This document shows, in pieces, positions 1 through 64,000 of a stretch of DNA of 64,000 nucleotides; position 1 is the first letter of the stretch; each line of letters begins with the position of its first letter. A program made the translations under genes and the position numbers. The stretch is taken from the NCBI GenBank assembly GCA_020054865.1, contig JAIHAR010000004.1:1-64000 (forward strand), in the 5' to 3' direction. The stretch is from Deferribacteraceae bacterium (lineage in GTDB: Bacteria > Chrysiogenota > Deferribacteres > Deferribacterales > Deferrivibrionaceae). The notes beneath the pieces are model-generated. The model made no database searches. It was not told where the DNA came from and saw only the letters and a list, made by a program, of their open reading frames with translations.

Positions 1-1
1 C

Positions 2-100
2 TTGATACAGCCGATTGCGATGGATCAGGGATTACGTTTTGCTATTCGTGAAGGTGGTAGGACAGTTGGTGCTGGCGTTGTCACTGAAATAATTGAGTAA
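2..100 (+). CDS. tuf: Elongation factor Tu, C-terminal end (partial)
   Basis: The window opens inside this gene. The 32 visible residues end in [18 protein letters not shown] followed by a short tail and TAA, which is the diagnostic end of domain 3 of EF-Tu. EF-Tu delivers aminoacyl-tRNA to the ribosome as a GTP complex. Only 12 bases separate its stop from the rpsJ start, so it probably leads the S10 operon, as in many bacteria (str-S10 linkage). The G domain lies outside the window. Confidence 0.95.
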
Positions 101-112
101 CAGAGGGGTATG

Positions 113-421
113 ATGAGCAGCCAAAAAATACGTATTAAGCTCAAAGGCTATGATTATAAAATATTGGATAAGGCTGTAAGAGATATAGTGAATACAGCTA
201 AGAGGACCGGTGCTAAAGTTATCGGTCCTGTCCCTCTTCCTACGAGGATAGAGAAGTATACTATTATCAAATCTCCCCATGTTGACAAAGACGGTAGGGA
301 GCAATTTGAGATAAGGACCCACAAAAGATTGGTGGACATATTTGAACATAATCCTCAGACAATTGATGCATTGATGAAGCTTGAATTGTCTGCAGGTGTT
401 GATGTTGAAATAAAATTATAA
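113..421 (+). CDS. rpsJ: 30S ribosomal protein S10
   Basis: About 102 residues, the normal S10 length, with the typical start [18 protein letters not shown] and the internal [20 protein letters not shown] segment. S10 sits in the head of the small subunit and, with NusB, also acts in antitermination. Two ATG codons lie in tandem at 110 and 113. The GAGGGG ribosome-binding site at 103-108 is too close to the first, so 113 is preferred. First gene of the S10 cluster, followed by rplC. Confidence 0.97.
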
Positions 422-435
422 GGTAGGGCTTGAAG

Positions 436-1074
436 ATGTTTAAAGGGATAATTGGAAGAAAGATTGGAATGACACAAGTCTTTATGTCAGACGGAGCTGT
501 GGTCCCGGTTACAGTAATTGAAGCAGGCCCTTGTGTAGTAGTCCAGAAAAAAACAAAAGAAACCGATGGCTACAATGCGCTGCAACTTGGATTTGGTAAA
601 ATCCTTAAGGCAAAGAAGGTAAACAAGCCTATGGCTGGCCATTTCAAAAAGAACAACCTGGACTTTTATAAATTTTTAAAAGAGTTCAGGACGGATAATG
701 TTAATGACTTTGAAGTTGGCCAGGAAATTAAAGCTGATATTTTTGAAGAAGGTGAGTTGGTTGATGTTCAAGGTATCAGCATAGGTAAAGGTTTCCAGGG
801 CGTAATTAAAAGACATGGATTTGGCGGTGGTCCTGCAAGCCATGGTTCAGATTTCCACAGAGCACCTGGTTCTATAGGGATGTGCGAGTTTCCGGGCGAA
901 ACATTGAAAGGTAAAAAGATGCCTGGGAGAATGGGGAATAAAACTGTAACTACACAAGGTTTAAAGATTGCCAAAGTTTTGGCAGATAAAAATGTACTGC
1001 TTATTAAAGGGGCTGTACCCGGACATAAAAACGGTATTGTCTATATAAAGAAAAGTACAAAATCTAATAATTAA
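436..1074 (+). CDS. rplC: 50S ribosomal protein L3
   Basis: About 212 residues. It starts [16 protein letters not shown] and carries the conserved [20 protein letters not shown] loop that reaches toward the peptidyl transferase centre. L3 is one of the first proteins to assemble on 23S rRNA. A TTG lies six bases upstream at 430, but the AGGTAGGG site at 421-428 is spaced correctly for ATG 436. Second gene of the S10 cluster, 15 bases ahead of rplD. Confidence 0.97.
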
Positions 1075-1088
1075 GGATAGAGGTAGTC

Positions 1089-1715
1089 ATGGCTCTTGTA
1101 GAATTGAAAAACCTAAAGAATGAAAAGGTTGGAGAGATTGAATTAAATGATGCGATAATCTCTTACCCTGTAAAGCCTTGGCTTATGCATGAGGTAGTTG
1201 TAAAGCAACTTGCTGATAAAAGGGCAGGCACTCATGCGACAAAAAACAGAGCTAAAATTACAGGTGGTGGCAGAAAACCCTGGAAGCAGAAAGGGACAGG
1301 TAGAGCTCGTGCTGGTTCGATAAGATCACCCCTATGGAGAGGTGGTGCGACTATTTTCGGACCTCAACCAAGAGACTACTCTATAAGTATGCCAAAGAAA
1401 AAGATGAGAAATGCTCTAAAATCAGCTTTTAGGGCAAAGCTTGAAGATGGGAGTATTGAGTTTCTTGAGAACTTAAATATTGAATCTGGAAAAACAAAAG
1501 ATGCCGCTTTGGTGCTGAAAAGTTTTGGAGCAGACAGAAGAGTGCTCCTTGTATTTGACGAATTGGAAGATACAACAATCAGGGCATTCAGAAATATTGA
1601 AAATGTTAAGATATTGCATTTGGATGGCTTAAATGTCTACGATCTTATAAATGCAGATAAAATATTTATCCTCCAGAGCTGTTTACCAAAATTAACGGAG
1701 GTATTGTCCAAATGA
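1089..1715 (+). CDS. rplD: 50S ribosomal protein L4
   Basis: 208 residues, standard length. The conserved loop GGGRKPWKQKGTGRARAGS reaches into the peptide exit tunnel and is where macrolide-resistance changes occur in other bacteria. Its TGA overlaps the ATG of rplW (ATGA), suggesting translational coupling. In Escherichia coli L4 also represses its own operon; no comparable leader can be judged here because the upstream part is outside the window. Confidence 0.97.
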   Translation: MALVELKNLKNEKVGEIELNDAIISYPVKPWLMHEVVVKQLADKRAGTHATKNRAKITGGGRKPWKQKGTGRARAGSIRSPLWRGGATIFGPQPRDYSISMPKKKMRNALKSAFRAKLEDGSIEFLENLNIESGKTKDAALVLKSFGADRRVLLVFDELEDTTIRAFRNIENVKILHLDGLNVYDLINADKIFILQSCLPKLTEVLSK

Positions 1716-1993
1716 TTACTATTTATGACGTAATTAAGAAACCACTTATAACTGAAAAAGCTGTGGATCTTAAAGAAAAGCTTAATCAGGTTGCTTTTGC
1801 TGTTGATAAAAGGGCAAATAAGCATCTTATAAAGACTGCTGTTGAGAAGCTTTTTGATGTTAAGGTTAAAGAAGTTAGAACTATGAACTTTAAAGGTAAA
1901 ACAAAGAGATTTGGTTTAATAGTTGGCAAGCGTAACGACTGGAAAAAAGCTATAGTCGTTCTTGAAAAAGACCAGAAACTTGAGTTTGTTTAG
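1712..1993 (+). CDS. rplW: 50S ribosomal protein L23
   Basis: 93 residues, family length. It begins [20 protein letters not shown] and has the [20 protein letters not shown] core. L23 lies at the tunnel exit and is the docking point for trigger factor and signal recognition particle. It starts inside the stop of rplD, so it is probably translated by coupled reinitiation, and is followed closely by rplB. Confidence 0.97.
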
Positions 1994-2004
1994 AGAGGAA
2001 AAAT

Positions 2005-2829
2005 ATGGGAATAAAGAGCTATAAACCAACTTCTGCTGGTGTTAGGTTTAGAACTGGTGACGACTATAAAGATGTTACCACTGATAAACCATTTAAACCT
2101 TTAACTACCAGTCTAAAGAAGAAGAGCGGTAGAAACAATTATGGCAGAATTACTGTAAGGCACCAGGGTGGCGGCCATAAAAAGCTTTACAGAATTATAG
2201 ATTTTAAGAGGGATAAAGAAAACATCCCTGCAAAGGTAAAAACTATTGAATATGATCCAAACAGGAGTGCCAGAATAGCACTTGTATCATATGCTGATGG
2301 TGAGTACAGGTATATTATTGCACCAATCGGTTTGAAGGTAGGGGACACTGTTCTTTCAGGGTCAGATGCCGATATAAAGCCAGGAAATGCTTTGAAACTC
2401 AAAGATATCCCTGTTGGTACAATAATTCATAATGTTGAGATGAGACCTGGCAAAGGTGGGCAGCTTGCAAGATCAGCTGGTACTTATTCCCAGCTTCTTT
2501 CAAAAGAGGGCAAGTACTGCCATTTGAGATTGCCTTCAGGCGAAATCAGGCTTGTTTTGGCAGAGTGTAAGGCATCAATTGGCCAGGTAAGCAACCCTGA
2601 GCATGAAAATATGAGCATTGGTAAGGCAGGTCGGGCACGCTGGTTAGGTATCAGACCTACTGTAAGAGGTGTGGCAATGAACCCAATTGATCACCCACAT
2701 GGTGGTGGTGAAGGTAGAACCAGTGGTGGTAGACACCCTGTTACTCCTTGGGGTATGCCAACCAAAGGATACAAAACCAGAAAGAAAAATAAGCCTTCTA
2801 ACAAATATATTGTTACAAAGCGCAAGTAA
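2005..2829 (+). CDS. rplB: 50S ribosomal protein L2
   Basis: 274 residues, normal length. It carries the N-terminal RNA-binding stretch [15 protein letters not shown] and the C-terminal [20 protein letters not shown], whose histidine is needed for peptidyl-transferase activity. L2 is among the most conserved large-subunit proteins and bridges to the small subunit. A GAGGAAAA ribosome-binding site precedes ATG 2005. It sits in the expected order between rplW and rpsS. Confidence 0.98.
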
Positions 2830-2840
2830 GGGGGTAAAAA

Positions 2841-3122
2841 GTGCCTAGATCGCTTAAAAAAGGACCTTTCATAGATGATCATCTGTTGAAAAAAGTAGAA
2901 AAGGCTGTGGAAACAGGTGACAAGAAAGTAATAAAGACCTGGTCACGCAGAAGTACGATAACACCACAGATGGTAGGGCTTACTTTTGCTGTACACAATG
3001 GTCATAAGTTTATCCCTGTTTATGTAACTGAAAACATGGTTGGGCATAAACTTGGTGAATTTGCTCTTACAAGGACTTTTAAAGGGCATAAAAAAGACGA
3101 TAAGAAAGTAAAAGGTAGATAG
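2841..3122 (+). CDS. rpsS: 30S ribosomal protein S19
   Basis: 93 residues with a GTG start behind AAGGGGGT. The sequence [18 protein letters not shown] and later [15 protein letters not shown] with [13 protein letters not shown] are diagnostic of S19. The protein pairs with S13 in the head of the small subunit near the A and P site tRNAs. Gene order rplB-rpsS-rplV is standard. Confidence 0.97.
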
Positions 3123-3131
3123 AGGTAGAGC

Positions 3132-3464
3132 ATGGTTTCGACAGCAATAGGAAAATATATGAGAGTATCTCCCCGCAAGGCAAGACCTGTTGCTGATTTG
3201 GTGAGAGGCAAAAATGTTGAGGAAGCTATGAATATTTTGAAATTTTCACCTAAGAAAGCTTCTAAAATGATTGCTTCAGTAATCAAATCAGCGATAGCAA
3301 ATGCGGAAGAGAACTATAATTACAGGGATATTAGTAAATTAAAAGTGTCTGAAATAAAAATTGATAACGGACCTTTTCTTAAAAGATATACTCCTCGTGC
3401 ATATGGCAGAGCTACCCCTATTAAAAGAAGGACCAGCCATATTACTGTGGTTTTAGCTGAATAG
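3132..3464 (+). CDS. rplV: 50S ribosomal protein L22
   Basis: 110 residues. It has the [16 protein letters not shown] start and the C-terminal beta-hairpin segment [20 protein letters not shown], which lines the exit tunnel opposite L4 and helps form the constriction sensed by stalling peptides. The start ATG 3132 follows GAGGTAGAGC. Normal position in the cluster before rpsC. Confidence 0.97.
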
Positions 3465-3477
3465 TGGAGGTGAAGTA

Positions 3478-4134
3478 GTGGGTCAGAAGGTACATCCTAA
3501 CGGGATAAGGTTAGGAATAAATAAATATTGGAAATCAGTTTGGTTTGCAAATAAAAAAGAGTATGCTGCTAATTTGATGGAAGACCTCAAAATAAGAAAG
3601 TTTCTGAAAGACAGACTTAAGCTGGCTGGTATCTCAGAAATCAATATTGAGAGAATGGGGTCAAAAATAAAAATTACTCTTAACACAAGCAGACCCGGGA
3701 TTGTTATTGGGAAAAAAGGCGCTGAGATTGAAAAACTTAAGGAAGACCTTAGAAAATTTACTAAAGCTGATGTGCATCTGGGAATAAAAGAGGTTAAAAA
3801 ACCTGAAATAGATGCCCAGCTTATAGCCGAAAATATAGCTTTGCAGCTTGAAAGAAGGGTTGCATTTAGAAGGGCAATGAAAAAAGCAGTTTTGCAGGCT
3901 ATAAAGTCAGGCGCTCAGGGTATTAAGATTGCATGCTCAGGAAGATTGGCTGGAGCAGATATGGCCAGGACCGAATGGTATATCAAAGGTAGAGTGCCTC
4001 TTCAAACTCTTAGGGCAGATATCGATTATGGATTTGCCGAAGCTCTTACTACATATGGTTTAACAGGTATCAAAGTTTGGGTATTCAAGGGCGAAATAAT
4101 CGAAGACAAGAATAAAAATTTAGAGGTAGAGTAA
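3478..4134 (+). CDS. rpsC: 30S ribosomal protein S3
   Basis: 218 residues, GTG start behind GTGGAGGTG. It begins [19 protein letters not shown] and has the KH RNA-binding motif [18 protein letters not shown] at roughly residues 74-91, then the C-terminal [20 protein letters not shown]3 forms part of the mRNA entry site and helicase. Only one base separates its stop from the rplP start. Confidence 0.97.
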
Positions 4135-4135
4135 T

Positions 4136-4564
4136 ATGTTAATGCCATCCAGAATGAAATATAGAAAGCAGTTTAAGGGCAGAATCAAAGGGAAGGCAAC
4201 CAAAGGAAATACGATTGAGTTTGGTGACTTTGGCATTGTTGCTCTTGAACATGGCAAGATAACAAGCAGGCAGATTGAGGCAGCAAGGATTGCTATTAAC
4301 AGATATCTGAAAAGAGGTGGTAAGGTTTATATCAGGATATTTCCTCATAAGCCAATTACTGCAAAGCCTGCGGAAACTCGTCAAGGTAAAGGTAAAGGTG
4401 CTGTGGAGTACTATGTTGCTCCAGTTAAAATTGGCACTGTGTTATACGAAGTAAAGGGCGTAAGTGAGGAATTGGCAAGAGAAGCGTTTAGACTTGCTAT
4501 CCACAAGTTGCCTATTAAATGTAAGTTTATATCAAAATCAGATACAGCTGTTAAGGAGCAATGA
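4136..4564 (+). CDS. rplP: 50S ribosomal protein L16
   Basis: 142 residues. It starts [15 protein letters not shown] and includes [19 protein letters not shown] with the usual C-terminal region [20 protein letters not shown]16 contacts the A-site tRNA elbow and is needed for late 50S assembly. Its stop TGA overlaps the ATG of rpmC, indicating coupled translation. Confidence 0.97.
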
Positions 4565-4761
4565 ATATGAAAGCAGCAGAACTTAAGAATATGTCTGTTG
4601 AAGAGCTGAAAACGAAACATGCTGAACTTAAGGAAAATTTGTTCAGACTAAAATTTAAGCTTTCAACAGGTGACCTGGAAGATACTTCGCAAATATCAAA
4701 GACGAAGAAGGACATTGCCAGAATCCTTACAATTATCAATGAAAAACAAGCAGAGGGATAA
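4561..4761 (+). CDS. rpmC: 50S ribosomal protein L29
   Basis: 66 residues. The short helical hairpin contains [20 protein letters not shown] and the [20 protein letters not shown] signature. L29 lies by L23 at the tunnel exit. ATG 4561 overlaps the rplP stop; a second in-frame ATG at 4567 would remove only two residues. The stop TAA sits one base before the rpsQ start. Confidence 0.95.
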
Positions 4762-4762
4762 G

Positions 4763-5032
4763 ATGGAAAGAAACTATCGCAAAGTAAGGCGCGGTGTTGT
4801 AGTTAGCAATAAGATGGATAAAACAGTTGTTGTTAAAGTTGAAACGCTAAAACTACACAAAAAATACCACAAGTTTATAAAGCGCACTAAGAAATTTATG
4901 GCTCATGATGAAGCTAATGAGATGAGGCCTGGAGATATAGTGGAAATTATGGAAACAAGGCCTCTCAGCAAGCATAAGCGCTGGAGAGTTGTTAAATTAA
5001 TTGAGCGTCCAGTTGGCGATGCTGGAAATTAA
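4763..5032 (+). CDS. rpsQ: 30S ribosomal protein S17
   Basis: 89 residues from ATG 4763, immediately after the rpmC stop, preceded by the site AGAGGG. The OB-fold sequence [21 protein letters not shown] and the C-terminal [17 protein letters not shown] are typical of S17, a primary 16S rRNA binder. The frame is open further upstream inside rpmC, but family alignment and the ribosome-binding site fix the start here. Confidence 0.97.
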
Positions 5033-5049
5033 TTTTAGGGAGAATAGCT

Positions 5050-5418
5050 ATGATTCAGATACAGACGAGATTGAAAGTTGCCGATAACTCCGGTGCAAAA
5101 GAGATTATGTGTATAAAAGTTCTTGGCGGCTCGAAGAAGAAGTATGGCTCAATAGGTGATGTGATAGTTGCCAGCGTAAAATCTGCCATACCTGATAGTA
5201 ATATTAAGAAAGGAGCCGTTGTTAAGGCTGTTATAGTTAGAACAAAAAAAGAGAAGCGTCGTGCTGATGGAACTTATATTAAGTTTGATGATAATGCTGC
5301 TGTTATCCTGAATAAAAACCTTGAACCAGTTGGAACCAGGGTATTTGGACCGGTGGCGAGAGACCTTAGAGCCAAAGGGTTTCTTAAAATAGTTTCCATG
5401 GCACCTGAAGTTCTTTAG
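5050..5418 (+). CDS. rplN: 50S ribosomal protein L14
   Basis: 122 residues, the invariant L14 length. It starts [20 protein letters not shown] and ends in the conserved [20 protein letters not shown] segment. L14 forms intersubunit bridges with 16S rRNA and is a binding site for the silencing factor RsfS. First gene of the classical spc operon segment, followed nine bases later by rplX. Confidence 0.98.
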
Positions 5419-5427
5419 GAGGTATGG

Positions 5428-5754
5428 ATGCTTAAATACAAACTTAAAAAAGATGATCCGATAGTTGTTATTGCTGGAAAAGAGAAAGGCAAAACATCGA
5501 AGGTACTCAAAATTGACAGAGCTAAAAGTAAAATATATGCCGAGGGTCTTAACATTGTCAAAAGGCATGTAAAACCTAATCAGCTTAACCCTGAAGGGGG
5601 TATAATTGAGAAAGAGATGCCTATCCATGTTTCCAATGTAATGTATCTTTGCAAAAAATGTGATAAGGGCGTAAGACTTGGCTATAAAGTTCTTGAGTCC
5701 GGTGAAAAGAAGAGATTTTGCAGATCATGCGGCGAAATAATTGATAAAGATTAA
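5428..5754 (+). CDS. rplX: 50S ribosomal protein L24
   Basis: 108 residues with the N-terminal KOW motif DDPIVVIAGKEKGKTSKVLK. The C-terminal CxxC pairs (Cys75/Cys78 and Cys98/Cys101) resemble a zinc ribbon, as in many bacterial L24 proteins. L24 initiates 50S assembly. It lies between rplN and rplE in the standard order with a good AGGAGGT site. Confidence 0.96.
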   Translation: MLKYKLKKDDPIVVIAGKEKGKTSKVLKIDRAKSKIYAEGLNIVKRHVKPNQLNPEGGIIEKEMPIHVSNVMYLCKKCDKGVRLGYKVLESGEKKRFCRSCGEIIDKD

Positions 5755-5769
5755 TAGAGAGGAACAGAT

Positions 5770-6312
5770 ATGTCAGTATTAAAGGAAAAGTATTTAAAAG
5801 AAGTTGTTCCTTACTTAATGGATAAATTCAAGTACAAGAACATTATGGAAGTTCCAAAAATTGAAAAGGTTGTCCTCAATATGGGGGTTGGAGAAGCAGT
5901 TAGCAATTCAAAAGTACTTGAATTTGCACTAAGAGATATGGAACTTATAGCTGGCCAGAAGCCGGTAGTAACTAAGGCAAAAAAATCTATTGCCGGTTTT
6001 AAGTTAAGAGAAGGGATGCCTATTGGATGTAAGGTTACACTTAGAAAAGAAAGGTGCTATGAGTTTTTAAACAGACTGTTTAACATTGCATTAGCAAGGG
6101 TAAGAGACTTTGCCGGTGTAAACCCAAACTCTTTTGACGGTAGAGGGAATTATGCCCTTGGTATCAAGGAGCAGATAGTTTTCCCTGAGATAGATTATGA
6201 CAAAATTGATAAGATCAGAGGGTTTGATGTGATTATTACCACTACTGCAAAAACCGATGAAGAGGCAAGAGAGCTTTTAAAAGCACTGGGAATGCCTTTT
6301 GCTAATAATTAG
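5770..6312 (+). CDS. rplE: 50S ribosomal protein L5
   Basis: 180 residues, standard. Key stretches are [19 protein letters not shown], the P-site loop region [20 protein letters not shown] and the C-terminal [19 protein letters not shown]5 binds 5S rRNA in the central protuberance. It is followed nine bases later by rpsN. Confidence 0.97.
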
Positions 6313-6321
6313 GAGGACTAA

Positions 6322-6507
6322 GTGGCTACAACTGCAAAGAATAATCATGCTCTTAAAAAGAAAAAATTTAAGGTCAGAGAATACAACAGGTGTCCAATCT
6401 GCGGAAGACCAAGATCATTTATGAGAAGGTTTAATATGTGCAGGTTGTGTTTTAGAAAGTTAGCCCATGAGGGGGTAATACCCGGGCTTAAGAAATCCAG
6501 CTGGTAA
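6322..6507 (+). CDS. rpsN: 30S ribosomal protein S14, zinc-binding short type
   Basis: 61 residues, GTG start behind TAGGAGGA. This is the short type Z form with four cysteines (24, 27, 40, 43) arranged CPIC and CRLC, which coordinate zinc. The longer cysteine-free paralog found in some genomes is not visible in this window. S14 lies in the head of the small subunit near S3 and S10. Confidence 0.97.
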
Positions 6508-6548
6508 AAGTTGGATATCGATTACCTAAACATATAAGGAGAGAAAAA

Positions 6549-6947
6549 ATGGTAATGACTGATCCTATTGCAGATATGCTCAGCAGAATCAGGAATGCTG
6601 TGCAGGTTAATTTTCAAGAAGTGCTAATCCCATACTCAAAAATCAAAGAAGGGATAGCGGCGATTCTTAGAGATGAAGGCTATATTAAGAATTACAGAGT
6701 TGTTGAAGATGGGTCCAAGAAGAATATTGTTGTTTATTTAAAGTACACTGAGACTGGAGAGTCAGTTATAAGAGGTCTTAAAAAGATAAGCAAGCCAGGT
6801 AGAAGAGTTTATACAAAATCTAAAAATCTTGACACTGTGTTGGGAGGACTTGGAACAGGAATAGTATCTACTTCCAAGGGATTAATGACTGTTAAGCAAT
6901 GCCTGAGAGATAAGGTCGGCGGCGAATATATTTGTCAAGTATGGTAA
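6549..6947 (+). CDS. rpsH: 30S ribosomal protein S8
   Basis: 132 residues. It starts VMTDPIADMLSRIRNAVQ and ends with TSKGLMTVKQCLRDKVGGEY, both typical of S8, a primary 16S rRNA binder and, in E. coli, repressor of the spc operon. ATG 6549 is correctly spaced from AAGGAGAG; ATG 6555 is an alternative. The 41-base gap before it is the widest within the spc part. Confidence 0.97.
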   Translation: MVMTDPIADMLSRIRNAVQVNFQEVLIPYSKIKEGIAAILRDEGYIKNYRVVEDGSKKNIVVYLKYTETGESVIRGLKKISKPGRRVYTKSKNLDTVLGGLGTGIVSTSKGLMTVKQCLRDKVGGEYICQVW

Positions 6948-6960
6948 TTGGAGATTTAAG

Positions 6961-7500
6961 ATGTCAAGAATAGGTAAAAAACCGGTTGATATACCCGCCG
7001 GGGTAGAAGTTAATATAAAAGAAGGATATATAGTTGTTAAGGGACCTAAAGGGGAGCTTAAACAAAAACTTCACGATAAAGTAGCTGTCAGTGTTGAAGA
7101 TAAACAAGTTGTTGTAAATAAAAAAGATGAAACCAAACTTGCAAGATCACTTTTTGGCCTCTACAGAACTCTTATCGCCAATATGGTAGAAGGCGTAGTG
7201 AAGGGCTATGAAAAGAGACTTGAGATAGTTGGTGTTGGTTACAGGGCTGCATTAAAAGGTAAAGACCTTGATCTCTCACTTGGTTTTTCACACCCTGTGT
7301 TAGTTTCCCCTCCTGAAGGTATAGAGTTTGCAGTTGAAGGTCAGCAAAAAATTGTTGTCAAAGGTATTGACAAGCAATTAGTTGGTCAGGTTGCTGCTGA
7401 TATAAGGAAGATAAGGAAGCCTGAGCCTTATAAAGGCAAAGGTGTTCGTTATGAAGGGGAAAGAATAATAAGAAAAGCCGGCAAAACAGGTAAAAAGTAA
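6961..7500 (+). CDS. rplF: 50S ribosomal protein L6
   Basis: 179 residues. It starts MSRIGKKPVDIPAGVEVNI and contains RLEIVGVGYRAALKGKDLDL and the C-terminal rRNA-binding KPEPYKGKGVRYEGERIIRK. L6 lies near the sarcin-ricin loop at the factor-binding site. It is followed by rplR after 12 bases. Confidence 0.98.
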   Translation: MSRIGKKPVDIPAGVEVNIKEGYIVVKGPKGELKQKLHDKVAVSVEDKQVVVNKKDETKLARSLFGLYRTLIANMVEGVVKGYEKRLEIVGVGYRAALKGKDLDLSLGFSHPVLVSPPEGIEFAVEGQQKIVVKGIDKQLVGQVAADIRKIRKPEPYKGKGVRYEGERIIRKAGKTGKK

Positions 7501-7512
7501 GAGAGGTGTGAC

Positions 7513-7878
7513 GTGGCTAAAATAGATAAAAATGCTGCCAGAAAAAAGAGACATTTTAGAATAAGAAAGAAAATTTCTGGTAATTCTGAAAGACCAAGGC
7601 TAAATGTATTTAAAAGTAATAGGTATTTTTATGCTCAGCTGATAGATGATGCTACCGGTCATACAATTGTAGCAGCCAGCTCATTGGAAAAGGAGCTTAA
7701 ATCTGTTTGTGAGTCAAAATGCAATATTGAGACTGCTAAAAAAGTAGGTGAGCTGATAGCTAAAAGGGCAAAAGAGAAGGGCTTGACTTCTGTTGTTTTC
7801 GACAGGGGCGGCTATATTTATCACGGAAAAATAAAAGCGTTTGCTGATTCAGCCAGAGAAGCTGGATTAGAATTTTAA
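7513..7878 (+). CDS. rplR: 50S ribosomal protein L18
   Basis: 121 residues, GTG start after AGAGGTGT. Motifs include [20 protein letters not shown] and the C-terminal [20 protein letters not shown] with AREAGLEF. L18 binds 5S rRNA with L5. Standard order rplF-rplR-rpsE. Confidence 0.97.
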
Positions 7879-7892
7879 TATGGAGGCCTAAG

Positions 7893-8384
7893 TTGAGTAC
7901 TGTAGAAAATCAATTGGTTGATAAAGTTGTCCATATAGGTAGAGTTACAAAGGTTGTAAAGGGTGGTAGAATTTTCAGGTTTACTGCTATTGTTGTTGTT
8001 GGGGATTATAATGGAAAAGTCGGAATAGGACATGGAAAAGCCAGGGAAGTACCTGATGCAATCAGAAAAGCACTTGAAATGGCTAAGAAGAATATGGTTG
8101 AAGTACCGGTGTCTAAAGGGACTATTCCACATAAGGTTATTGGTAGGTTTGGTGCAGCTGAAATTGTTATGAAGCCTGCTGCTCCTGGTACAGGAATTAT
8201 CGCAGGGGGTGTTGCGAGGTCTCTTTTTGAACTTGCTGGCGTACAAAACATTTTGGCAAAATCTGTAAGAAGCAGGAATCCATACAATGTGCTTTATGCT
8301 GTTATGGATGGATTTGAAAAGATAAGAACAGTAAGTGAAATCGCCTCTGCAAGAGGTAAGACTATTCAAGAAGTAATTATCTAA
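7893..8384 (+). CDS. rpsE: 30S ribosomal protein S5
   Basis: 163 residues, read from TTG 7893 behind TGGAGGCC. It has the double-stranded RNA-binding-like start VVHIGRVTKVVKGGRIFRFT, then VGIGHGKAREVPDAIRKA and the GGVARSLFELAGVQNILAKS segment. S5 is involved in decoding fidelity and the mRNA entry pore. The next gene, only 15 bases on, is rplO rather than rpmD. Confidence 0.97.
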   Translation: MSTVENQLVDKVVHIGRVTKVVKGGRIFRFTAIVVVGDYNGKVGIGHGKAREVPDAIRKALEMAKKNMVEVPVSKGTIPHKVIGRFGAAEIVMKPAAPGTGIIAGGVARSLFELAGVQNILAKSVRSRNPYNVLYAVMDGFEKIRTVSEIASARGKTIQEVII

Positions 8385-8399
8385 TAAGGGGTAAGAACT

Positions 8400-8840
8400 A
8401 TGAAGATACATGATTTAAAACCCGCTCCTGGCTCTAAGAAGAACAGGAAAAGAGTTGGAAGAGGCAGCGGTAGTGGTCTTGGTACTACAGCTGGCAAAGG
8501 TCACAAAGGTCAGAAGGCAAGATCTGGTGGCGGCGTTAAGGCAGGATTTGAAGGCGGTCAGATGCCGCTTGCAAGAAGATTGCCTAAAAGAGGTTTTAAC
8601 AACAAGAGGTTTGCTGCTGTTTATGAAATAGTAAATCTCGGTAGTATTGAGCAAAAATTTAATAATGGTGAAACTGTAAGTATAGAAACTTTGATAGAAA
8701 AAAATCTTATAAAAGGGAATAAAGGTGGCGTCAAAGTGCTTGCTGAGGGCGAGTTCACAAAAAAACTTACTTTTGTTGTGGATAAGGTTTCAGCCTCTGC
8801 TGCTGAGAAAATTAAAGAATTAGGCGGGGAGATTAAATAA
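8400..8840 (+). CDS. rplO: 50S ribosomal protein L15
   Basis: 146 residues. The N-terminal glycine/lysine-rich extension includes [20 protein letters not shown], and [12 protein letters not shown] follows. This long extension threads into 23S rRNA. It directly follows rpsE where most bacteria have rpmD (L30), and precedes secY by 15 bases. Confidence 0.97.
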
Positions 8841-8855
8841 TACCTGGAGATTCTG

Positions 8856-10169
8856 ATGTTTAAAAAAATAGAGGATATATTTTCATTACCGGAGCTGAGA
8901 AAAAGAATACTTTTTACAGCTTTTATGCTTATTGTTTACAGGATAGGTACTCATGTACCTACTCCTGGTATTGATTCTGAAGCATTGTCTCAGTTTTTTG
9001 CAAGGCAATCTGGCAATATGCTTGGTTTTTTTGATATGTTTACCGGTGGTGCACTTAGTAGGTTGACAGTTTTTGGACTTGGTATAATGCCATATATTTC
9101 CGCTTCAATTATAATGGAATTGTTAAGCGTTGTTGTTCCTCATCTTGCTGAGCTTAAGAAGCAGGGTACGGAAGGGAGAAATAAGATTACCAAATATACA
9201 AGATACGGGACTGTTCTTATTTGTGCTGTTCAGGCACTTGGTATATCTATAGGGCTTGAAGCAATGACTGCACCAACAGGCTCACCCATTGTAATGTATC
9301 CTGGATGGGGCTTTAGATTTGTTACGACTATTACGCTCACCGCAGGAACTATATTTCTAATGTGGCTCGGTGAAAAAATTACTGAAAAGGGGATCAGTAA
9401 TGGGATTTCGTTAATAATTTTTGCAGGGATAGTAGCCAGTTTGCCTACTGCAGTTATTAACACAATAAGAGTATTAAAAACTGGAGAACTTCAGATAATT
9501 ACAGTTGTTGTAGTTATAGCCATTGCTGTTGGTGTAATTGCAGGAATTGTTTATATGGAGATTGCATCAAGAAGGTTGCCTATACAATACGTGAGAAAAG
9601 GTGGACTTGGAGGAAGGCAGAGTGTTGGTAATTCATATCTTCCCTTGAAATTGAATACTGCAAATGTGATACCAATAATTTTTGCAGCTTCCATTATGTC
9701 TTTTCCAAGTACATTGGCATCTTTTTCCCAAAACAGTATTCTTGGGAAGATAGGTTATTATTTTTCACCAAATTCAATACTATACTATGTTTTATATGTA
9801 GTATTGATTGTATTTTTTACTTATTTTTACACATCAATCATATTTAATCCAAAAGATATAGCAGACAATATACAGAAAAGTGGCGGTGTTATCCCCGGCA
9901 AACGTCCCGGGAATGCAACAGCTGAGTTCATAGATTATACCCTTTCAAGACTTACTTTTGTTGGAGCTATATATCTGTCAGCAGTAGCGATTTTGCCTCA
10001 GCTTATTATTCAAAATTTTAATGTTCCATTCTATTTTGGCGGAACAAGTCTGCTTATTGTAATTGGTGTTGGAATGGATATTATGAACAAGGTTGAGTCG
10101 CATCTTATTACACATAATTATGATGGATTTTTAAAGAAAGGAAGAATCAAAGGAAGGGGCTACGTATGA
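8856..10169 (+). CDS. secY: Preprotein translocase channel subunit SecY
   Basis: 437 residues with about ten hydrophobic segments, the full bacterial SecY length. The conserved GIMPYISASIIMELL region of helix 2, SNGISLIIFAGI, and the cytoplasmic loop with NPKDIADNIQKSGGVIPGKRPG are visible. SecY forms the inner-membrane protein-conducting pore with SecE and SecG. It is the normal spc-operon neighbour of rplO. Its last bases overlap the adk start (ATGA). Confidence 0.98.
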   Translation: MFKKIEDIFSLPELRKRILFTAFMLIVYRIGTHVPTPGIDSEALSQFFARQSGNMLGFFDMFTGGALSRLTVFGLGIMPYISASIIMELLSVVVPHLAELKKQGTEGRNKITKYTRYGTVLICAVQALGISIGLEAMTAPTGSPIVMYPGWGFRFVTTITLTAGTIFLMWLGEKITEKGISNGISLIIFAGIVASLPTAVINTIRVLKTGELQIITVVVVIAIAVGVIAGIVYMEIASRRLPIQYVRKGGLGGRQSVGNSYLPLKLNTANVIPIIFAASIMSFPSTLASFSQNSILGKIGYYFSPNSILYYVLYVVLIVFFTYFYTSIIFNPKDIADNIQKSGGVIPGKRPGNATAEFIDYTLSRLTFVGAIYLSAVAILPQLIIQNFNVPFYFGGTSLLIVIGVGMDIMNKVESHLITHNYDGFLKKGRIKGRGYV

Positions 10170-10813
10170 TTAATATGATTTTTCTTGGACCTCCCGGAGC
10201 AGGTAAAGGGACCCAGTCAGCAAATATTATTAAAGACTTCGGTGTTGTACAGATATCAACCGGCGATATTTTGCGGGCTGCAGTAAATGAGGGTACTGAA
10301 TTTGGACTTATGGCCAAGAAATATATGGATGAAGGCAAGCTTGTTCCGGATGACGTTATAATCGGCATTGTAAAAGACAGGCTTATGGCTGATGACTGTA
10401 AGAATGGGTTTATATTGGATGGTTTTCCAAGAACAATTCCTCAGGCTGTTGCCCTTGACAGTATGGTTAAAGAAAGCCTTAAAACAGAGATTACACATAT
10501 TGTTAGCCTTGAAGTGCCAGATGAGGATATTTTGAAAAGGCTGACAGGAAGAAGAACCTGTGAAAATTGTAAAAAAGGGTTTCACATTGAATATGCACCT
10601 TCAAAAAAAGGTGATGTTTGTGATGAGTGTGGCGGCAAATTAGTCCAGAGGGATGATGATAAAGAGGAAACTATCAAGAAAAGATTGAATGTTTATCATG
10701 AGCAAACATCAAAGCTCAAGGACTATTATGAAAAGTCAGGCAAACTTTTTGTTGTTGATGGAACAGGAACGCCTGATGATATATATAATAATATTAAGGA
10801 GATTTTATCCTGA
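10166..10813 (+). CDS. adk: Adenylate kinase, zinc-LID type
   Basis: 215 residues. The P-loop GPPGAGKGT occupies residues 8-16, DGFPRT is the AMP/ATP-binding motif, and the long LID domain has four cysteines (132, 135, 152, 155), the structural zinc site found in Gram-positive and many thermophilic enzymes. It interconverts ATP + AMP and 2 ADP. Its start overlaps the secY stop, and its TGA is directly followed by the map ATG. Confidence 0.98.
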   Translation: MINMIFLGPPGAGKGTQSANIIKDFGVVQISTGDILRAAVNEGTEFGLMAKKYMDEGKLVPDDVIIGIVKDRLMADDCKNGFILDGFPRTIPQAVALDSMVKESLKTEITHIVSLEVPDEDILKRLTGRRTCENCKKGFHIEYAPSKKGDVCDECGGKLVQRDDDKEETIKKRLNVYHEQTSKLKDYYEKSGKLFVVDGTGTPDDIYNNIKEILS

Positions 10814-11557
10814 ATGGTTGAAATTAAAACCAGGGCTGAACTTGAAAGAATGAAGAAGGCTTGTAGCATTGTTAAAGAAGTACTTGAAAAAGTCGAAAAA
10901 GAGATAAGACCTGGAATTACAACAAAAAGTATTGACAATTTGGCAGAAAATATTATAGTTTCACGTTCTGCTATACCGTCATTTAAGAATTACAGGGGAT
11001 ACCCGGCAACTATATGTGCCTCTGTAAATGATGTGGTAGTACATGGAATCCCCTCAGATTATGTTTTAAAGGAAGGGGATATTGTTAGTATTGACGTGGG
11101 TGCTTATATAGATGGTTTTCACGGAGATGCGGCAAGGACATTTATGGTGGGTAATTGCAGTGATGTCGCAAGAAGACTTGTAGACGTGACAAAGGAAAGT
11201 TTTTTTAAGGGTATGGAATTTGCAAAAAGTTCTTGCAGGCTTTCTGATATCTCACATGCAATTCAATCTTATGTTGAAGATAACGGATTTGAAGTTATAA
11301 GGGATTATTATGGTCATGGTATTGGAAGGGAACTTCATGAAGATCCTACCATACCTAACTATGGTAAACCTAACCGCGGCATCAGGCTTAGGCCTGGAAT
11401 GGTTTTGGCAATAGAGCCTATGGTTGTTGAAAAAAAATACACAGTAAAAACCCTCGAAGATGGCTGGACTGTGGTAACAGAAGATGGTGGTCTGGCAGCA
11501 CATTATGAGAATACTGTTGCAATAACAACCAATGGCCCTGAAATTTTAACATTATAA
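10814..11557 (+). CDS. map: Methionine aminopeptidase type I
   Basis: 247 residues. Metal ligands are recognisable in the segments SIDVGAYIDGFHGDAARTF (two Asp), YGHGIGRELHEDP (His) and VLAIEPM plus the C-terminal ENTVAIT (Glu). It removes the N-terminal Met from nascent proteins. It abuts adk without a gap, and infA follows, the usual secY-adk-map-infA order. Confidence 0.98.
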   Translation: MVEIKTRAELERMKKACSIVKEVLEKVEKEIRPGITTKSIDNLAENIIVSRSAIPSFKNYRGYPATICASVNDVVVHGIPSDYVLKEGDIVSIDVGAYIDGFHGDAARTFMVGNCSDVARRLVDVTKESFFKGMEFAKSSCRLSDISHAIQSYVEDNGFEVIRDYYGHGIGRELHEDPTIPNYGKPNRGIRLRPGMVLAIEPMVVEKKYTVKTLEDGWTVVTEDGGLAAHYENTVAITTNGPEILTL

Positions 11558-11567
11558 GGTAAGGTAA

Positions 11568-11789
11568 ATGGGGAAAAGGGATGATGTAATCGAGATTGAA
11601 GGTAAAGTGGTTGAGGCTTTACCTAATGCAATGTTTAAAGTTGCTCTGGATAACGGGCATGTGATTCTGGCACATCTGTCAGGGAAGATGAGGATGCATT
11701 TTATAAGAATATTACCGGGAGACAGAGTGACTGTTGAGATTTCCCCTTATGATTTGACAAAAGGAAGAATTACTTACAGACATAAGTAA
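11568..11789 (+). CDS. infA: Translation initiation factor IF-1
   Basis: 73 residues, one OB fold. [40 protein letters not shown] and [20 protein letters not shown] are the invariant stretches. IF-1 occupies the A site of the 30S subunit during initiation. It lies between map and rpmJ as in many bacteria. Confidence 0.98.
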
Positions 11790-11802
11790 AAGAGGTGTTA
11801 GT

Positions 11803-11916
11803 ATGAAAGTAAGAGCGAGTGTTAAACCTATTTGCAGCAAGTGCAAGGTTATAAAAAGAAATGGAATCGTCAGGGTTATCTGCGAGAACCCGAGACATAA
11901 GCAAAGACAGGGTTAA
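11803..11916 (+). CDS. rpmJ: 50S ribosomal protein L36
   Basis: 37 residues starting [20 protein letters not shown] and ending HKQRQG. Zinc ligands are Cys11, Cys14, Cys27 and His32, the zinc-binding form of L36. The ribosome-binding site AGAGGTGT precedes ATG 11803. The gene is short but sits exactly between infA and rpsM, its usual place. Confidence 0.97.
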
Positions 11917-11927
11917 GGAGGAAATTT

Positions 11928-12296
11928 GTGGCTCGTATTGCAGGTGTAGACGTACCTAATAACAAAAAAATTGAAATTGGGCTTACCTATATTTTTGGCA
12001 TCGGACGCAGTACCGCTAAAAGGATTATCGATGTTACGGGTGTAGATGAAAATAAGAGAATTGGTGATCTGACTCAGCAGGAAATTTCTGAGATAAGGAA
12101 GTTTATTGACGAAAACTTGAAGGTTGAGGGTGATTTAAGAAAAGATATTTCCCTTAACATTAAAAGGCTTATGGAAATAAACTGCTACAGGGGGCAGAGG
12201 CATAAAAATAGTCTGCCATGTAGAGGTCAGAAGACACGCAGCAATGCAAGGACGAGAAGAGGCCTTGCCGGAAAGCGCGGAATTAAGAAGAAGTAG
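11928..12296 (+). CDS. rpsM: 30S ribosomal protein S13
   Basis: 122 residues, GTG start after [28 protein letters not shown] and the C-terminal basic tail [20 protein letters not shown] are typical. S13 contacts the P-site tRNA and forms intersubunit bridge B1. First gene of the alpha-operon segment. Confidence 0.97.
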
Positions 12297-12313
12297 TTTT
12301 ATCTGGAGGAAAA

Positions 12314-12694
12314 ATGGCTAAACCAAGGAAAAGAAAAGAAAAAAGAAATGTGCCTAAAGGTATAGCACATATTCAATCTACATTTAACAATACTATAGTT
12401 ACTTTTACTGATATAAATGGAAATACAGTATGTTGGGCAGCAGGTGGCGGTGAAGGATTTAAAAACTCCAGAAAATCCACTCCTTATGCAGCACAGCTTG
12501 CTGCAGAGAGTGCTGCCAAAAGAGCACTTGATGCCGGTATGAGAGAAGTTGAAGTAAATATTAAAGGACCTGGCGCAGGTAGAGAAAGTGCCGTTAGGGC
12601 TATTCAGGCTGCAGGGATTAAAATTACACTTATAAGAGATTTGACTCCTGTGCCACATAATGGTTGTAGACCAAGAAAGAAAAGAAGAGTGTAA
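12314..12694 (+). CDS. rpsK: 30S ribosomal protein S11
   Basis: 126 residues. [20 protein letters not shown] and the C-terminal [20 protein letters not shown] are diagnostic. S11 lines the platform near the E site and the Shine-Dalgarno helix. It is followed after 12 bases by rpsD. Confidence 0.98.
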
Positions 12695-12706
12695 TGGAGG
12701 TTTACA

Positions 12707-13333
12707 TTGGCTAGATATACAGGACCAGCCTGCAAACTTTGCAGAAGAGAAGGGATGAAATTATATTTAAAAGGTGATCGTTGTTTTAAAGATAAATGTG
12801 CATTTGAAAAGAAAGGTTATCCGCCCGGACAGCACGGACAGGCAAGAAAGAAATTAAGTGACTACGGTCTTCAGCTTAGGGAAAAGCAGAAGGTTAAAAG
12901 GCTTTATGGAGTACTTGAAACTCAATTTAGAAGATATTTTGAAAAGGCTACAAGAATGCAGGGGATTACAGGTGAAAACCTGCTGCAACTTCTTGAAAGA
13001 AGACTTGACAATGTAGTTTATAGAAGTGGATTTGCCGGCAGCAGAAAAGAGGCCAGACAGTTTGTAAGACACAATCATTTCCAGGTAAATGGTAGAAGGG
13101 TTAATATACCTTCATTCATTGTAAGACCAGGAGATGAAGTGAAAGTTATAGAGGGCAGCACTGATGTGGCCAGAATTAAGGAGTGCCTGGACACTTCTGA
13201 AGGAAGAGGTGTTCCTGAGTGGTTAAGCGTTGATAAAGATAATATGAAGGCTACTGTAAGCAGGTTACCTGAGAGAAATGATGTAAATTATGAGATTCAT
13301 GAACATCTTATAGTAGAGCTCTATTCTAAGTAA
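12707..13333 (+). CDS. rpsD: 30S ribosomal protein S4, zinc-binding form
   Basis: 208 residues, TTG start behind ATGGAGGT. The N terminus has four cysteines (9, 12, 26, 31) as in zinc-binding S4, followed by [20 protein letters not shown]. The S4 RNA-binding domain is at [21 protein letters not shown]4 nucleates 30S assembly and in some bacteria represses the alpha operon. It precedes rpoA. Confidence 0.97.
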
Positions 13334-13355
13334 TAGGCCCCTGGAGGATTATTTG

Positions 13356-14372
13356 ATGATATTAATGCAATTTCAAAACCTTATTAAGCCAAAAAAGATT
13401 GAGCCAGTTGGAGAGCTTACAAGAAGTTATGGTAAGTTTGTGGCTGAGCCGCTTGAAAGAGGTTTTGGTATAACAATTGGCAATTCCCTGAGAAGGACTC
13501 TTTTAAGTACTATTGAAGGTACGGCAGTGGTCGGAGTACGCATCGAAGGTGTTACTCACGAGTATGCAACAATACCCGGCGTGTTTGAAGATGTCGTTGA
13601 TATTATACTTAATATCAAATCTCTTGAACTAAATCTTCACACTCATGAGCAGACCAGGGTATTTATTGAAAAGAAAGGTGAAGGTGTTATTACTGCTGCT
13701 GATATAAAGGGGAATCCAAATGTGGAAGTATTAAATCCTGATCAGCATATTGCTACAATTACCGATCCTAATACAAAATTATACATGGAACTTATCGTGG
13801 AAAGAGGGATTGGATATGTCCCTGCCGAAGAAATGAAAGACAAGTTTGATGAGGTAGATATCATTCCGATTGATGCTATTTTTAGCCCTATCAAACGTGT
13901 AAATTATCAGGTTGATAACGCACGTGTGGGGCAGAGCACGGATTACGATAAGCTGATTATTGAGGTGGAAACAGACGGGTCAGTCAAGCCGGAAGATGCA
14001 ATAGCCTTTGCTGCAAAAATCATCAAAGACCAGATGGAGTTGTTTATAAACTTTGATGAGCCGGTGTATGAAGAGAAGCAAGAAAAGGTAGAAAGAGATA
14101 ATTCAGAAGTACTTGAGTTGCTTGGTAAAAGTATTGAAGAGCTTGAGCTTTCCGTTAGAGCATATAATTGTCTTAAAAATGCAAACATTAAAACCTTGTC
14201 TGAGCTTTGCTCAAAGACTGACTCAGAAATGCTTAAGACCAAGAATTTTGGAAGGAAGTCACTGGAAGAGATTAAAAAGGTGCTTAATGATATGGGACTT
14301 AGCCTTGGTATGGATTTAGAGGCTATTGGCTACAATAAAGATACAGAGGGAGAAGAGAACGATGCGTCATAG
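13356..14372 (+). CDS. rpoA: RNA polymerase alpha subunit
   Basis: About 338 residues. The N-terminal assembly domain includes EPLERGFGITIGNSLRRTLL and the C-terminal domain LELSVRAYNCLKNANIKTLS through NFGRKSLEEIKKVL, which contacts UP elements and activators. The GGAGG at 13343-13347 is spaced best for ATG 13356; TTG 13353 and ATG 13365 are alternatives. The 3' end overlaps rplQ by 11 bases. Confidence 0.97.
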   Translation: MILMQFQNLIKPKKIEPVGELTRSYGKFVAEPLERGFGITIGNSLRRTLLSTIEGTAVVGVRIEGVTHEYATIPGVFEDVVDIILNIKSLELNLHTHEQTRVFIEKKGEGVITAADIKGNPNVEVLNPDQHIATITDPNTKLYMELIVERGIGYVPAEEMKDKFDEVDIIPIDAIFSPIKRVNYQVDNARVGQSTDYDKLIIEVETDGSVKPEDAIAFAAKIIKDQMELFINFDEPVYEEKQEKVERDNSEVLELLGKSIEELELSVRAYNCLKNANIKTLSELCSKTDSEMLKTKNFGRKSLEEIKKVLNDMGLSLGMDLEAIGYNKDTEGEENDAS

Positions 14373-14751
14373 AAATAGTGGTAAAAAGTTAGGCAGGCCA
14401 ACTTATGCAAGAATTGCCATGCTTAGAAATATGGCATACTCTCTTATAGAAAAAGGTAGAATAGAGACAACCGTTGATAGAGCCAAGGCGCTCAGGGGGT
14501 TTATCGAACCTCTTATAACATTGGGAAAGAAAAATACCCTTGCTTCAAGAAGACTTGCCCTTAGAAGGTTACCTAACAAGGATGCCATAAACAGACTTTT
14601 TGAAGAGGTAGCACCGCTTTTTAAAGAAAGAAATGGCGGGTATACAAGGATTTTGAAAACATCTGTAAGGAGAGGGGACAACGCCCAGCTTGCTATAATT
14701 GAATTTGTAGAGTCCAAATCCAACGAAAAAGAAAATAAAACAAATGAGTAA
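14362..14751 (+). CDS. rplQ: 50S ribosomal protein L17
   Basis: 129 residues from ATG 14362 inside the rpoA end, preceded by GAGGGAGAAG. MRHRNSGKKLGRPTYARIAM and the C-terminal RILKTSVRRGDNAQLAIIEF are typical. Upstream in-frame codons are part of rpoA and lack similarity to L17. It is the last gene of the ribosomal superoperon, and a terminator hairpin follows at once. Confidence 0.97.
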   Translation: MRHRNSGKKLGRPTYARIAMLRNMAYSLIEKGRIETTVDRAKALRGFIEPLITLGKKNTLASRRLALRRLPNKDAINRLFEEVAPLFKERNGGYTRILKTSVRRGDNAQLAIIEFVESKSNEKENKTNE

Positions 14752-15334
14752 AGAAAAAAGGGGGTTACCCCCTTTTTTTTTATCATTAGATAACCTAAGC
14801 TTCGAAATAAATAAAAAGAAAATAATAAACATAAGAGAGTACAGAGCATCTTTCAACAATTTACTTTTGATAAAAGGGAAAATAGGGTCTGGAAAGACAA
14901 CACTTTTGAAGATATTGGCTGACATATTTTTTCCTACATCGGGGAAATATTTGCTGAATAATGAAATTAATTTTAAAAAAATCTATATACATTCTTTCCC
15001 CTTCTTCAATTTTATCACAGGCCGTATTGCTGACGAAATGTTGCTTGCTGGCAAAATATCTGAATTTGAAGGTAAAATGCCTGATAAAGCTATAGATGAA
15101 CTATCTGGCGGCGAACTAAAAAAAATATCAATACTGCTGAGCATCAATTCTGGATATAACCTTATTTTGGCAGACGAGCCATTTAATATGCTTGACGATA
15201 ATGAAATGGAAAATGTAAAAAACACTATAATAAAGCAAATGGGAATAGCATCCTTTATTGTTACCACCCATGAAGATATTCTTGATGATTATGCAGATGA
15301 AATAATAAGGCTTGAAGATGGCTGTATTATTTAA
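14744..15334 (+). CDS. ABC transporter ATPase, ECF/CbiO-like (first of pair)
   Basis: 196 residues, short for an ABC ATPase. The Walker A GKIGSGKT is at residues 45-52, signature ELSGGELKK near 118-126, Walker B LILADEP near 141-147 and the switch histidine in VTTHED. The only ATG is 14744, overlapping rplQ by 8 bases and reading through the terminator hairpin; no start codon with a ribosome-binding site exists after the hairpin. It pairs with the next ATPase like EcfA/EcfA' of energy-coupling-factor vitamin or metal transporters, but no T or S membrane component is adjacent. Substrate unknown. Confidence 0.8.
   Translation: MSKEKRGLPPFFLSLDNLSFEINKKKIINIREYRASFNNLLLIKGKIGSGKTTLLKILADIFFPTSGKYLLNNEINFKKIYIHSFPFFNFITGRIADEMLLAGKISEFEGKMPDKAIDELSGGELKKISILLSINSGYNLILADEPFNMLDDNEMENVKNTIIKQMGIASFIVTTHEDILDDYADEIIRLEDGCII
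14755..14781 (+). terminator. Rho-independent terminator of the ribosomal superoperon
   Basis: GGGGG-TTA-CCCCC (14760-14772) with flanking A/T pairs is followed by nine T residues (14773-14781). It begins a few bases after the rplQ stop, so it should end the long ribosomal transcript. It also lies inside the first 13 codons of the following ABC ATPase reading frame, which makes readthrough or ribosome-dependent melting relevant to that gene. Confidence 0.85.
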
Positions 15335-15881
15335 AAATATCAGCTTTGGCTATGAAAGAAAAATATTTGATGATTTTAATTATCATTTTAATAGAGAGAC
15401 AATAAGCTGTATCTACGGACTAAATGGCACAGGAAAATCTACATTAATTGCAATGCTGGCAGGACTGATTAAGCCTCAAAAAGGTGAGATTGTAATCGAA
15501 AAAGGGATGAAAACCGGGTTTGTATTGCAGTTTCCCGAAAATCTTGTTTATACAGATTCTGTTTATAATGAAATATTTTCAATTGTTAAATCATCTGAAA
15601 TTACTGAAAATATAATTAAAACACTGAATTTGGATGAAGTAAGAGATATTAACCCATTCAAGCTTAGCGATGGGCAAAAAAGGGTTATGTTTATATATAG
15701 TATTTTGATGTGTAATGACCTGTGTATATTTGACGAACCGTTTACAAGCATTGACAAAGAAACAAAAAAAAATATCAAAGAGATGTTTATAAACTTCAAA
15801 AATAAAAAGAAAACAATTATCTATACAACAAACAGAAAATTTGATACAGATATTTCAGATTTTGTACTGGAGTTGAAATGA
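15318..15881 (+). CDS. ABC transporter ATPase, ECF/CbiO-like (second of pair)
   Basis: 187 residues from ATG 15318. It overlaps the previous ATPase by 17 bases; TTG 15312 is an alternative start. Walker A is GLNGTGKS at residues 34-41. The Q-loop LQFPENLVYTDSVYNEIF closely resembles the QFPE...V..DI pattern of EcfA/CbiO ATPases. The signature is LSDGQKR (Asp replacing the first Gly), Walker B is LCIFDEP, and the terminal histidine of the switch region is replaced (YTTNRK). Probably forms a heterodimer with the first ATPase; partner membrane proteins are not in this window. Confidence 0.8.
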   Translation: MAVLFKNISFGYERKIFDDFNYHFNRETISCIYGLNGTGKSTLIAMLAGLIKPQKGEIVIEKGMKTGFVLQFPENLVYTDSVYNEIFSIVKSSEITENIIKTLNLDEVRDINPFKLSDGQKRVMFIYSILMCNDLCIFDEPFTSIDKETKKNIKEMFINFKNKKKTIIYTTNRKFDTDISDFVLELK

Positions 15882-16420
15882 ACAATATTGTTTTTTGGGG
15901 TAAAAAGGTTGTAAAAGCAGGGCTTTGTACCTCTTTTTTTGGAAATATATCGTATAGGAATGACAATAAAATATTTATAACAAAGACAGGGGCAATGCTT
16001 GATGAGTTGGCTGATGATGACATTGTAGAAGTTAATGTTATTGATAAAAGCAGCAGTGATAAAATCGCCTCATCAGAATTGGTGGTGCACAGAGGAATTT
16101 ATCAGAAAACTCATTACGATCATGTAATACATACACATAGCCTCTTTTCAACACTTATGGATAAATTTGAATATTATGTATCATTTGACTACTCGGAAGT
16201 ATTGCCTTTTCTAAAAAAGGTGCCAATAGTAACAGGTAAAAGTGGTACAAGTATTCTTGCAAAAAATGTGTCTGAAGCCCTGAATGAGAATCCTGTGGTT
16301 ATTGTTAAAGGGCACGGAGTTTTTTCAGCAGGGCAAAGTTTTAAGGAATGTTACATATATTTAACAGCATTGGAACATTATTCAAAAGATAAGTACTTCA
16401 GGGAGTTACTTAATGAATAA
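15878..16420 (+). CDS. Class II aldolase/adducin family protein
   Basis: 180 residues. The zinc-binding HTHS motif lies near residue 85, a second histidine is in KGHGVFSAG, and SFFGNISYR matches the phosphate-binding N-terminal loop of the fuculose-phosphate aldolase / ribulose-phosphate epimerase family. Such enzymes cleave or epimerise phosphorylated ketoses, or dehydrate methylthioribulose phosphate. Substrate cannot be decided. It overlaps the ATPase upstream and the TIM-barrel gene downstream, so a shared transcript is likely. Confidence 0.82.
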   Translation: MNNIVFWGKKVVKAGLCTSFFGNISYRNDNKIFITKTGAMLDELADDDIVEVNVIDKSSSDKIASSELVVHRGIYQKTHYDHVIHTHSLFSTLMDKFEYYVSFDYSEVLPFLKKVPIVTGKSGTSILAKNVSEALNENPVVIVKGHGVFSAGQSFKECYIYLTALEHYSKDKYFRELLNE

Positions 16421-17135
16421 TATTTATCTGAAAGCCGAATCATCCACCTATAAGGAAGTTGTTGAATATGCCCAAAATAGTTTGCTTGGTATTGAATATG
16501 TTATGAATTTTAACGATTACAAGAGTTTACAATTTCTTGCAAAGTCAGGGGTAAGATTTACTGTTCATTCGGTATTTTTTGATGTCGAATTAGGTTCACT
16601 TAATCCATTTGTAAGAGATATCTCAAAAAAAATTTTAAAGGAAGTAATAGATATCTGTAACGAGTTAAAACCTGATAATCTGGTTATTCACCATAATTAC
16701 AATCCTTACAAATATGCATTTAAGGAGGATTTATTTGTTGAGAGGTTTTTTGAAAGTTTTATGGATGTGGTAGAAAATAAGAAAGACTTTAAAATTAGTC
16801 TGGAAAATGTATTCGAATTTGATTCAAATGTAGGTAAAAAACTTGTAGATAAAATTAATAGAGACGATGTGGGACTTTGTTTTGATTGTGGGCATTTTAA
16901 TATGTTTTCTGAAGAGTATATTCACTCCTGGATGAAAAAGTGGGATAGTAAAATATTTAGTTTTCACCTTCACAATAACTACGGGAAATATGATGAGCAC
17001 AATGTCCTTTCAGATGGTAGTTTTGATATTTACGAATTGAGAGGCTATTTTAAAGATAGAATCTTAACGATTGAAAATAAAACTGTTAAAGAGTTTGAAG
17101 TTTCACTGAAATATTTCAAGGAACTTTTTGGCTAA
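16413..17135 (+). CDS. Xylose isomerase-like TIM-barrel protein
   Basis: 240 residues. Metal-site-like segments include LVIHHNYNPYK, ISLENVFEFD, VGLCFDCGHFNMF and SFHLHNNYGKYDEHN, the pattern of the AP endonuclease 2 / sugar-phosphate isomerase-epimerase family. It overlaps the aldolase by 8 bases, suggesting that the two act on the same sugar or sugar-derived metabolite. Exact reaction unknown; a nuclease role is less likely given the lack of an endonuclease-IV length and context. Confidence 0.75.
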   Translation: MNNIYLKAESSTYKEVVEYAQNSLLGIEYVMNFNDYKSLQFLAKSGVRFTVHSVFFDVELGSLNPFVRDISKKILKEVIDICNELKPDNLVIHHNYNPYKYAFKEDLFVERFFESFMDVVENKKDFKISLENVFEFDSNVGKKLVDKINRDDVGLCFDCGHFNMFSEEYIHSWMKKWDSKIFSFHLHNNYGKYDEHNVLSDGSFDIYELRGYFKDRILTIENKTVKEFEVSLKYFKELFG

Positions 17136-18948
17136 GATGACGGTTCTTTCGGTATCAAACCTGAGCAAGTTTTTTGGCTCAGAGTTAATTTTTGAAAATG
17201 TAACATTTAGTTTGTTGAAATCCGAAAAATGTGCTCTTGTTGGCAGAAATGGAGCAGGCAAAACTACCTTATTTAATATAATTGCAGGTATTGAAGAGAA
17301 GGATGGCGGCGAAGTGGCCGTCAGTAGAGCCTCAAAGATTTCCTATAAACAGCAGGAAATAATATTTCAAGGGACGATATTTGAGTTTATGCTTGACGAG
17401 CATAAAGAGTTGAAGCTGATTGAAGAGAAAATGGAAAAAAATCCTTCTGTAAACGAACTTGAAATTTTGATGAAGAGATACGAAGAGAATGGTGGATACA
17501 CATATAAAGCTACAATAAAATCCGTGCTTAAAGCCCTTGGTTTTGAAGAAGATGTTTGGAGCAAAAATGTTTCTGAATTATCCGGTGGAGAGCTGGAAAG
17601 GTTAAAGCTTGCCAGGGTCCTTTCATCCAATGCAGATATACTTCTACTTGATGAACCCACCAACCATCTTGACATTATAATGATTTCATGGCTTGAGAAT
17701 TTTTTGAAGTCTACGGACAAAACGGTATTTTTTATAAGCCATGACATAAAATTACTTGAAAATGTTGCCACATCTGTTGTCAGCCTTTTTAATCGGACTT
17801 GCAAGAAATATTCGCTTAACTATCTGCGCTACAAAGAGCAATTTGAAAAGGAAATAGAAGAGATATTGAAAACAAATGAACTTAATGCGGAGAGAATATC
17901 AAAATACGAAGAGTTTGTAAGGAAGTATAGAGCTGGAATAAAGTCCGGTCTTGTGAAATCAAGGCAGATAATGATAGAAAATTTAAAGAATAATGTGAAA
18001 GATATCGCTCTTGACAGGAATATAAATTTCAGGATTGAAACTTCTCAAAGACAGCCAAAAGTTGTAATTTCGTTTCAAGATGTTGATTTGGGGTATGAAT
18101 ATCCAATTTTAAAAGGGTTAAATTTTGACATTTATAGAGGGGACAAAGTAGGGATAATCGGTAAGAACGGTGCCGGAAAATCAACACTTGTAAAAGGGGT
18201 ATTGAACGAATTGAGCCCTATAAGAGGTGAAATAAAAATTGGTGAAAACATAAAAATCGGTTATTTTGATCAAAAACTTAATAACCTTAACTTTGAAAAT
18301 ACACTTTATGACGAGATTTTTTATAATGAAAATATTTCGTCGGCAAATGAAGTTTACTCTATAATGGCAAGGTTTGGGTTTGAGGAAGACGACGGTGATA
18401 AGAAGGTTGGGGTGCTTAGTGGAGGTGAGAAGACGAAGCTTTCTATTATAAAGCTAATACTCGAAAAGCCGAATCTTTTGATACTTGATGAGCCTACGAA
18501 TCATCTTGATACCGATACGGTATATGCGCTGAAAAATGCTCTGATTGAATACAGCGGCGCTCTTTTGGTGGTAAGTCATGACAGATTTTTCCTTGAAGGA
18601 CTTACAAATAAATCAATTTGTTTGTTTGATGAAAAATATTATATGGATATAATATCTGCAAGTGAGATGATTGAGAAATTTATCATGAAAACTGAAAAAA
18701 CAAAGGATAATATCAGGGAAAAACCGGTATCTGAAAGAAAAGTCAGAGTAAACACCTACAAATTAAACGAGATTGAAAGAAGGATAAAGGAACTTGAGAA
18801 TAGAATTGATATTCTTCATAGGGAATTAAATGAAACAACTACAGATTGGGAAAAAATTAATCTTATCCACAATGAGATAGAAAAGCTTGAAGAAGAGCTT
18901 TTGTTATATTATGATGAGTACGAAATGATGAAAAAGGGGGCAGTATGA
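17128..18948 (+). CDS. ABC-F family ATPase
   Basis: About 606 residues with two ABC domains and no membrane segment. Walker A motifs are GRNGAGKTT (about 39-47 from the TTG start) and GKNGAGKST, signatures LSGGELERLKLARVL and LSGGEKTKLSIIKLI, and both Walker B sites read LLDEPTNHLD / ILDEPTNHLD. A linker of charged helices and a C-terminal coiled coil (last about 70 residues) fit Uup/EttA-type ribosome-acting proteins. TTG 17128 is well spaced from AAGGA; ATG 17137 is an alternative. Overlaps the upstream gene and hemL. Confidence 0.92.
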   Translation: MAKMTVLSVSNLSKFFGSELIFENVTFSLLKSEKCALVGRNGAGKTTLFNIIAGIEEKDGGEVAVSRASKISYKQQEIIFQGTIFEFMLDEHKELKLIEEKMEKNPSVNELEILMKRYEENGGYTYKATIKSVLKALGFEEDVWSKNVSELSGGELERLKLARVLSSNADILLLDEPTNHLDIIMISWLENFLKSTDKTVFFISHDIKLLENVATSVVSLFNRTCKKYSLNYLRYKEQFEKEIEEILKTNELNAERISKYEEFVRKYRAGIKSGLVKSRQIMIENLKNNVKDIALDRNINFRIETSQRQPKVVISFQDVDLGYEYPILKGLNFDIYRGDKVGIIGKNGAGKSTLVKGVLNELSPIRGEIKIGENIKIGYFDQKLNNLNFENTLYDEIFYNENISSANEVYSIMARFGFEEDDGDKKVGVLSGGEKTKLSIIKLILEKPNLLILDEPTNHLDTDTVYALKNALIEYSGALLVVSHDRFFLEGLTNKSICLFDEKYYMDIISASEMIEKFIMKTEKTKDNIREKPVSERKVRVNTYKLNEIERRIKELENRIDILHRELNETTTDWEKINLIHNEIEKLEEELLLYYDEYEMMKKGAV

Positions 18949-20213
18949 ATTTATTTGAAGAATCCAAGAAGTATATACCAGGTGGAGTAAATAGCCCTGT
19001 GAGGGCTTTTGGTTCAGTTGGTGGTGAGCCTGTTTTTGTTCAAAAATCAAAAGGGGCTAAAATTTATGATGTTAATGGAAAGGAATATATTGACTATGTT
19101 TGCTCCTGGGGACCAATGATTTTGGGACATACTGATGATGATGTTGTAAATAGTATCTGTGAGCAGGCAAAACTTGGCAGCAGTTTTGGTGCGCCAACTG
19201 AGCTTGAACTAAGACTTGCAAAGAAGGTTGTTGAGCTTTTCCCGTCAATAGATATGGTCAGGATGGTAAGCTCAGGGACAGAGGCAGTAATGAGTGCAAT
19301 CAGGCTTGCAAGAGGATTTACGAAAAGGGATAAAATTATAAAATTTGAAGGCTGTTACCATGGGCATTCAGACTCGCTGCTTGTGAAGGCCGGAAGTGGA
19401 GCTTTGACATTCAATCAGCCAAGCAGTCCGGGTGTTCCATCAGATTTTGCAAAATACACTCTTATAGCGCAATACAATGATATAGATTCGGTTAAAAATC
19501 TATTCAAGGAAAATAAAAATGAGATAGCGTGTGTGATAGTGGAGCCTGTAGCTGGAAATATGGGGGTAGTCCTTCCTGAAGATAACTTCCTTGAGGATTT
19601 GAGAAAGGTATGTGATGAAAACGAAGCTATTCTGATTTTTGATGAAGTAATTACAGGTTTCAGGTTGTCTGAGGGTGGAGCTCAAAAATATTTTAATGTA
19701 ATGCCCGATTTGACTACACTTGGTAAAATATTGGGCGGAGGGCTTCCTGTTGGCGCATATGGGGGAAAAAGAGAGATAATGGAATACGTTTCACCCGTTG
19801 GTCCAGTTTATCAGGCAGGGACGCTGAGTGGTAATCCTCTGGCAATGGCAGCCGGGTTTAAGACATTGGATAAGCTTTGTGCAGATGGATTTTATTCAGC
19901 TTTAAGAGAGAAGTCAGAATATCTGTGGAAAGGGTTTGCCAAAAACCTCGAAAAATTGGGTATTAATTTTTGCTTCAACAAAATTGAATCTATGGGTTGT
20001 TTGTTTTTCACAAATGAGAAGGTAAATAGCTTTTCTACTGCCGTTAAATCGGACACGAAATTGTATGCAAAATTTTTCCATGAGATGCTGAAAAGAGGGA
20101 TTAATCTTGCCCCAAGTCAGTTTGAAGCGATGTTTGTTTCAGCTGCTCATACAGATAATGAACTGGACATTACTATAAAAGCCCATTTTGAATCATTGAA
20201 AGCAGTATTGTAG
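18945..20213 (+). CDS. hemL: Glutamate-1-semialdehyde 2,1-aminomutase
   Basis: 422 residues. Start ESKKYIPGGVNSPVRAFGSV, SSGTEAVMSAIRLARGFTKR and the PLP lysine in TLGKILGGGLPVGAYGG (Lys261) are diagnostic. It makes 5-aminolevulinate in the C5 haem pathway, consistent with the cytochromes nearby. Its ATG overlaps the stop of the ABC-F gene (ATGA). Confidence 0.98.
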   Translation: MNLFEESKKYIPGGVNSPVRAFGSVGGEPVFVQKSKGAKIYDVNGKEYIDYVCSWGPMILGHTDDDVVNSICEQAKLGSSFGAPTELELRLAKKVVELFPSIDMVRMVSSGTEAVMSAIRLARGFTKRDKIIKFEGCYHGHSDSLLVKAGSGALTFNQPSSPGVPSDFAKYTLIAQYNDIDSVKNLFKENKNEIACVIVEPVAGNMGVVLPEDNFLEDLRKVCDENEAILIFDEVITGFRLSEGGAQKYFNVMPDLTTLGKILGGGLPVGAYGGKREIMEYVSPVGPVYQAGTLSGNPLAMAAGFKTLDKLCADGFYSALREKSEYLWKGFAKNLEKLGINFCFNKIESMGCLFFTNEKVNSFSTAVKSDTKLYAKFFHEMLKRGINLAPSQFEAMFVSAAHTDNELDITIKAHFESLKAVL

Positions 20214-20220
20214 GTAAAAT

Positions 20221-20448
20221 ATGAAATTCAACAAAAAGATGAGGTCGATGCTGAATGCAAGCACCATCGGCTTTTCTTTTATATCTGCAATAGGGATAGG
20301 TACCCTGATAGGCTACTATCTGGATAAGTATTTTGAAACAAAACCTTATCTCACCCTCATCTTCATGGTATTAGGGATAGTTGCAGGTTTTAGAAATATG
20401 TTTTACTTCGTCAAGAAAAGCATTAAAGAAGACGACAATAGTGAATAA
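20221..20448 (+). CDS. atpZ: AtpZ-type ATP synthase accessory protein
   Basis: 75 residues with two membrane helices; the segment GIGTLIGYYLDKYFETKPYL and the loop LGIVAGFRNM match the AtpZ/AtpI family found at the head of F0 gene clusters. Proposed roles are ion (Mg/Ca) transport or c-ring assembly. It begins seven bases after hemL and overlaps the next small membrane gene. Confidence 0.85.
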   Translation: MKFNKKMRSMLNASTIGFSFISAIGIGTLIGYYLDKYFETKPYLTLIFMVLGIVAGFRNMFYFVKKSIKEDDNSE

Positions 20449-20785
20449 AATTCTTTTAATTATATCGTTGATTTTTTTGGTGATTTTGTATACAGTATTC
20501 AAGATTTTTAAAGGTAGTATTGCTGCAGAAAACTTTTTGTTTGGATGGACTGTTGCTATGCTTAATTATTACGGCCTAACGAACAAAATAAAAGGCAGTT
20601 TTGAAAGTGGTTATGTAAAGGCTTTTGTTTTTAATAGCCAGTTTAGATTGCTTCTTACTGCAGCCATTATGATTTTGTGGTTTAAGTTTTACAAAATAGA
20701 TCTTGTCGGCCTGTTAGTCGGTTTGAGTGTTGTTGCCGTATGCTTGCCGATAGGAGCGATTATTGCTGTTAGGAGGAATAGTTAA
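20441..20785 (+). CDS. atpI: AtpI-like ATP synthase subunit I
   Basis: 114 residues from GTG 20441, inside the end of atpZ. Four hydrophobic segments and the short motif NFLFGWTVAMLNYY resemble ATP synthase protein I, a c-ring assembly factor. The open frame continues 60 bases upstream into atpZ, but that part is basic and not membrane-like. The stop TAA overlaps the atpB ATG (TAATG). Confidence 0.72.
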   Translation: MNKILLIISLIFLVILYTVFKIFKGSIAAENFLFGWTVAMLNYYGLTNKIKGSFESGYVKAFVFNSQFRLLLTAAIMILWFKFYKIDLVGLLVGLSVVAVCLPIGAIIAVRRNS

Positions 20786-21456
20786 TGGAACATCCGCTTA
20801 ATATTTTTTCTTTTCTCCCTCATGAAGTGGTTGCAAAATATCTTCATGTTTTGATGATGTTTGTTATCGTTTTGCTGATAGTTATTATTGGTAAAATGGT
20901 TTCAGGCTTAAGGAGTGAAGTGCCTTCAACAAAACAAAATGTTTTTGAGTTGCTTGTTGGTGGAATTTACAAGATGGGTATTGATGTTATGGGGGAAGAA
21001 GGCAAGCCTTATATACCTCTAATATTTGCTATCGGTTTGTACGTGTGGTTTTCAAATGTCTTTGGTATTATACCTGGATTTGCTGCTCCTACTGCCAATC
21101 TCAATACGACTGCAGCACCTGCATTGATAGTGTTTTTTACTTACCATTTCATAGGGATAAAAAAACATGGCGCCCATTATATCAAGCATTTTATGGGACC
21201 TATCGCCTGGCTTGCTCCTTTAATGATTATTATTGAGCTTATAGGCCATCTCTCAAGGCCGCTCTCACTTTCAATGAGGCTTTTTGGGAACATTTTTGGT
21301 GAAGATCTTGTCATTATGATTCTTTTTGTGCTGGTTCCTTTTCTTGTACCATTGCCGATGTATTTTATGGCTATATTTACAAGTACATTGCAGGCATATG
21401 TTTTTATGATGCTATCAATGATTTATATTAGTGGTGCTCTTGAAGAAGCACACTAA
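20785..21456 (+). CDS. atpB: F0F1 ATP synthase subunit a
   Basis: 223 residues, about five to six membrane helices. The essential arginine lies in SRPLSLSMRLFGNIFGEDLV, and the last helix holds STLQAYVFMMLSMIYISGAL with the conserved Gln. Subunit a provides the ion half-channels against the c ring. It stays with atpE, while F1 genes and subunits b and delta are absent from this window. Confidence 0.97.
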   Translation: MEHPLNIFSFLPHEVVAKYLHVLMMFVIVLLIVIIGKMVSGLRSEVPSTKQNVFELLVGGIYKMGIDVMGEEGKPYIPLIFAIGLYVWFSNVFGIIPGFAAPTANLNTTAAPALIVFFTYHFIGIKKHGAHYIKHFMGPIAWLAPLMIIIELIGHLSRPLSLSMRLFGNIFGEDLVIMILFVLVPFLVPLPMYFMAIFTSTLQAYVFMMLSMIYISGALEEAH

Positions 21457-21478
21457 GATTTTATATAAGGAGGCTTAA

Positions 21479-21802
21479 ATGTCTAAAGTGTTTCGTTTAA
21501 TTTTTAGCGTAGCTGCTGTTTTGGTAGTTTCTGCAATCAGCGCTTTTGCTGCTGAAGGTGGCGCTTCTGCTGAGGGTTCAAAATGGGCAGTTTACCTTGC
21601 TGCTGGACTTGGAATGGGGATTGCTGCTTTTGGTACAGGTCTTGCCCAGGGTAAGGCTGTTGCAAGCGCAGTTGAAGGTATTTCAAGGAATCCAGGAGCT
21701 TCTGGTAAGATTATGACTCCAATGATCATTGGTCTTGCGATGATCGAGTCACTTGCTATTTATGCTCTTGTTGTTGCTTTGATACTTCTTTTTGTTGTAT
21801 AA
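21479..21802 (+). CDS. atpE: F0F1 ATP synthase subunit c with N-terminal signal-like extension
   Basis: 107 residues, longer than the usual 75-90 because of an N-terminal [15 protein letters not shown]...SAFA stretch that looks like a cleavable signal peptide. The mature hairpin has [19 protein letters not shown], the polar loop RNPGASGK and the ion-binding Glu in [14 protein letters not shown]. Ser follows this Glu, as in sodium-type rings, but the helix-1 glutamine position holds Thr, so proton use is more likely. A terminator follows. Confidence 0.95.
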
Positions 21803-21808
21803 TAATCA

Positions 21809-21827
21809 GGGGCTTTTAGCCCCTTTT
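21809..21827 (+). terminator. Rho-independent terminator after atpE
   Basis: GGGGCT-TTT-AGCCCC hairpin (21809-21823) followed by TTTT. It separates the F0 genes from the multiheme cytochrome, whose start is only 15 bases further on. The short T run suggests partial readthrough into the cytochrome gene. Confidence 0.7.
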
Positions 21828-21841
21828 CCTTGAGGTGGGCT

Positions 21842-23383
21842 ATGTTAGGTAAATTATTTGCTAAATTGGGAGATTTTATAAAAAAAGATCCTGTGGTTTT
21901 TGTTCTTGCTATTATTGTTTTGGTAGTAGGTTTTACATTTGCCAATATAGAAGTATTGCATATAACATCGGAGTCTAAATTTTGTGGCTCATGTCACCCT
22001 GAGGAGAAAGTTGGTCCGCTGGGTGAGTACCACACATGGGCGAAAAATATACACTCCACTGCAGAAATAGAATGTATCGACTGCCATGGTAAGCCGGGTT
22101 TTGTGGGGTATATGAAGGCAAAAATAGGTGGTCTTAAAGATTTGTATGGTGAATTTTTTAAATCATACGAACATAAGATTGAAATACTTACAAAAGGGGC
22201 AACCGATAAAGAGTATGCCGCCAAACTTGTTCCGAATGAGACATGTCTGCATTGCCATTCTGACCAGGTCAATGCTTTTAATAGAAAAAATTATGTTATG
22301 TCTGTTGGTGTAGACTTTAGAAAGATTGATAATGTTGTAAATCCAAGATTTAGAGAATCTTTCGGCAAGCCTGATATATTGACTGAAAAAGTAAGCGTAG
22401 GGGTAGACCCAAATCACAAAAAGCATATTGAAGAGGTTGGGCTAAACTGTGTAGACTGTCACCTTGGTGTAGCTCATGGTGGAGAGTTTCACAATTTGCC
22501 AAAGATGGAAACATGTTTTACTTGCCACTACAATGAGAGAAGTAAAAATAGTAATATATCTGCTCCGGAAAATAATGAGTGCGAAAAATGTCACACAATG
22601 CAAAAAAGTATTCAGCAGGGTGTGTATGTAAAAGGTATTGAAGAGACTAAATGGTATATGGCGGATTTGAGTTGTTCTGATTGTCATAATGATCCATTTA
22701 GCAGACCTAACTCTGATAAATGTGTAAGCTGCCATGATGAATCTTATGCCTCAATCCTTTTTGATACTCAAAAGGCATATCTCGAAAAGTTGAGTGAAGT
22801 TCAGAAGGTAAGGGACAAGCTTTTTGTTGAAAGACTTGAAATGCCTGAAGGTAAGAGAAAGCTTTTTAACGAAGCTAACAGACTTGTCAGGATTCTTGAA
22901 ATGGATGGCTCAAAAGGGGTTCATAATCCAGAATATTTTGACATGATATTTGAAAAGGCACATGAATTGTTAAACGCAACGGAAAGCTACGTTGAGCCTG
23001 TGAAGACAGAAGTAGGTATGAAGTCTTCTACAGGTGAAAAAGAAGCTTCTGGTCATGAAGAAGCGAAAACGGAAGAAAAGGCTGAAGTAGCGGAGTTTAA
23101 AGGTAACCCAGCTGAGCTTATGGAAATAGCTCCTGAAGAAATTAATTTAGCTGAACAGCATGGTATTGAAACTACTAAAAAACCTGTTGTTTTTAATCAC
23201 AAGGAACATGCAGAAAGACTTTCCTGTAATGAGTGTCATAGCAATCCTGAAGAAGGTACACTTAAATTTGAAGTTGTAAATCTAAAGGGAACCAACAACG
23301 ATTTCCATAAACAGCTTTGTTTTCCTTGTCATAAGGAAAATAAAGTACCAAAAGGTACAAGCTGTACCACATGCCATAAGTAA
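21842..23383 (+). CDS. Membrane-anchored multiheme c-type cytochrome (11 CxxCH), NapC/NirT-like N-terminus
   Basis: 513 residues from ATG 21842 (AGGTGGG upstream; TTG 21830 is also in frame). A single N-terminal membrane helix (about 17-37) is followed by SESKFCGSCHP, the NapC/NirT pattern, then ten further CxxCH sites, eleven in total by counting. Eight lie before about residue 305, then a charged helical Glu/Lys-rich linker of about 130 residues, then three close to the C terminus. Likely a periplasmic quinol-dependent or inter-protein electron carrier. Partner reductase unknown; the neighbours are atpE and a rhomboid protease. Confidence 0.93.
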   Translation: MLGKLFAKLGDFIKKDPVVFVLAIIVLVVGFTFANIEVLHITSESKFCGSCHPEEKVGPLGEYHTWAKNIHSTAEIECIDCHGKPGFVGYMKAKIGGLKDLYGEFFKSYEHKIEILTKGATDKEYAAKLVPNETCLHCHSDQVNAFNRKNYVMSVGVDFRKIDNVVNPRFRESFGKPDILTEKVSVGVDPNHKKHIEEVGLNCVDCHLGVAHGGEFHNLPKMETCFTCHYNERSKNSNISAPENNECEKCHTMQKSIQQGVYVKGIEETKWYMADLSCSDCHNDPFSRPNSDKCVSCHDESYASILFDTQKAYLEKLSEVQKVRDKLFVERLEMPEGKRKLFNEANRLVRILEMDGSKGVHNPEYFDMIFEKAHELLNATESYVEPVKTEVGMKSSTGEKEASGHEEAKTEEKAEVAEFKGNPAELMEIAPEEINLAEQHGIETTKKPVVFNHKEHAERLSCNECHSNPEEGTLKFEVVNLKGTNNDFHKQLCFPCHKENKVPKGTSCTTCHK

Positions 23384-23390
23384 AAGATAA

Positions 23391-23418
23391 AGCCTGGCCA
23401 GATGGCCGGGCTTTTTTT
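23391..23418 (+). terminator. Rho-independent terminator after the multiheme cytochrome
   Basis: AGCCTGGCC-AGAT-GGCCGGGCT hairpin (23391-23412, one T-G pair) running into seven T residues. It lies seven bases after the cytochrome stop, so the cytochrome is the end of its transcript. Confidence 0.85.
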
Positions 23419-23419
23419 G

Positions 23420-23448
23420 TTGTAATTATAAAAATAAATATATACTAT
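23420..23448 (+). promoter_or_regulatory. Possible sigma-70 promoter for the rhomboid/hyp genes
   Basis: TTGTAA (23420-23425) and TACTAT (23443-23448) are separated by 17 bases, directly after the upstream terminator and about 27 bases before the rhomboid start. TATACT at 23441 is an overlapping -10 option. Similarity only, in an AT-rich gap. Confidence 0.4.
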
Positions 23449-23474
23449 TACCTAAAAAGTTTATGAGGTAAAGT

Positions 23475-24164
23475 ATGTTTCCTTTGAAGGACTCAATCAA
23501 ATCAAATTCTTTTCCAATATTAAATACAATCATAATTGTATTTAACTGTCTGGTGTTTTTCTATGAAGTTTCACTTAACAGATATCAACTAAGCCTTTTT
23601 TTTATAGAATATGGACTGGTGCCAGTTAAACTGTTTTTGCCAGCAGACGTAGTATCTTTTGGTGATAAAATACTACCATTTTTTACATCAATGTTTATAC
23701 ACGGAGGGTGGATGCACCTTATAGGCAATATGTACTTTTTATATATATTTGGTGATAATGTGGAAGATTTAATGGGTCACTACAAGTATTTGGTTATGTA
23801 TATTGTATTTGGAGTTGTAGCAGCAATTACTCAAGTGTTATTGTACCCAAACTCAAATATTCCAACAATTGGTGCTTCCGGAGCTGTATCAGGAGTAATG
23901 GGGTACTATTTTATAAAGTTTCCTTACTCAAGGGTTAAGACACTGGTATTTATAATAATTTTTGTTACAATAATGGAAATACCCGCTGTTATATTCTTGG
24001 GTCTGTGGTTTTTGATGCAATTCTTAAATGGTTCATCCCAGCTAATGTATTCTACGGCCGGCGGTGTGGCGTGGTGGGCTCATATAGGAGGCTTTGTGGC
24101 AGGAATTGCATATGCGATTTATGATAAAAAAGTCTATGTATATAAAAGAAATGTTCAGTGGTAA
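23475..24164 (+). CDS. Rhomboid family intramembrane serine protease
   Basis: 229 residues, about six membrane helices. GGWMHLIGNMYFLYIFGDNV is the conserved His/Asn helix, IGASGAVSGVMGYYF carries the nucleophile Ser135, and HIGGFVAG the catalytic His203. It cleaves membrane proteins within the bilayer; the substrate is unknown. ATG 23475 follows GAGGTAAAG. hypC follows 15 bases later, so it may be cotranscribed with the hyp genes. Confidence 0.92.
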   Translation: MFPLKDSIKSNSFPILNTIIIVFNCLVFFYEVSLNRYQLSLFFIEYGLVPVKLFLPADVVSFGDKILPFFTSMFIHGGWMHLIGNMYFLYIFGDNVEDLMGHYKYLVMYIVFGVVAAITQVLLYPNSNIPTIGASGAVSGVMGYYFIKFPYSRVKTLVFIIIFVTIMEIPAVIFLGLWFLMQFLNGSSQLMYSTAGGVAWWAHIGGFVAGIAYAIYDKKVYVYKRNVQW

Positions 24165-24179
24165 TTGGAGGATTTTGTT

Positions 24180-24425
24180 ATGTGTTTGGGTTTGCCTGGA
24201 AAATTAATTGAAATTTCAGAGGATAAGACTGCCGGAATAGTTGATATAGCGGGTACAAAGAGAGATGTATCTTTGATGATTTTACCGGAAGAGGTAAATG
24301 TGGGCGATTATGTTATGGTTCATGTGGGATTTGCCATTTCAAAAATGGATGAACAGCAGGCCAAGGAAACACTAAATGCCATACTGGAGTACTGTGATGC
24401 AGATGGTAACGAAATTCAGGGATAA
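24180..24425 (+). CDS. hypC: Hydrogenase assembly chaperone HypC
   Basis: 81 residues. Starts MCLGLPGKLIEI; Cys2 after Met removal is the conserved ligand that binds the Fe(CN)2CO precursor with HypD. ATG 24180 is preceded by TTGGAGGATT; the TTG at 24165 is upstream of that site and is rejected. It overlaps hypD by about 29 bases. HypC shows the organism makes a [NiFe] hydrogenase, though no hydrogenase subunits are here. Confidence 0.96.
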   Translation: MCLGLPGKLIEISEDKTAGIVDIAGTKRDVSLMILPEEVNVGDYVMVHVGFAISKMDEQQAKETLNAILEYCDADGNEIQG

Positions 24426-25488
24426 AAATACAGTAAAGAGCCTATTGTCAAAAATACAAAGTGAAGCCCGGAGCAACCGACAGTACAGGATAATGGAAGT
24501 ATGCGGTACGCACACTATGTCAATTTCAAGATTTGGAATTAGAAGTCTTTTACCTGATAATATAAAACTAATTTCTGGGCCAGGTTGTCCCGTGTGTGTG
24601 ACTTCTCAGGGGGAGATAGACCTGATTTTTGAACTACTTCAAAAAGAGGATGTTGTTTTGGCGGTGTATGGAGATTTAATGAAGGTTCCGGGCTCAGCAG
24701 GTGAAAATCTGATTGAGCTAAAATCAAGCGGTAAAGATATAAGGGTAATTTTATCCCCTCTTGATGTTATAAAAATAAAAGAAAGCGTCAATAAGCCTGT
24801 TGTGTTTGTTTCTATTGGTTTTGAAACTACCACTCCTGCATCAGCGGGACTTGCCCACAAAATTGTATGTAATGATATAAAAGATATATATTTTCTTGTG
24901 TTCAATAAAACTATGCCGGAAATAATTAAAGTTTTGCTGAAGGATAAAGAGCTAAATATTGATGGGTTTCTTTGCCCGGGGCATGTGACAGCGATTACAG
25001 GAGAAAAACTTTACTTGCCGATTGTCGATAATAAGAAGGCTGCATCTATTGCTGGATTTGAGCCTGTGGATATACTTTACTCGATTCTCGAAATTATTAA
25101 CCAGGTAAATAGAGGTAAATTCTATATAGCAAACAGTTATAGCAGAGTAGTAAGAGCCGAAGAGAATAAAATAGCAAGGAGTTTGATTGAAGAATATTTT
25201 GAGCCTGCAGATTCATATTGGAGAGGGATTGGGGTTATTGAAAAAAGTGGACTTAAATTAAAAAAAGAGTACGAACATCTTGATGCTGTCAAGAAATTTA
25301 ACCTAAAACCTCGGTATGTAGATGAGATAGCAGGGTGCAGATGCGGAGATGTTTTGAAAGGGAAGATTTTGCCTAACGAGTGTAAAATGTTTGGTGGCAA
25401 GTGTAAACCTGATAACCCCGTAGGTCCTTGCATGGTATCTGGAGAAGGTGCCTGTGCAGCGTATTACAAATATGAGATTTTTCAATGA
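24397..25488 (+). CDS. hypD: Hydrogenase maturation protein HypD
   Basis: About 363 residues. Conserved motifs are MEVCGTHTMSISRFGIR, SGPGCPVCVT and a C-terminal [4Fe-4S] cluster region with CRCGDVLKGKILPNEC and GPCMVSGEGACAAYY. HypD assembles the Fe(CN)2CO group of [NiFe] hydrogenase on a HypCD complex. ATG 24397 is 7 bases from GGAG; ATGs at 24376 and 24403 are other options. Overlaps hypC, then hypE follows after 10 bases. Confidence 0.96.
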   Translation: MQMVTKFRDKNTVKSLLSKIQSEARSNRQYRIMEVCGTHTMSISRFGIRSLLPDNIKLISGPGCPVCVTSQGEIDLIFELLQKEDVVLAVYGDLMKVPGSAGENLIELKSSGKDIRVILSPLDVIKIKESVNKPVVFVSIGFETTTPASAGLAHKIVCNDIKDIYFLVFNKTMPEIIKVLLKDKELNIDGFLCPGHVTAITGEKLYLPIVDNKKAASIAGFEPVDILYSILEIINQVNRGKFYIANSYSRVVRAEENKIARSLIEEYFEPADSYWRGIGVIEKSGLKLKKEYEHLDAVKKFNLKPRYVDEIAGCRCGDVLKGKILPNECKMFGGKCKPDNPVGPCMVSGEGACAAYYKYEIFQ

Positions 25489-25498
25489 AGGTGCTTAA

Positions 25499-26488
25499 AT
25501 GAAATTTACCACAATGACCCTTGGCGGGGGTGGAAAACAAACAAATGATTTTATAAAAGAGTTTATTTTAAAAAAATTGGGGAATACCTATCTCAATCAA
25601 TTAAGAGATGCCTCAGTCCTTGATATCAACTCCAACAAACTGGCTTTTACCACAGACTCATTTGTGGTAATGCCGGAATTTTTTCCCGGAGGCGACATAG
25701 GCAAGTTGGCTGTTTATGGTACGTGCAATGATCTTGCTGTAAGCGGTGCAAAACCACTTTATTTGTCATTATCTTTTGTAATATCGGAAGGCTACGGACT
25801 GAAGAATGTTGCCAGAATAATTTCTTCTATAAAGGAAGCTTCAGAAGAGGTGGGGGTTAGTGTAGTATGCGGTGATACAAAAGTTATAGAGCGCAGTGAA
25901 AATATACGAATCATTATTAATACCGCAGGGATAGGGTTGCTGCAAAAAGATATTAACGATTATACTTCGATTGTACCTGGTGATAAAGTGATTTTTACCT
26001 CTGATATTGGAAGGCATGGTCTGGCAGTTTTATCAGAAAGAGGAGAATTTAACCTTGATGCTGACATAAAGAGTGATTGTGGCAATTTGTATGAAATTTT
26101 CAGAAAAATAGGGTATAATGGTATAAAGTTTGCGAGGGATGCCACGAGAGGGGGTGTGGCAGCGGTGCTAAACGAAATATCGGAAAAATCAGGTTTTGGT
26201 TTTTTAATTGAAGAAAGTGAGATACCTGTCGAACAAAATGTAAAGTACTTACTGGAGTTTTTGGGGCTTGACATGTTTAATGTGGCAAATGAAGGGGTGG
26301 CTGTAATTATTTGTGAAAGTGAGCAATCCGATAGCATTTTAAAGAAGTTAAAAACTGTGAAAATTTCGAAGAATGCAAAAATAGTGGGAGAGGTCACCGA
26401 AAAAAATAAGGTAATTTTGAGAAATGAATATGGGGGGCTTAGAGTTGTTGAAATGCCTGATGGCAATCTTCTGCCTCGTATCTGTTAG
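25499..26488 (+). CDS. hypE: Hydrogenase maturation protein HypE
   Basis: 329 residues. AIR-synthase-like fold with SVVCGDTKVIER and FARDATRGGVAAVLNEIS, ending in the essential PRIC tail, whose cysteine is carbamoylated and dehydrated to thiocyanate for the hydrogenase cyanide ligands. Start ATG 25499 follows GAAGGTGC. hypA, hypB and hypF are not in the window. A cytochrome gene begins within its last 50 bases. Confidence 0.97.
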   Translation: MKFTTMTLGGGGKQTNDFIKEFILKKLGNTYLNQLRDASVLDINSNKLAFTTDSFVVMPEFFPGGDIGKLAVYGTCNDLAVSGAKPLYLSLSFVISEGYGLKNVARIISSIKEASEEVGVSVVCGDTKVIERSENIRIIINTAGIGLLQKDINDYTSIVPGDKVIFTSDIGRHGLAVLSERGEFNLDADIKSDCGNLYEIFRKIGYNGIKFARDATRGGVAAVLNEISEKSGFGFLIEESEIPVEQNVKYLLEFLGLDMFNVANEGVAVIICESEQSDSILKKLKTVKISKNAKIVGEVTEKNKVILRNEYGGLRVVEMPDGNLLPRIC

Positions 26489-26702
26489 TTTAATTGCTGG
26501 TTGCGGCAAGAAGGATTACACAATCATAGAAGCTAAATGTGGAAATTGCCACAAAAGTGAAATTGTATATCTGAAAAAACGTAGCATAGATGAGTGGAAC
26601 AGGGTTTTGTATGCAATGCAGCTTCGAGGATTGACTATTAGTGAAAAAGAGAAAGGGGAGATTTTTGATGTATTGAAAGAGAAAAAACTAATAAATAATT
26701 GA
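26448..26702 (+). CDS. Small lipoprotein c-type cytochrome, one haem
   Basis: About 84 residues read from TTG 26448, which gives a proper lipoprotein signal MKCLMAIFCLVSVSLIAGC with lipobox LIAGC. ATGs at 26424, 26430 and 26460 are alternative in-frame starts. One CxxCH (KCGNCHKSE) is followed by the helical YLKKRSIDEWNRVLYAMQLR seen in small monohaem cytochromes. It overlaps the hypE 3' end by 41 bases in another frame. Probably a periplasmic electron carrier, perhaps tied to the hydrogenase by context. Confidence 0.72.
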   Translation: MKCLMAIFCLVSVSLIAGCGKKDYTIIEAKCGNCHKSEIVYLKKRSIDEWNRVLYAMQLRGLTISEKEKGEIFDVLKEKKLINN

Positions 26703-26709
26703 AAAAGTG

Positions 26710-26737
26710 TTGCTATATATAAAAATAGTGGTAAAAT
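26710..26737 (+). promoter_or_regulatory. Possible sigma-70 promoter before hisI-pil genes
   Basis: TTGCTA (26710-26715), 16-base spacer, TAAAAT (26732-26737). A start about seven bases downstream would coincide with the hisI ATG at 26743, which has no clear ribosome-binding site, so the message may be leaderless. Pattern match only. Confidence 0.4.
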
Positions 26738-26742
26738 AAACT

Positions 26743-27105
26743 ATGACTACCAAAATAGATTGGGAAAAAATGAATGGATTGGTGCCTGTAATTGTACAGG
26801 ATATTTTATTGAAGGATATTTTAATGCAGGCATATACTGACAAAGAAGCCTTTGAACTAACATTAAATACAGGTTACGCCCATTATTACTCAAGAAGCAG
26901 AAATTCTATATGGAAAAAAGGGGAGACATCCGGGAATTTGCAAAAAATAGTGAAAATTTATCTGGACTGTGACGGAGATTGTCTGCTTTATCAGGTTGAG
27001 CAGACAGGTCCTGCATGTCATACCGGTGAAAAAACGTGTTTTTTTAATGAAATAAAAATAGGTGGGAACTATGTTTGGGAAGAAGGAGAATTTGATTGGT
27101 ATTGA
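26743..27105 (+). CDS. hisI: Phosphoribosyl-AMP cyclohydrolase
   Basis: 120 residues, the stand-alone HisI length. [20 protein letters not shown] and the metal ligands in [20 protein letters not shown] are diagnostic. It opens the purine ring in histidine synthesis. It is separated from other his genes and overlaps pilM by 35 bases, an unusual head for a pilus operon. Confidence 0.95.
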
Positions 27106-28114
27106 TATTGGAAGCTATTCAGTCAAGATGATTGAATTGAAAGGTAAAAAGAGTGGGTATCTTTTGAAAAGCATATCTGAGGTTGTTTTGCCGGAGGATG
27201 TAATCTCTGAGGGGAGTATCGTTGACTATGCAGAGGTTACAAGGTGTATTAGAGAGGCATTTCAAAAAGGGAATTTCAGTCATAAGAAGGTGGCTTCTGC
27301 ATTGAAAGGTACCAACGTAATTGCAAAAAAAGTAACCTTGGCTATTGAAGATGAAAAGAATTTTTCCGAGACATTCAGATGGGAAGCCGAGCAGTATATC
27401 GGTAGAAAAGATCTTGAAGACTACAATATTGACTATGAGGTTATTGGGAATATCAAGCAGGGTGAGCATGTTGATGTGGTCATAGCGGTGGCCAGAAAAG
27501 ATTTGATAATGGATTTATCATCTGTTATTGAGTCGGCAGGTCTAAAACCCATGGCGGTTGATCTTTCGGTATTTACCCTGATAAATGCATTCGAAGTAAA
27601 TTACGGAATAGAAGAAGATGTAATTGCTATTGTTGATATAGGCAATTCTTCAACGCAGATAGTTTTTGTTAAAAACGGTGTTTATGAGTTTTCAAGGGAA
27701 GTCAACTATTCAGGGAAAAACTGTGTTGAAATGATACAGCAACGACTTGGTATTACAAGGGAAGATGCGGTGGCAAAATTGTTTGATATTGAGGCTGTCG
27801 AGTATGATGAAGAGTTACGAAGTATTATAAATGATTTTAATATTCAGCTTGCAACGGAAGTAAAAAATTCCATAAATATGTTTTTGACCAGCGGTCAGAT
27901 TAAAACCAACAGATGCTATATTTGCGGTGGAGGTTCAGTAATATATGGACTTAAAGAAGTTTTTGAACAAAGACTTGATATATCTGTAAACCAATTTAAT
28001 CCATTTGCAAATATTGAAATTGACAAATCAGTGGACATGGAGTTTTTAAACAATAATTTATATAAATTTAACTGTGCTTTAGGGCTTGCCCTGAGGAAGG
28101 TGGATGATAGATGA
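27071..28114 (+). CDS. pilM: Type IV pilus assembly ATPase-like protein PilM
   Basis: 347 residues. The actin-like fold begins [18 protein letters not shown] with the phosphate-1 loop, and later [20 protein letters not shown] and [20 protein letters not shown]. PilM binds the cytoplasmic N terminus of PilN on the inner membrane. ATG 27071 follows AGGTGGGAAC; GTG 27062 is an alternative. Overlaps pilN by 4 bases. Confidence 0.94.
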
Positions 28115-28656
28115 TTAGGATTAATTTACTTTCCACAAAAAAGAAAAGAAAATTAAACAAAGGGGTGTATGAGTTAATCCTTTTTGTTTTGGTGGTTGGG
28201 TTTGTGTTCGTTTCCTGCTTTATCATTAATTCAACACTAAACAGCCAGATATTGATCGCAAAGACTGAAGTGGATAGGTTAAACAAGGAGTTTAAGAGAT
28301 TAAGTAAAATCAAGAAAGAGGTTGATGGTTTCAAAAAGAGAAAAGAAGAGCTGCAAAAGAAAATTGATGTTGTCAAAAGGCTAAAACAAGGGCAAAAAGG
28401 ATATTATGAGATTTTGACAAACCTGGAATATGCAATGCCCGAGGATGTTTGGATATCCAGGTTTGATTTTAACGGAAAAGATGTGACTTTAAGCGGGGCT
28501 TCCCTTAGAACTGCGTCTGTGAATGAATTTATTCTGAATCTTTTTGCCACCAAGATGTTTGACAATATTGACCTTAAGGTGGTGAAGAAGACTACTGTTG
28601 AAAATATTGACATCAATGACTTTAATATCACCGCAAAAATAAAGATAGGTGGTTGA
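28111..28656 (+). CDS. pilN: Type IV pilus inner-membrane protein PilN
   Basis: 181 residues. The N terminus has the PilM-binding INLLSTKKKRKLNKG, one membrane helix (about 22-45), then a coiled coil and a ferredoxin-like periplasmic domain including NLEYAMPEDVWISRFDFNGK. It links PilM to PilO. Its ATG overlaps the pilM stop (ATGA). Confidence 0.92.
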   Translation: MIRINLLSTKKKRKLNKGVYELILFVLVVGFVFVSCFIINSTLNSQILIAKTEVDRLNKEFKRLSKIKKEVDGFKKRKEELQKKIDVVKRLKQGQKGYYEILTNLEYAMPEDVWISRFDFNGKDVTLSGASLRTASVNEFILNLFATKMFDNIDLKVVKKTTVENIDINDFNITAKIKIGG

Positions 28657-28657
28657 T

Positions 28658-29233
28658 ATGCTTGACAGAATATTTAAAATACCTTTTAAATTCAGGCTGA
28701 TTGTAGAAGTGCTAATAATAGTTTTAATAGGTGGGGCTTACTATTATTTTTACTATACACCAAAAATAGAAGAAATAGATAAGCTTGCAAGGGAATATGA
28801 CAGCCTTGCGATAAAAATTTCTCAACTTAAACCAATAGAGCTTAGTTATGATCAGTTCAAAAAGGAAGTTGAGCTGCTTGAAGAGCAATTCCAGATGGTA
28901 TTGAAGATTTTACCTAATGAGAAAAATTTTAATGTGTTGTATGATGAGGTAGTCGGTCTTGCTGAAAAAAGTGGGGTAAAGGTTACACTTTTTCAACCCG
29001 GTGGCGAGAGCAGGGTTGATGAATTTCACTCAAGAGTTAACTTTAGTATGAATTTTCAAACTACCTATGTTGAGCTTATAAACTATTTATACCGTCTCAA
29101 CTATCTGGATAAAATAATTGACATTAACTCATTTTCCCTTTCTCCTCAAAAGGATAAGGATGGCACTTTGATTCTTAATGTCAAAGCCTCTCTCAATTCA
29201 TACAGATTTAATGTGCCGGGGGGTGGAAAGTGA
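28658..29233 (+). CDS. pilO: Type IV pilus inner-membrane protein PilO
   Basis: 191 residues: short cytoplasmic start, one helix (about 13-33), coiled coil, and a PilO domain with KILPNEKNFNVLYDEVVGLA followed by LPLS-like beta strands. It dimerises with PilN in the periplasm. ATG 28658 follows AGGTGG; GTG 28649 within pilN is less likely. Overlaps pilP. Confidence 0.92.
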   Translation: MLDRIFKIPFKFRLIVEVLIIVLIGGAYYYFYYTPKIEEIDKLAREYDSLAIKISQLKPIELSYDQFKKEVELLEEQFQMVLKILPNEKNFNVLYDEVVGLAEKSGVKVTLFQPGGESRVDEFHSRVNFSMNFQTTYVELINYLYRLNYLDKIIDINSFSLSPQKDKDGTLILNVKASLNSYRFNVPGGGK

Positions 29234-29769
29234 TAAGGGTTAAGAGCGTAATAGTTTTTTTGGTTGTTTTGTTGATAATTGGTTGCGACTATATAATTCC
29301 GGATGTTGATTTCAAAAAAAGACAATCCGGTAAGAAGATTAAGCCTGTAGAAGTAAATACTGATGCAATAGTGGCTCAGGGTGAGCAGTTGAAGACTCTT
29401 TTTGAAACTCAGTATAAACCGCTTGAATATAAAAATAAGAAAAATCCTTTTGTATCAGTTATTGATGTTTACAAGGAAAATCTTGCTGGGGGTGCTTCTG
29501 TAGGAGACAATCCTCTTGAAAATGTGGAGTTAGAACAGATAAGACTTACGGGCTCACTCAGCGGAGAGGTTGGAAACGTTGGGGTGGTGCAGGTTGGTGA
29601 CCAGGTTTTTTATGTAAAAGAAGGGGATAAAATTGGGAAAAATAGTGGAGTTATTATTGGTATAACTCCAAATGAGATGAAAATAAGGCAGGTCGAAACA
29701 GATATTTTTGGTAATATAAGAACAGTTATAAAAGAAATTAAGATTGTAAATAAGGAGGATAACTTATGA
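29230..29769 (+). CDS. pilP: Type IV pilus lipoprotein PilP
   Basis: 179 residues, GTG start overlapping the pilO TGA. Signal peptide with lipobox LIIGC, Cys about 17. The C-terminal HR domain contains LTGSLSGEVGNVGVVQVGDQ and YVKEGDKIGKNSGVIIGITP, the fold that contacts the PilQ secretin. It bridges PilNO and the outer-membrane pore. It overlaps pilQ by 4 bases. Confidence 0.92.
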   Translation: MIRVKSVIVFLVVLLIIGCDYIIPDVDFKKRQSGKKIKPVEVNTDAIVAQGEQLKTLFETQYKPLEYKNKKNPFVSVIDVYKENLAGGASVGDNPLENVELEQIRLTGSLSGEVGNVGVVQVGDQVFYVKEGDKIGKNSGVIIGITPNEMKIRQVETDIFGNIRTVIKEIKIVNKEDNL

Positions 29770-32165
29770 GAATTTATAAATTAGTAATATTTGCCGTTTC
29801 AGTCTTTTTATTGCTCTCATGCGCGGCCAAAAAGGAAAGTGCTGACAATCTGATTGTTAAAAAGTCGGTAAAATCTATTAAAGTAGAAAAATCCTCCGAA
29901 AATAAATATAATATTACACTAACCGGTGATTCTTCAGTCAATTACAAGGTTTATTATTCCAAATCTCCTTTCAAGCTTACCGTAATGAGCCCGGATGCAC
30001 TGCTTGGTGAAGATGTAGTTAAGTATACATACAATGATGATGTTATTTCAAAAATCGCTTCATTTGTTGGTGACCAGGGTGCAACAATTGAGGTTTTTCT
30101 TAGCAGTGATGTTAATTATAATGTAAGTGAAAATAGCGGCAGTCTTGATATTGTGCTTGATGTAATAAAGCCAGAAGTAAAAGCCCTTGGAGATGCTGGC
30201 TTGGAGTTTAAGGGTGCAGAATTTGAAAATGTTGAGCTGGGTAGAAATGTTCTGAGCTTTGAAAACTTGTCAGATGATAACAGTTTTCTTGTAAAAATTG
30301 AACTTGATGGCGTTGTAAAGTATGATTATGGTTATCTTAATGACAAACTTTTGTATATAGACTTGTTTGATGTAAACAATAAAATTGCAGATAAAATAAT
30401 TAATGGTAAAGGGATTGTAAGAAAGGTCAGGATAGGCAGTTATTATCCACCACAGAAAGTGAGATTTCTTGTTGATGTCCAGAGGTCAAATCCTATTTTT
30501 GCCGGTCAGAATGGCAAATACCTTGTATTGTCAAGTGAGATAACAAATGTACCTAAAGATGACAAGTATATTACAAGTATTGAATCTATCGCAGTCAAAA
30601 AGTATCAGAGTTTGATTATAAAACTTACAGGTAATCCAGTTTATACAAAGAAAGTTGTAAATGGCAATCTTGTTCTGGAATTTTCAAAAGGGTTTAAAGC
30701 TTTAAAGAGTGTTAAGAATACCATGGCATTTTCCAACTTGCCATTTAGAAAAGTCAGCGTGGGAAAGATTGACGACAAATTGTCCATAATAATAGTACCA
30801 AATGGCGAGATTTACGCAAAAGTAGAAAAAACGCCTGAAGGGGTAATGGTCAGTGGCAGTTTCAATGATTTTTCAAAGGCCGAAGATGTCTTAAAAGCAC
30901 AGGAAGTAAAAGCAGATGCCGTTACTGAAAACAAGACTGAGAAATACGATAAAAAAGATTTGGTAAGCCTTAGTATAAAAGATATGGATGTAAGGGAAGC
31001 AATAAGACTTATTTATTTTGGAAGAAATAAAAATATAGTGTTTGGAAACGAAGTGAAAGGGAATGTCAGTTTGTTTGTTAAGGATGTTCATTATAAAAAA
31101 GCTCTGGATATCATTTATAATGAAAACAACCTGATAGAAATGGATGAAGATAATGTAGTATGGGTTATAAGCAAGCAGAGAAAGGCAGAAATTGAGGCCA
31201 AAAAGATTCAGGAGATAAAGGCAGCTCAGCAAAAGCAGGAGCTTGAACCACTAATTACAGAAATAATTCCGGTTAACTACTCATCTGCCAGCGACTATAA
31301 AGGTGTGATAGAATCGGTGCTTTCAGGTAGAGGAAAACTCCAGATTGAAAGCAGGACAAACAGTTTTGTAATTACTGATACAGCAGATTCAATTGAAAAA
31401 GCAAAAAATCTGTTGGCTGAGGTTGACAGACCAACTCCACAGGTGACTATTGAAGCAAGAATTGTAGAAGTTTTTGATTCTAATAACTCTAACCTCGGTA
31501 TTCAGTGGGGCGGAAAGGTTACAAACAGTACAACAGCATATAATTTCCCAGCAACAGTTGGAGTGCAGGGGAATACTGGTGCCACAAGTCCTTTTGGTAA
31601 TGGATACTTGGTAAACTTACCTGTTGGTACGCCTGCTGGTGCTCTTGCACTTACCTTGGGCAATATTTCAGGGAGTTTTGCACTTGACGTGGCACTTTCG
31701 GCCCTGGAATCTCAAAACAAAGCCAAGACTATTTCAAGCCCGAGGATAACCACATTAGACAATGAAGAGGCCGAAATTAAAAGCGGTGGAAAGGCTGTAA
31801 TTGTCCCTACTGGAGATAATACGAATACTGAAGAGATAGATGTGGGTATAAAACTTAAAGTAAAACCACATATAACAGCCAACAAAATGGTTTATATGGA
31901 AATAGAAGTTGAAAAGAGTTCGCTTGGCTCAGTTACCGGAAATACAGCCACTACAGAGGAGAAAAAGGCAAAGACTCAAGTCTTGTTAGCAAGCGGTGAT
32001 ACTACTGTTATTGGCGGAATATACGAAGATGAGGAAAGGGTAATAACACAGCAAGTACCAGGACTCGGTGATATTCCTATTCTGGGCTGGCTGTTTAAAT
32101 CAAAAAATAATATTTATACCAAAAAAGAGCTACTAGTATTTTTAACACCAAGGGTTGTGCAATAA
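29766..32165 (+). CDS. pilQ: Type IV pilus secretin PilQ
   Basis: 799 residues. Lipoprotein-like signal (LLLSC, Cys19), AMIN-type beta domains up to about residue 370, an STN/N0 domain near 400-470 (SIKDMDVREAIRLIYFG), the N1 domain near 500-560, then the secretin core ending VPGLGDIPILGWLFKSKNN and ELLVFLTPRVVQ. It forms the outer-membrane gate for pili. It closes the pilMNOPQ cluster, six bases ahead of lpxB. Confidence 0.96.
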   Translation: MRIYKLVIFAVSVFLLLSCAAKKESADNLIVKKSVKSIKVEKSSENKYNITLTGDSSVNYKVYYSKSPFKLTVMSPDALLGEDVVKYTYNDDVISKIASFVGDQGATIEVFLSSDVNYNVSENSGSLDIVLDVIKPEVKALGDAGLEFKGAEFENVELGRNVLSFENLSDDNSFLVKIELDGVVKYDYGYLNDKLLYIDLFDVNNKIADKIINGKGIVRKVRIGSYYPPQKVRFLVDVQRSNPIFAGQNGKYLVLSSEITNVPKDDKYITSIESIAVKKYQSLIIKLTGNPVYTKKVVNGNLVLEFSKGFKALKSVKNTMAFSNLPFRKVSVGKIDDKLSIIIVPNGEIYAKVEKTPEGVMVSGSFNDFSKAEDVLKAQEVKADAVTENKTEKYDKKDLVSLSIKDMDVREAIRLIYFGRNKNIVFGNEVKGNVSLFVKDVHYKKALDIIYNENNLIEMDEDNVVWVISKQRKAEIEAKKIQEIKAAQQKQELEPLITEIIPVNYSSASDYKGVIESVLSGRGKLQIESRTNSFVITDTADSIEKAKNLLAEVDRPTPQVTIEARIVEVFDSNNSNLGIQWGGKVTNSTTAYNFPATVGVQGNTGATSPFGNGYLVNLPVGTPAGALALTLGNISGSFALDVALSALESQNKAKTISSPRITTLDNEEAEIKSGGKAVIVPTGDNTNTEEIDVGIKLKVKPHITANKMVYMEIEVEKSSLGSVTGNTATTEEKKAKTQVLLASGDTTVIGGIYEDEERVITQQVPGLGDIPILGWLFKSKNNIYTKKELLVFLTPRVVQ

Positions 32166-32171
32166 TTTGTA

Positions 32172-33275
32172 ATGAAAATTTTTCTCATAGCGGGCGAAGA
32201 GTCTGCAGATATACATGGAAGCAATATGATCCGCCATTTGAAAAAAATGGCGGATTTTTCATTGTATGGCACAGGTGGAACTCGTCTGAAAGAGCTTGGC
32301 CAGGAGCAATATTTTAATATCAATCAGATGACAATTATAGGACTGGATGAGATATTAAAAAAATCAGGACTTATAATTTCAATGTTTAAAACACTGAAAG
32401 AAAAAATTATTCAGATAAAACCAGATGTTGTGATTTTAATAGATTATCCGGGCTTTAACCTGAGATTTGCAAAAATAGTAAAAAAACTCGGACTTAAAGT
32501 AATCTATTATATAGCCCCACAGGTTTGGGCTTGGCATTATTCCAGAATTGAAAAGATTAAAAAATATGTTGATCTTGTTTTATGTATATTACCATTTGAA
32601 GAAGATATTTTCAGAAAAGAAGGAATTAATGCAAAATATGTAGGTAACCCGATTATAGATAACCTGAAAATAACCTGTACATCAAAAGATGATTTTAAAA
32701 GAAGTTTGACGCTTGATAAACAAATAACAGTTGGCATATTGCCAGGCAGCAGGAGAAAAGAGATAAACAATCTTATGCCTGAGATAATAAAAGCTTACAG
32801 GCTGATTGAAGATAAGTATAATTTTGTTCTTGCAAGAGCTTCCAACATTGAACAGGAACTAATAGATAATTATACAAAAAATACGAATATTAAAGTTGTT
32901 GAAAATATGAATTATGATGTAATGAAATATTCCGATGTCTTGTGGATTTGCTCAGGGACTGCTACACTTGAGGCAGCAATATTAAAGACTCCCATGGTAT
33001 TGCTGTATAAGGTTGGAAAAATAACTGAGATTATAGGGAAGATAGTTATAAGGACTGATTTTATAGGCCTTCCGAATATAATAGCAGGGAAAAAGATAAT
33101 ACCCGAGTTAATACAGAATGATATGAACTATAAAAATATAATAAAATATACAAATTCCATCCTTGAAAACAAATCAAGCTTTAATGCTGAACTTGAAAAG
33201 GTAAGTAATTATTTCCTTAATCTAAACCCTTCGGCCAATGCAGCGAGGGAAATTTATTCCTTTTTAAATATCTAA
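32172..33275 (+). CDS. lpxB: Lipid-A-disaccharide synthase
   Basis: 367 residues. MKIFLIAGEESADIHGSNMI, IDYPGFNLRFAKIVKKLGLK, YYIAPQVWAWHYSRIEKI and GILPGSRRKEINNLMP are the standard LpxB (GT19) motifs. It joins UDP-diacylglucosamine and lipid X to make the lipid A disaccharide, so the organism has a lipopolysaccharide outer membrane. It follows pilQ directly, and a sigma-54-like promoter begins after its end. Confidence 0.96.
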   Translation: MKIFLIAGEESADIHGSNMIRHLKKMADFSLYGTGGTRLKELGQEQYFNINQMTIIGLDEILKKSGLIISMFKTLKEKIIQIKPDVVILIDYPGFNLRFAKIVKKLGLKVIYYIAPQVWAWHYSRIEKIKKYVDLVLCILPFEEDIFRKEGINAKYVGNPIIDNLKITCTSKDDFKRSLTLDKQITVGILPGSRRKEINNLMPEIIKAYRLIEDKYNFVLARASNIEQELIDNYTKNTNIKVVENMNYDVMKYSDVLWICSGTATLEAAILKTPMVLLYKVGKITEIIGKIVIRTDFIGLPNIIAGKKIIPELIQNDMNYKNIIKYTNSILENKSSFNAELEKVSNYFLNLNPSANAAREIYSFLNI

Positions 33276-33320
33276 GTTTATAATTTATTGATAAAGCAGA
33301 AAAATTTATTAAAATTGTTT

Positions 33321-33336
33321 TGGCACAAGTTTTTCT
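33321..33336 (+). promoter_or_regulatory. Sigma-54-like promoter of the flagellar operon
   Basis: TGGCAC (33321-33326), five bases, then TTTCT (33332-33336). This matches TGGCAC-N5-TTGCT except that the -12 GC is TC. The spacing between the -24 GG and the -12 site is exact. A start near 33348 would lie just ahead of fliK. Sigma-54 control of hook genes is common. The mismatch lowers confidence. Confidence 0.55.
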
Positions 33337-33358
33337 ATGTACACTGTGGAGGTGTGCT

Positions 33359-34468
33359 ATGAATGCAAGCATTGTTCAGAATTTTGCTCCTGCTAAATCA
33401 TTGGAAGGGAGAAATACAGAAAGCAAGCTCTTACCGACCAAAACGGACAGTAAAAGTTTTAATCTTATATTAAATAAGCAAATTAAATCCCAGAACGAAA
33501 AAGAAGAAGATGACAATTTGATGGTTGCTTTAAAAATTTTAATAGCAAATATAATGAATGCAAAGGAAAATCTGTCTCAAAATAGCAATATTGAAGACGT
33601 AGCAAAAGAGCTTATTTCTGATTCCAACACTATGGAAAAGTTATCAGAAATTACCGGGATTGAAAATGCAGAATTGAAAGAAATACTTAAAAATATTGGC
33701 AAAAGTGGAGCAGTCACAGAAGATAAGCTAATAAATCTTGCCAAGAATGAAGACTTTAAAAAGCTCTTTGATAAGATTGATTTAAGTACAAAGATGAATG
33801 CTGAAATGGCTGAAGTAGAAAATCTTGAAAGCAAAATTGAAAAAATCCTGGATAAGATCTTGATGAAAAATGAAAAAGAGAATAATGTCCCTGAATTAGA
33901 ACTTGCAGAAAAACAAGAAAATGTAGAATTTAGTGATTTTAAGAAAATCAAGGGGTTAGGTTTATTTGAAGAGACAAACAGTTTTAATGTTAAGGAGAGT
34001 GAATCAGGTATAGCTGTTTCAAATGCCGCTAAAAGTTCGAGCTCTTCTGTGAGCCCCGTCATAAATATGAACTCAACCAATAAGGTTAATGAAATCATTG
34101 AGATAATTGAGCTTATCAAAAACGGTGAAACAAAAAAAATGACAGTAAAACTTGAACCAGATTTTTTAGGGAAGATGAATATTCATCTCACTGAAAATGC
34201 GGGGAAGATTTCTGCAAAGATTTTTGTGGAACAGGAAATTGTAAAGCATTTTATGGTGGCAAATATTGATTCAATAAAACAACAGCTTAATGATAAAGGG
34301 ATAATTATAGATAACATGGATTTTATGTTTATGGGGGATTATCAGAACAGGGAAGAGTTTAGAGAAGCAAAAAATGGCAATTCAGGTCATTTTACACAAG
34401 GGGAAAAGATGAGAGATGAAGAAGGTAGTGATATTTCAAATACAAAATCTACCGGGATTTATGCATAA
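33359..34468 (+). CDS. fliK: Flagellar hook-length control protein FliK
   Basis: 369 residues from ATG 33359 behind GTGGAGGTG. The long N-terminal part is polar, Lys/Glu/Asn-rich and poorly conserved. The C-terminal domain (about residues 250-330) has KKMTVKLEPDFLGKMNIHLT and later IDSIKQQLNDKGIIIDNMDF, the FliK hook-length domain that switches export specificity. It precedes flgD and flgE, the proteins whose length it measures. Identity rests on that domain and on position. Confidence 0.85.
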   Translation: MNASIVQNFAPAKSLEGRNTESKLLPTKTDSKSFNLILNKQIKSQNEKEEDDNLMVALKILIANIMNAKENLSQNSNIEDVAKELISDSNTMEKLSEITGIENAELKEILKNIGKSGAVTEDKLINLAKNEDFKKLFDKIDLSTKMNAEMAEVENLESKIEKILDKILMKNEKENNVPELELAEKQENVEFSDFKKIKGLGLFEETNSFNVKESESGIAVSNAAKSSSSSVSPVINMNSTNKVNEIIEIIELIKNGETKKMTVKLEPDFLGKMNIHLTENAGKISAKIFVEQEIVKHFMVANIDSIKQQLNDKGIIIDNMDFMFMGDYQNREEFREAKNGNSGHFTQGEKMRDEEGSDISNTKSTGIYA

Positions 34469-34480
34469 AAGGGGGTAAAT

Positions 34481-35158
34481 ATGTTAACTTCTTCCGAAGT
34501 TTCAACACAGTATAATTTAACAGGGACAGTTAAAAATGAGCCCAAAAAAGAGCTTGGCAAAGAGGATTTTTTAAATCTTATGGTTACGCAATTAAAAAAT
34601 CAGGATCCTCTTAACCCTCTTGATAACAATGAATTTATAAGTCAGACTACACAGTTTTCTTCCCTTGAGCAATTGATAAATATAGCCGAAAGTATAAAGC
34701 AACTGACAGAAAATCAGACTAATTCAAACCAGAATAATAGCCTTTATTCTGCATCCAATTTTATAGGTAAGGAAGTGAAATATTTCACCAACACGCTTAA
34801 CTTAAAGGATGAAGGAGCATTGATTGGCTACGAACTTGATGATGTACCGGCAAGTGTGAGTATCCAGATAATAAATTCTTCAGGGACACCTGTCGCAGAA
34901 ATTGTTCCTTCGGAGTATCAATATGGGTTTAATGAATTAATCTGGGATGGACTTAATGCTGAAGGGAACAAGTTACCAAATGGAGTATATAATTTTGTTG
35001 TAAATGCATATGATTCTGAAGGTAATCAAATACCATACAGAAGTTATACAAGTGGAACGGCAAATGGTGTTTCAATGATTGATGGTAATTTAAAATTTAG
35101 TGTTGATAACAATGAAGTGGCATCTGACACTATTTTTTCAGTTTATGAAAATAAGTAA
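34481..35158 (+). CDS. flgD: Flagellar hook capping protein FlgD
   Basis: 225 residues. The N-terminal export and cap motif ELGKEDFLNLMVTQLKNQDP, NPLDNNEFISQTTQFSSLEQ and the FlgD Ig-like repeat WDGLNAEGNKLPNGVYNFVV are clear. It caps the growing hook. The start ATG 34481 follows AAAGGGGGT. It lies between fliK and flgE. Confidence 0.95.
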   Translation: MLTSSEVSTQYNLTGTVKNEPKKELGKEDFLNLMVTQLKNQDPLNPLDNNEFISQTTQFSSLEQLINIAESIKQLTENQTNSNQNNSLYSASNFIGKEVKYFTNTLNLKDEGALIGYELDDVPASVSIQIINSSGTPVAEIVPSEYQYGFNELIWDGLNAEGNKLPNGVYNFVVNAYDSEGNQIPYRSYTSGTANGVSMIDGNLKFSVDNNEVASDTIFSVYENK

Positions 35159-35171
35159 TTAGGAGGAATAT

Positions 35172-37592
35172 ATGTTAAGATCACTTTATTCTGGTGTTAG
35201 CGGTCTTCAGCAACATCAAAAAAGTATGGATGTTGTGGGTAACAATATAGCAAATGTTAATACAGTAGGGTTTAAGGGGAGTCGTGTTGTGTTTGAAGAT
35301 TTGATGAGTCAAACTCTCTCCGTTGCAAAGGCTCCTGGCGATGGTATCGGCGGTATAAATGCAAAACAGATAGGTCTTGGAACAAAACTCGGGGCAATTG
35401 ATGTTAACTTTAATCAAGGAACACTGCAGACTACCGGGGTAAATACCGACCTTGCCATTCAAGGGGATGGTTTTTTTGTGGTAAAATCTTCCGCAACAGA
35501 GCAGGCATATTATACAAGAGCAGGAAACTTTACATTTGATAAAAGTGGATATCTTGTGACCCCTACAGGGCTAATTGTTCAGGGGTGGATGAGAGATTTG
35601 ACCACAAATACCCTTTCATCAAATGGTCCTGCGTCAGATATCAGGATAGATGAAAGTTACAAGGTAATTGAGCCAAGGGCCACAACAGAAGTTCAGATAG
35701 CCGGGAATTTAAGTACAGAAGCCAGTCCTACAATTTTAAAATTTCAAACAATTCTTGCTTCACTTGATGATGCAGATACCAATCTAAATAGCGTGTTTGG
35801 ATATGGTGGACAAAAGCTTGATATGTTAAGTGGAGAAAGCATCAGAATAAAGGCAGACGCCAATCTCAATACACAGGTAGCTAATTTATACAATGAAAAT
35901 GACCAGAATCTTGGAATGGAAAATTCCAGTATACAAATTTTTGTAGGTAATACATCAGCTACTGTAAATGTATCTGCCAGTGATACACTTAACGATGTTA
36001 TTGTAAATATAAATAGTGCTTTATCAACGCTTGGAACTACTTTGACTTTAAGTTTACCAGCAGATGGGCAATTGCAAATACAAAATGGAGCAACAAGCAC
36101 AAGTATAAGCTTTGCCGGCAACTCACGATTTATAAATTATCTGGCAGAGATAGACGGTACTTATAACGCTTCTGATATAAAGAAAACCACTACAAAACTA
36201 ATTGCAGAAAATGAATTGGTTTATGGTGAAGATATTAATGATATTAATGAAATGATTGATTCTATTAATAATTTTATTCAAAACAATATTTCAAGTGGAT
36301 TTACATCAAGCCTTGATAGTACAATTGGCCAGATTTTATATGATAATTCAGGTGGTTCAAGTGATATTAATGGATTTACAATTGAAAAGTCATTTTCAAG
36401 CGATATTTTCAGCAGGACATTTGATACATTTGATGCGTTATCAGCTGGTTCAAGTACAAATTCGGAGACAATATTCAGATATGCAAAAGAGTCCGACTCT
36501 TTAACAAATCTATACACAGCAAATGGTGAAAGTTTGAATATTACTACTGTGCCTGTTGAGGTAAGTGCTGTGGTGGGTGGGGAAAGTACGTTGTCTCAAA
36601 CAGTTGTTGCTACGGATACATTGCAGGATCTTATGGCTGTTATAGAAAATGAAGTTTTGGGGTTTAGGGATGAAAGTGCCAATCTTGATTTTGTCTCGCT
36701 TGAAAATGGTGCGATTATTGTAAAAGGGGAAAAGGGGATTCCCAACAGTATTGACAATTTGATAATAAGAAATGGAGATAATACTCTTTTTAACAATTAT
36801 ATGCAATTTAGTAATGTCCAAGATGCTGAAGGCGGCCAGCTAATAACAAGCCAGACGGTATATGACTCACAAGGGAATGAACACGTAGTAAATTACGAGT
36901 TTAATTTATATGATGAGAGTAAGAATATATGGAAATTATCTGTACAGCCTGCATCAAGTGATGAGAGTGTTGTCCTTAAAAACGGGCAGGATGTGCTTGA
37001 TAGTATATATATTCAGTTTAATGAGGACGGTTCATTTGACAAATATCTATCCATTGACCTGAGCGGGAATGAAAGTGTTATTACTAATGCTGCATTTGAC
37101 CTGGTGCATAATACAGGGGCAGATACAATATCAGATATAAGTATTAAATTAGGTACTACAGATAATTTTGATGGTCTTACCCTTACCTCAAGACCTACTA
37201 CAATTACACAGCTTGACCAGGACGGATACAAGCAGGGTACACTTGAGGGGATAAGCATAAACAGAAACGGAGAAATCTTAGGCACATACGATAACGGTCA
37301 GGTTATAGAAATAGGTCTTGTGGGGATAGCGAGGTTTAATAACAATGAAGGTCTTTTAAAAATGGGGGATTCACTTTTTGCAGAGACGGTTAATTCCGGT
37401 ACAGCAGTAATAGGAGAAGCTGGCCTTGGTGGTAGGGGTATAATTGAAGCCGGTGCCCTTGAAAACTCCAATGTTGATTTGGCTCAAGAATTTGTTACAA
37501 TGATTACGACTCAAAGGGGGTATCAGGTAAATTCAAGGGTAATAACAACAAGTGATGAAATGTTGCAGGAGTTGATGAACTTGAAAAGGTAA
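35172..37592 (+). CDS. flgE: Flagellar hook protein FlgE, long form
   Basis: 806 residues, about twice the enterobacterial length. The N-terminal rod-like part MLRSLYSGVSGLQQHQKSMD with VVGNNIANVNTVGFKGSRV and the C-terminal ENSNVDLAQEFVTMITTQRG followed by YQVNSRVITTSDEML are diagnostic. The extra length lies in the central surface-exposed domains (about residues 160-600), rich in Ser, Thr, Asn and Asp. Probably a thick decorated hook. ATG 35172 follows AGGAGGAA. Confidence 0.95.
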   Translation: MLRSLYSGVSGLQQHQKSMDVVGNNIANVNTVGFKGSRVVFEDLMSQTLSVAKAPGDGIGGINAKQIGLGTKLGAIDVNFNQGTLQTTGVNTDLAIQGDGFFVVKSSATEQAYYTRAGNFTFDKSGYLVTPTGLIVQGWMRDLTTNTLSSNGPASDIRIDESYKVIEPRATTEVQIAGNLSTEASPTILKFQTILASLDDADTNLNSVFGYGGQKLDMLSGESIRIKADANLNTQVANLYNENDQNLGMENSSIQIFVGNTSATVNVSASDTLNDVIVNINSALSTLGTTLTLSLPADGQLQIQNGATSTSISFAGNSRFINYLAEIDGTYNASDIKKTTTKLIAENELVYGEDINDINEMIDSINNFIQNNISSGFTSSLDSTIGQILYDNSGGSSDINGFTIEKSFSSDIFSRTFDTFDALSAGSSTNSETIFRYAKESDSLTNLYTANGESLNITTVPVEVSAVVGGESTLSQTVVATDTLQDLMAVIENEVLGFRDESANLDFVSLENGAIIVKGEKGIPNSIDNLIIRNGDNTLFNNYMQFSNVQDAEGGQLITSQTVYDSQGNEHVVNYEFNLYDESKNIWKLSVQPASSDESVVLKNGQDVLDSIYIQFNEDGSFDKYLSIDLSGNESVITNAAFDLVHNTGADTISDISIKLGTTDNFDGLTLTSRPTTITQLDQDGYKQGTLEGISINRNGEILGTYDNGQVIEIGLVGIARFNNNEGLLKMGDSLFAETVNSGTAVIGEAGLGGRGIIEAGALENSNVDLAQEFVTMITTQRGYQVNSRVITTSDEMLQELMNLKR

Positions 37593-37599
37593 AATAACT

Positions 37600-37627
37600 T
37601 AAAGAAAGTTGTTTAAAATGTCGATAA
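37600..37627 (+). promoter_or_regulatory. Possible sigma-28 (FliA) promoter of motA
   Basis: TAAA at 37600-37603 and GTCGATAA at 37620-37627 are separated by 16 bases, against the consensus TAAA-N15-GCCGATAA. One mismatch in the -10 and one extra base in the spacer. It sits in the only sizeable gap (113 bases) between flgE and motA; motor genes are classic FliA targets. Confidence 0.45.
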
Positions 37628-37705
37628 GATAGATTATAATATGTTAGCAGGTAAGCTTTGTCTGCCTGCTGGTGTTTATAATGTAAAAATAATGCTGGAG
37701 TTTGT

Positions 37706-38470
37706 ATGGATATTGCTACGCTTGTTGGGATTATTCTTGCATATATTCTTGTTTTCGCTGCATTGTTGTTGGGCCCGGGCGTTGGGGTGTATATTGATAT
37801 CCCATCAGTGCTTATTGTAATAGGGGGTACAGCTGGCATAGTTTTGATGAGCTGGCCTCTCAATAAGGTACTGAATGTTATGACTATCGTTATGAAGACT
37901 CTTCTTTTTAAGTTGGATAGCCCAGCAGATTTGATATCAAAGCTTGTGGATTTTTCCCAGAGAGCAAGAAGGGATGGTATTTTAGCCCTTGAGTCTGCTG
38001 AGGATGAAATAAATGATGAGTTTTTGAAAAAGGGGATAAGGCTTGCGGTAGATGGAACAGAGCCTGAAGTTATAAGAACGATACTTGAAACAGATTTGAT
38101 GTATATGCAGGAAAGACATAAAGAAGGTGCTGCGATTTTGACGAGTATGTCCACATTTGCTCCGGCAATGGGGATGATTGGTACTTTGATTGGTCTTGTT
38201 GCAATGCTCCAGACTATGAATGATCCAAGTTCAATTGGTCCTGCGATGGCAGTTGCTCTTCTTACTACATTTTATGGTGCAATAATTGCAAACCTTTTTG
38301 CTGCTCCTCTGGCTGAGAAGCTTAAAACGAGATCATCAGAAGAGACAATGCTTAGAGAAATAATGATTGCTGGAATTATGGCTATTCAGGCGGGAGATAA
38401 TCCAAGAATAGTGGAACAAAAATTAAATGCATATTTGCCGCCTAAGCTGAGAAAATCTCAGTTTGAGTGA
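37706..38470 (+). CDS. motA: Flagellar motor stator protein MotA
   Basis: 254 residues, four membrane helices. The start DIATLVGIILAYILVFAALL, the cytoplasmic loop with RRDGILALESAEDEINDEFL and the helix-3/4 region MSTFAPAMGMIGTLIGLVAM are typical. MotA forms the stator ring around MotB and contacts the rotor. motB follows 10 bases on. Confidence 0.96.
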   Translation: MDIATLVGIILAYILVFAALLLGPGVGVYIDIPSVLIVIGGTAGIVLMSWPLNKVLNVMTIVMKTLLFKLDSPADLISKLVDFSQRARRDGILALESAEDEINDEFLKKGIRLAVDGTEPEVIRTILETDLMYMQERHKEGAAILTSMSTFAPAMGMIGTLIGLVAMLQTMNDPSSIGPAMAVALLTTFYGAIIANLFAAPLAEKLKTRSSEETMLREIMIAGIMAIQAGDNPRIVEQKLNAYLPPKLRKSQFE

Positions 38471-38480
38471 AAGGGGAATT

Positions 38481-39230
38481 ATGGCTGAAAAGAAGTGTCC
38501 CGAATGTAAAGCTGGAGCACCTGAGTGGATGGTAACATTTTCAGATATGACCACGCTACTTTTGACATTTTTTGTTCTTTTGCTTTCAATGGCTTCTCTT
38601 GATCAGAGAAAAATAAAAGAGGCTCTTGGTTCGTTGCAGGGAGCTCTTGGTGTACTTGAGAGTGGTCAAAAGTCTGAAATGGGTAAAGAAGAGATTTTGT
38701 CAAGACTTGACTTTGTTACGAAAACAAAACAAAGTGAAAGTAAAATGTTAAGCGGGATAAGGAATTATATAGAGCAGGCTAATTTGTCTTCAACTGTTTC
38801 CGTGGTAAAGACTGAAAAAGGTATTTCTGTGAGGATTATGGATTCGGTGTTGTTTGAACCGGGAAGTGCCACGCTGCTTGATGCAGCAAAACCAGTACTT
38901 GATAAACTTTCAGGGGTAATAAAAGATTCTCCGTATAATATTATGGTGGAAGGGCATACAGATGATATACCTATTTCGACTGCTCAATTTCCTTCAAACT
39001 GGGAGTTATCCACTGCAAGGGCGATAAGTGTTGCGAAATACATGATTTCAGTCGGGGTAAAACCGGATATTTTATCTGTAACAGGTTATGCACAGTACCA
39101 CCCTGTTGTTCCGAATATTACACCGGAAAACAGGGCTAAAAACAGAAGGGTTGAAATAAATTTTGTAAGCCCGGAACTTGCTGAGGCAAATAAGAATATT
39201 TTTGATGAAAATGATAGTGGAGGTTATTGA
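38481..39230 (+). CDS. motB: Flagellar motor stator protein MotB
   Basis: 249 residues from ATG 38481 (AAAGGGGA upstream; TTG 38463 rejected). The single membrane helix holds the ion-binding aspartate, VTFSDMTTLLLTFFV, Asp22. The C-terminal OmpA-like domain, with VEGHTDDIPISTAQFPSNWE and NRAKNRRVEINF, anchors it to peptidoglycan. Its stop overlaps the fliL start by one base (TGATG). Confidence 0.96.
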   Translation: MAEKKCPECKAGAPEWMVTFSDMTTLLLTFFVLLLSMASLDQRKIKEALGSLQGALGVLESGQKSEMGKEEILSRLDFVTKTKQSESKMLSGIRNYIEQANLSSTVSVVKTEKGISVRIMDSVLFEPGSATLLDAAKPVLDKLSGVIKDSPYNIMVEGHTDDIPISTAQFPSNWELSTARAISVAKYMISVGVKPDILSVTGYAQYHPVVPNITPENRAKNRRVEINFVSPELAEANKNIFDENDSGGY

Positions 39231-39736
39231 TGGCTGAAGAAAAAGAAGTTAGTGAACAAGAAGCGCCCAAAAAGAAATCCAAGTTTAAGCTTATACTGAT
39301 AATATTGATAGTATTGATTCTTGTTGGTGGTGGAGCTGCCGCGTACTTTTTGCTGTTTGCAAAAAAAACTGCCGAAACAGCCGAACAAAATACTGCAAAT
39401 ACAACAGTTAAAAAGCAAGCGGACGTATCTTCTATCGGACCACTATATTCATTTGAAAGTTTTATTGTTAATCTGGCTGACCCTGGTGGTACAAGGTATT
39501 TGAAAGTAACCATGCAGGCTGAGCTTGACTCTGATAAATTAGTAGATGAGATAGAAAAGAGAAAACCACAAATAAGAGATATTATTCTCACAGTTTTGTC
39601 CTCAAAAACATACGCCGAAGTAAGCACTGCCCAGGGAAAACTTGCGTTAAAACAGGAAATTATAAGAAGGATTAATTTAACTTTGACTACCGGTGCAGTT
39701 AAGAGTATATATTTTACTGAGTTTGTTTCTCAATAA
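39230..39736 (+). CDS. fliL: Flagellar basal body-associated protein FliL
   Basis: 168 residues: acidic/basic cytoplasmic start, one helix (about 18-40, LILIILIVLILVGGGAAAYF), then a periplasmic FliL domain with YSFESFIVNLADPGGTRYLK and the ending SIYFTEFVSQ. FliL supports stator function at high load. ATG 39230 shares a base with the motB stop; TTG 39227 is less likely. Confidence 0.93.
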   Translation: MAEEKEVSEQEAPKKKSKFKLILIILIVLILVGGGAAAYFLLFAKKTAETAEQNTANTTVKKQADVSSIGPLYSFESFIVNLADPGGTRYLKVTMQAELDSDKLVDEIEKRKPQIRDIILTVLSSKTYAEVSTAQGKLALKQEIIRRINLTLTTGAVKSIYFTEFVSQ

Positions 39737-39744
39737 GGAAATTT

Positions 39745-40032
39745 ATGGAAGATATTGAAAAGGTTATAAACCGATTTGGAAATGTACTTTTAAATGTCGA
39801 TGTTGAGCTTGGACGAAAACTTGTCAATATCGGTGAGATGCTAAGCTGGGAAAACGGTACAATTATAAAGCTGTCAAAAACTTCCGGTGAATCAGTTGAC
39901 TTTCTGGTAAACAAGAAGCCTGTTGCCGTGGGTGAAGTTATGGTAATAGATGAGAGGTTTGCTATAAGAATAACTGATATCCTTGATAAGGCAATACTAT
40001 ATGAGTTAAGTAAAGACGGTTTGTATGATTAG
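39745..40032 (+). CDS. fliN: Flagellar motor switch protein FliN, short form
   Basis: 95 residues containing only the SpoA (surface presentation of antigens) fold: NVDVELGRKLVNIGEMLSWE, then GESVDFLVNKKPVAVGEVMV and FAIRITDIL. FliN forms the C-ring base with FliM and FliH. There is no N-terminal CheC or FliM-like region, and fliM is not the neighbour, which is unusual for fliL-x-fliO clusters. Overlaps fliO by 8 bases. Confidence 0.9.
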   Translation: MEDIEKVINRFGNVLLNVDVELGRKLVNIGEMLSWENGTIIKLSKTSGESVDFLVNKKPVAVGEVMVIDERFAIRITDILDKAILYELSKDGLYD

Positions 40033-40771
40033 GAAAATTTTGGTTTTGCTGTTTATTTCGGTAAATTTGTTTGCAGCTCAGTACAATCTTGAGATAGAAA
40101 ATGATCAAATAATGCTTTTGATTCCTTCTGAAAAAAATCTTTTTGTTTCAGATAGTATTGAAAATAACATATACACTCTCGTGCTTGATGGCAAATTTGC
40201 AATCAATGAAGACATCTGGGGGTATCCCATCAGTAAAATCGAATCTGCATATAATGGGAAAGTTACTGCTGTAAAATTTTTCTTTGAAAATAAGGCATCA
40301 AAGCCTTCTATATCATATGAGAATGGGAATACGGCCATCAAATTTTCATTTAAAAATGCTCCTGTTGAGAAAAATAATATTTATCTTAGAATGTTTGTAG
40401 GGATAGTGGTTATTTTGATAATGATATTGATTTTGTACTGGTTATTGAAAATTGTAATGAAAAGAAATATTTCCACCGAAATACCAGGGACAGGCAGATT
40501 GCTTGGTAAAGTTGATATTATGCCCGGTAAAACGTTAGGTTTTTATGAATTGCTTGATACAATTTATATAATAGGGATTACGTCTGAGCAAATAACTCTT
40601 GTTGACAAAATTCAGGATGAAATTTTATGCGATAAAATCAGAGAAGGATTTACAAGAAAAAAGGACTTCTCCAGTTATCTGAAATTTTTTGGAAAAGAGA
40701 TTGATAAAACGGAAATTGATATGACTAAGGAAATAATAAAAGAAAAGGTGGAAAAATTAAAAAGAAAATAA
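40025..40771 (+). CDS. fliO: Flagellar biosynthesis protein FliO with periplasmic domain
   Basis: 248 residues, long for FliO. N-terminal signal-like helix (MIRKILVLLFISVNLFAAQ), a periplasmic beta-rich region of about 100 residues, one transmembrane helix (about 123-145) and a cytoplasmic FliO domain with GTGRLLGKVDIMPGKTLGFY followed by LLDTIYIIGITSEQITLVDK. FliO helps assemble the FliP ring of the export gate. It overlaps fliN and probably the true start of fliP. Confidence 0.85.
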   Translation: MIRKILVLLFISVNLFAAQYNLEIENDQIMLLIPSEKNLFVSDSIENNIYTLVLDGKFAINEDIWGYPISKIESAYNGKVTAVKFFFENKASKPSISYENGNTAIKFSFKNAPVEKNNIYLRMFVGIVVILIMILILYWLLKIVMKRNISTEIPGTGRLLGKVDIMPGKTLGFYELLDTIYIIGITSEQITLVDKIQDEILCDKIREGFTRKKDFSSYLKFFGKEIDKTEIDMTKEIIKEKVEKLKRK

Positions 40772-40797
40772 TTTTTTTTCTTATCTTTTTATTTCCG

Positions 40798-41499
40798 ATG
40801 ATAATTTTTGCTGCCGATAGTATCCCTTTGCCTGTATTTGATATAGGAGTAAGACAGGCGGCATCCCCTCAGGATGTTTCTGTTACATTGCAGATAATAT
40901 TTCTGATTACAATATTATCCCTTGCTCCGGCGATATTAATATTGCTTACTTCATTTACCAGGATAATTATTGTATTTTCCTTTTTAAGAAATGCAATGGG
41001 CACACAGCAGATGCCCCCTAACCAAGTCCTGGTCGGACTTGCGCTGTTTTTAACATTTTTTATTATGTCACCTGTTTTTAGTGAAATAAACAGTAAAGCA
41101 CTTACACCTTATCTGGATAACAAAATTAACTTTACAACTGCCCTTGAAGAAGCAAAAAAACCGCTAAGAAAATTTTTGCTATCAAATACAAGGAAAAAAG
41201 ATGTACTGATGTTTCTTGAGATATCAAACTATGAAAGACCAAAAACAGCGGATGATATACCCGATCTGGTTTTGATACCTGCTTTTGTTGTAAGTGAATT
41301 GCAAACTGCCTTTGAAATGGGATTTTTATTGTTTTTACCGTTTTTGATAATAGATTTTGTCGTGGCAAGTGTCCTTTTGTCGATGGGTATGATGATGTTG
41401 CCACCGGTTATGATATCTTTGCCTTTTAAAATTTTACTGTTTGTTCTTGTGGATGGGTGGTCTTTGATAATTGGTTCGATTGTAAAAAGTTTTATGTAA
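40798..41499 (+). CDS. fliP: Flagellar export gate protein FliP
   Basis: 233 residues from ATG 40798, but that ATG has no ribosome-binding site. The frame stays open to ATT 40756, 4 bases after AAGGTGG, which would add MKKKIIFFLIFLFP and give a complete cleavable signal peptide ending IFAAD, as expected for FliP. The family motifs LLTSFTRIIIVFSFLRNAMG, PPNQVLVGLALFLTFFIMSP and PFLIIDFVVASVLLSMGMMM are clear. FliP builds the export pore with FliQ and FliR. fliQ follows. Confidence 0.95.
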   Translation: MIIFAADSIPLPVFDIGVRQAASPQDVSVTLQIIFLITILSLAPAILILLTSFTRIIIVFSFLRNAMGTQQMPPNQVLVGLALFLTFFIMSPVFSEINSKALTPYLDNKINFTTALEEAKKPLRKFLLSNTRKKDVLMFLEISNYERPKTADDIPDLVLIPAFVVSELQTAFEMGFLLFLPFLIIDFVVASVLLSMGMMMLPPVMISLPFKILLFVLVDGWSLIIGSIVKSFM

Positions 41500-41508
41500 G
41501 GAGGGGTT

Positions 41509-41781
41509 ATGTCTCCTGATTTTGTAATAAGCATCACAACAAAAGCTCTTGAAATTTCCCTTTTGGTTGCTGCTCCGATGTTACTGTTTGGCCTTGTGGC
41601 AGGTCTTGTAATAAGTATTTTTCAGGCTGTTACTCAGATTCAGGAGATGACTTTGACCTTTATTCCTAAAATTTTGGCAGTAGTAGCAGGACTTATTATA
41701 TTTTTCCCATGGATGATGGATACCGTTATAAACTTTACGGTAAGTCTTTTTATGAATCTTAATCAATATATAGGAAAATAA
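41509..41781 (+). CDS. fliQ: Flagellar export gate protein FliQ
   Basis: 90 residues, two membrane helices. VAAPMLLFGLVAGLVISIFQ followed by AVTQIQEMTLTFIPKI is the FliQ signature. It wraps around the FliP ring. Start ATG 41509 is preceded by AAGGAGGGG. fliR and flhB do not follow; a terminator and minus-strand genes do, so the remainder of the gate is encoded elsewhere. Confidence 0.96.
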   Translation: MSPDFVISITTKALEISLLVAAPMLLFGLVAGLVISIFQAVTQIQEMTLTFIPKILAVVAGLIIFFPWMMDTVINFTVSLFMNLNQYIGK

Positions 41782-41807
41782 AAAAGGGGCTTTATTGCCC
41801 CTTTTTT
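41781..41807. terminator. Bidirectional terminator between fliQ and the TRAP permease
   Basis: AAAAAGGGGC-TTTATT-GCCCCTTTTTT forms a symmetrical hairpin with A and T tracts on both sides, starting at the fliQ stop and reaching the stop of the convergent TRAP gene. It should end transcription in both directions. Confidence 0.8.
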
Positions 41808-43860
41808 AAGCTGTCGCCATTTGCTTTTTTGTTCTCATCTTTTGCATAATATAAACAATAGCCACAAGAATAGCAGGTACTATAACAAAATAATATTTGT
41901 GAGCTTCATCGGTATTTATGTGGAAAAAGTTGGATATAATTGCAGGGCGGTAGAAAAAGATACCTGCAGCTAATAACAGTATGGTATCGAAGATATTGTT
42001 TTTAGTAACAAACCAGCCCTGAACAGCGCTTGCAAAAAACATTGCACCACAAGTAGCTATTATAAATATGAATATCCCAAATGTCCATGAAGTAACGCCG
42101 TCTAAAATAAGGTCATGGTTAAAAATAAACATAAAAGGTATTATTGCTGTTCTTATATCATACATAAACCCTTGAACACCTGTTTTAATTGGAGGTGAGT
42201 CAGCAATAGCAGATGCAGCATATGCAGCCAGACCTACTGGTGGAGTATCATCAGCCAATATTCCAAAGAAAAATACAAACATATGTGCAGCCATAAGTGG
42301 GACTATAAACCCATAAGCTGTGCCAAGCTTAACTATCAGTGGCGCAGTGAGGGAAGCCATAACTATATAGTTGGCAGTTGTAGGCAAACCCATACCAAGG
42401 AGCAAGCTGGCACAAGCAGTAATGAACAGTAGTATATAGATGTTACCATTGGCTATTGTGTCAACGATTTCATTTATCATACCGCCTATTCCAAGTGACA
42501 CCATACCCACCACCACTCCTGCAGCTGCAGTAGCAAGGGCAACGCCTACCATACTTTTTGCACCAGTTACAAATCCATCAAACGTAAGTTTTATAGAGTT
42601 TTTTATTCCTTCAGAAAAGCTTGATTTGTTCTTAAGGGCATTTTTTATTTCTTGATAAAATATCACCAAAATAAGTAATAAAACTGTCCTGTATGCAGCC
42701 ATTTGAGGTGTGTGTCTCAATACCACAAGTTCAGTCAAAAGCCAAACTATTGGTATAAGATAATGTACACCTGAAAGGAGTGTTTTAGTAAAATTTGGAA
42801 GCTTTGATTTTGGTATTCCTTCTATCCCGAGTTTACATGCCTCAAGGTGCGTAATATACAGTAGTGCAAGATATGATGTAAAAGCCGGAATAATTGCAGC
42901 TTTTACTACCTGAATGTACGGTACGTTTACATATTCTGCAATAATAAATGCTGCTGCACCCATAATAGGAGGCATTAACTGTCCATTAGTGCTTGCAGCG
43001 ACCTCAACCGCGGCTGCCTTTTCAGGAGGGTAACCAACACTTTTCATAAGAGGGATAGTAAATGTTCCGGTAGTAACAACATTTGCAATACTTGAGCCTG
43101 ATACCATTCCGCTAAGACCGCTTGCTATAACAGCAGCTTTTGCAGGTCCGCCTCTAAAACCTCCAAGAAGAGACACGGCAAGGTCGATAAAATATCTTCC
43201 AGCACCAGCTTTGTCAAGCATAGCACCCATAAGTACAAACAAAAATACAATATTTGCTGATACGCCTATTGGAATACCAAAAATACCCTCAGTAGAAAGG
43301 GCAATCTGGTTTATATATTTGGTTAAAGATACACTTTTGAATGCAATCAGGTCAGGCATGTTTTCTGCAAAAAAACCGTAAAGTGAAAATACAGTAGCAA
43401 TTATCGCAAGAGGTGTACCAATTGACCTTCTTGTGGCTTCAAGTGTCAGAGCTATTATTAATAGACCTATTACGATATCTCTTTGAATAGGTATGCCGGC
43501 ACGTATTGAAAGACCTTCCCAGTCCCAAATCAAGTAAGTTGCACATACAATTCCTGCAATAGCAAAGATATAGTCATGTATGGCAATTTTATTCATTGGT
43601 GAAATAGCCTTGCCAAAGCTTGTTTTAGGATATTTGAACATTGGTAAACTTAGATAAGCAAGAGCAAGTGCAAAGGCAAGGTGAATTGATCTGATATATG
43701 TACTATTTAATGCCAGCACAGAGGGTAATAGCATTTGAAATATTGTCCACGACAATGCCACAAAATTGATTATATATTTTTCAAATGGTCTTACTTCTCT
43801 GAGTTCGCCACTTTCTTCCTTCAAAAAGTCTTCAGCTGATTTTTCAAACTTACTTGCCAT
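41806..43860 (-). CDS. TRAP transporter, fused 4TM/12TM permease (TAXI type)
   Basis: 684 residues with about 16-18 hydrophobic helices: a DctQ-like small part fused to a DctM-like large part. Recognisable stretches include GSSIANVVTTGTFTIPLMKS, EVAASTNGQLMPPIMGAAAF, LLLGMGLPTTANYIVMASLT and ADDTPPVGLAAYAASAIADS. It works with the TAXI binding protein encoded just upstream to take up a solute, often a dicarboxylate or glutamate-like acid, with Na or H coupling. Substrate unknown. Confidence 0.93.
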   Translation of the reverse strand: MASKFEKSAEDFLKEESGELREVRPFEKYIINFVALSWTIFQMLLPSVLALNSTYIRSIHLAFALALAYLSLPMFKYPKTSFGKAISPMNKIAIHDYIFAIAGIVCATYLIWDWEGLSIRAGIPIQRDIVIGLLIIALTLEATRRSIGTPLAIIATVFSLYGFFAENMPDLIAFKSVSLTKYINQIALSTEGIFGIPIGVSANIVFLFVLMGAMLDKAGAGRYFIDLAVSLLGGFRGGPAKAAVIASGLSGMVSGSSIANVVTTGTFTIPLMKSVGYPPEKAAAVEVAASTNGQLMPPIMGAAAFIIAEYVNVPYIQVVKAAIIPAFTSYLALLYITHLEACKLGIEGIPKSKLPNFTKTLLSGVHYLIPIVWLLTELVVLRHTPQMAAYRTVLLLILVIFYQEIKNALKNKSSFSEGIKNSIKLTFDGFVTGAKSMVGVALATAAAGVVVGMVSLGIGGMINEIVDTIANGNIYILLFITACASLLLGMGLPTTANYIVMASLTAPLIVKLGTAYGFIVPLMAAHMFVFFFGILADDTPPVGLAAYAASAIADSPPIKTGVQGFMYDIRTAIIPFMFIFNHDLILDGVTSWTFGIFIFIIATCGAMFFASAVQGWFVTKNNIFDTILLLAAGIFFYRPAIISNFFHINTDEAHKYYFVIVPAILVAIVYIMQKMRTKKQMATA

Positions 43861-43883
43861 ATTAATCCCCGTAACTTTTTTAT

Positions 43884-43924
43884 AAAAAACAAAGCTCTCT
43901 TAATTTGACATTAAGAGAGCTTTG
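43884..43924 (-). terminator. Hairpin between TAXI and TRAP genes (attenuator or terminator)
   Basis: A 15-base-pair inverted repeat, CAAAGCTCTCTTAAT and ATTAAGAGAGCTTTG around TTGAC (43890-43924). On the minus strand it is followed by GTTTTTT. It sits between the binding-protein stop and the permease start, where such hairpins commonly lower permease expression relative to the binding protein. Confidence 0.7.
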
Positions 43925-43948
43925 ATATTCTAACTGTTTGTTAATAAA

Positions 43949-44944
43949 TTACTTAACCAACTCAGGGTTGATATATTTAACAAGTCCTGCCTCTTTGTAG
44001 TATTTCAAAGCGCCAGGGTGAATAGGAGCTGAAAGACCTTGTAACATGTCTTCTTTTGTTAATACTGAATACGCTGGGTGAAGTTTCTTAAATTCGTCAA
44101 AATTTTCAAAAACTTCTTTTGTAAGCGCATATACAATATCATCAGATACATTAGCACTTGTCACAAGTGTTGCTTTAACGCCAATTGAGTTTACAGTGCC
44201 AGCGTCAGCATTTGCAGCGTTAGGATAGTTATTCATATCTATTTTACCAACAGCATAATATGGCTTTTCTTTTATAAGCTTTGCAATACCTTCACCTTCG
44301 ATAGGAACTATATTAACTTTGATTCTTCCTGATGTAGCTTCCTTAATGTTACCATTTGGGTGACCAACTGTATAAAAGAAGCCATCAAGTCTTCCGTCCT
44401 GGATAAGGCCTGGTGCTTCAACAGCTTTTACATAAAAAGCCTGTACATCGTTTTCTGTAAGACCAACAGCTTCAAGTACATCTTTGGAGTTTTGAAGCTG
44501 ACCTGAACCAGGGTTACCAAGGTTTATCTTTTTACCTTTGATATCTTTTATTGACTTAATACCTGCATCTGCAGAAGCTATAAGTGTGATAGCTTCCGGG
44601 TGGATAGAAAATACAGCTCTTAAATCTTTTTGTGGTTTGCCTTCCCACTCAGCTATACCGTGATATGCCTGGTATTGTCTGTCAGACTGGGCGATACCAA
44701 ATTCAAGGTCGCCACTCATAACAGCATTAATGTTGAATACTGAACCACCTGTTGATTCAACAGTAGCTTTGAGTCCGTATTCTTTGGATTTCTGGTTAAC
44801 CATCTTAGCAATGGCTCCACCGGTTGGGTAGTAAACACCGGTTACACCACCTGTCCCAATAGTTACAAATTTTTTAGCTTGAGCAGGTGCCACAACAAAA
44901 AGAAAAGCTGCAAACACTGCCATAAGAGTTAAAAACTTCTTCAT
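43949..44944 (-). CDS. TRAP transporter solute-binding protein, TAXI family
   Basis: 331 residues. Signal peptide MKKFLTLMAVFAAFLFVVAP with cleavage after AQA, then FVTIGTGGVTGVYYPTGGAI, the TAXI hallmark, and further family stretches GDLEFGIAQSDRQYQAYHG and KDIKGKKINLGNPGSGQ. It binds the solute in the periplasm and delivers it to the fused permease downstream. ATG is at the right edge behind AGGAGGAAA on the minus strand. Confidence 0.95.
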   Translation of the reverse strand: MKKFLTLMAVFAAFLFVVAPAQAKKFVTIGTGGVTGVYYPTGGAIAKMVNQKSKEYGLKATVESTGGSVFNINAVMSGDLEFGIAQSDRQYQAYHGIAEWEGKPQKDLRAVFSIHPEAITLIASADAGIKSIKDIKGKKINLGNPGSGQLQNSKDVLEAVGLTENDVQAFYVKAVEAPGLIQDGRLDGFFYTVGHPNGNIKEATSGRIKVNIVPIEGEGIAKLIKEKPYYAVGKIDMNNYPNAANADAGTVNSIGVKATLVTSANVSDDIVYALTKEVFENFDEFKKLHPAYSVLTKEDMLQGLSAPIHPGALKYYKEAGLVKYINPELVK

Positions 44945-44976
44945 ATATTTCCTCCTAAATTTTTTGATGCGTATAT

Positions 44977-45005
44977 ATAGTATATCAAAATAGATGATGT
45001 GTCAA
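44977..45005 (-). promoter_or_regulatory. Probable sigma-70 promoter of the TAXI-TRAP operon
   Basis: On the minus strand TTGACA (45005-45000) is followed 17 bases later by TACTAT or 15 bases later by TATACT (to 44979). It lies about 40 bases ahead of the binding-protein RBS. The rest of the 230-base gap to 45175 holds short dyads (TTAAG/CTTAA at 45071-45085, ACCTT/AAGGT close by) but no gene. Confidence 0.6.
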
Positions 45006-45175
45006 CGGTAAGTTAATTAAATTATAGTTAGACGTCTTTATATTTTATTAATAAATAAATGAAAATTGCATTAAGTAAAACTTAACACCTTTAAGGTTAA
45101 AAAATAGTTAAAGCCTGGCCAAACTTTTTTAAGCAAGATATGTGTTTTTCCTAACTAAATAAGGCGCGGATACCC

Positions 45176-45655
45176 TCAGTCCATAGGTACAAAAGCATAG
45201 CCTTGATTTTGATAACCAATTATGGAAATGTAGCCGTTTTCTATCACATTTATAATATCATACACTTCATCAGGCTCAATACCTGCAAATTTAAGGGCAA
45301 TAGTGCATTGCTCAAGTGTTGCATTGTAGTCATTTTTTAGAATATTAAGAATACTATAAATTTTTTCTTTGATACCGATATCATCCTTTTTTATATGCTC
45401 ATTGTTTTTTGTAACAAAGTTGGAAGCCTTTCCTCGAAATGCCACGACAGCTTTATAATCATTGTATTTTGAAAGACCATCAAGCGTTTCTTTTATAAGA
45501 GTGAGCCTTGTAAGAAGTAGTTTTGCATCACCTATGTTAACATCAAATATTACTCTGGACGTTTTTACGTCATTTAATGAAGAAGACCTGTTTTGGGCAA
45601 AAGCAGAAATACAGACAACAAGCAAGATGAGTGTAAATATAAAAATTTTTTTCAT
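45176..45655 (-). CDS. Secreted DsrE/DsrF-like family protein
   Basis: 159 residues. Signal peptide MKKIFIFTLILLVVCISAFA, then RVIFDVNIGDAKLLLTRLTL and YKAVVAFRGKASNFV, the pattern of the DsrE/DsrF/YchN-like fold, which is normally cytoplasmic in sulfur transfer. The catalytic cysteine of DsrE is not obvious; the one mature cysteine is at LEQCTIAL. A periplasmic sulfur or stress role is a guess. A clear promoter precedes it. Confidence 0.7.
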   Translation of the reverse strand: MKKIFIFTLILLVVCISAFAQNRSSSLNDVKTSRVIFDVNIGDAKLLLTRLTLIKETLDGLSKYNDYKAVVAFRGKASNFVTKNNEHIKKDDIGIKEKIYSILNILKNDYNATLEQCTIALKFAGIEPDEVYDIINVIENGYISIIGYQNQGYAFVPMD

Positions 45656-45681
45656 AAAAATCCCCCTTATGATTTCTTTAA

Positions 45682-45710
45682 ATTATAACTGCCGGGGGAA
45701 GAGATTGCAA
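45682..45710 (-). promoter_or_regulatory. Probable sigma-70 promoter of the DsrE-like gene
   Basis: On the minus strand TTGCAA (45710-45705) and TATAAT (45687-45682) with a 17-base spacer, followed by AAGGGGG and the ATG at 45655. The match is close to consensus, in the gap after the flavin reductase stop. Confidence 0.6.
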
Positions 45711-45714
45711 ATAA

Positions 45715-46215
45715 TTATTCAGACTTAACCCTTATTATTTCGCCGATATATAGTTTGTGATAATCTTTTTTAGGGTATAGCTTTTCAATTTCATTGTCTA
45801 AAAAATTGTCAGGATTGAAATCGGTAAAATATAGTTTTTTACAGAAAATAGAAAGACTGCACTCTTTATAATAAATAAACTCATCTTCAAAAATCGGTGT
45901 CAGTCCTGTTTCTTTTATTTTATTAATATCACGTCCGGATTTTGAGCCACATAAATTTAAAATTTTTCTATACTTGTCTTCGAAAAAAGTTAGCGTGTAT
46001 TTGTTTGTTTTTTCAATTAATTCGTATGTGTATCTTGTAGGTCTTATGACGATGTAAGTAACATTTTTATGCCACATTACTCCAAAACCGCCCCAACTGG
46101 CAGTCATGGGATTTACTATGCCATCCTTGTTTGACGGGGTAATTAGCATCCATTTTTTTCCAATTACTTCAAAGGCATTTTCAGTTATCTCTTCAGGTGT
46201 AATATTTTTAAACAT
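45715..46215 (-). CDS. Flavin reductase-like / FMN-binding split-barrel protein
   Basis: 166 residues from the ATG at 46215 behind GGAGGTC. The segments KKWMLITPSNKDGIVNPMTA and SWGGFGVMWHKNVTYIVIRP fit the flavin reductase domain family that binds FMN and often acts as a small oxidoreductase. It starts 18 bases after mazG on the minus strand, so the two may be cotranscribed. Physiological substrate unknown. Confidence 0.78.
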   Translation of the reverse strand: MFKNITPEEITENAFEVIGKKWMLITPSNKDGIVNPMTASWGGFGVMWHKNVTYIVIRPTRYTYELIEKTNKYTLTFFEDKYRKILNLCGSKSGRDINKIKETGLTPIFEDEFIYYKECSLSIFCKKLYFTDFNPDNFLDNEIEKLYPKKDYHKLYIGEIIRVKSE

Positions 46216-46233
46216 TTTGACCTCCAATAAAAT

Positions 46234-47007
46234 TTATTTGAATGTATTTTTTGCTTTTTGCCAGTATCTTTCCAATAATTCAATGGATGCTTCCTCAAAT
46301 GAGATACCGTTTTTTGCAAGTTCATCTTCGATAAACCGAAATCGGCTTTTGAATTTTTCGTTGGTTTTTTGCAAGGCACTGTCAGCATTGATATTTAGAA
46401 ACCTTGAAAGGTTTAAGATAGAAAATAGTAAGTCACCCATCTCTTCTTCAATTTCATCAGGACTTTTGTGTTTTATTGCATCTTTAAACTCTTCAAACTC
46501 TTCCTCTACCTTTTTAAGACAATCCTCACTGTTTTCCCAATCAAAGCCAACTTTTTTGGCCTTTTCTTGAAGCTTGTAGGCCTTTTGTATAGAAGGCAAG
46601 CCTTTGGGGATTCCGTCCAGTATGTATTTTCTGTCCTTTTTTTCCTTACTTTTAATCTTTTCCCAATTAACAAGGACGTCATCTACCGAATCTGTTTTTT
46701 CACCTCCAAAAACGTGCGGGTGCCTTCTTATGAGTTTTTCAAAAATTGTTTTCATTACGTCTGTTAGTGTAAAAAGATTATCTTCTGCCGCAATAACCGA
46801 ATGCATAATTACATGAAGCAGTAAATCTCCAAGCTCTTCCTTGATGTTTTCAATATCTTTATTATCTATTGCTTCCACAAGCTCAAAGGTTTCCTCAATA
46901 AGCTGGTCACGTAAGGAATATAGAGTCTGCTCCCTGTCCCAGGGGCAGCCGTCAGGAGCTCTTAATTTTTCAATAATTTTTACAAGCTTGTTAAACTCTT
47001 TTTCCAT
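46234..47007 (-). CDS. mazG: Nucleoside triphosphate pyrophosphohydrolase MazG
   Basis: 257 residues, the full two-domain length. Metal-binding EExxE and D motifs appear twice (LIEETFELVEAIDNKDIENI with EELGDLLLHV; and KVEEEFEEFKDAI with EEEMGDLLFSILNLSRF). CPWDREQTLYSLRDQL starts the domain. It hydrolyses NTPs to NMP and pyrophosphate and can lower ppGpp or damaged-nucleotide levels. It diverges from the chemoreceptor gene. Confidence 0.95.
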   Translation of the reverse strand: MEKEFNKLVKIIEKLRAPDGCPWDREQTLYSLRDQLIEETFELVEAIDNKDIENIKEELGDLLLHVIMHSVIAAEDNLFTLTDVMKTIFEKLIRRHPHVFGGEKTDSVDDVLVNWEKIKSKEKKDRKYILDGIPKGLPSIQKAYKLQEKAKKVGFDWENSEDCLKKVEEEFEEFKDAIKHKSPDEIEEEMGDLLFSILNLSRFLNINADSALQKTNEKFKSRFRFIEDELAKNGISFEEASIELLERYWQKAKNTFK

Positions 47008-47035
47008 GAGGTCGATTATAGTTTATATTTTAGTT

Positions 47036-47063
47036 TTGAAAAGAATTTTTTTTATGCTAAGAT
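47036..47063 (+). promoter_or_regulatory. Possible sigma-70 promoter of the chemoreceptor gene
   Basis: TTGAAA (47036-47041), 16 bases, TAAGAT (47058-47063), about 30 bases before the ATG at 47095 in the 87-base gap between divergent genes. AT-rich surroundings limit confidence. Confidence 0.4.
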
Positions 47064-47094
47064 TTAAAATAAGAAGTTTATTATGAGGTGAATT

Positions 47095-49350
47095 ATGTCG
47101 ATTAAATTAAAGGTTATTATTGGTGCCATACTTGGAATTATTTTAATAGTCCTTGCTTCGGCTTACTTTGATTATCTCAACCTTGTATCTTCTATTGAGT
47201 CGATTCACAAGGAGAAGTATCAGAATATAAAATCTGCAATTGAAAAAACACTGGAAGATGAGTTTCATACACTTGAAATCACTACAAAAATTATTTCGGA
47301 GGACTCCCTTGCCAATACACTTTTTAAGACTAGGGACAGGATAGGACTTTATGAGGTAAAAAAAGGTTTATTTAAAGATTTAAAGGAAAATTATGGTGTA
47401 AAACAGTTTCAATATCATCTGCCACCGGCACAAACTTTTTTGCGTTTGCACAACCCGGAAAAATTTGGCGACGATTTAAGTGGCTTCAGAAAGACAGTTG
47501 TGGAATGTAACAAAACAAAGAAAAAGGTTGTAGGGGTGGAAGTTGGAGTAGCAGGGCTTGGCCTAAGAGTTGTTTACCCTGTATTTTTAAATGGGGAGCA
47601 TATAGGAAGCGTTGAGCTTGGAGGCTCTTATCTTTATATAATGAATGGTATAAAAGAGATGTATGATGTTAATTTTGCTGTAGGGATAAAAGAGTCTGTT
47701 TTTGCAAGAGCAGGGAAAACCTCTCTAAAAGAGGGAGAGGTCAAAAGAGGTGAGTTTGTTTATTATGAAATGTCTGAAGGGATGAAAAATTTGATTTCAA
47801 AAGTGGATAGCAGCACCAAAAAAATAGGGAACATTCACTTTTTCAGATTTCCTATCAAAGATTATTCCGGGGAAGAAATTGGTCAGATATTACTTTCCCA
47901 TGACTTTAGTAAAGAAATAGATATGCATAAGTCGGCACTTTATAAGAAGATGATGGTTATAGTAATCATAGGTATATTAATTGTGGCAGGGCTTGTTTTT
48001 CTTTTAACATTTGCCTTGAAACCGCTAAGTAAAATTACAAATATGTTGAAAAATATTTCAGAAGGTGAAGGGGATTTATCTCAAAGAATAGAGGTTAAAT
48101 CCAAAGATGAAATAGCAGATCTGTCAAATTATTTTAATAAATTTATAGAAAATCTTGAAAATGACTTTTTGGATACAATGTATAAAATTTCAAACTCAAT
48201 TGAAAAGAGTAACAGTCTGTATCACTCTCTTGTAAAAGTAAGTGATGTGGCTGAAAAAACGGGGGATATGGCAAACCAGGTAGCTACAGCCAGTGAAGAG
48301 ATGAGCTCTACAATTATGGAGATTGCAAGAAGCGCTCAGGATTCGGCTAGCAAGGCACAGCAAACTGTTGAAGTGGCACAAAAAGGTGGAGAAATTATTG
48401 ATCAGGTTGCAAGTTACGCCGAATCCACAAAAGTCACTATTACAAATCTTAAAAATTCCATTGCTCAGTTAACGGACGATGCTAAGAAGATTGGCAATAT
48501 TATTAACGTAATCAATGATATAGCAGACCAGACAAATCTTTTGGCTCTTAATGCTGCAATAGAAGCGGCACGTGCAGGTGAGCACGGCAGAGGGTTTGCC
48601 GTGGTGGCTGATGAGGTGAGAAAATTAGCCGAAAAAACTCAACAGTCTACCAAAGAGATTGAAACAATGATTAAGCAGATTCAGGTTAATGTAAAAGAGT
48701 CTTACAATAATGCGGAAAATGTAGTTGAAGCGGTGGATAAGCAGACTTTACTTTCCCAAAATACGAAGGACAATTTTGGCGAGATTTTGGATGCTATTGA
48801 CGAGCTAAATTCTTTGATATTAGGTATTTCTTCAGCTGTAGAGGAGCAGTCTTCAGCTACTGAAGAGATTGCTCAAAGTGTAGTAAGTGTATCTGAAATG
48901 GGTGAGATATCTAAATCCGAAGTGGCAGTGCTTCAGAAGGATATAGATACTTTTATTAATGAATTGTCTGTAGCAATTGAAAACTTTTACAAATTTAAAT
49001 TTTCTAAAAAAGGGAGCATCTTTGTTAAAGCAAAATTTGATCATATTAAATTTATGAACAGAATATTTGACTGTCTGATTAACGGTAGATGCAATTTTAA
49101 TGTAGTAGACCATAAAAACTGTAACTTTGGTAAGTTTTATTACTCCCCTGACGGTCAATATTTTAAAGTCGATTCAGAGTTTAATGCCATAGAGCATCCA
49201 CATGTTGATGTGCATAAGATTGGAATGGAGATTACAAATTTGATTAAGCAGGGTAGAGTAGATGATGCAAGAAAAATGATTGAGGATATGCTTTCTGATA
49301 CTGAAAAGGTTGTGACTTATTTAGACCAATTAATGGAGAAGTATAAATAA
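47095..49350 (+). CDS. Methyl-accepting chemotaxis protein with double Cache and CZB domains
   Basis: 751 residues. Helix 1 (about 5-28), periplasmic Cache-like domain (about 40-280, with [20 protein letters not shown]), helix 2 (about 283-306), HAMP, then the signalling domain whose hairpin tip is near residues 475-505 ([40 protein letters not shown]). After about residue 640 a CZB zinc domain follows: [15 protein letters not shown] and HPHVDVH supply His/Cys ligands. It likely senses a small molecule outside and zinc or oxidant state inside. Confidence 0.9.
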
Positions 49351-49448
49351 CTGTAATTTTGAAATCTTTTGAAGTATTGGTGTTTTGATTCCTATTGCTT
49401 CAGTTGGAGTCAGGTGATGTTAAAAATATTGAGACAAAGTAGTTTTTT

Positions 49449-49472
49449 TAAAGGCTGCTTTGCCTTTTTTAT
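49449..49472 (+). terminator. Probable terminator after the chemoreceptor gene
   Basis: AAAGGC-TGCTTT-GCCTTTTTT hairpin with a T run, about 100 bases after the MCP stop. Moderate stem of six pairs. The rest of the 194-base gap (49351-49544) shows no gene and only weak promoter-like TTGAAT/TAATAT before 49545. Confidence 0.55.
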
Positions 49473-49544
49473 TATGTTATTTAAGTTGAATAGTTTTAAA
49501 AAAGCTGTAATAATATTGTAAAATATGCATATATAAAGGGACGT

Positions 49545-50621
49545 ATGGAAAATTCGTTGTACTGTATTTTTTATAAGACTATTGATTTTTCAGGTGGCAA
49601 TTTTTCTATTGTTACCACAAAAGAGATTAGCAACACAGAAGGTGCATTATTTCAAAAATTAAAATCCGAATCTGAAAAACTTATCATTTTAAATTTTAAA
49701 GCATTAGTTGACAAAGATACGGATTCTATAACAAGGCAGGTGTGTGTTTTTGAAAAAGATTTTTCCGGTATTGAGTTTCTGGTAAATATACATGTTATAA
49801 ACAGGACACCTGAAAAACTCTATCTTTGCGAAGTATATATTGAAAATACTATTTATTTGAAAGAGGTTTTTGAGCATTTGATTCATAGCCGGATAATCAG
49901 TTTTGTAATCTATAACTTTGATAATATTCTGTTTGCTGATAAAGGTTTTACCTGTTTAACGGAATACAGTGAAGATGAACTCAAAAATATGGATTTTTCA
50001 TCTTTTTTTAATGAGTCTTTTAAAGAGGTTATAAAGAATATTTCAGACAAACGAAGCAAAGGCTTTAACATAAATCAGGAGTTTCACCATTTGCCGATTT
50101 ATACAAAGAGCGGCTATTTTAAGTATGTAAATGCCTATGATACCACAATTTCATATTTAGGTCAAAATGTCGGCTGTATGTTTATTGTGGATGTTTCCGA
50201 AGAGGTTTCAAGTAAAGACTTATACAGTATTTTGTATAATTTAAACTCGCTAATAAGAAAACGAATTGTTAGTCTTGAAGAATTTTTTAATTTTTTGTGC
50301 AGTGAGATTGTAAAGGATAAAAATATCAGTTTTGCATGGGTTGGGAAAATTTATAAGAGAAAAAGGCCTAAAATAATTGCAAAGGCAGGCTATGAGGAAG
50401 GTTATCTGGACTATTTTATGTCAGTTTTAAGCTCTGATAAATATGATATTGGACCCACATTTTCATCGGTGAAAGAGAATAAAATAGTGATAAATCAAGA
50501 CACAAAAAGCAATCCGAATATTTTGCCGTGGCAAGAGGAGATGCTGAAAAGAAACTACCATTCTTCATGTGCAATCCCCATAAAATATAAAAATGAATAT
50601 TTTGTTTTAAATCTTTATTAA
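49545..50621 (+). CDS. PAS-GAF sensor fragment, N-terminal part of a split c-di-GMP protein
   Basis: 358 residues. A poorly recognised N-terminal region (1-115), a PAS domain (about 118-230, VIYNFDNILFADKGFTCLTE) and the first part of a GAF domain (about 245-358, FAWVGKIYKRKRPKIIAKAG; SSCAIPIKYKNEYFVLNLY). The frame ends in TAA at 50619, exactly where a GAF domain should continue. The downstream bases in the same frame read NKQYFFNETL and run straight into the next ORF. So this is the front of one interrupted gene, not a complete protein. Confidence 0.8.
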   Translation: MENSLYCIFYKTIDFSGGNFSIVTTKEISNTEGALFQKLKSESEKLIILNFKALVDKDTDSITRQVCVFEKDFSGIEFLVNIHVINRTPEKLYLCEVYIENTIYLKEVFEHLIHSRIISFVIYNFDNILFADKGFTCLTEYSEDELKNMDFSSFFNESFKEVIKNISDKRSKGFNINQEFHHLPIYTKSGYFKYVNAYDTTISYLGQNVGCMFIVDVSEEVSSKDLYSILYNLNSLIRKRIVSLEEFFNFLCSEIVKDKNISFAWVGKIYKRKRPKIIAKAGYEEGYLDYFMSVLSSDKYDIGPTFSSVKENKIVINQDTKSNPNILPWQEEMLKRNYHSSCAIPIKYKNEYFVLNLY

Positions 50622-50651
50622 AATAAACAGTATTTCTTTAATGAAACACTT

Positions 50652-52379
50652 ATGGACACATTAATTGCACTGCAAGAATCAATTGCCGGTCAGGTAAACA
50701 ATCTAAATGAGATCGGTTTTAAGAATATTTTGTTGAGTACTGTTGAAAATACGTATGATTGGGTAATGATTACGGATAAAAACGGTATAATCGAATATGT
50801 CAACGATGCAGTGGTAACAATTAGCGGATTTTCCAGAAAGGAGATAATAGGGAAAACTCCGAGGATATTCAAATCAGGGCTTTATGATAAAAGCTTTTAT
50901 GAAAATTTATGGAAAAAGATTACCAACGGAGAGATTTATAAAGGGGCTGTAACCAATAAAAGAAAAGATGGCAGTTATTTTCAGGTGGATAATACAATTG
51001 TTCCTGTTGCTCAAAATGGGAAAATAATAAAATTTGTATCCATTGCCAAAGATATTACAAAAGAAGCTTATCTTGAAGAGGAGGTATTCAAATTTAAATA
51101 TACCGATTTGCTAACTGGAGTTTTAAACAGGGAAGGATTTATTGAAAATGTCAACAAACAGCTTGAGGATTTTTACAAGTCAAAAGAAACAGCAATTGTA
51201 GTTGTTTTTGATATATATGGATTTGCGATGCTAAATGAACGATACGGCTTTGAAAAGTGCAATGAAATTTTGAAAAAGGTATCTAAGGAGCTTGTAGGTA
51301 ACTTTTATAGAAAAGATTTGGTGGCAAGGGTCGGAAGTGATAGTTTTGGAATATTCTTGCGACTTGATAGTGATGAAAATTTGCTCAAAGTTATCGATAA
51401 ATTTTTAAATTTTTTTAAAAGGCCGGTTTTTGTGGATAAAGATAAGCTTTTGATTGATATAAATATTGGGGTTTCAGTATGGGATGGTGGAATAGGCGCT
51501 ACCGATTTGCTTGCAAGGGCAGAGGCAGCCTTAAATCTCTCAAAAACGGAAGGGGCAAACTGTGTTAGAGTATATAATGAAAAAATAAACAAAAATGTTA
51601 TGGAATATTTTGATAAAGTGGGGTTAATCGAAGAAAGTCTTGAAAAAGAGTTTTTTGTATTTCACCTTCAGCCTATTGTTTCTTCAGCTACCCTAAAAAT
51701 TGAATCTTTTGAAGCTCTTGTGAGAATCAATCACCCTGAAAGGGGACTGATATATCCTGATTTTTTTATAAATATAATAGAGAAAACTAAGCTTTTGGAA
51801 AAATTTGAATTGTTGCTTTTTAAAAAAATTGTGGAATATTTGCAAACAGTCCACTTACATTTAAATAAATACCTGAAAATATCTGTAAATATTAGCGCCA
51901 ATTCGGTATCTTCAGGAAAAATACTCGAATGTGCAGATATAGTCCCTCTTAATCTCAGACAGTTTATAAATCTTGAAATTACTGAAAGGGTATTTTTAAA
52001 GGATAGTGGAAAAGTAATAGATATCATCGATAGGCTAAAGAAACTTAATTTTATGGTGGAGATAGATGACTTTGGTACAGGATATTCAAGCCTTGGAATG
52101 ATTGAGCAGGTATCTTTTGACATACTCAAGATAGATATATCGTTTGTGAGAAAAATGCTTGAGGATGAAAAAGTAATGGGTATTGTAAAAACTATCGTAT
52201 CTCTCGGTAAAAATCTCGGCCTTCAAACTATAGCAGAGGGTGTTGAGACTAAAGAGCAGGCTGAAATATTAAAATCAATAGGCTGTGACTTTCTGCAGGG
52301 TTATTTCTTTTCAAAACCTATCCCCCTTGAAAATGCAATAGATATCTTCAAAAATCAGCCGCATTTTCATTTGAGTTGA
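50652..52379 (+). CDS. PAS-GGDEF-EAL protein, C-terminal part of a split c-di-GMP phosphodiesterase
   Basis: 575 residues in the same frame as the preceding fragment, with no ribosome-binding site before its first ATG. GAF tail helix, PAS (about 25-140, VMITDKNGIIEYVNDAVV), a degenerate GGDEF domain (RVGSDSFGIFL in place of GG[DE]EF) and an EAL domain with FEALVRI, NLEITER, IDDFGTGYSSLG, LKIDISFV and AEGVETKEQA, all catalytic residues present. The likely activity is c-di-GMP hydrolysis. Joined with the front part it would be about 944 residues. Confidence 0.85.
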   Translation: MDTLIALQESIAGQVNNLNEIGFKNILLSTVENTYDWVMITDKNGIIEYVNDAVVTISGFSRKEIIGKTPRIFKSGLYDKSFYENLWKKITNGEIYKGAVTNKRKDGSYFQVDNTIVPVAQNGKIIKFVSIAKDITKEAYLEEEVFKFKYTDLLTGVLNREGFIENVNKQLEDFYKSKETAIVVVFDIYGFAMLNERYGFEKCNEILKKVSKELVGNFYRKDLVARVGSDSFGIFLRLDSDENLLKVIDKFLNFFKRPVFVDKDKLLIDINIGVSVWDGGIGATDLLARAEAALNLSKTEGANCVRVYNEKINKNVMEYFDKVGLIEESLEKEFFVFHLQPIVSSATLKIESFEALVRINHPERGLIYPDFFINIIEKTKLLEKFELLLFKKIVEYLQTVHLHLNKYLKISVNISANSVSSGKILECADIVPLNLRQFINLEITERVFLKDSGKVIDIIDRLKKLNFMVEIDDFGTGYSSLGMIEQVSFDILKIDISFVRKMLEDEKVMGIVKTIVSLGKNLGLQTIAEGVETKEQAEILKSIGCDFLQGYFFSKPIPLENAIDIFKNQPHFHLS

Positions 52380-52455
52380 TAAATAGCCTTCTTTTAAATT
52401 TGTCAGAGAATAGACAACGGCTAATTTGTGCGGAATATTTAGAGGGCAGAATCTC

Positions 52456-52483
52456 TGGACATTTTATGTAAGTGTGTTATCAT
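52456..52483 (+). promoter_or_regulatory. Possible sigma-70 promoter of the SDR gene
   Basis: TGGACA (52456-52461), 16 bases, TATCAT (52478-52483), in the 167-base gap before the SDR gene. The rest of this gap shows no gene or strong hairpin. Two mismatches in total, so tentative. Confidence 0.35.
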
Positions 52484-52546
52484 ATTGTTATAGCAAGTTA
52501 AATTTTATGTGCAGGGGTTGTTCTGTTTAAAATTAAGGGGGTAGAT

Positions 52547-53260
52547 ATGAATAGAAAAATCTTGATCACCGGGGCAAGCAGGGGGATAGGATTTGAGCTT
52601 GCCAAAATTTTACTAAAAAAAGGGGATACTGTTATCCTTGCGTCAAGAAGTATCGAAAACAGTAAAAATCTTGATGAATTGAAAAAAATATCTGACAGTT
52701 TTTTTGCAATTAACTGCGATGTATCAAAATCTGATGAAATAGACAGACTTTACAATTTTACAAAGGAAAATGTTGGCAGTATTGATATCCTGGTGAATAA
52801 TGCAGGGCGAGGAATCTATGCGCCGGTTGGTACTGAGACTGCGCAGTCGATAAAAGAGATTATTGACCTGAATGTGTTTGGACTGATTTATCTTACAAAT
52901 AAATTTGCAAAAGATATGGTGGAAAACAAGGGAACTATTGTCAATATTGCCTCCGTTGCCGGTAGAAAGGGGTTTGCAGGGCTTTCCACGTATTGCGCCA
53001 CAAAATGGGCTGTGGTGGGATTTTCTGAAAGTATCAGGGATGAGCTTTGTTCAAAAGGGGTAAGGGTCATTACAATTGAACCTGGTCTTGTGGATACTGA
53101 ATGGGGTGAAAATCTGCCTGAAGCATTTATAAAATATAAAGAGTCGGTAGATATGTTAAAACCTGAAGACATCGCAAATCTGATAGATTATGCCCTTGAT
53201 GCACCAAAGAATGTTTCGTTGAATGAAGTGCTTGTAAGGCCTACAAATCAGCCAAGATAA
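52547..53260 (+). CDS. Short-chain dehydrogenase/reductase
   Basis: 237 residues. The Rossmann motif TGASRGIG (7-14), NNAG, catalytic Ser in NIASVAG and YxxxK (YCATK) are all present: an active classical SDR using NAD(P)H. The substrate is not clear from sequence. ATG 52547 follows AAGGGGGTAG. It is followed after two bases by the glycerate kinase gene, so the two may share a pathway for hydroxy-acid or aldehyde reduction. Confidence 0.92.
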   Translation: MNRKILITGASRGIGFELAKILLKKGDTVILASRSIENSKNLDELKKISDSFFAINCDVSKSDEIDRLYNFTKENVGSIDILVNNAGRGIYAPVGTETAQSIKEIIDLNVFGLIYLTNKFAKDMVENKGTIVNIASVAGRKGFAGLSTYCATKWAVVGFSESIRDELCSKGVRVITIEPGLVDTEWGENLPEAFIKYKESVDMLKPEDIANLIDYALDAPKNVSLNEVLVRPTNQPR

Positions 53261-53262
53261 AA

Positions 53263-54573
53263 ATGACTCATGAATTTTTGATAGATATTTTTAAAAGTGC
53301 TGTTGATGCTGTTGACCCATATAATCTTATTTTGCGAAAATTAAACATTAAAAACGGTATCTTAAAACTTTTTGATGAAAATGAAAGTTTTGAGCTGGAT
53401 TTGAATAATTTTGATAAAATTATTGTTATCGGTATCGGGAAGGCAAGTGCCAAAATGGCGCTTGGCGTGGAAAATGTATTTAAAGGTTACGATTTTGAAG
53501 GGCTTGTGGTTACAAAATATGGTCATACCGAGAAATTGACAAAATTTGAAGTTTTACAGGCAGGTCATCCGGTCCCGGATGAAAACAGTATCAGAGGTGC
53601 AGAAAAAATCATAAATCTCTTAAAAAATGTAAACGATAAAACATTTGTCCTGACACTTGTTTCCGGTGGGGGCTCTGCCCTTGTCTCTGCTCCCCGTGAA
53701 GGTTTCACACTGGCAGATAAGCAGGATATTACAGGAAAACTTCTTGAAAGAGGGGCTGATATCGGGGAAATCAATTGTGTGAGAAAGCATCTTTCAAGGA
53801 TGAAAGGTGGCGGCTATCTAAAATTGTTGAAAGATTCATTCAGTCTTAATTTAATACTTTCTGATGTAATCGGTGACAGACTTGACACAATTGCAAGCGG
53901 ACTTACATATTTTGACAGCACGACTTTTCATGATGCCCTAAAAATTTGCGTGAAATATAACATTGAGGGTAAAGTAAAAGAATATTTTAAAAAAGGCGCT
54001 CTGGGGGGTGCAGAAGAGACTTTGAAAGAAAAAGATATAAAGAGCAGCAGATTTAAGAATGTTATAATCGGGTCAAACTACCACGCACTTCTTGGTGCAA
54101 AAAAGAAGGCTAAGCAACTTGGGCTTAGTCCGCTCATTCTTACAGACGAACTTTTTGGAGAGGCAAGAGAGGTGGCAAAAGTGTTATTGTCTTTTGCAAG
54201 GGGATTTAAAAAGTATCACAAAGGATATGACTGCCTGATATCTGGCGGTGAGACAACGGTTACAATAAAGGGGAGCGGAAAAGGTGGAAGAAATCAGGAG
54301 ATGGCTCTTGCCTTTTTAAGTGAGCTTACAAAAAATGATGAAGGTATTTATTTTTTGTCGGCCGGCACAGATGGCAATGATGGACCGACTGATGCAGCGG
54401 GAGCTATGGCAAGCTATGAAATATTAAAAAGGGCTTATGAAGTTGGGCTTAATCCTGATGATTTTCTACAAAACAATGATTCTTATCGTTTTTTTGAGCA
54501 GGTAAAGGCCCTTGTAAAAACTGGTCCTACAAATACCAATGTTTGCGATGTGCAAATAGTATTGTTAAAATAG
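53263..54573 (+). CDS. Glycerate 2-kinase (GckA/MOFRL family)
   Basis: 436 residues. KIIVIGIGKASAKMALGVEN, TLVSGGGSALVSAPREGFTL, VRKHLSRMKGGGYLKL and the C-terminal MOFRL domain with SGGETTVTIKGSGKGGRNQE and SAGTDGNDGPTDAAGAMA are diagnostic. It phosphorylates D-glycerate to 2-phosphoglycerate. The adjacent SDR could supply glycerate by reducing hydroxypyruvate or tartronate semialdehyde, an inference from position. Confidence 0.93.
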   Translation: MTHEFLIDIFKSAVDAVDPYNLILRKLNIKNGILKLFDENESFELDLNNFDKIIVIGIGKASAKMALGVENVFKGYDFEGLVVTKYGHTEKLTKFEVLQAGHPVPDENSIRGAEKIINLLKNVNDKTFVLTLVSGGGSALVSAPREGFTLADKQDITGKLLERGADIGEINCVRKHLSRMKGGGYLKLLKDSFSLNLILSDVIGDRLDTIASGLTYFDSTTFHDALKICVKYNIEGKVKEYFKKGALGGAEETLKEKDIKSSRFKNVIIGSNYHALLGAKKKAKQLGLSPLILTDELFGEAREVAKVLLSFARGFKKYHKGYDCLISGGETTVTIKGSGKGGRNQEMALAFLSELTKNDEGIYFLSAGTDGNDGPTDAAGAMASYEILKRAYEVGLNPDDFLQNNDSYRFFEQVKALVKTGPTNTNVCDVQIVLLK

Positions 54574-54584
54574 TGTGACTTAAA

Positions 54585-56411
54585 ATGAGTATTAAAAAGC
54601 TATTGTTTTTTATAATTTTTTTACTGACTATTTTTTTGCTTTATATATTTGGCCTTGATTACGCTTTTGGTAAATACAGGCAATATCTTTTTTCTTTAAT
54701 AAAGATTCCTGATATCAAAACACTTAATGATTCAAAGACAATTACACTAAAAATATATTCTAAAGACAATAATATAATTTTTGAAAAATATATGTCATAT
54801 GGCGACACTATCAGTGTGGAGGAAGATTTTAAAGAGTTTGATGTATTTTATGAGAGATATGTTGAAATGAAGGGGGAAGACCCGATTAAAAGCAAGTTGT
54901 GGGGAGATTTTTATGGGCAGCTTAAAGGAATATATTTTGAATACTTTTTTAAAGATGCGCTGAAAAATGAATTTTATAAAAGACTTAATGAAAAGTACAA
55001 GCCGTCTGAGCTTTATGAAGCTATATTTAACAATTTTGTTTTTTCAAACGGGATAAAAGGGGTAAATGGATATTCATTGTATCTATTTTCCAAAAAGTTT
55101 TCTGAGCTGCATTTCAAAGAAAAGGTTTTTTTGGCTCTTGCAGCCCTTGAAAATATAAATGACCCAGAAGACTCTTACGGTAAAATTTTTGATGATTCTT
55201 CTCTTATAAGCAGAAGTGGCAGGAAAATTTTTATTAATCACCCTCAGACACTTGTGAAATATCCTGACTACCTTGATGGTGTTTTCGGAGAATTAGATGA
55301 TTTGGACTTAAATTTTAAGGAAAAAAGCTATGAAATATTTACAAATCTTGATGAGAAAAAATATGCCGATTTTACTAGGTTGTTAAGAGACTCTCTCAAA
55401 GGTTTTAAAGGGGTAGAGGCATCTTTAGTGCTTATTGATTATCAAAACAAAAAGACAGTTTTGACAATAGGGACAATCAACGATGATTATGGTAGAAACA
55501 GAGCACTTAAGGTAAAAAGAGAGGTTGGCTCAATTTTTAAGCCGGTTACCTATTTAACTGCATTTCAGAGAGGTATAAGACCTTCTTTTGTACTTGAAGA
55601 TAAGCCATACGAATTTAAAGAGGGGAATTTTATTTACAGACCAAAAAATTACAAAGATTTTTATATGGGAAAAACCAATATAAGAAACGGACTGATTTAC
55701 TCACTTAATAACCTTACAATAAAACTGGCAGAAAAAGCCGGATTGAACAATGTAGCATACATGGCAAACAGAATAGGATTTAAAGATATCAAACCCTTTT
55801 ATGCCATGCCACTTGGGTCAATACCTCAGACACCTTTTGATGTTGCTTATGCGTACTCTACTCTCGCAAATTATGGAAAAAAATGCGAGATGAAATTTAT
55901 CGATAGTGTAGTTGCAGATGATGGCTCTGTTGTTCAGCCAAATAACGAATGCAAAAGGGTAGCCGACGAAAAAAGTGTATATCAGACCCTTTACCTTATG
56001 AAGAAAGTTGTAAGCAGTGGCACTGCAAGAGGGAAAGGCCTTATTAAAGGTACTGCTGGCAAAACAGGTACAACAAATGACAGTAAAGATGTCTGGTTTG
56101 CGGCAATTTTCCCACCGTATGTTGCTGTGTTATGGGTTGGGTACGATAACTTTAAATCGTTAGGGGATGATGCTTCCGGAGGTAAAATAGCAGCACCAAT
56201 TATGGCAGAAATAGAACGTAAATTGCTGCCGGGTGTGACCAATATTCAGTTTAAAGTCCCAGAAGGTATACGTATGGTCAAAGTGGTAAAAGGTGAAGAT
56301 AAACTGTTTGATTCAGGGTGTGGCTCATTTTATTATGAAATGCTCAATAAAAACAATCTGCCGGATGTATGCATAGCTGATAGTCTAAATGTTGCCACAA
56401 AAGAAGATTAG
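54585..56411 (+). CDS. Class A penicillin-binding protein-like transpeptidase with eroded GT51 domain
   Basis: 608 residues. One N-terminal membrane helix (about 5-25). Residues about 60-215 align loosely with the GT51 glycosyltransferase (NGIKGVNGYSLYLFSKKFSE and KEKVFLALAALENI match its second half), but the EDxxFxxHxG and GGSTITQQ motifs are missing. The transpeptidase domain is intact: GSIFKPVT (SxxK), SLNN (SxN) and GKTGTTND (KTG). Likely a peptidoglycan crosslinker lacking polymerase activity. Confidence 0.85.
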   Translation: MSIKKLLFFIIFLLTIFLLYIFGLDYAFGKYRQYLFSLIKIPDIKTLNDSKTITLKIYSKDNNIIFEKYMSYGDTISVEEDFKEFDVFYERYVEMKGEDPIKSKLWGDFYGQLKGIYFEYFFKDALKNEFYKRLNEKYKPSELYEAIFNNFVFSNGIKGVNGYSLYLFSKKFSELHFKEKVFLALAALENINDPEDSYGKIFDDSSLISRSGRKIFINHPQTLVKYPDYLDGVFGELDDLDLNFKEKSYEIFTNLDEKKYADFTRLLRDSLKGFKGVEASLVLIDYQNKKTVLTIGTINDDYGRNRALKVKREVGSIFKPVTYLTAFQRGIRPSFVLEDKPYEFKEGNFIYRPKNYKDFYMGKTNIRNGLIYSLNNLTIKLAEKAGLNNVAYMANRIGFKDIKPFYAMPLGSIPQTPFDVAYAYSTLANYGKKCEMKFIDSVVADDGSVVQPNNECKRVADEKSVYQTLYLMKKVVSSGTARGKGLIKGTAGKTGTTNDSKDVWFAAIFPPYVAVLWVGYDNFKSLGDDASGGKIAAPIMAEIERKLLPGVTNIQFKVPEGIRMVKVVKGEDKLFDSGCGSFYYEMLNKNNLPDVCIADSLNVATKED

Positions 56412-56428
56412 TAAGCCAAAAGGTATTT

Positions 56429-57721
56429 TCAAATCAATACATTTTTAAAATTATTGTACTTAGCAATAACCTCATTGTGAAGAGATTTGCTGATATATTG
56501 TATCTCGTCTATGTTTTCTTTAAGGATATCTAAAATATTACAATCTATTTTTCCATTTTTTGCAAAAGTTTCAAGAATAGATAAGGTTTTATCTATTTTC
56601 ATCCCTTTTCTGTATGGTCTATCTTCGGTAAGGGCTGTAAAAATATCAGCAATAGTCATCAATCTGCATCCTGTGGTAAGCCTGTTTGCTTTTAAATGGA
56701 ATGGATATCCCGTGCCGTCAAGGTATTCATGATGAAAGGCTGCCATATATTTAAGATCATCAAAGATTTCCAGTGAAGTGAGTATATAGTAAGTATAATA
56801 AGTATGTTTACGCATTTCCGCCATTTCATCAATAGTTAATGGACCATTTTTGTTTATTATGTAAGGGTCGATTCCAAGCTTTCCAATATCGTGAAGATAG
56901 CCTGCAACTTCCACTTCTTTTTGTTTTTGTTCATCAAATCCGCAATATTTTGAAAGAGTGGCTGCGGTGTTTGCTACCCTAACAGAATGGGTTGCGGTAA
57001 ATGAACACCTGAAGTCTATCAATTGCCCGATAAATTTTGTAAATTCCATGATGTTTTCTATATTAAGATCATAGATGTCGTATTGTATATATTTTCTTAA
57101 AATTTTGTCTTTGTCGGGCATATCAAGTTCAAGCCAGAAATACTCTTTGTCTTTGAATTTGAGAAATGCTTCCACATGTTCGGGCTTAAACATTTTGCCG
57201 GATTCCGAAGAAATAATGTCACAGATTTTATCCTTCTGGTAATAAGAAGCTTTATTCCTGTCAAGCAAGATATCAATCCTGTCAGCAAGAAAAATTATTA
57301 AGGGCTCATCTTTTATGTCAGGATAGTCTTTATATTTAAAGTGGTGTTTCTCTATTATATCTGATAGTTCTTGAAAAAATGATACCTCTTTTAATAAATA
57401 TGAGCCGATTTTTGAGTGGGATAATTTGCTATCATCTCCAATATCAAATGTTGATAAGTTTTTGACTTCACTTGTTACCATTAACCCTATGTCATGAAGA
57501 AGGGCAGCTAATGTTGTATTCTTGATTCTGCTCAGATTAAGACCATATTCAGCAGCAATGGCCGTGGCAATATAAGCAACCCTATGATGGTGCTGGGTCA
57601 GATTTTTATTCACAAAATCTACGATTTTGGAAAGATTGTATGCAAGATCGAAAGATGAAATAAGAAAAGAACCACTCAGGAAGTTGAAACTTTCAATTAT
57701 ATTAGTTCTAAAAAAATCCAT
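56429..57721 (-). CDS. HD-GYP domain protein with two HD domains
   Basis: 430 residues. The first HD domain (about 40-160) has HHHRVAYIATAIAAEYGLNL and LLHDIGLM. The second (about 240-410) has HSVRVANTAATLSKYCGF, GYLHDIGKLG, and the HHEYLDGTGYP motif with DIFTALTEDRPYRKGM, the HD-GYP phosphodiesterase signature. It probably hydrolyses c-di-GMP. No sensor or membrane helix is visible. It is convergent with the PBP gene and divergent from the PhnD-PAS gene. Confidence 0.9.
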   Translation of the reverse strand: MDFFRTNIIESFNFLSGSFLISSFDLAYNLSKIVDFVNKNLTQHHHRVAYIATAIAAEYGLNLSRIKNTTLAALLHDIGLMVTSEVKNLSTFDIGDDSKLSHSKIGSYLLKEVSFFQELSDIIEKHHFKYKDYPDIKDEPLIIFLADRIDILLDRNKASYYQKDKICDIISSESGKMFKPEHVEAFLKFKDKEYFWLELDMPDKDKILRKYIQYDIYDLNIENIMEFTKFIGQLIDFRCSFTATHSVRVANTAATLSKYCGFDEQKQKEVEVAGYLHDIGKLGIDPYIINKNGPLTIDEMAEMRKHTYYTYYILTSLEIFDDLKYMAAFHHEYLDGTGYPFHLKANRLTTGCRLMTIADIFTALTEDRPYRKGMKIDKTLSILETFAKNGKIDCNILDILKENIDEIQYISKSLHNEVIAKYNNFKNVLI

Positions 57722-57783
57722 ACTTTATGGTATCATAATATTTTGAAAATTTCAAAAAAATAGTGAATGATAAATTAAAAAAA

Positions 57784-57812
57784 TTGACTTGAATAAAATA
57801 ATAATTTAGAAT
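57784..57812 (+). promoter_or_regulatory. Sigma-70 promoter, probably giving a leaderless message
   Basis: TTGACT (57784-57789), exactly 17 bases, TAGAAT (57807-57812), close to consensus. The expected start, near 57819, is only about three bases before the ATG at 57822, and no ribosome-binding site is seen. This gap of 100 bases separates divergent genes. Confidence 0.65.
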
Positions 57813-57821
57813 ATTTCAAGT

Positions 57822-58793
57822 ATGAGATTGATAAATATATGTTTTCATCATACAACAGAAGATATAACAGTATGGCATGATTTTGCAAAATACCTTTCTG
57901 AAAAGTTAAATGAAGAGTTTTCTGTTGTTTCTTATAAATCTCTTCGTGAAGAGCAAGAAGCGCTCTTAAATGAAGAATATGATTTAGCTTTTCAAAACCC
58001 TGAGACAGCCCAATTACTTTTTTCAAAAGGGTATAAGCCCATCGGAAGGCTTAATGAGCAGTGGGATACTGTATGTTATTTCTCAAAAAAAGACCTGGTT
58101 AGAGATAAAAACTTTTATAGGGTCGGAATAGTACCTCTTCGAGTTATTTATTCGACACTTATTGAGCTGGAGCAAATAGGATTTAATATTAACCAGATAG
58201 ATTTTATGATTTATAAAAATTTAGAGGATATCAAAAGTGCTGTTATTTCCGGTGAAATAGACATTGGAATTACTAGGAAGGACAGTTATATTAAATTTTC
58301 TGAAGAGGAAAAGTCACAGCTTCAAATTATTTATGAATTTGGAATGGGTATTTTTCACTCTTTTATGGCAAAAGAGTCTGATCCAGAATTTTTGGAAAAA
58401 ACTAAAAATGTATTACACACAATGCATCTAAATGATTCTGGACTTAGTATATTAAAAAGGCTTGGTTCTGATAAGGTAGTGGATATTGGGTATGAGTTTG
58501 GTTTTTTGGAGCGATTAAATTCACTTGGTAACAAAATATTTGAATATCGAGATTATAAAAGCATTTTTAATGCTGTCGAAAAGGTTACAAATGTAGGTAT
58601 TGTTATCTTTAGAGAAAAAGTTGAATACGCAAATGATTATGTTAAAAACATTACAGAGTATTTTGAGGATTTAATAGGGGTTGATGTCGTCAAATTGCTG
58701 GCACCGTCTCAAAGAGAGGAAAGCCGTGAGTTCATAAGAAGATGCATTGAAGGTGAATTTTTCGATATCAAATATGATAGTTTAACTAAGTAA
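57822..58793 (+). CDS. PhnD-like periplasmic-binding-fold sensor with truncated PAS domain
   Basis: 323 residues. Residues 1 to about 235 resemble the PhnD/phosphonate-binding family (YDLAFQNPETAQLLFSKGYK; VISGEIDIGITRKDS) but without a signal peptide. Residues about 245-323 start a PAS domain (VTNVGIVIFREKVEYANDYV) which stops about 75 residues in, where an IS200/IS605 element begins. In relatives such a module usually leads to a kinase or GGDEF output, missing here. The last codons are element-derived or altered. Confidence 0.72.
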   Translation: MRLINICFHHTTEDITVWHDFAKYLSEKLNEEFSVVSYKSLREEQEALLNEEYDLAFQNPETAQLLFSKGYKPIGRLNEQWDTVCYFSKKDLVRDKNFYRVGIVPLRVIYSTLIELEQIGFNINQIDFMIYKNLEDIKSAVISGEIDIGITRKDSYIKFSEEEKSQLQIIYEFGMGIFHSFMAKESDPEFLEKTKNVLHTMHLNDSGLSILKRLGSDKVVDIGYEFGFLERLNSLGNKIFEYRDYKSIFNAVEKVTNVGIVIFREKVEYANDYVKNITEYFEDLIGVDVVKLLAPSQREESREFIRRCIEGEFFDIKYDSLTK

Positions 58794-58804
58794 ACGACAG
58801 AAGT

Positions 58805-58826
58805 CGCCCACTTCTATAAGTGGGCG
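58805..58826 (+). repeat. IS605 left-end imperfect-palindrome hairpin
   Basis: CGCCCACT-TCTATA-AGTGGGCG: eight perfect pairs with a six-base loop. The core CCACTTCTATAAGTGGG is shared with the right-end hairpin. TnpA recognises such hairpins as single strands for transposition. Confidence 0.85.
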
Positions 58827-58837
58827 ATGAATGTTGC

Positions 58838-58865
58838 TTGACAATTCTTTCCTTTGTGATATAAT
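58838..58865 (+). promoter_or_regulatory. Consensus sigma-70 promoter of tnpA
   Basis: TTGACA (58838-58843) and TATAAT (58860-58865) with a 16-base spacer; both hexamers are perfect. It lies just inside the left end and reads into tnpA. AAGGAAGGAG follows at 58874-58883. Confidence 0.75.
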
Positions 58866-58896
58866 CAGTATTAAAGGAAGGAGTTGAGCAATATCA

Positions 58897-59298
58897 ATGA
58901 AATTAGACAATAATAATCATTCAGTATTCTTGTTGTATTATCATCTTGTTTTGGTAACTAAATATAGAAGAAAAGTTATTGATGATAATATATCGAATAG
59001 ACTAAAAGAAATATTTGAAAAGATACAAGGTAATTATAATATTACATTACAAGAGTGGAATCATGATAAAGACCATGTTCATATATTATTCAAAGCACAT
59101 CCAAATAGTGAATTATCTAAATTTATAAACGCATATAAAAGTGCTTCATCAAGAATAATAAAAAAAGAATATCCAGAAATAAAAAAACAACTCTGGAAAG
59201 AATATTTTTGGTCAAGAAGTTATTGTTTGCTTACAACTGGTGGTGCACCAATTGAAGTAATTAGAAAATATATAGAAACACAAGGAAAGGAGGTGTAA
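58897..59298 (+). CDS. tnpA: IS200/IS605 transposase TnpA (Y1 HUH)
   Basis: 133 residues, full length for the family. The HUH motif is HVH (His60, His62) in KDHVHILFKAHP, and the catalytic tyrosine is Tyr125 in IRKYIETQG. It cuts and joins single-stranded DNA at the element ends. ATG 58897 is about 13 bases from the ribosome-binding site, so expression may be weak. The stop is two bases before tnpB. Confidence 0.97.
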   Translation: MKLDNNNHSVFLLYYHLVLVTKYRRKVIDDNISNRLKEIFEKIQGNYNITLQEWNHDKDHVHILFKAHPNSELSKFINAYKSASSRIIKKEYPEIKKQLWKEYFWSRSYCLLTTGGAPIEVIRKYIETQGKEV

Positions 59299-59300
59299 CT

Positions 59301-60371
59301 TTGCTAAAAGCATATAAATACAGGATATATCCAACAAAAGAACAAGAAGAATATTTTTCTAAAGTATTTGGCTGTGTAAGATTTATTTACAATAAAATGC
59401 TTGCAGATAAAATAGAATATTACAAACAGACAGGAGAAATGCTTAAAACTACACCTGCAAAGTATAAGAAAGAGTATCCTTTTCTAAAGGAAGTAGATAG
59501 CCTTGCCCTTGCTAATGCACAGCTTAATTTAGAGAAAGCATATAAAAACTTTTTTAGAGATAAGAAAATAGGTTTTCCAAAGTTCAAGAAAAAGAAAGGT
59601 TACCAGTCTTACACTACAAATAATCAAAATGGAACGGTAACACTTGAAGGTGGTTATCTAAAAATTCCAAAGTTAAAGACAAAAATAAAAATAAAACAAC
59701 ACAGACAATTTGAAGGAAAAATCAAATCCGTAACCATATCAAAAACGCCAACAGGTAAATATTATGTTTCTATACTTGTAGAAGAAGAAATTAAAGAATT
59801 ACCTAAAATAGATAGAAAAGTAGGCATAGATTTAGGCATTAAAGAATTTGCTATTTTATCTGATGGAACAAAGGTAGAAAATCCAAAATGGTTAAGAAAA
59901 ACAGAAAAAAGAATTAAAATTATACAAAAATCATTATCAAGAAAGCAAAAGCAAAGTAAAAACTATGAAAGAACAAGACAAAAGCTTGCTAAACTACACG
60001 AAAAAATAGCAAATCAAAGGAAAGATTTTTTACACAAACTATCCTCTAAAATTATTCACGAAAACCAAGTGATAGTTTTGGAGGATTTGAAAGTAAAGAA
60101 TATGCATCAAAACCACAGATTAGCAAAAGCAATAACAGAAGTATCATGGGCAGAATTTAGAAGGATGTTAGAATACAAATCAAAATGGTATGACAGAGAA
60201 ATAATAATAGCACCACAAAATTATGCATCAAGTCAAATATGTAGTGAATGTGGATATAAAAATTCTGATGTAAAGAATTTAGCATTGAGAGAATGGAAAT
60301 GTCCAAAGTGTGGTGCAGTTCATGATAGAGATATAAATGCAAGTAAGAATTTGCTAAAATTAGCCATGTAA
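59301..60371 (+). CDS. tnpB: RNA-guided nuclease TnpB (IS605 OrfB)
   Basis: 356 residues from TTG 59301 behind AAAGGAGGTG. The RuvC-like catalytic residues look intact: Asp177 in VGIDLGIKEFA, Glu261 in VLEDLKVKNM and Asp344 in HDRDINAS. A zinc ribbon CSEC...CPKC (Cys314, 317, 334, 337) lies between. TnpB cuts DNA next to a TAM, guided by an omega RNA from the right end, and helps keep the element at its donor site. It is related to the ancestors of Cas12. Confidence 0.97.
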   Translation: MLKAYKYRIYPTKEQEEYFSKVFGCVRFIYNKMLADKIEYYKQTGEMLKTTPAKYKKEYPFLKEVDSLALANAQLNLEKAYKNFFRDKKIGFPKFKKKKGYQSYTTNNQNGTVTLEGGYLKIPKLKTKIKIKQHRQFEGKIKSVTISKTPTGKYYVSILVEEEIKELPKIDRKVGIDLGIKEFAILSDGTKVENPKWLRKTEKRIKIIQKSLSRKQKQSKNYERTRQKLAKLHEKIANQRKDFLHKLSSKIIHENQVIVLEDLKVKNMHQNHRLAKAITEVSWAEFRRMLEYKSKWYDREIIIAPQNYASSQICSECGYKNSDVKNLALREWKCPKCGAVHDRDINASKNLLKLAM

Positions 60372-60494
60372 ATGGTATATTTGGGGATGGAACAGCCCTT
60401 TGAGCGTGGGATAACTTGCTCCGTTGGGAGTATTGACCACGAAGCCACCACTTCTATAAGTGGGGGTAGTTCACTATACTGCTGTGAAGAAATA
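60340..60494 (+). ncRNA. Omega RNA (reRNA) of the IS605 element, with flanking guide
   Basis: By analogy with characterised TnpB systems, the RNA spans the end of tnpB and the right end (hairpin 60445-60466) to TTCAC at 60474, then continues about 16-20 bases into flanking DNA as guide, here tatactgctgtgaagaaata (60475-60494). The non-coding stretch 60372-60444 has several GC-rich short pairings fitting a scaffold. The 5' end is a guess. Confidence 0.6.
60445..60466 (+). repeat. IS605 right-end hairpin
   Basis: CCACCACT-TCTATA-AGTGGGGG, the same core and loop as the left-end hairpin with one A-G mismatch in the stem. It is followed by TAGTTCAC, the probable right cleavage region. Confidence 0.8.
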
Positions 60495-60508
60495 AAGAGG
60501 TAGAAAAT

Positions 60509-62650
60509 ATGGAAAATAGAAAATTCTATCATGAGCTAAACTGGTTATGGAGAGGAATCAAGTTAACAATAGGTCAAAAAACTGTCATTTCTTTCTTTTT
60601 TGTACTTATGATACCGGTAGCGGGTATGTATTATTTTTTAAACGTTTCATTTAAAGACTATTTTACTAAAGAGTACGTAAATGAGGTTGGTAACCAGATA
60701 AATTCTATACACAGAATATTTGAAAGTGAATTACTTTATCCTGGGCATATTTTTGAGTTTTTAGTAAAAAATCCTACTTTTCTGGAATTGGTAAAAAAAG
60801 ATGACCCGATACTTTCTGCTAGGCTTTCTATGGTTTCAAGTGAGGTGGAAGGGGTTAATATATCTTTTATCTACAATTATCTATCAAAAGAAACAATTAC
60901 ATCAAATAATAAAAATTTTAACTTTGAAAGAATGTTTAACGACCTGGAGACTCAAACTTTATCTAACTCTTTTTCGAAAAGTTATGAAATTATCCCATTT
61001 GACAAATCTATATTTAGTGAAGAAGAGCTTATAAGGCTTGGAAATATATCAGATAATGAGCTTGTGGTTTTTCTTGCCATTTTACCATTTACTATTGAAG
61101 GTAAAAAATATCTAATTGGTAATTTGACTGTTTTAAATAACAATAGAAACTTAATGGATAAACTCTACAATACTTTTACATACAACACAGCACTTTTTAG
61201 TGCTTTAAGCTTTAGCAATAAAATTGTTGCAACGAATTCAACTCCCAAAAATATTTTCTTTTTAAATCTAAACCTTCCTGTAGAATTTATAAATGAGCTT
61301 AATACGGGTAAAATAGTAAAAGGTATTTATAATATTGATAATGAACCTATTGCTATAGCTTCAATTCCCTTGAAGTCTTTATCTGAAAAAGTGATTGGAG
61401 GATTAAGTATTGCATCAAATATGAATAAACTGAACATTCTAATTTTTGAATTCAATAAAATAATAAAAATTGTTATATTTTTCAGCAGTATAATAATTAT
61501 TTTTATAGGCGCAGTGGTTTATAATGATACTAAAAGACCTATCTGGGGAATTAAAAAAGCGCTTCAAGAAATCAGGAATAAAAATTTCGATGTAAAACTC
61601 AATTACAAAACTTTTGATGACTTCGAAGATATTGCAAATAGTATTAATGACATGGCAATCAGTCTTAATCAATACACCACAACTCTTAACAGGTTTAACC
61701 AACTAAACCAAATTATTACTTCTACATTAAGTGTTGATGAAGTTTTAAGTACAGCAACAAACAAAATATTAGAATATACATCTTCACAACTTGCGGTTGT
61801 CTACCTTTATAATCGTGACAAGGACATACTGGAACCTTATTTTGTAAAAAATGCCGATAAGTCCTCATTAAAGGATGTAAAAATGGGGGATGGAATTGTG
61901 GGAGAGGTAGCAAAAACAAAAACATATTTTTGTATTACTGATATCACCCCGGATAACTTCCTTTTGGATACAGGGATTTTAAATATAAAGCCAAAAGAAA
62001 TTGCAGCATTTCCTATTGCTATTAAAGATAGTCTGTTAGGGGTAATGGTTGTAGGTTCGATTAAACTGCATAGCAAAGAGGATCTTGATTTAGTAAATAA
62101 CCTGCTGACTCAAGTTGCAATTGTCGTGGATAACTGTATAACACACTCAAAAATAACTGAGCTTTCCATTAAGGATGAGCTTACAAATATTTACAACAGA
62201 AGGTATTTATTGCAATCTCTTGAGACAGAGATTTTAAAGTCAAAAAGATTAAAATCACCACTATCTATTGGAATTTTTGATATCGATAACTTTAAAAAAA
62301 TCAATGATACATATGGTCACCCTACCGGAGATATTGTCTTGAAAAAATTTGCGGATATCATAAACACACATAAAAGGTCTTATGATATATTTGGCAGGTT
62401 TGGTGGTGAAGAATTTCTTTTAATTTTACCTGGTACAGGGGATGATGAAATATTTGTTGTTTTAGACAGGTTAAGGAAATTTATAGAAAAAGATTTAGTA
62501 AAATTTGTAGGATTTAGTGTTACCTGTAGTATAGGTGGTGCAAGTATTAAGGATTTTTCAAAATGCAATATTGAGTCATTAATAATAAAAGCTGACGAAA
62601 ATTTATATAAAGCAAAAGAAACAGGTAAAAACAAAGTTATTGTATCTTAA
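60509..62650 (+). CDS. Membrane-bound GAF-GGDEF diguanylate cyclase
   Basis: 713 residues. Helix 1 (about 24-46), periplasmic sensor (about 47-310), helix 2 (about 315-337), HAMP-like linker, GAF domain (about 405-545) and GGDEF domain (about 555-713) with FGRFGGEEFLLILPG. RSYD lies five residues before GGEEF, the product-inhibition I-site. It should make c-di-GMP from GTP. The AAAGAGG at 60493 and ATG 60509 are outside the IS. Confidence 0.93.
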   Translation: MENRKFYHELNWLWRGIKLTIGQKTVISFFFVLMIPVAGMYYFLNVSFKDYFTKEYVNEVGNQINSIHRIFESELLYPGHIFEFLVKNPTFLELVKKDDPILSARLSMVSSEVEGVNISFIYNYLSKETITSNNKNFNFERMFNDLETQTLSNSFSKSYEIIPFDKSIFSEEELIRLGNISDNELVVFLAILPFTIEGKKYLIGNLTVLNNNRNLMDKLYNTFTYNTALFSALSFSNKIVATNSTPKNIFFLNLNLPVEFINELNTGKIVKGIYNIDNEPIAIASIPLKSLSEKVIGGLSIASNMNKLNILIFEFNKIIKIVIFFSSIIIIFIGAVVYNDTKRPIWGIKKALQEIRNKNFDVKLNYKTFDDFEDIANSINDMAISLNQYTTTLNRFNQLNQIITSTLSVDEVLSTATNKILEYTSSQLAVVYLYNRDKDILEPYFVKNADKSSLKDVKMGDGIVGEVAKTKTYFCITDITPDNFLLDTGILNIKPKEIAAFPIAIKDSLLGVMVVGSIKLHSKEDLDLVNNLLTQVAIVVDNCITHSKITELSIKDELTNIYNRRYLLQSLETEILKSKRLKSPLSIGIFDIDNFKKINDTYGHPTGDIVLKKFADIINTHKRSYDIFGRFGGEEFLLILPGTGDDEIFVVLDRLRKFIEKDLVKFVGFSVTCSIGGASIKDFSKCNIESLIIKADENLYKAKETGKNKVIVS

Positions 62651-62656
62651 ATATCG

Positions 62657-62685
62657 GTCTGCCTTTTTACAAGCAGACTTATTGT
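62657..62685 (+). terminator. Possible terminator after the diguanylate cyclase
   Basis: GTCTGC-CTTTTTACAA-GCAGAC hairpin (62657-62678) followed by TTATTGTTT. The loop is long and the T run broken, so weak. The rest of the 212-base gap to 62862 contains a 14-base palindrome (62743-62756) and an AGTATA/TATACT dyad (62765-62779) but no gene. Confidence 0.45.
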
Positions 62686-62862
62686 TTAAAACAGGCTGTA
62701 ATTAGCGATAAAATAAATGCCTGTCCTTTTTAAAAGAAATAAGCCCTGCGCAGGGCAGGGTAAGAGTATAAAATATACTTTTGCTTTAAAAAAATATTGT
62801 AAATAAAAAAAAGATATATAAAAAGCGTATATCATATAATTATTAAATAGGAGTGATTAGTT

Positions 62863-63321
62863 ATGGAAAATGTTTATTTATTTAGAGTTGTTCAAAATAG
62901 GTACTTTGACTACCCAAAAATTAGAGGAATGCCCACTATAGAAATTTCAATACCAGAAAATTATTCCTTATCTGAGCTAGCTGATATTATATTGGAAGCA
63001 TTTGGATTTACGCGAGATCATCTTATAGGATTTTATGATAATTGGAAAAGCTATACAAATTCTAACGAAATTTACGAAGAAAGAGATTTTGATTTTTTCC
63101 CAAACAATAGTAAAGGTTTAAAGGCAAAGATAAAAAAAGTCTTTAATGAGCCAAATAAAAGGATGTTAATGATATTTGATTATGGTGACATGTGGCATTT
63201 TTTAATAGATTTTAAAGGTATAAAAAAGGTAAGTACTGTTGAGAATAAACAAATAGTCGTAAGTAGGAAGGGTAATCCATTTTCTCAATATTCAGATTAT
63301 GATGAGGGCTATGAAGACTAA
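62863..63321 (+). CDS. Plasmid pRiA4b ORF-3-like family protein
   Basis: 152 residues. The segments LFRVVQNRYF..., LSELADIILEAFGFTRDHL and MLMIFDYGDMWHFLIDF match the pRiA4b ORF-3-like fold, whose hallmark is FDYGD-W. The function is unknown in most hosts; some relatives ride on IS elements. ATG 62863 is preceded by TAGGAGTG. It stands alone between terminator-like and promoter-like regions. Confidence 0.72.
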   Translation: MENVYLFRVVQNRYFDYPKIRGMPTIEISIPENYSLSELADIILEAFGFTRDHLIGFYDNWKSYTNSNEIYEERDFDFFPNNSKGLKAKIKKVFNEPNKRMLMIFDYGDMWHFLIDFKGIKKVSTVENKQIVVSRKGNPFSQYSDYDEGYED

Positions 63322-63489
63322 GAAGGTAAATTTTATTTAAAGATATTCCTGTTTTTTGATAAACTAATGATTCTATGATATGCTTTTGTAGATGATTTAC
63401 TCAGTCTTAGTATAAGAGCCAATTTGTAAAATATTTTTACTTCTTTTTAAAGCTTAATAAAATTGTGTGATGCCAAATTGGCAAACAAC

Positions 63490-63517
63490 TTGAAAAAAAT
63501 ATATTTATAGCTATATT
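63490..63517 (+). promoter_or_regulatory. Probable sigma-70 promoter of hslV
   Basis: TTGAAA (63490-63495), 16 bases, TATATT (63512-63517), about 31 bases before the hslV ATG with GAAGAGGTG between. The rest of the 227-base gap after 63321 shows no gene. Confidence 0.5.
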
Positions 63518-63548
63518 TGTCTTCTGTTTAAAAAGAAGAGGTGTTTAA

Positions 63549-64000
63549 ATGTTTAAAGGGACTACCGTACTTGCGGTAAAACGTGATGGTAAAGTGGCAA
63601 TTGGGGCTGACGGACAGGTGACTTTCGGGCATACAGTGCTTAAACCAAATGCCAAGAAGATTAGAAAACTGATGAATGGTAGTATCATATGTGGATTTGC
63701 CGGGTCAACTGCTGACGCATTTACGCTTATGGAGAGATTTGAAAAGAAATTGGAGCAATATTCAGGTCAGCTTTTGCGTGCTGCTGTTGAGTTGGCAAAA
63801 GATTGGAGGACTGACAAATACTTAAGAAATTTAGAGGCGATGATGATAGTAGCTGATAAGGATAATTTGTATCTTTTAACAGGTAACGGGGATGTGTTAG
63901 AACCTGTTAATGGAATAGCTGCTATCGGCTCAGGGGGGCCATATGCTCACGCTGCTGCACTTGCTTTGGTCGAAAATACTGATTTAGACTCAAAGAGCAT
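63549..64000 (+). CDS. hslV: ATP-dependent protease subunit HslV (partial)
   Basis: About 150 residues visible, running off the window. [60 protein letters not shown] and [20 protein letters not shown] are the standard HslV motifs. After trimming, Thr5 becomes the N-terminal catalytic residue. HslV forms the proteolytic core of the HslUV complex; hslU would normally follow beyond the window. Confidence 0.97.

Follow-up and report, generated by a model that had tools for sequence, protein, structure and literature searches.

Layout of the interrupted gene and its predicted product

Between the ATG at 49545 and the stop codon at 52377-52379, the forward strand of the window (the whole stretch of 64,000 nucleotides of DNA that was analysed) contains a reading frame of 944 codons, open throughout except for a single TAA at 50619-50621. 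The open reading frames lying on both sides of this codon, ORF1 and ORF2, occur in the same frame, and the lengths of ORF1, the stop, the intervening codons and ORF2 add up to the total (358 + 1 + 10 + 575 = 944). The coordinates of both frames, their common phase, the TAA, the intervening NKQYFFNETL, the two lengths and the total of 944 residues given in the initial annotation were all confirmed on the sequence. The locus comprises the following features:

49535..49540, + strand: Shine-Dalgarno-like AAAGGG of ORF1, read from the sequence, with a modest pairing of -4.7 kcal/mol against the anti-Shine-Dalgarno sequence
49545..50621, + strand: ORF1, 358 aa, with a weak PAS in the N-terminal region and most of a GAF domain; the start Met is common to both same-genus orthologues
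50271..50684, + strand: GAF_2 domain (PF13185), residues 243-380 of the read-through frame, with the stop inside (Pfam scores)
50619..50621, + strand: premature in-frame TAA at residue 359 (sequence; aligned orthologue residues given below)
50622..50651, + strand: ten sense codons NKQYFFNETL from the stop to the next ATG, which align with the orthologues
50641..50643, + strand: out-of-frame ATG, 11 nt upstream of the ORF2 start (sequence)
50652..52379, + strand: ORF2, 575 aa, with the end of the GAF domain, a PAS, a degenerate GGDEF and an EAL domain (sequence, Pfam)
50757..51062, + strand: second PAS domain (PF13426; Pfam)
51099..51560, + strand: GGDEF domain with the degenerate signature SDSF (domain match and motif check)
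51630..52319, + strand: EAL domain, with the motif residues EAL, N, EITE, DDFGTG, LKID, AEGVE and QGY present (motifs, alignment to 4rnh)

The GAF domain is the part of the protein directly affected by the stop. With ORF1 alone, GAF_2 scores 24.3 bits, below the Pfam cut-off of 28.6 bits, and the match reaches only position 108 of the 136 positions of the profile. With an unknown residue in place of the stop, the score rises to 35.4 bits and the match crosses the stop up to profile position 131. In an AlphaFold model of the read-through GAF domain, which is of low confidence (mean pLDDT 49) and was taken only for the order of strands and helices, the stop sits at the end of the last predicted strand, before the C-terminal helix, in agreement with the earlier placement of the stop in the last GAF strand. 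A search of the PDB with the GAF stretch returned 0 matches.

With respect to the catalytic part, the EAL domain (PF00563) scores 202.6 bits, and both the EAL fold and its conserved motif residues are found, the latter matching those of 4rnh, a solved GGDEF-EAL enzyme. The active-site signature GG[D/E]EF of diguanylate cyclases is replaced by SDSF and varies among the orthologues, and a phosphodiesterase rather than a cyclase is therefore predicted. Judging from these motifs, the encoded enzyme would hydrolyse c-di-GMP. The genome possesses six EAL loci, i.e., five besides the interrupted gene.

Intact orthologues and the age of the lesion

Of 60 related genomes, 4 possess an orthologue in which the N-terminal half is represented, namely G001 and G002 from the same genus (50% and 48% identity, respectively) and G009 and G016 from the same order (44-45%). 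In G001, G009 and G016 it consists of a single uninterrupted gene of 930-966 aa, and in G002 it runs uninterrupted up to the end of a contig, the remainder occurring on another contig. All four display a sense codon at the position of the stop and a frame that stays open across the site, the aligned residues being Ser, Ser, Ser and Ala. The same-genus copies align over the stop without any gap, e.g., FVLNLY*NKQYFF here (the asterisk denotes the stop) and YVLNMYSNKEYFF in G001, whose serine codon is one base change away from TAA. The original codon had been proposed to be TCA or TTA; the relatives speak for the serine codon TCA and against the leucine codon TTA. The idea of one gene split by a single nonsense codon is thus supported by the orthologues, none of the intact ones ending and restarting as two genes at this position. 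The case rises above the chance adjacency of two frames because GAF_2 spans the stop and because the alignment of four orthologues runs through this position, where each has a sense codon.

Scanning a collection of genome contigs with ORF1 revealed no relative, and a second scan with the alignment of the orthologues as a query retrieved only distant PAS-GGDEF-EAL proteins. In G003, a homologue of 558 aa (L039:4666-6342) with the layout PAS-GGDEF-EAL stands on its own; it starts downstream of the stop site and follows a histidine kinase-receiver gene, and the PAS-GAF sensor is absent. Such an arrangement shows that the C-terminal module is able to exist alone.

The presence of intact orthologues in relatives, together with one disabling change here, corresponds to what is expected of a unitary pseudogene. 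Further decay, which is typical of old pseudogenes but need not accompany a recent one, was not observed: no second stop or frame shift occurs in the 944 codons, and in relative-rate tests with two outgroups (eight comparisons; largest chi-square 3.0, not significant) neither half evolved faster than the intact orthologues. This is also expected of a recent lesion, so that it leaves membership of that class undecided. The lack of both a second lesion and any acceleration points to a recent lesion, and the lack of acceleration on either side of the stop, taken together with the intact EAL motif residues, suggests that the gene was functional until recently.

Same-frame pairs and translation signals

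To appreciate how unusual the arrangement is, 456 kb of the same genome were sampled as a background: the window, the remainder of the contig that holds it, and 20 further stretches. Because a search for interrupted genes by coding score did not recover the present site when set more strictly, a plain list of same-frame pairs was used instead. Two neighbouring ORFs in the same frame are not unusual per se: the 456 kb contain 26 pairs in which each side spans at least 150 codons. As expected of separate genes, 24 of these pairs have their next possible start no more than 24 nt past the stop; the only outliers are the 50619 site (30 nt) and a pair located on contig C42 (162 nt). Another candidate, at 41497, was discarded as an interruption and corresponds to a normal fliP-fliQ boundary.

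The C42 pair is the one other comparable interruption in the sample. It consists of a polysaccharide deacetylase-glycosyltransferase frame (L052:279-2288, - strand) with one in-frame TGA at L052:1266-1268. The same TGA occurs in G002, where the protein is 100% identical over 485 residues, while G001 (86%) is devoid of this stop; because two separate assemblies share it, the TGA is not an assembly error. The surrounding surface-polysaccharide region of about 11 kb (L052:833-11611 aligned with L094:1-10776) is 94% identical to G002, its flanks are 77% identical, and other sampled regions range from 74 to 86%. This cluster has apparently been exchanged recently between two species of the genus, as judged from these identities.

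At the interrupted gene, the ATG of ORF2 at 50652 exhibits 0 kcal/mol of Shine-Dalgarno pairing, the lowest value among the 32 genes of the window (tied with three others), which bears out the earlier remark that ORF2 lacks a ribosome-binding site. The folding of the RNA downstream of the stop is ordinary (z -0.30). TAA is the most frequent stop in the long frames (39 of 66), and no tRNA that reads it was seen among those whose anticodons were read out, which comprise all but a few of the 33 tRNA genes detected in this 88% complete genome. A reassignment of TAA was dropped.

Origin of the stop codon and comparison with known systems

According to the reading that we favour, with a probability of roughly 0.6, the locus corresponds to a single gene, encoding a cytoplasmic PAS-GAF-PAS-GGDEF-EAL c-di-GMP phosphodiesterase, in which a recent single nonsense substitution has converted a serine codon at the end of the GAF domain into TAA. 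Ribosomes would halt at the TAA and release a sensor fragment of 358 residues that lacks the catalytic domain and whose GAF fold is incomplete. Little or none of the EAL enzyme part would be produced, and the regulated phosphodiesterase output of the locus would be largely lost. The stop is presumably carried by the living population, in which the TAA may be a minority allele, and it probably lowers the activity. However, to consider the locus as largely inactive may be wrong, by analogy with the split genes of Shigella (PMC11327459).

The explanation ranked second, which we regard as unlikely though well ahead of the remaining ones, is an erroneous base in the assembly, in which case the gene for 944 residues would be intact in the living strain. 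It would suit both a draft assembly of 72 contigs that is 87.8% complete and a gene free of any other decay. Substitutions are a less typical form of sequencing error than insertions or deletions. When 73 interrupted genes of a finished genome were resequenced, 28 turned out to be sequencing errors, all of them over- or undercalls, miscalls being invisible to the program of that study (PMC1852416); unlike these, the change observed here is a substitution, and no long homopolymer occurs at the site. Moreover, the sole other clear in-frame interruption in the 456 kb, being identical in a second genome, is not an error. A real nonsense substitution is favoured over a base error.

Other readings attribute some use to the two halves. 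Termination at 50621 followed by a restart at ATG 50652 would yield a separate PAS-GGDEF-EAL enzyme uncoupled from the N-terminal sensor, an improbable outcome in our view. The ORF2 start is in frame 30 nt downstream, the G003 homologue makes a viable stand-alone C-terminal module plausible, and dgcM of Shigella yields two proteins from such a layout, its second start having no canonical Shine-Dalgarno motif (PMC11327459); but ORF2, besides being devoid of a Shine-Dalgarno, starts inside the GAF domain with a Met that is not conserved among the orthologues, and the out-of-frame ATG 11 nt upstream would compete with reinitiation. A weak reinitiation at ORF2 is possible. Slightly less probable still is the idea that the nonsense codon was kept because it uncouples sensor and enzyme, a PAS-GAF fragment and a constitutive PAS-GGDEF-EAL enzyme then forming a new split c-di-GMP regulator. 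Readthrough of the TAA, whether leaky or programmed, would supply some full-length protein and appears very improbable: the downstream frame stays open and is not accelerated, and in-frame stops followed by sequences under purifying selection (dN/dS below 1) are reportedly widespread in bacteria (PMC7918605), but neither a stimulatory RNA structure nor a suppressor tRNA was recognized among the signals described above, TAA is the commonest stop among the long frames, and the stop is missing from all four orthologues. Readthrough, as suggested in the initial annotation, thus gained no positive evidence, and the phase variation suggested along with it has no basis in the sequence. A phase-variable switch, to which we attach a negligible probability, has nothing in its favour beyond the on/off character of a single codon: no repeat tract was found at the stop and no inverted repeats closely bracket it, and both halves remain in the same frame, with no frame shift. 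Nothing was seen to suggest that the stop serves the cell as a switch.

The locus is best regarded as an ordinary case of a c-di-GMP phosphodiesterase gene interrupted by a single nonsense codon, which, if real, is recent. For annotation purposes it should be entered as one interrupted gene instead of two proteins, with a corresponding correction to the EAL repertoire of the genome. A real stop would add to the cases in which a single nonsense change has led to the loss of a c-di-GMP turnover gene, or to its being split and retained.

Among known systems, the GGDEF-EAL phosphodiesterase 4rnh ("Motility regulator"), which we take to be of the MorA type, aligns with ORF2 through the GGDEF and EAL domains including the motif residues. 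The alignment is limited to these domains, to the exclusion of the sensory part, and ORF2 differs from 4rnh by its degenerate GGDEF signature and by belonging to an interrupted gene. In the c-di-GMP genes dgcE, dgcQ, dgcN and dgcM of Shigella flexneri, a premature stop likewise precedes the catalytic domain, an in-frame Met lies nearby and the rest of the gene is kept; these diguanylate cyclase genes, with their nonsense codons before GGDEF, still raise c-di-GMP, and some yield two proteins (PMC11327459). They belong to another organism, their catalytic domain is GGDEF in contrast to EAL here, and their products and activity have been measured. The conserved in-frame stops of bacteria (PMC7918605) share with it a constrained frame downstream of the stop, but are common to several species, whereas the TAA at 50619 has been seen in one genome only. 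These two parallels show the layout to be of a known kind, so that a complete loss of function should not be assumed.
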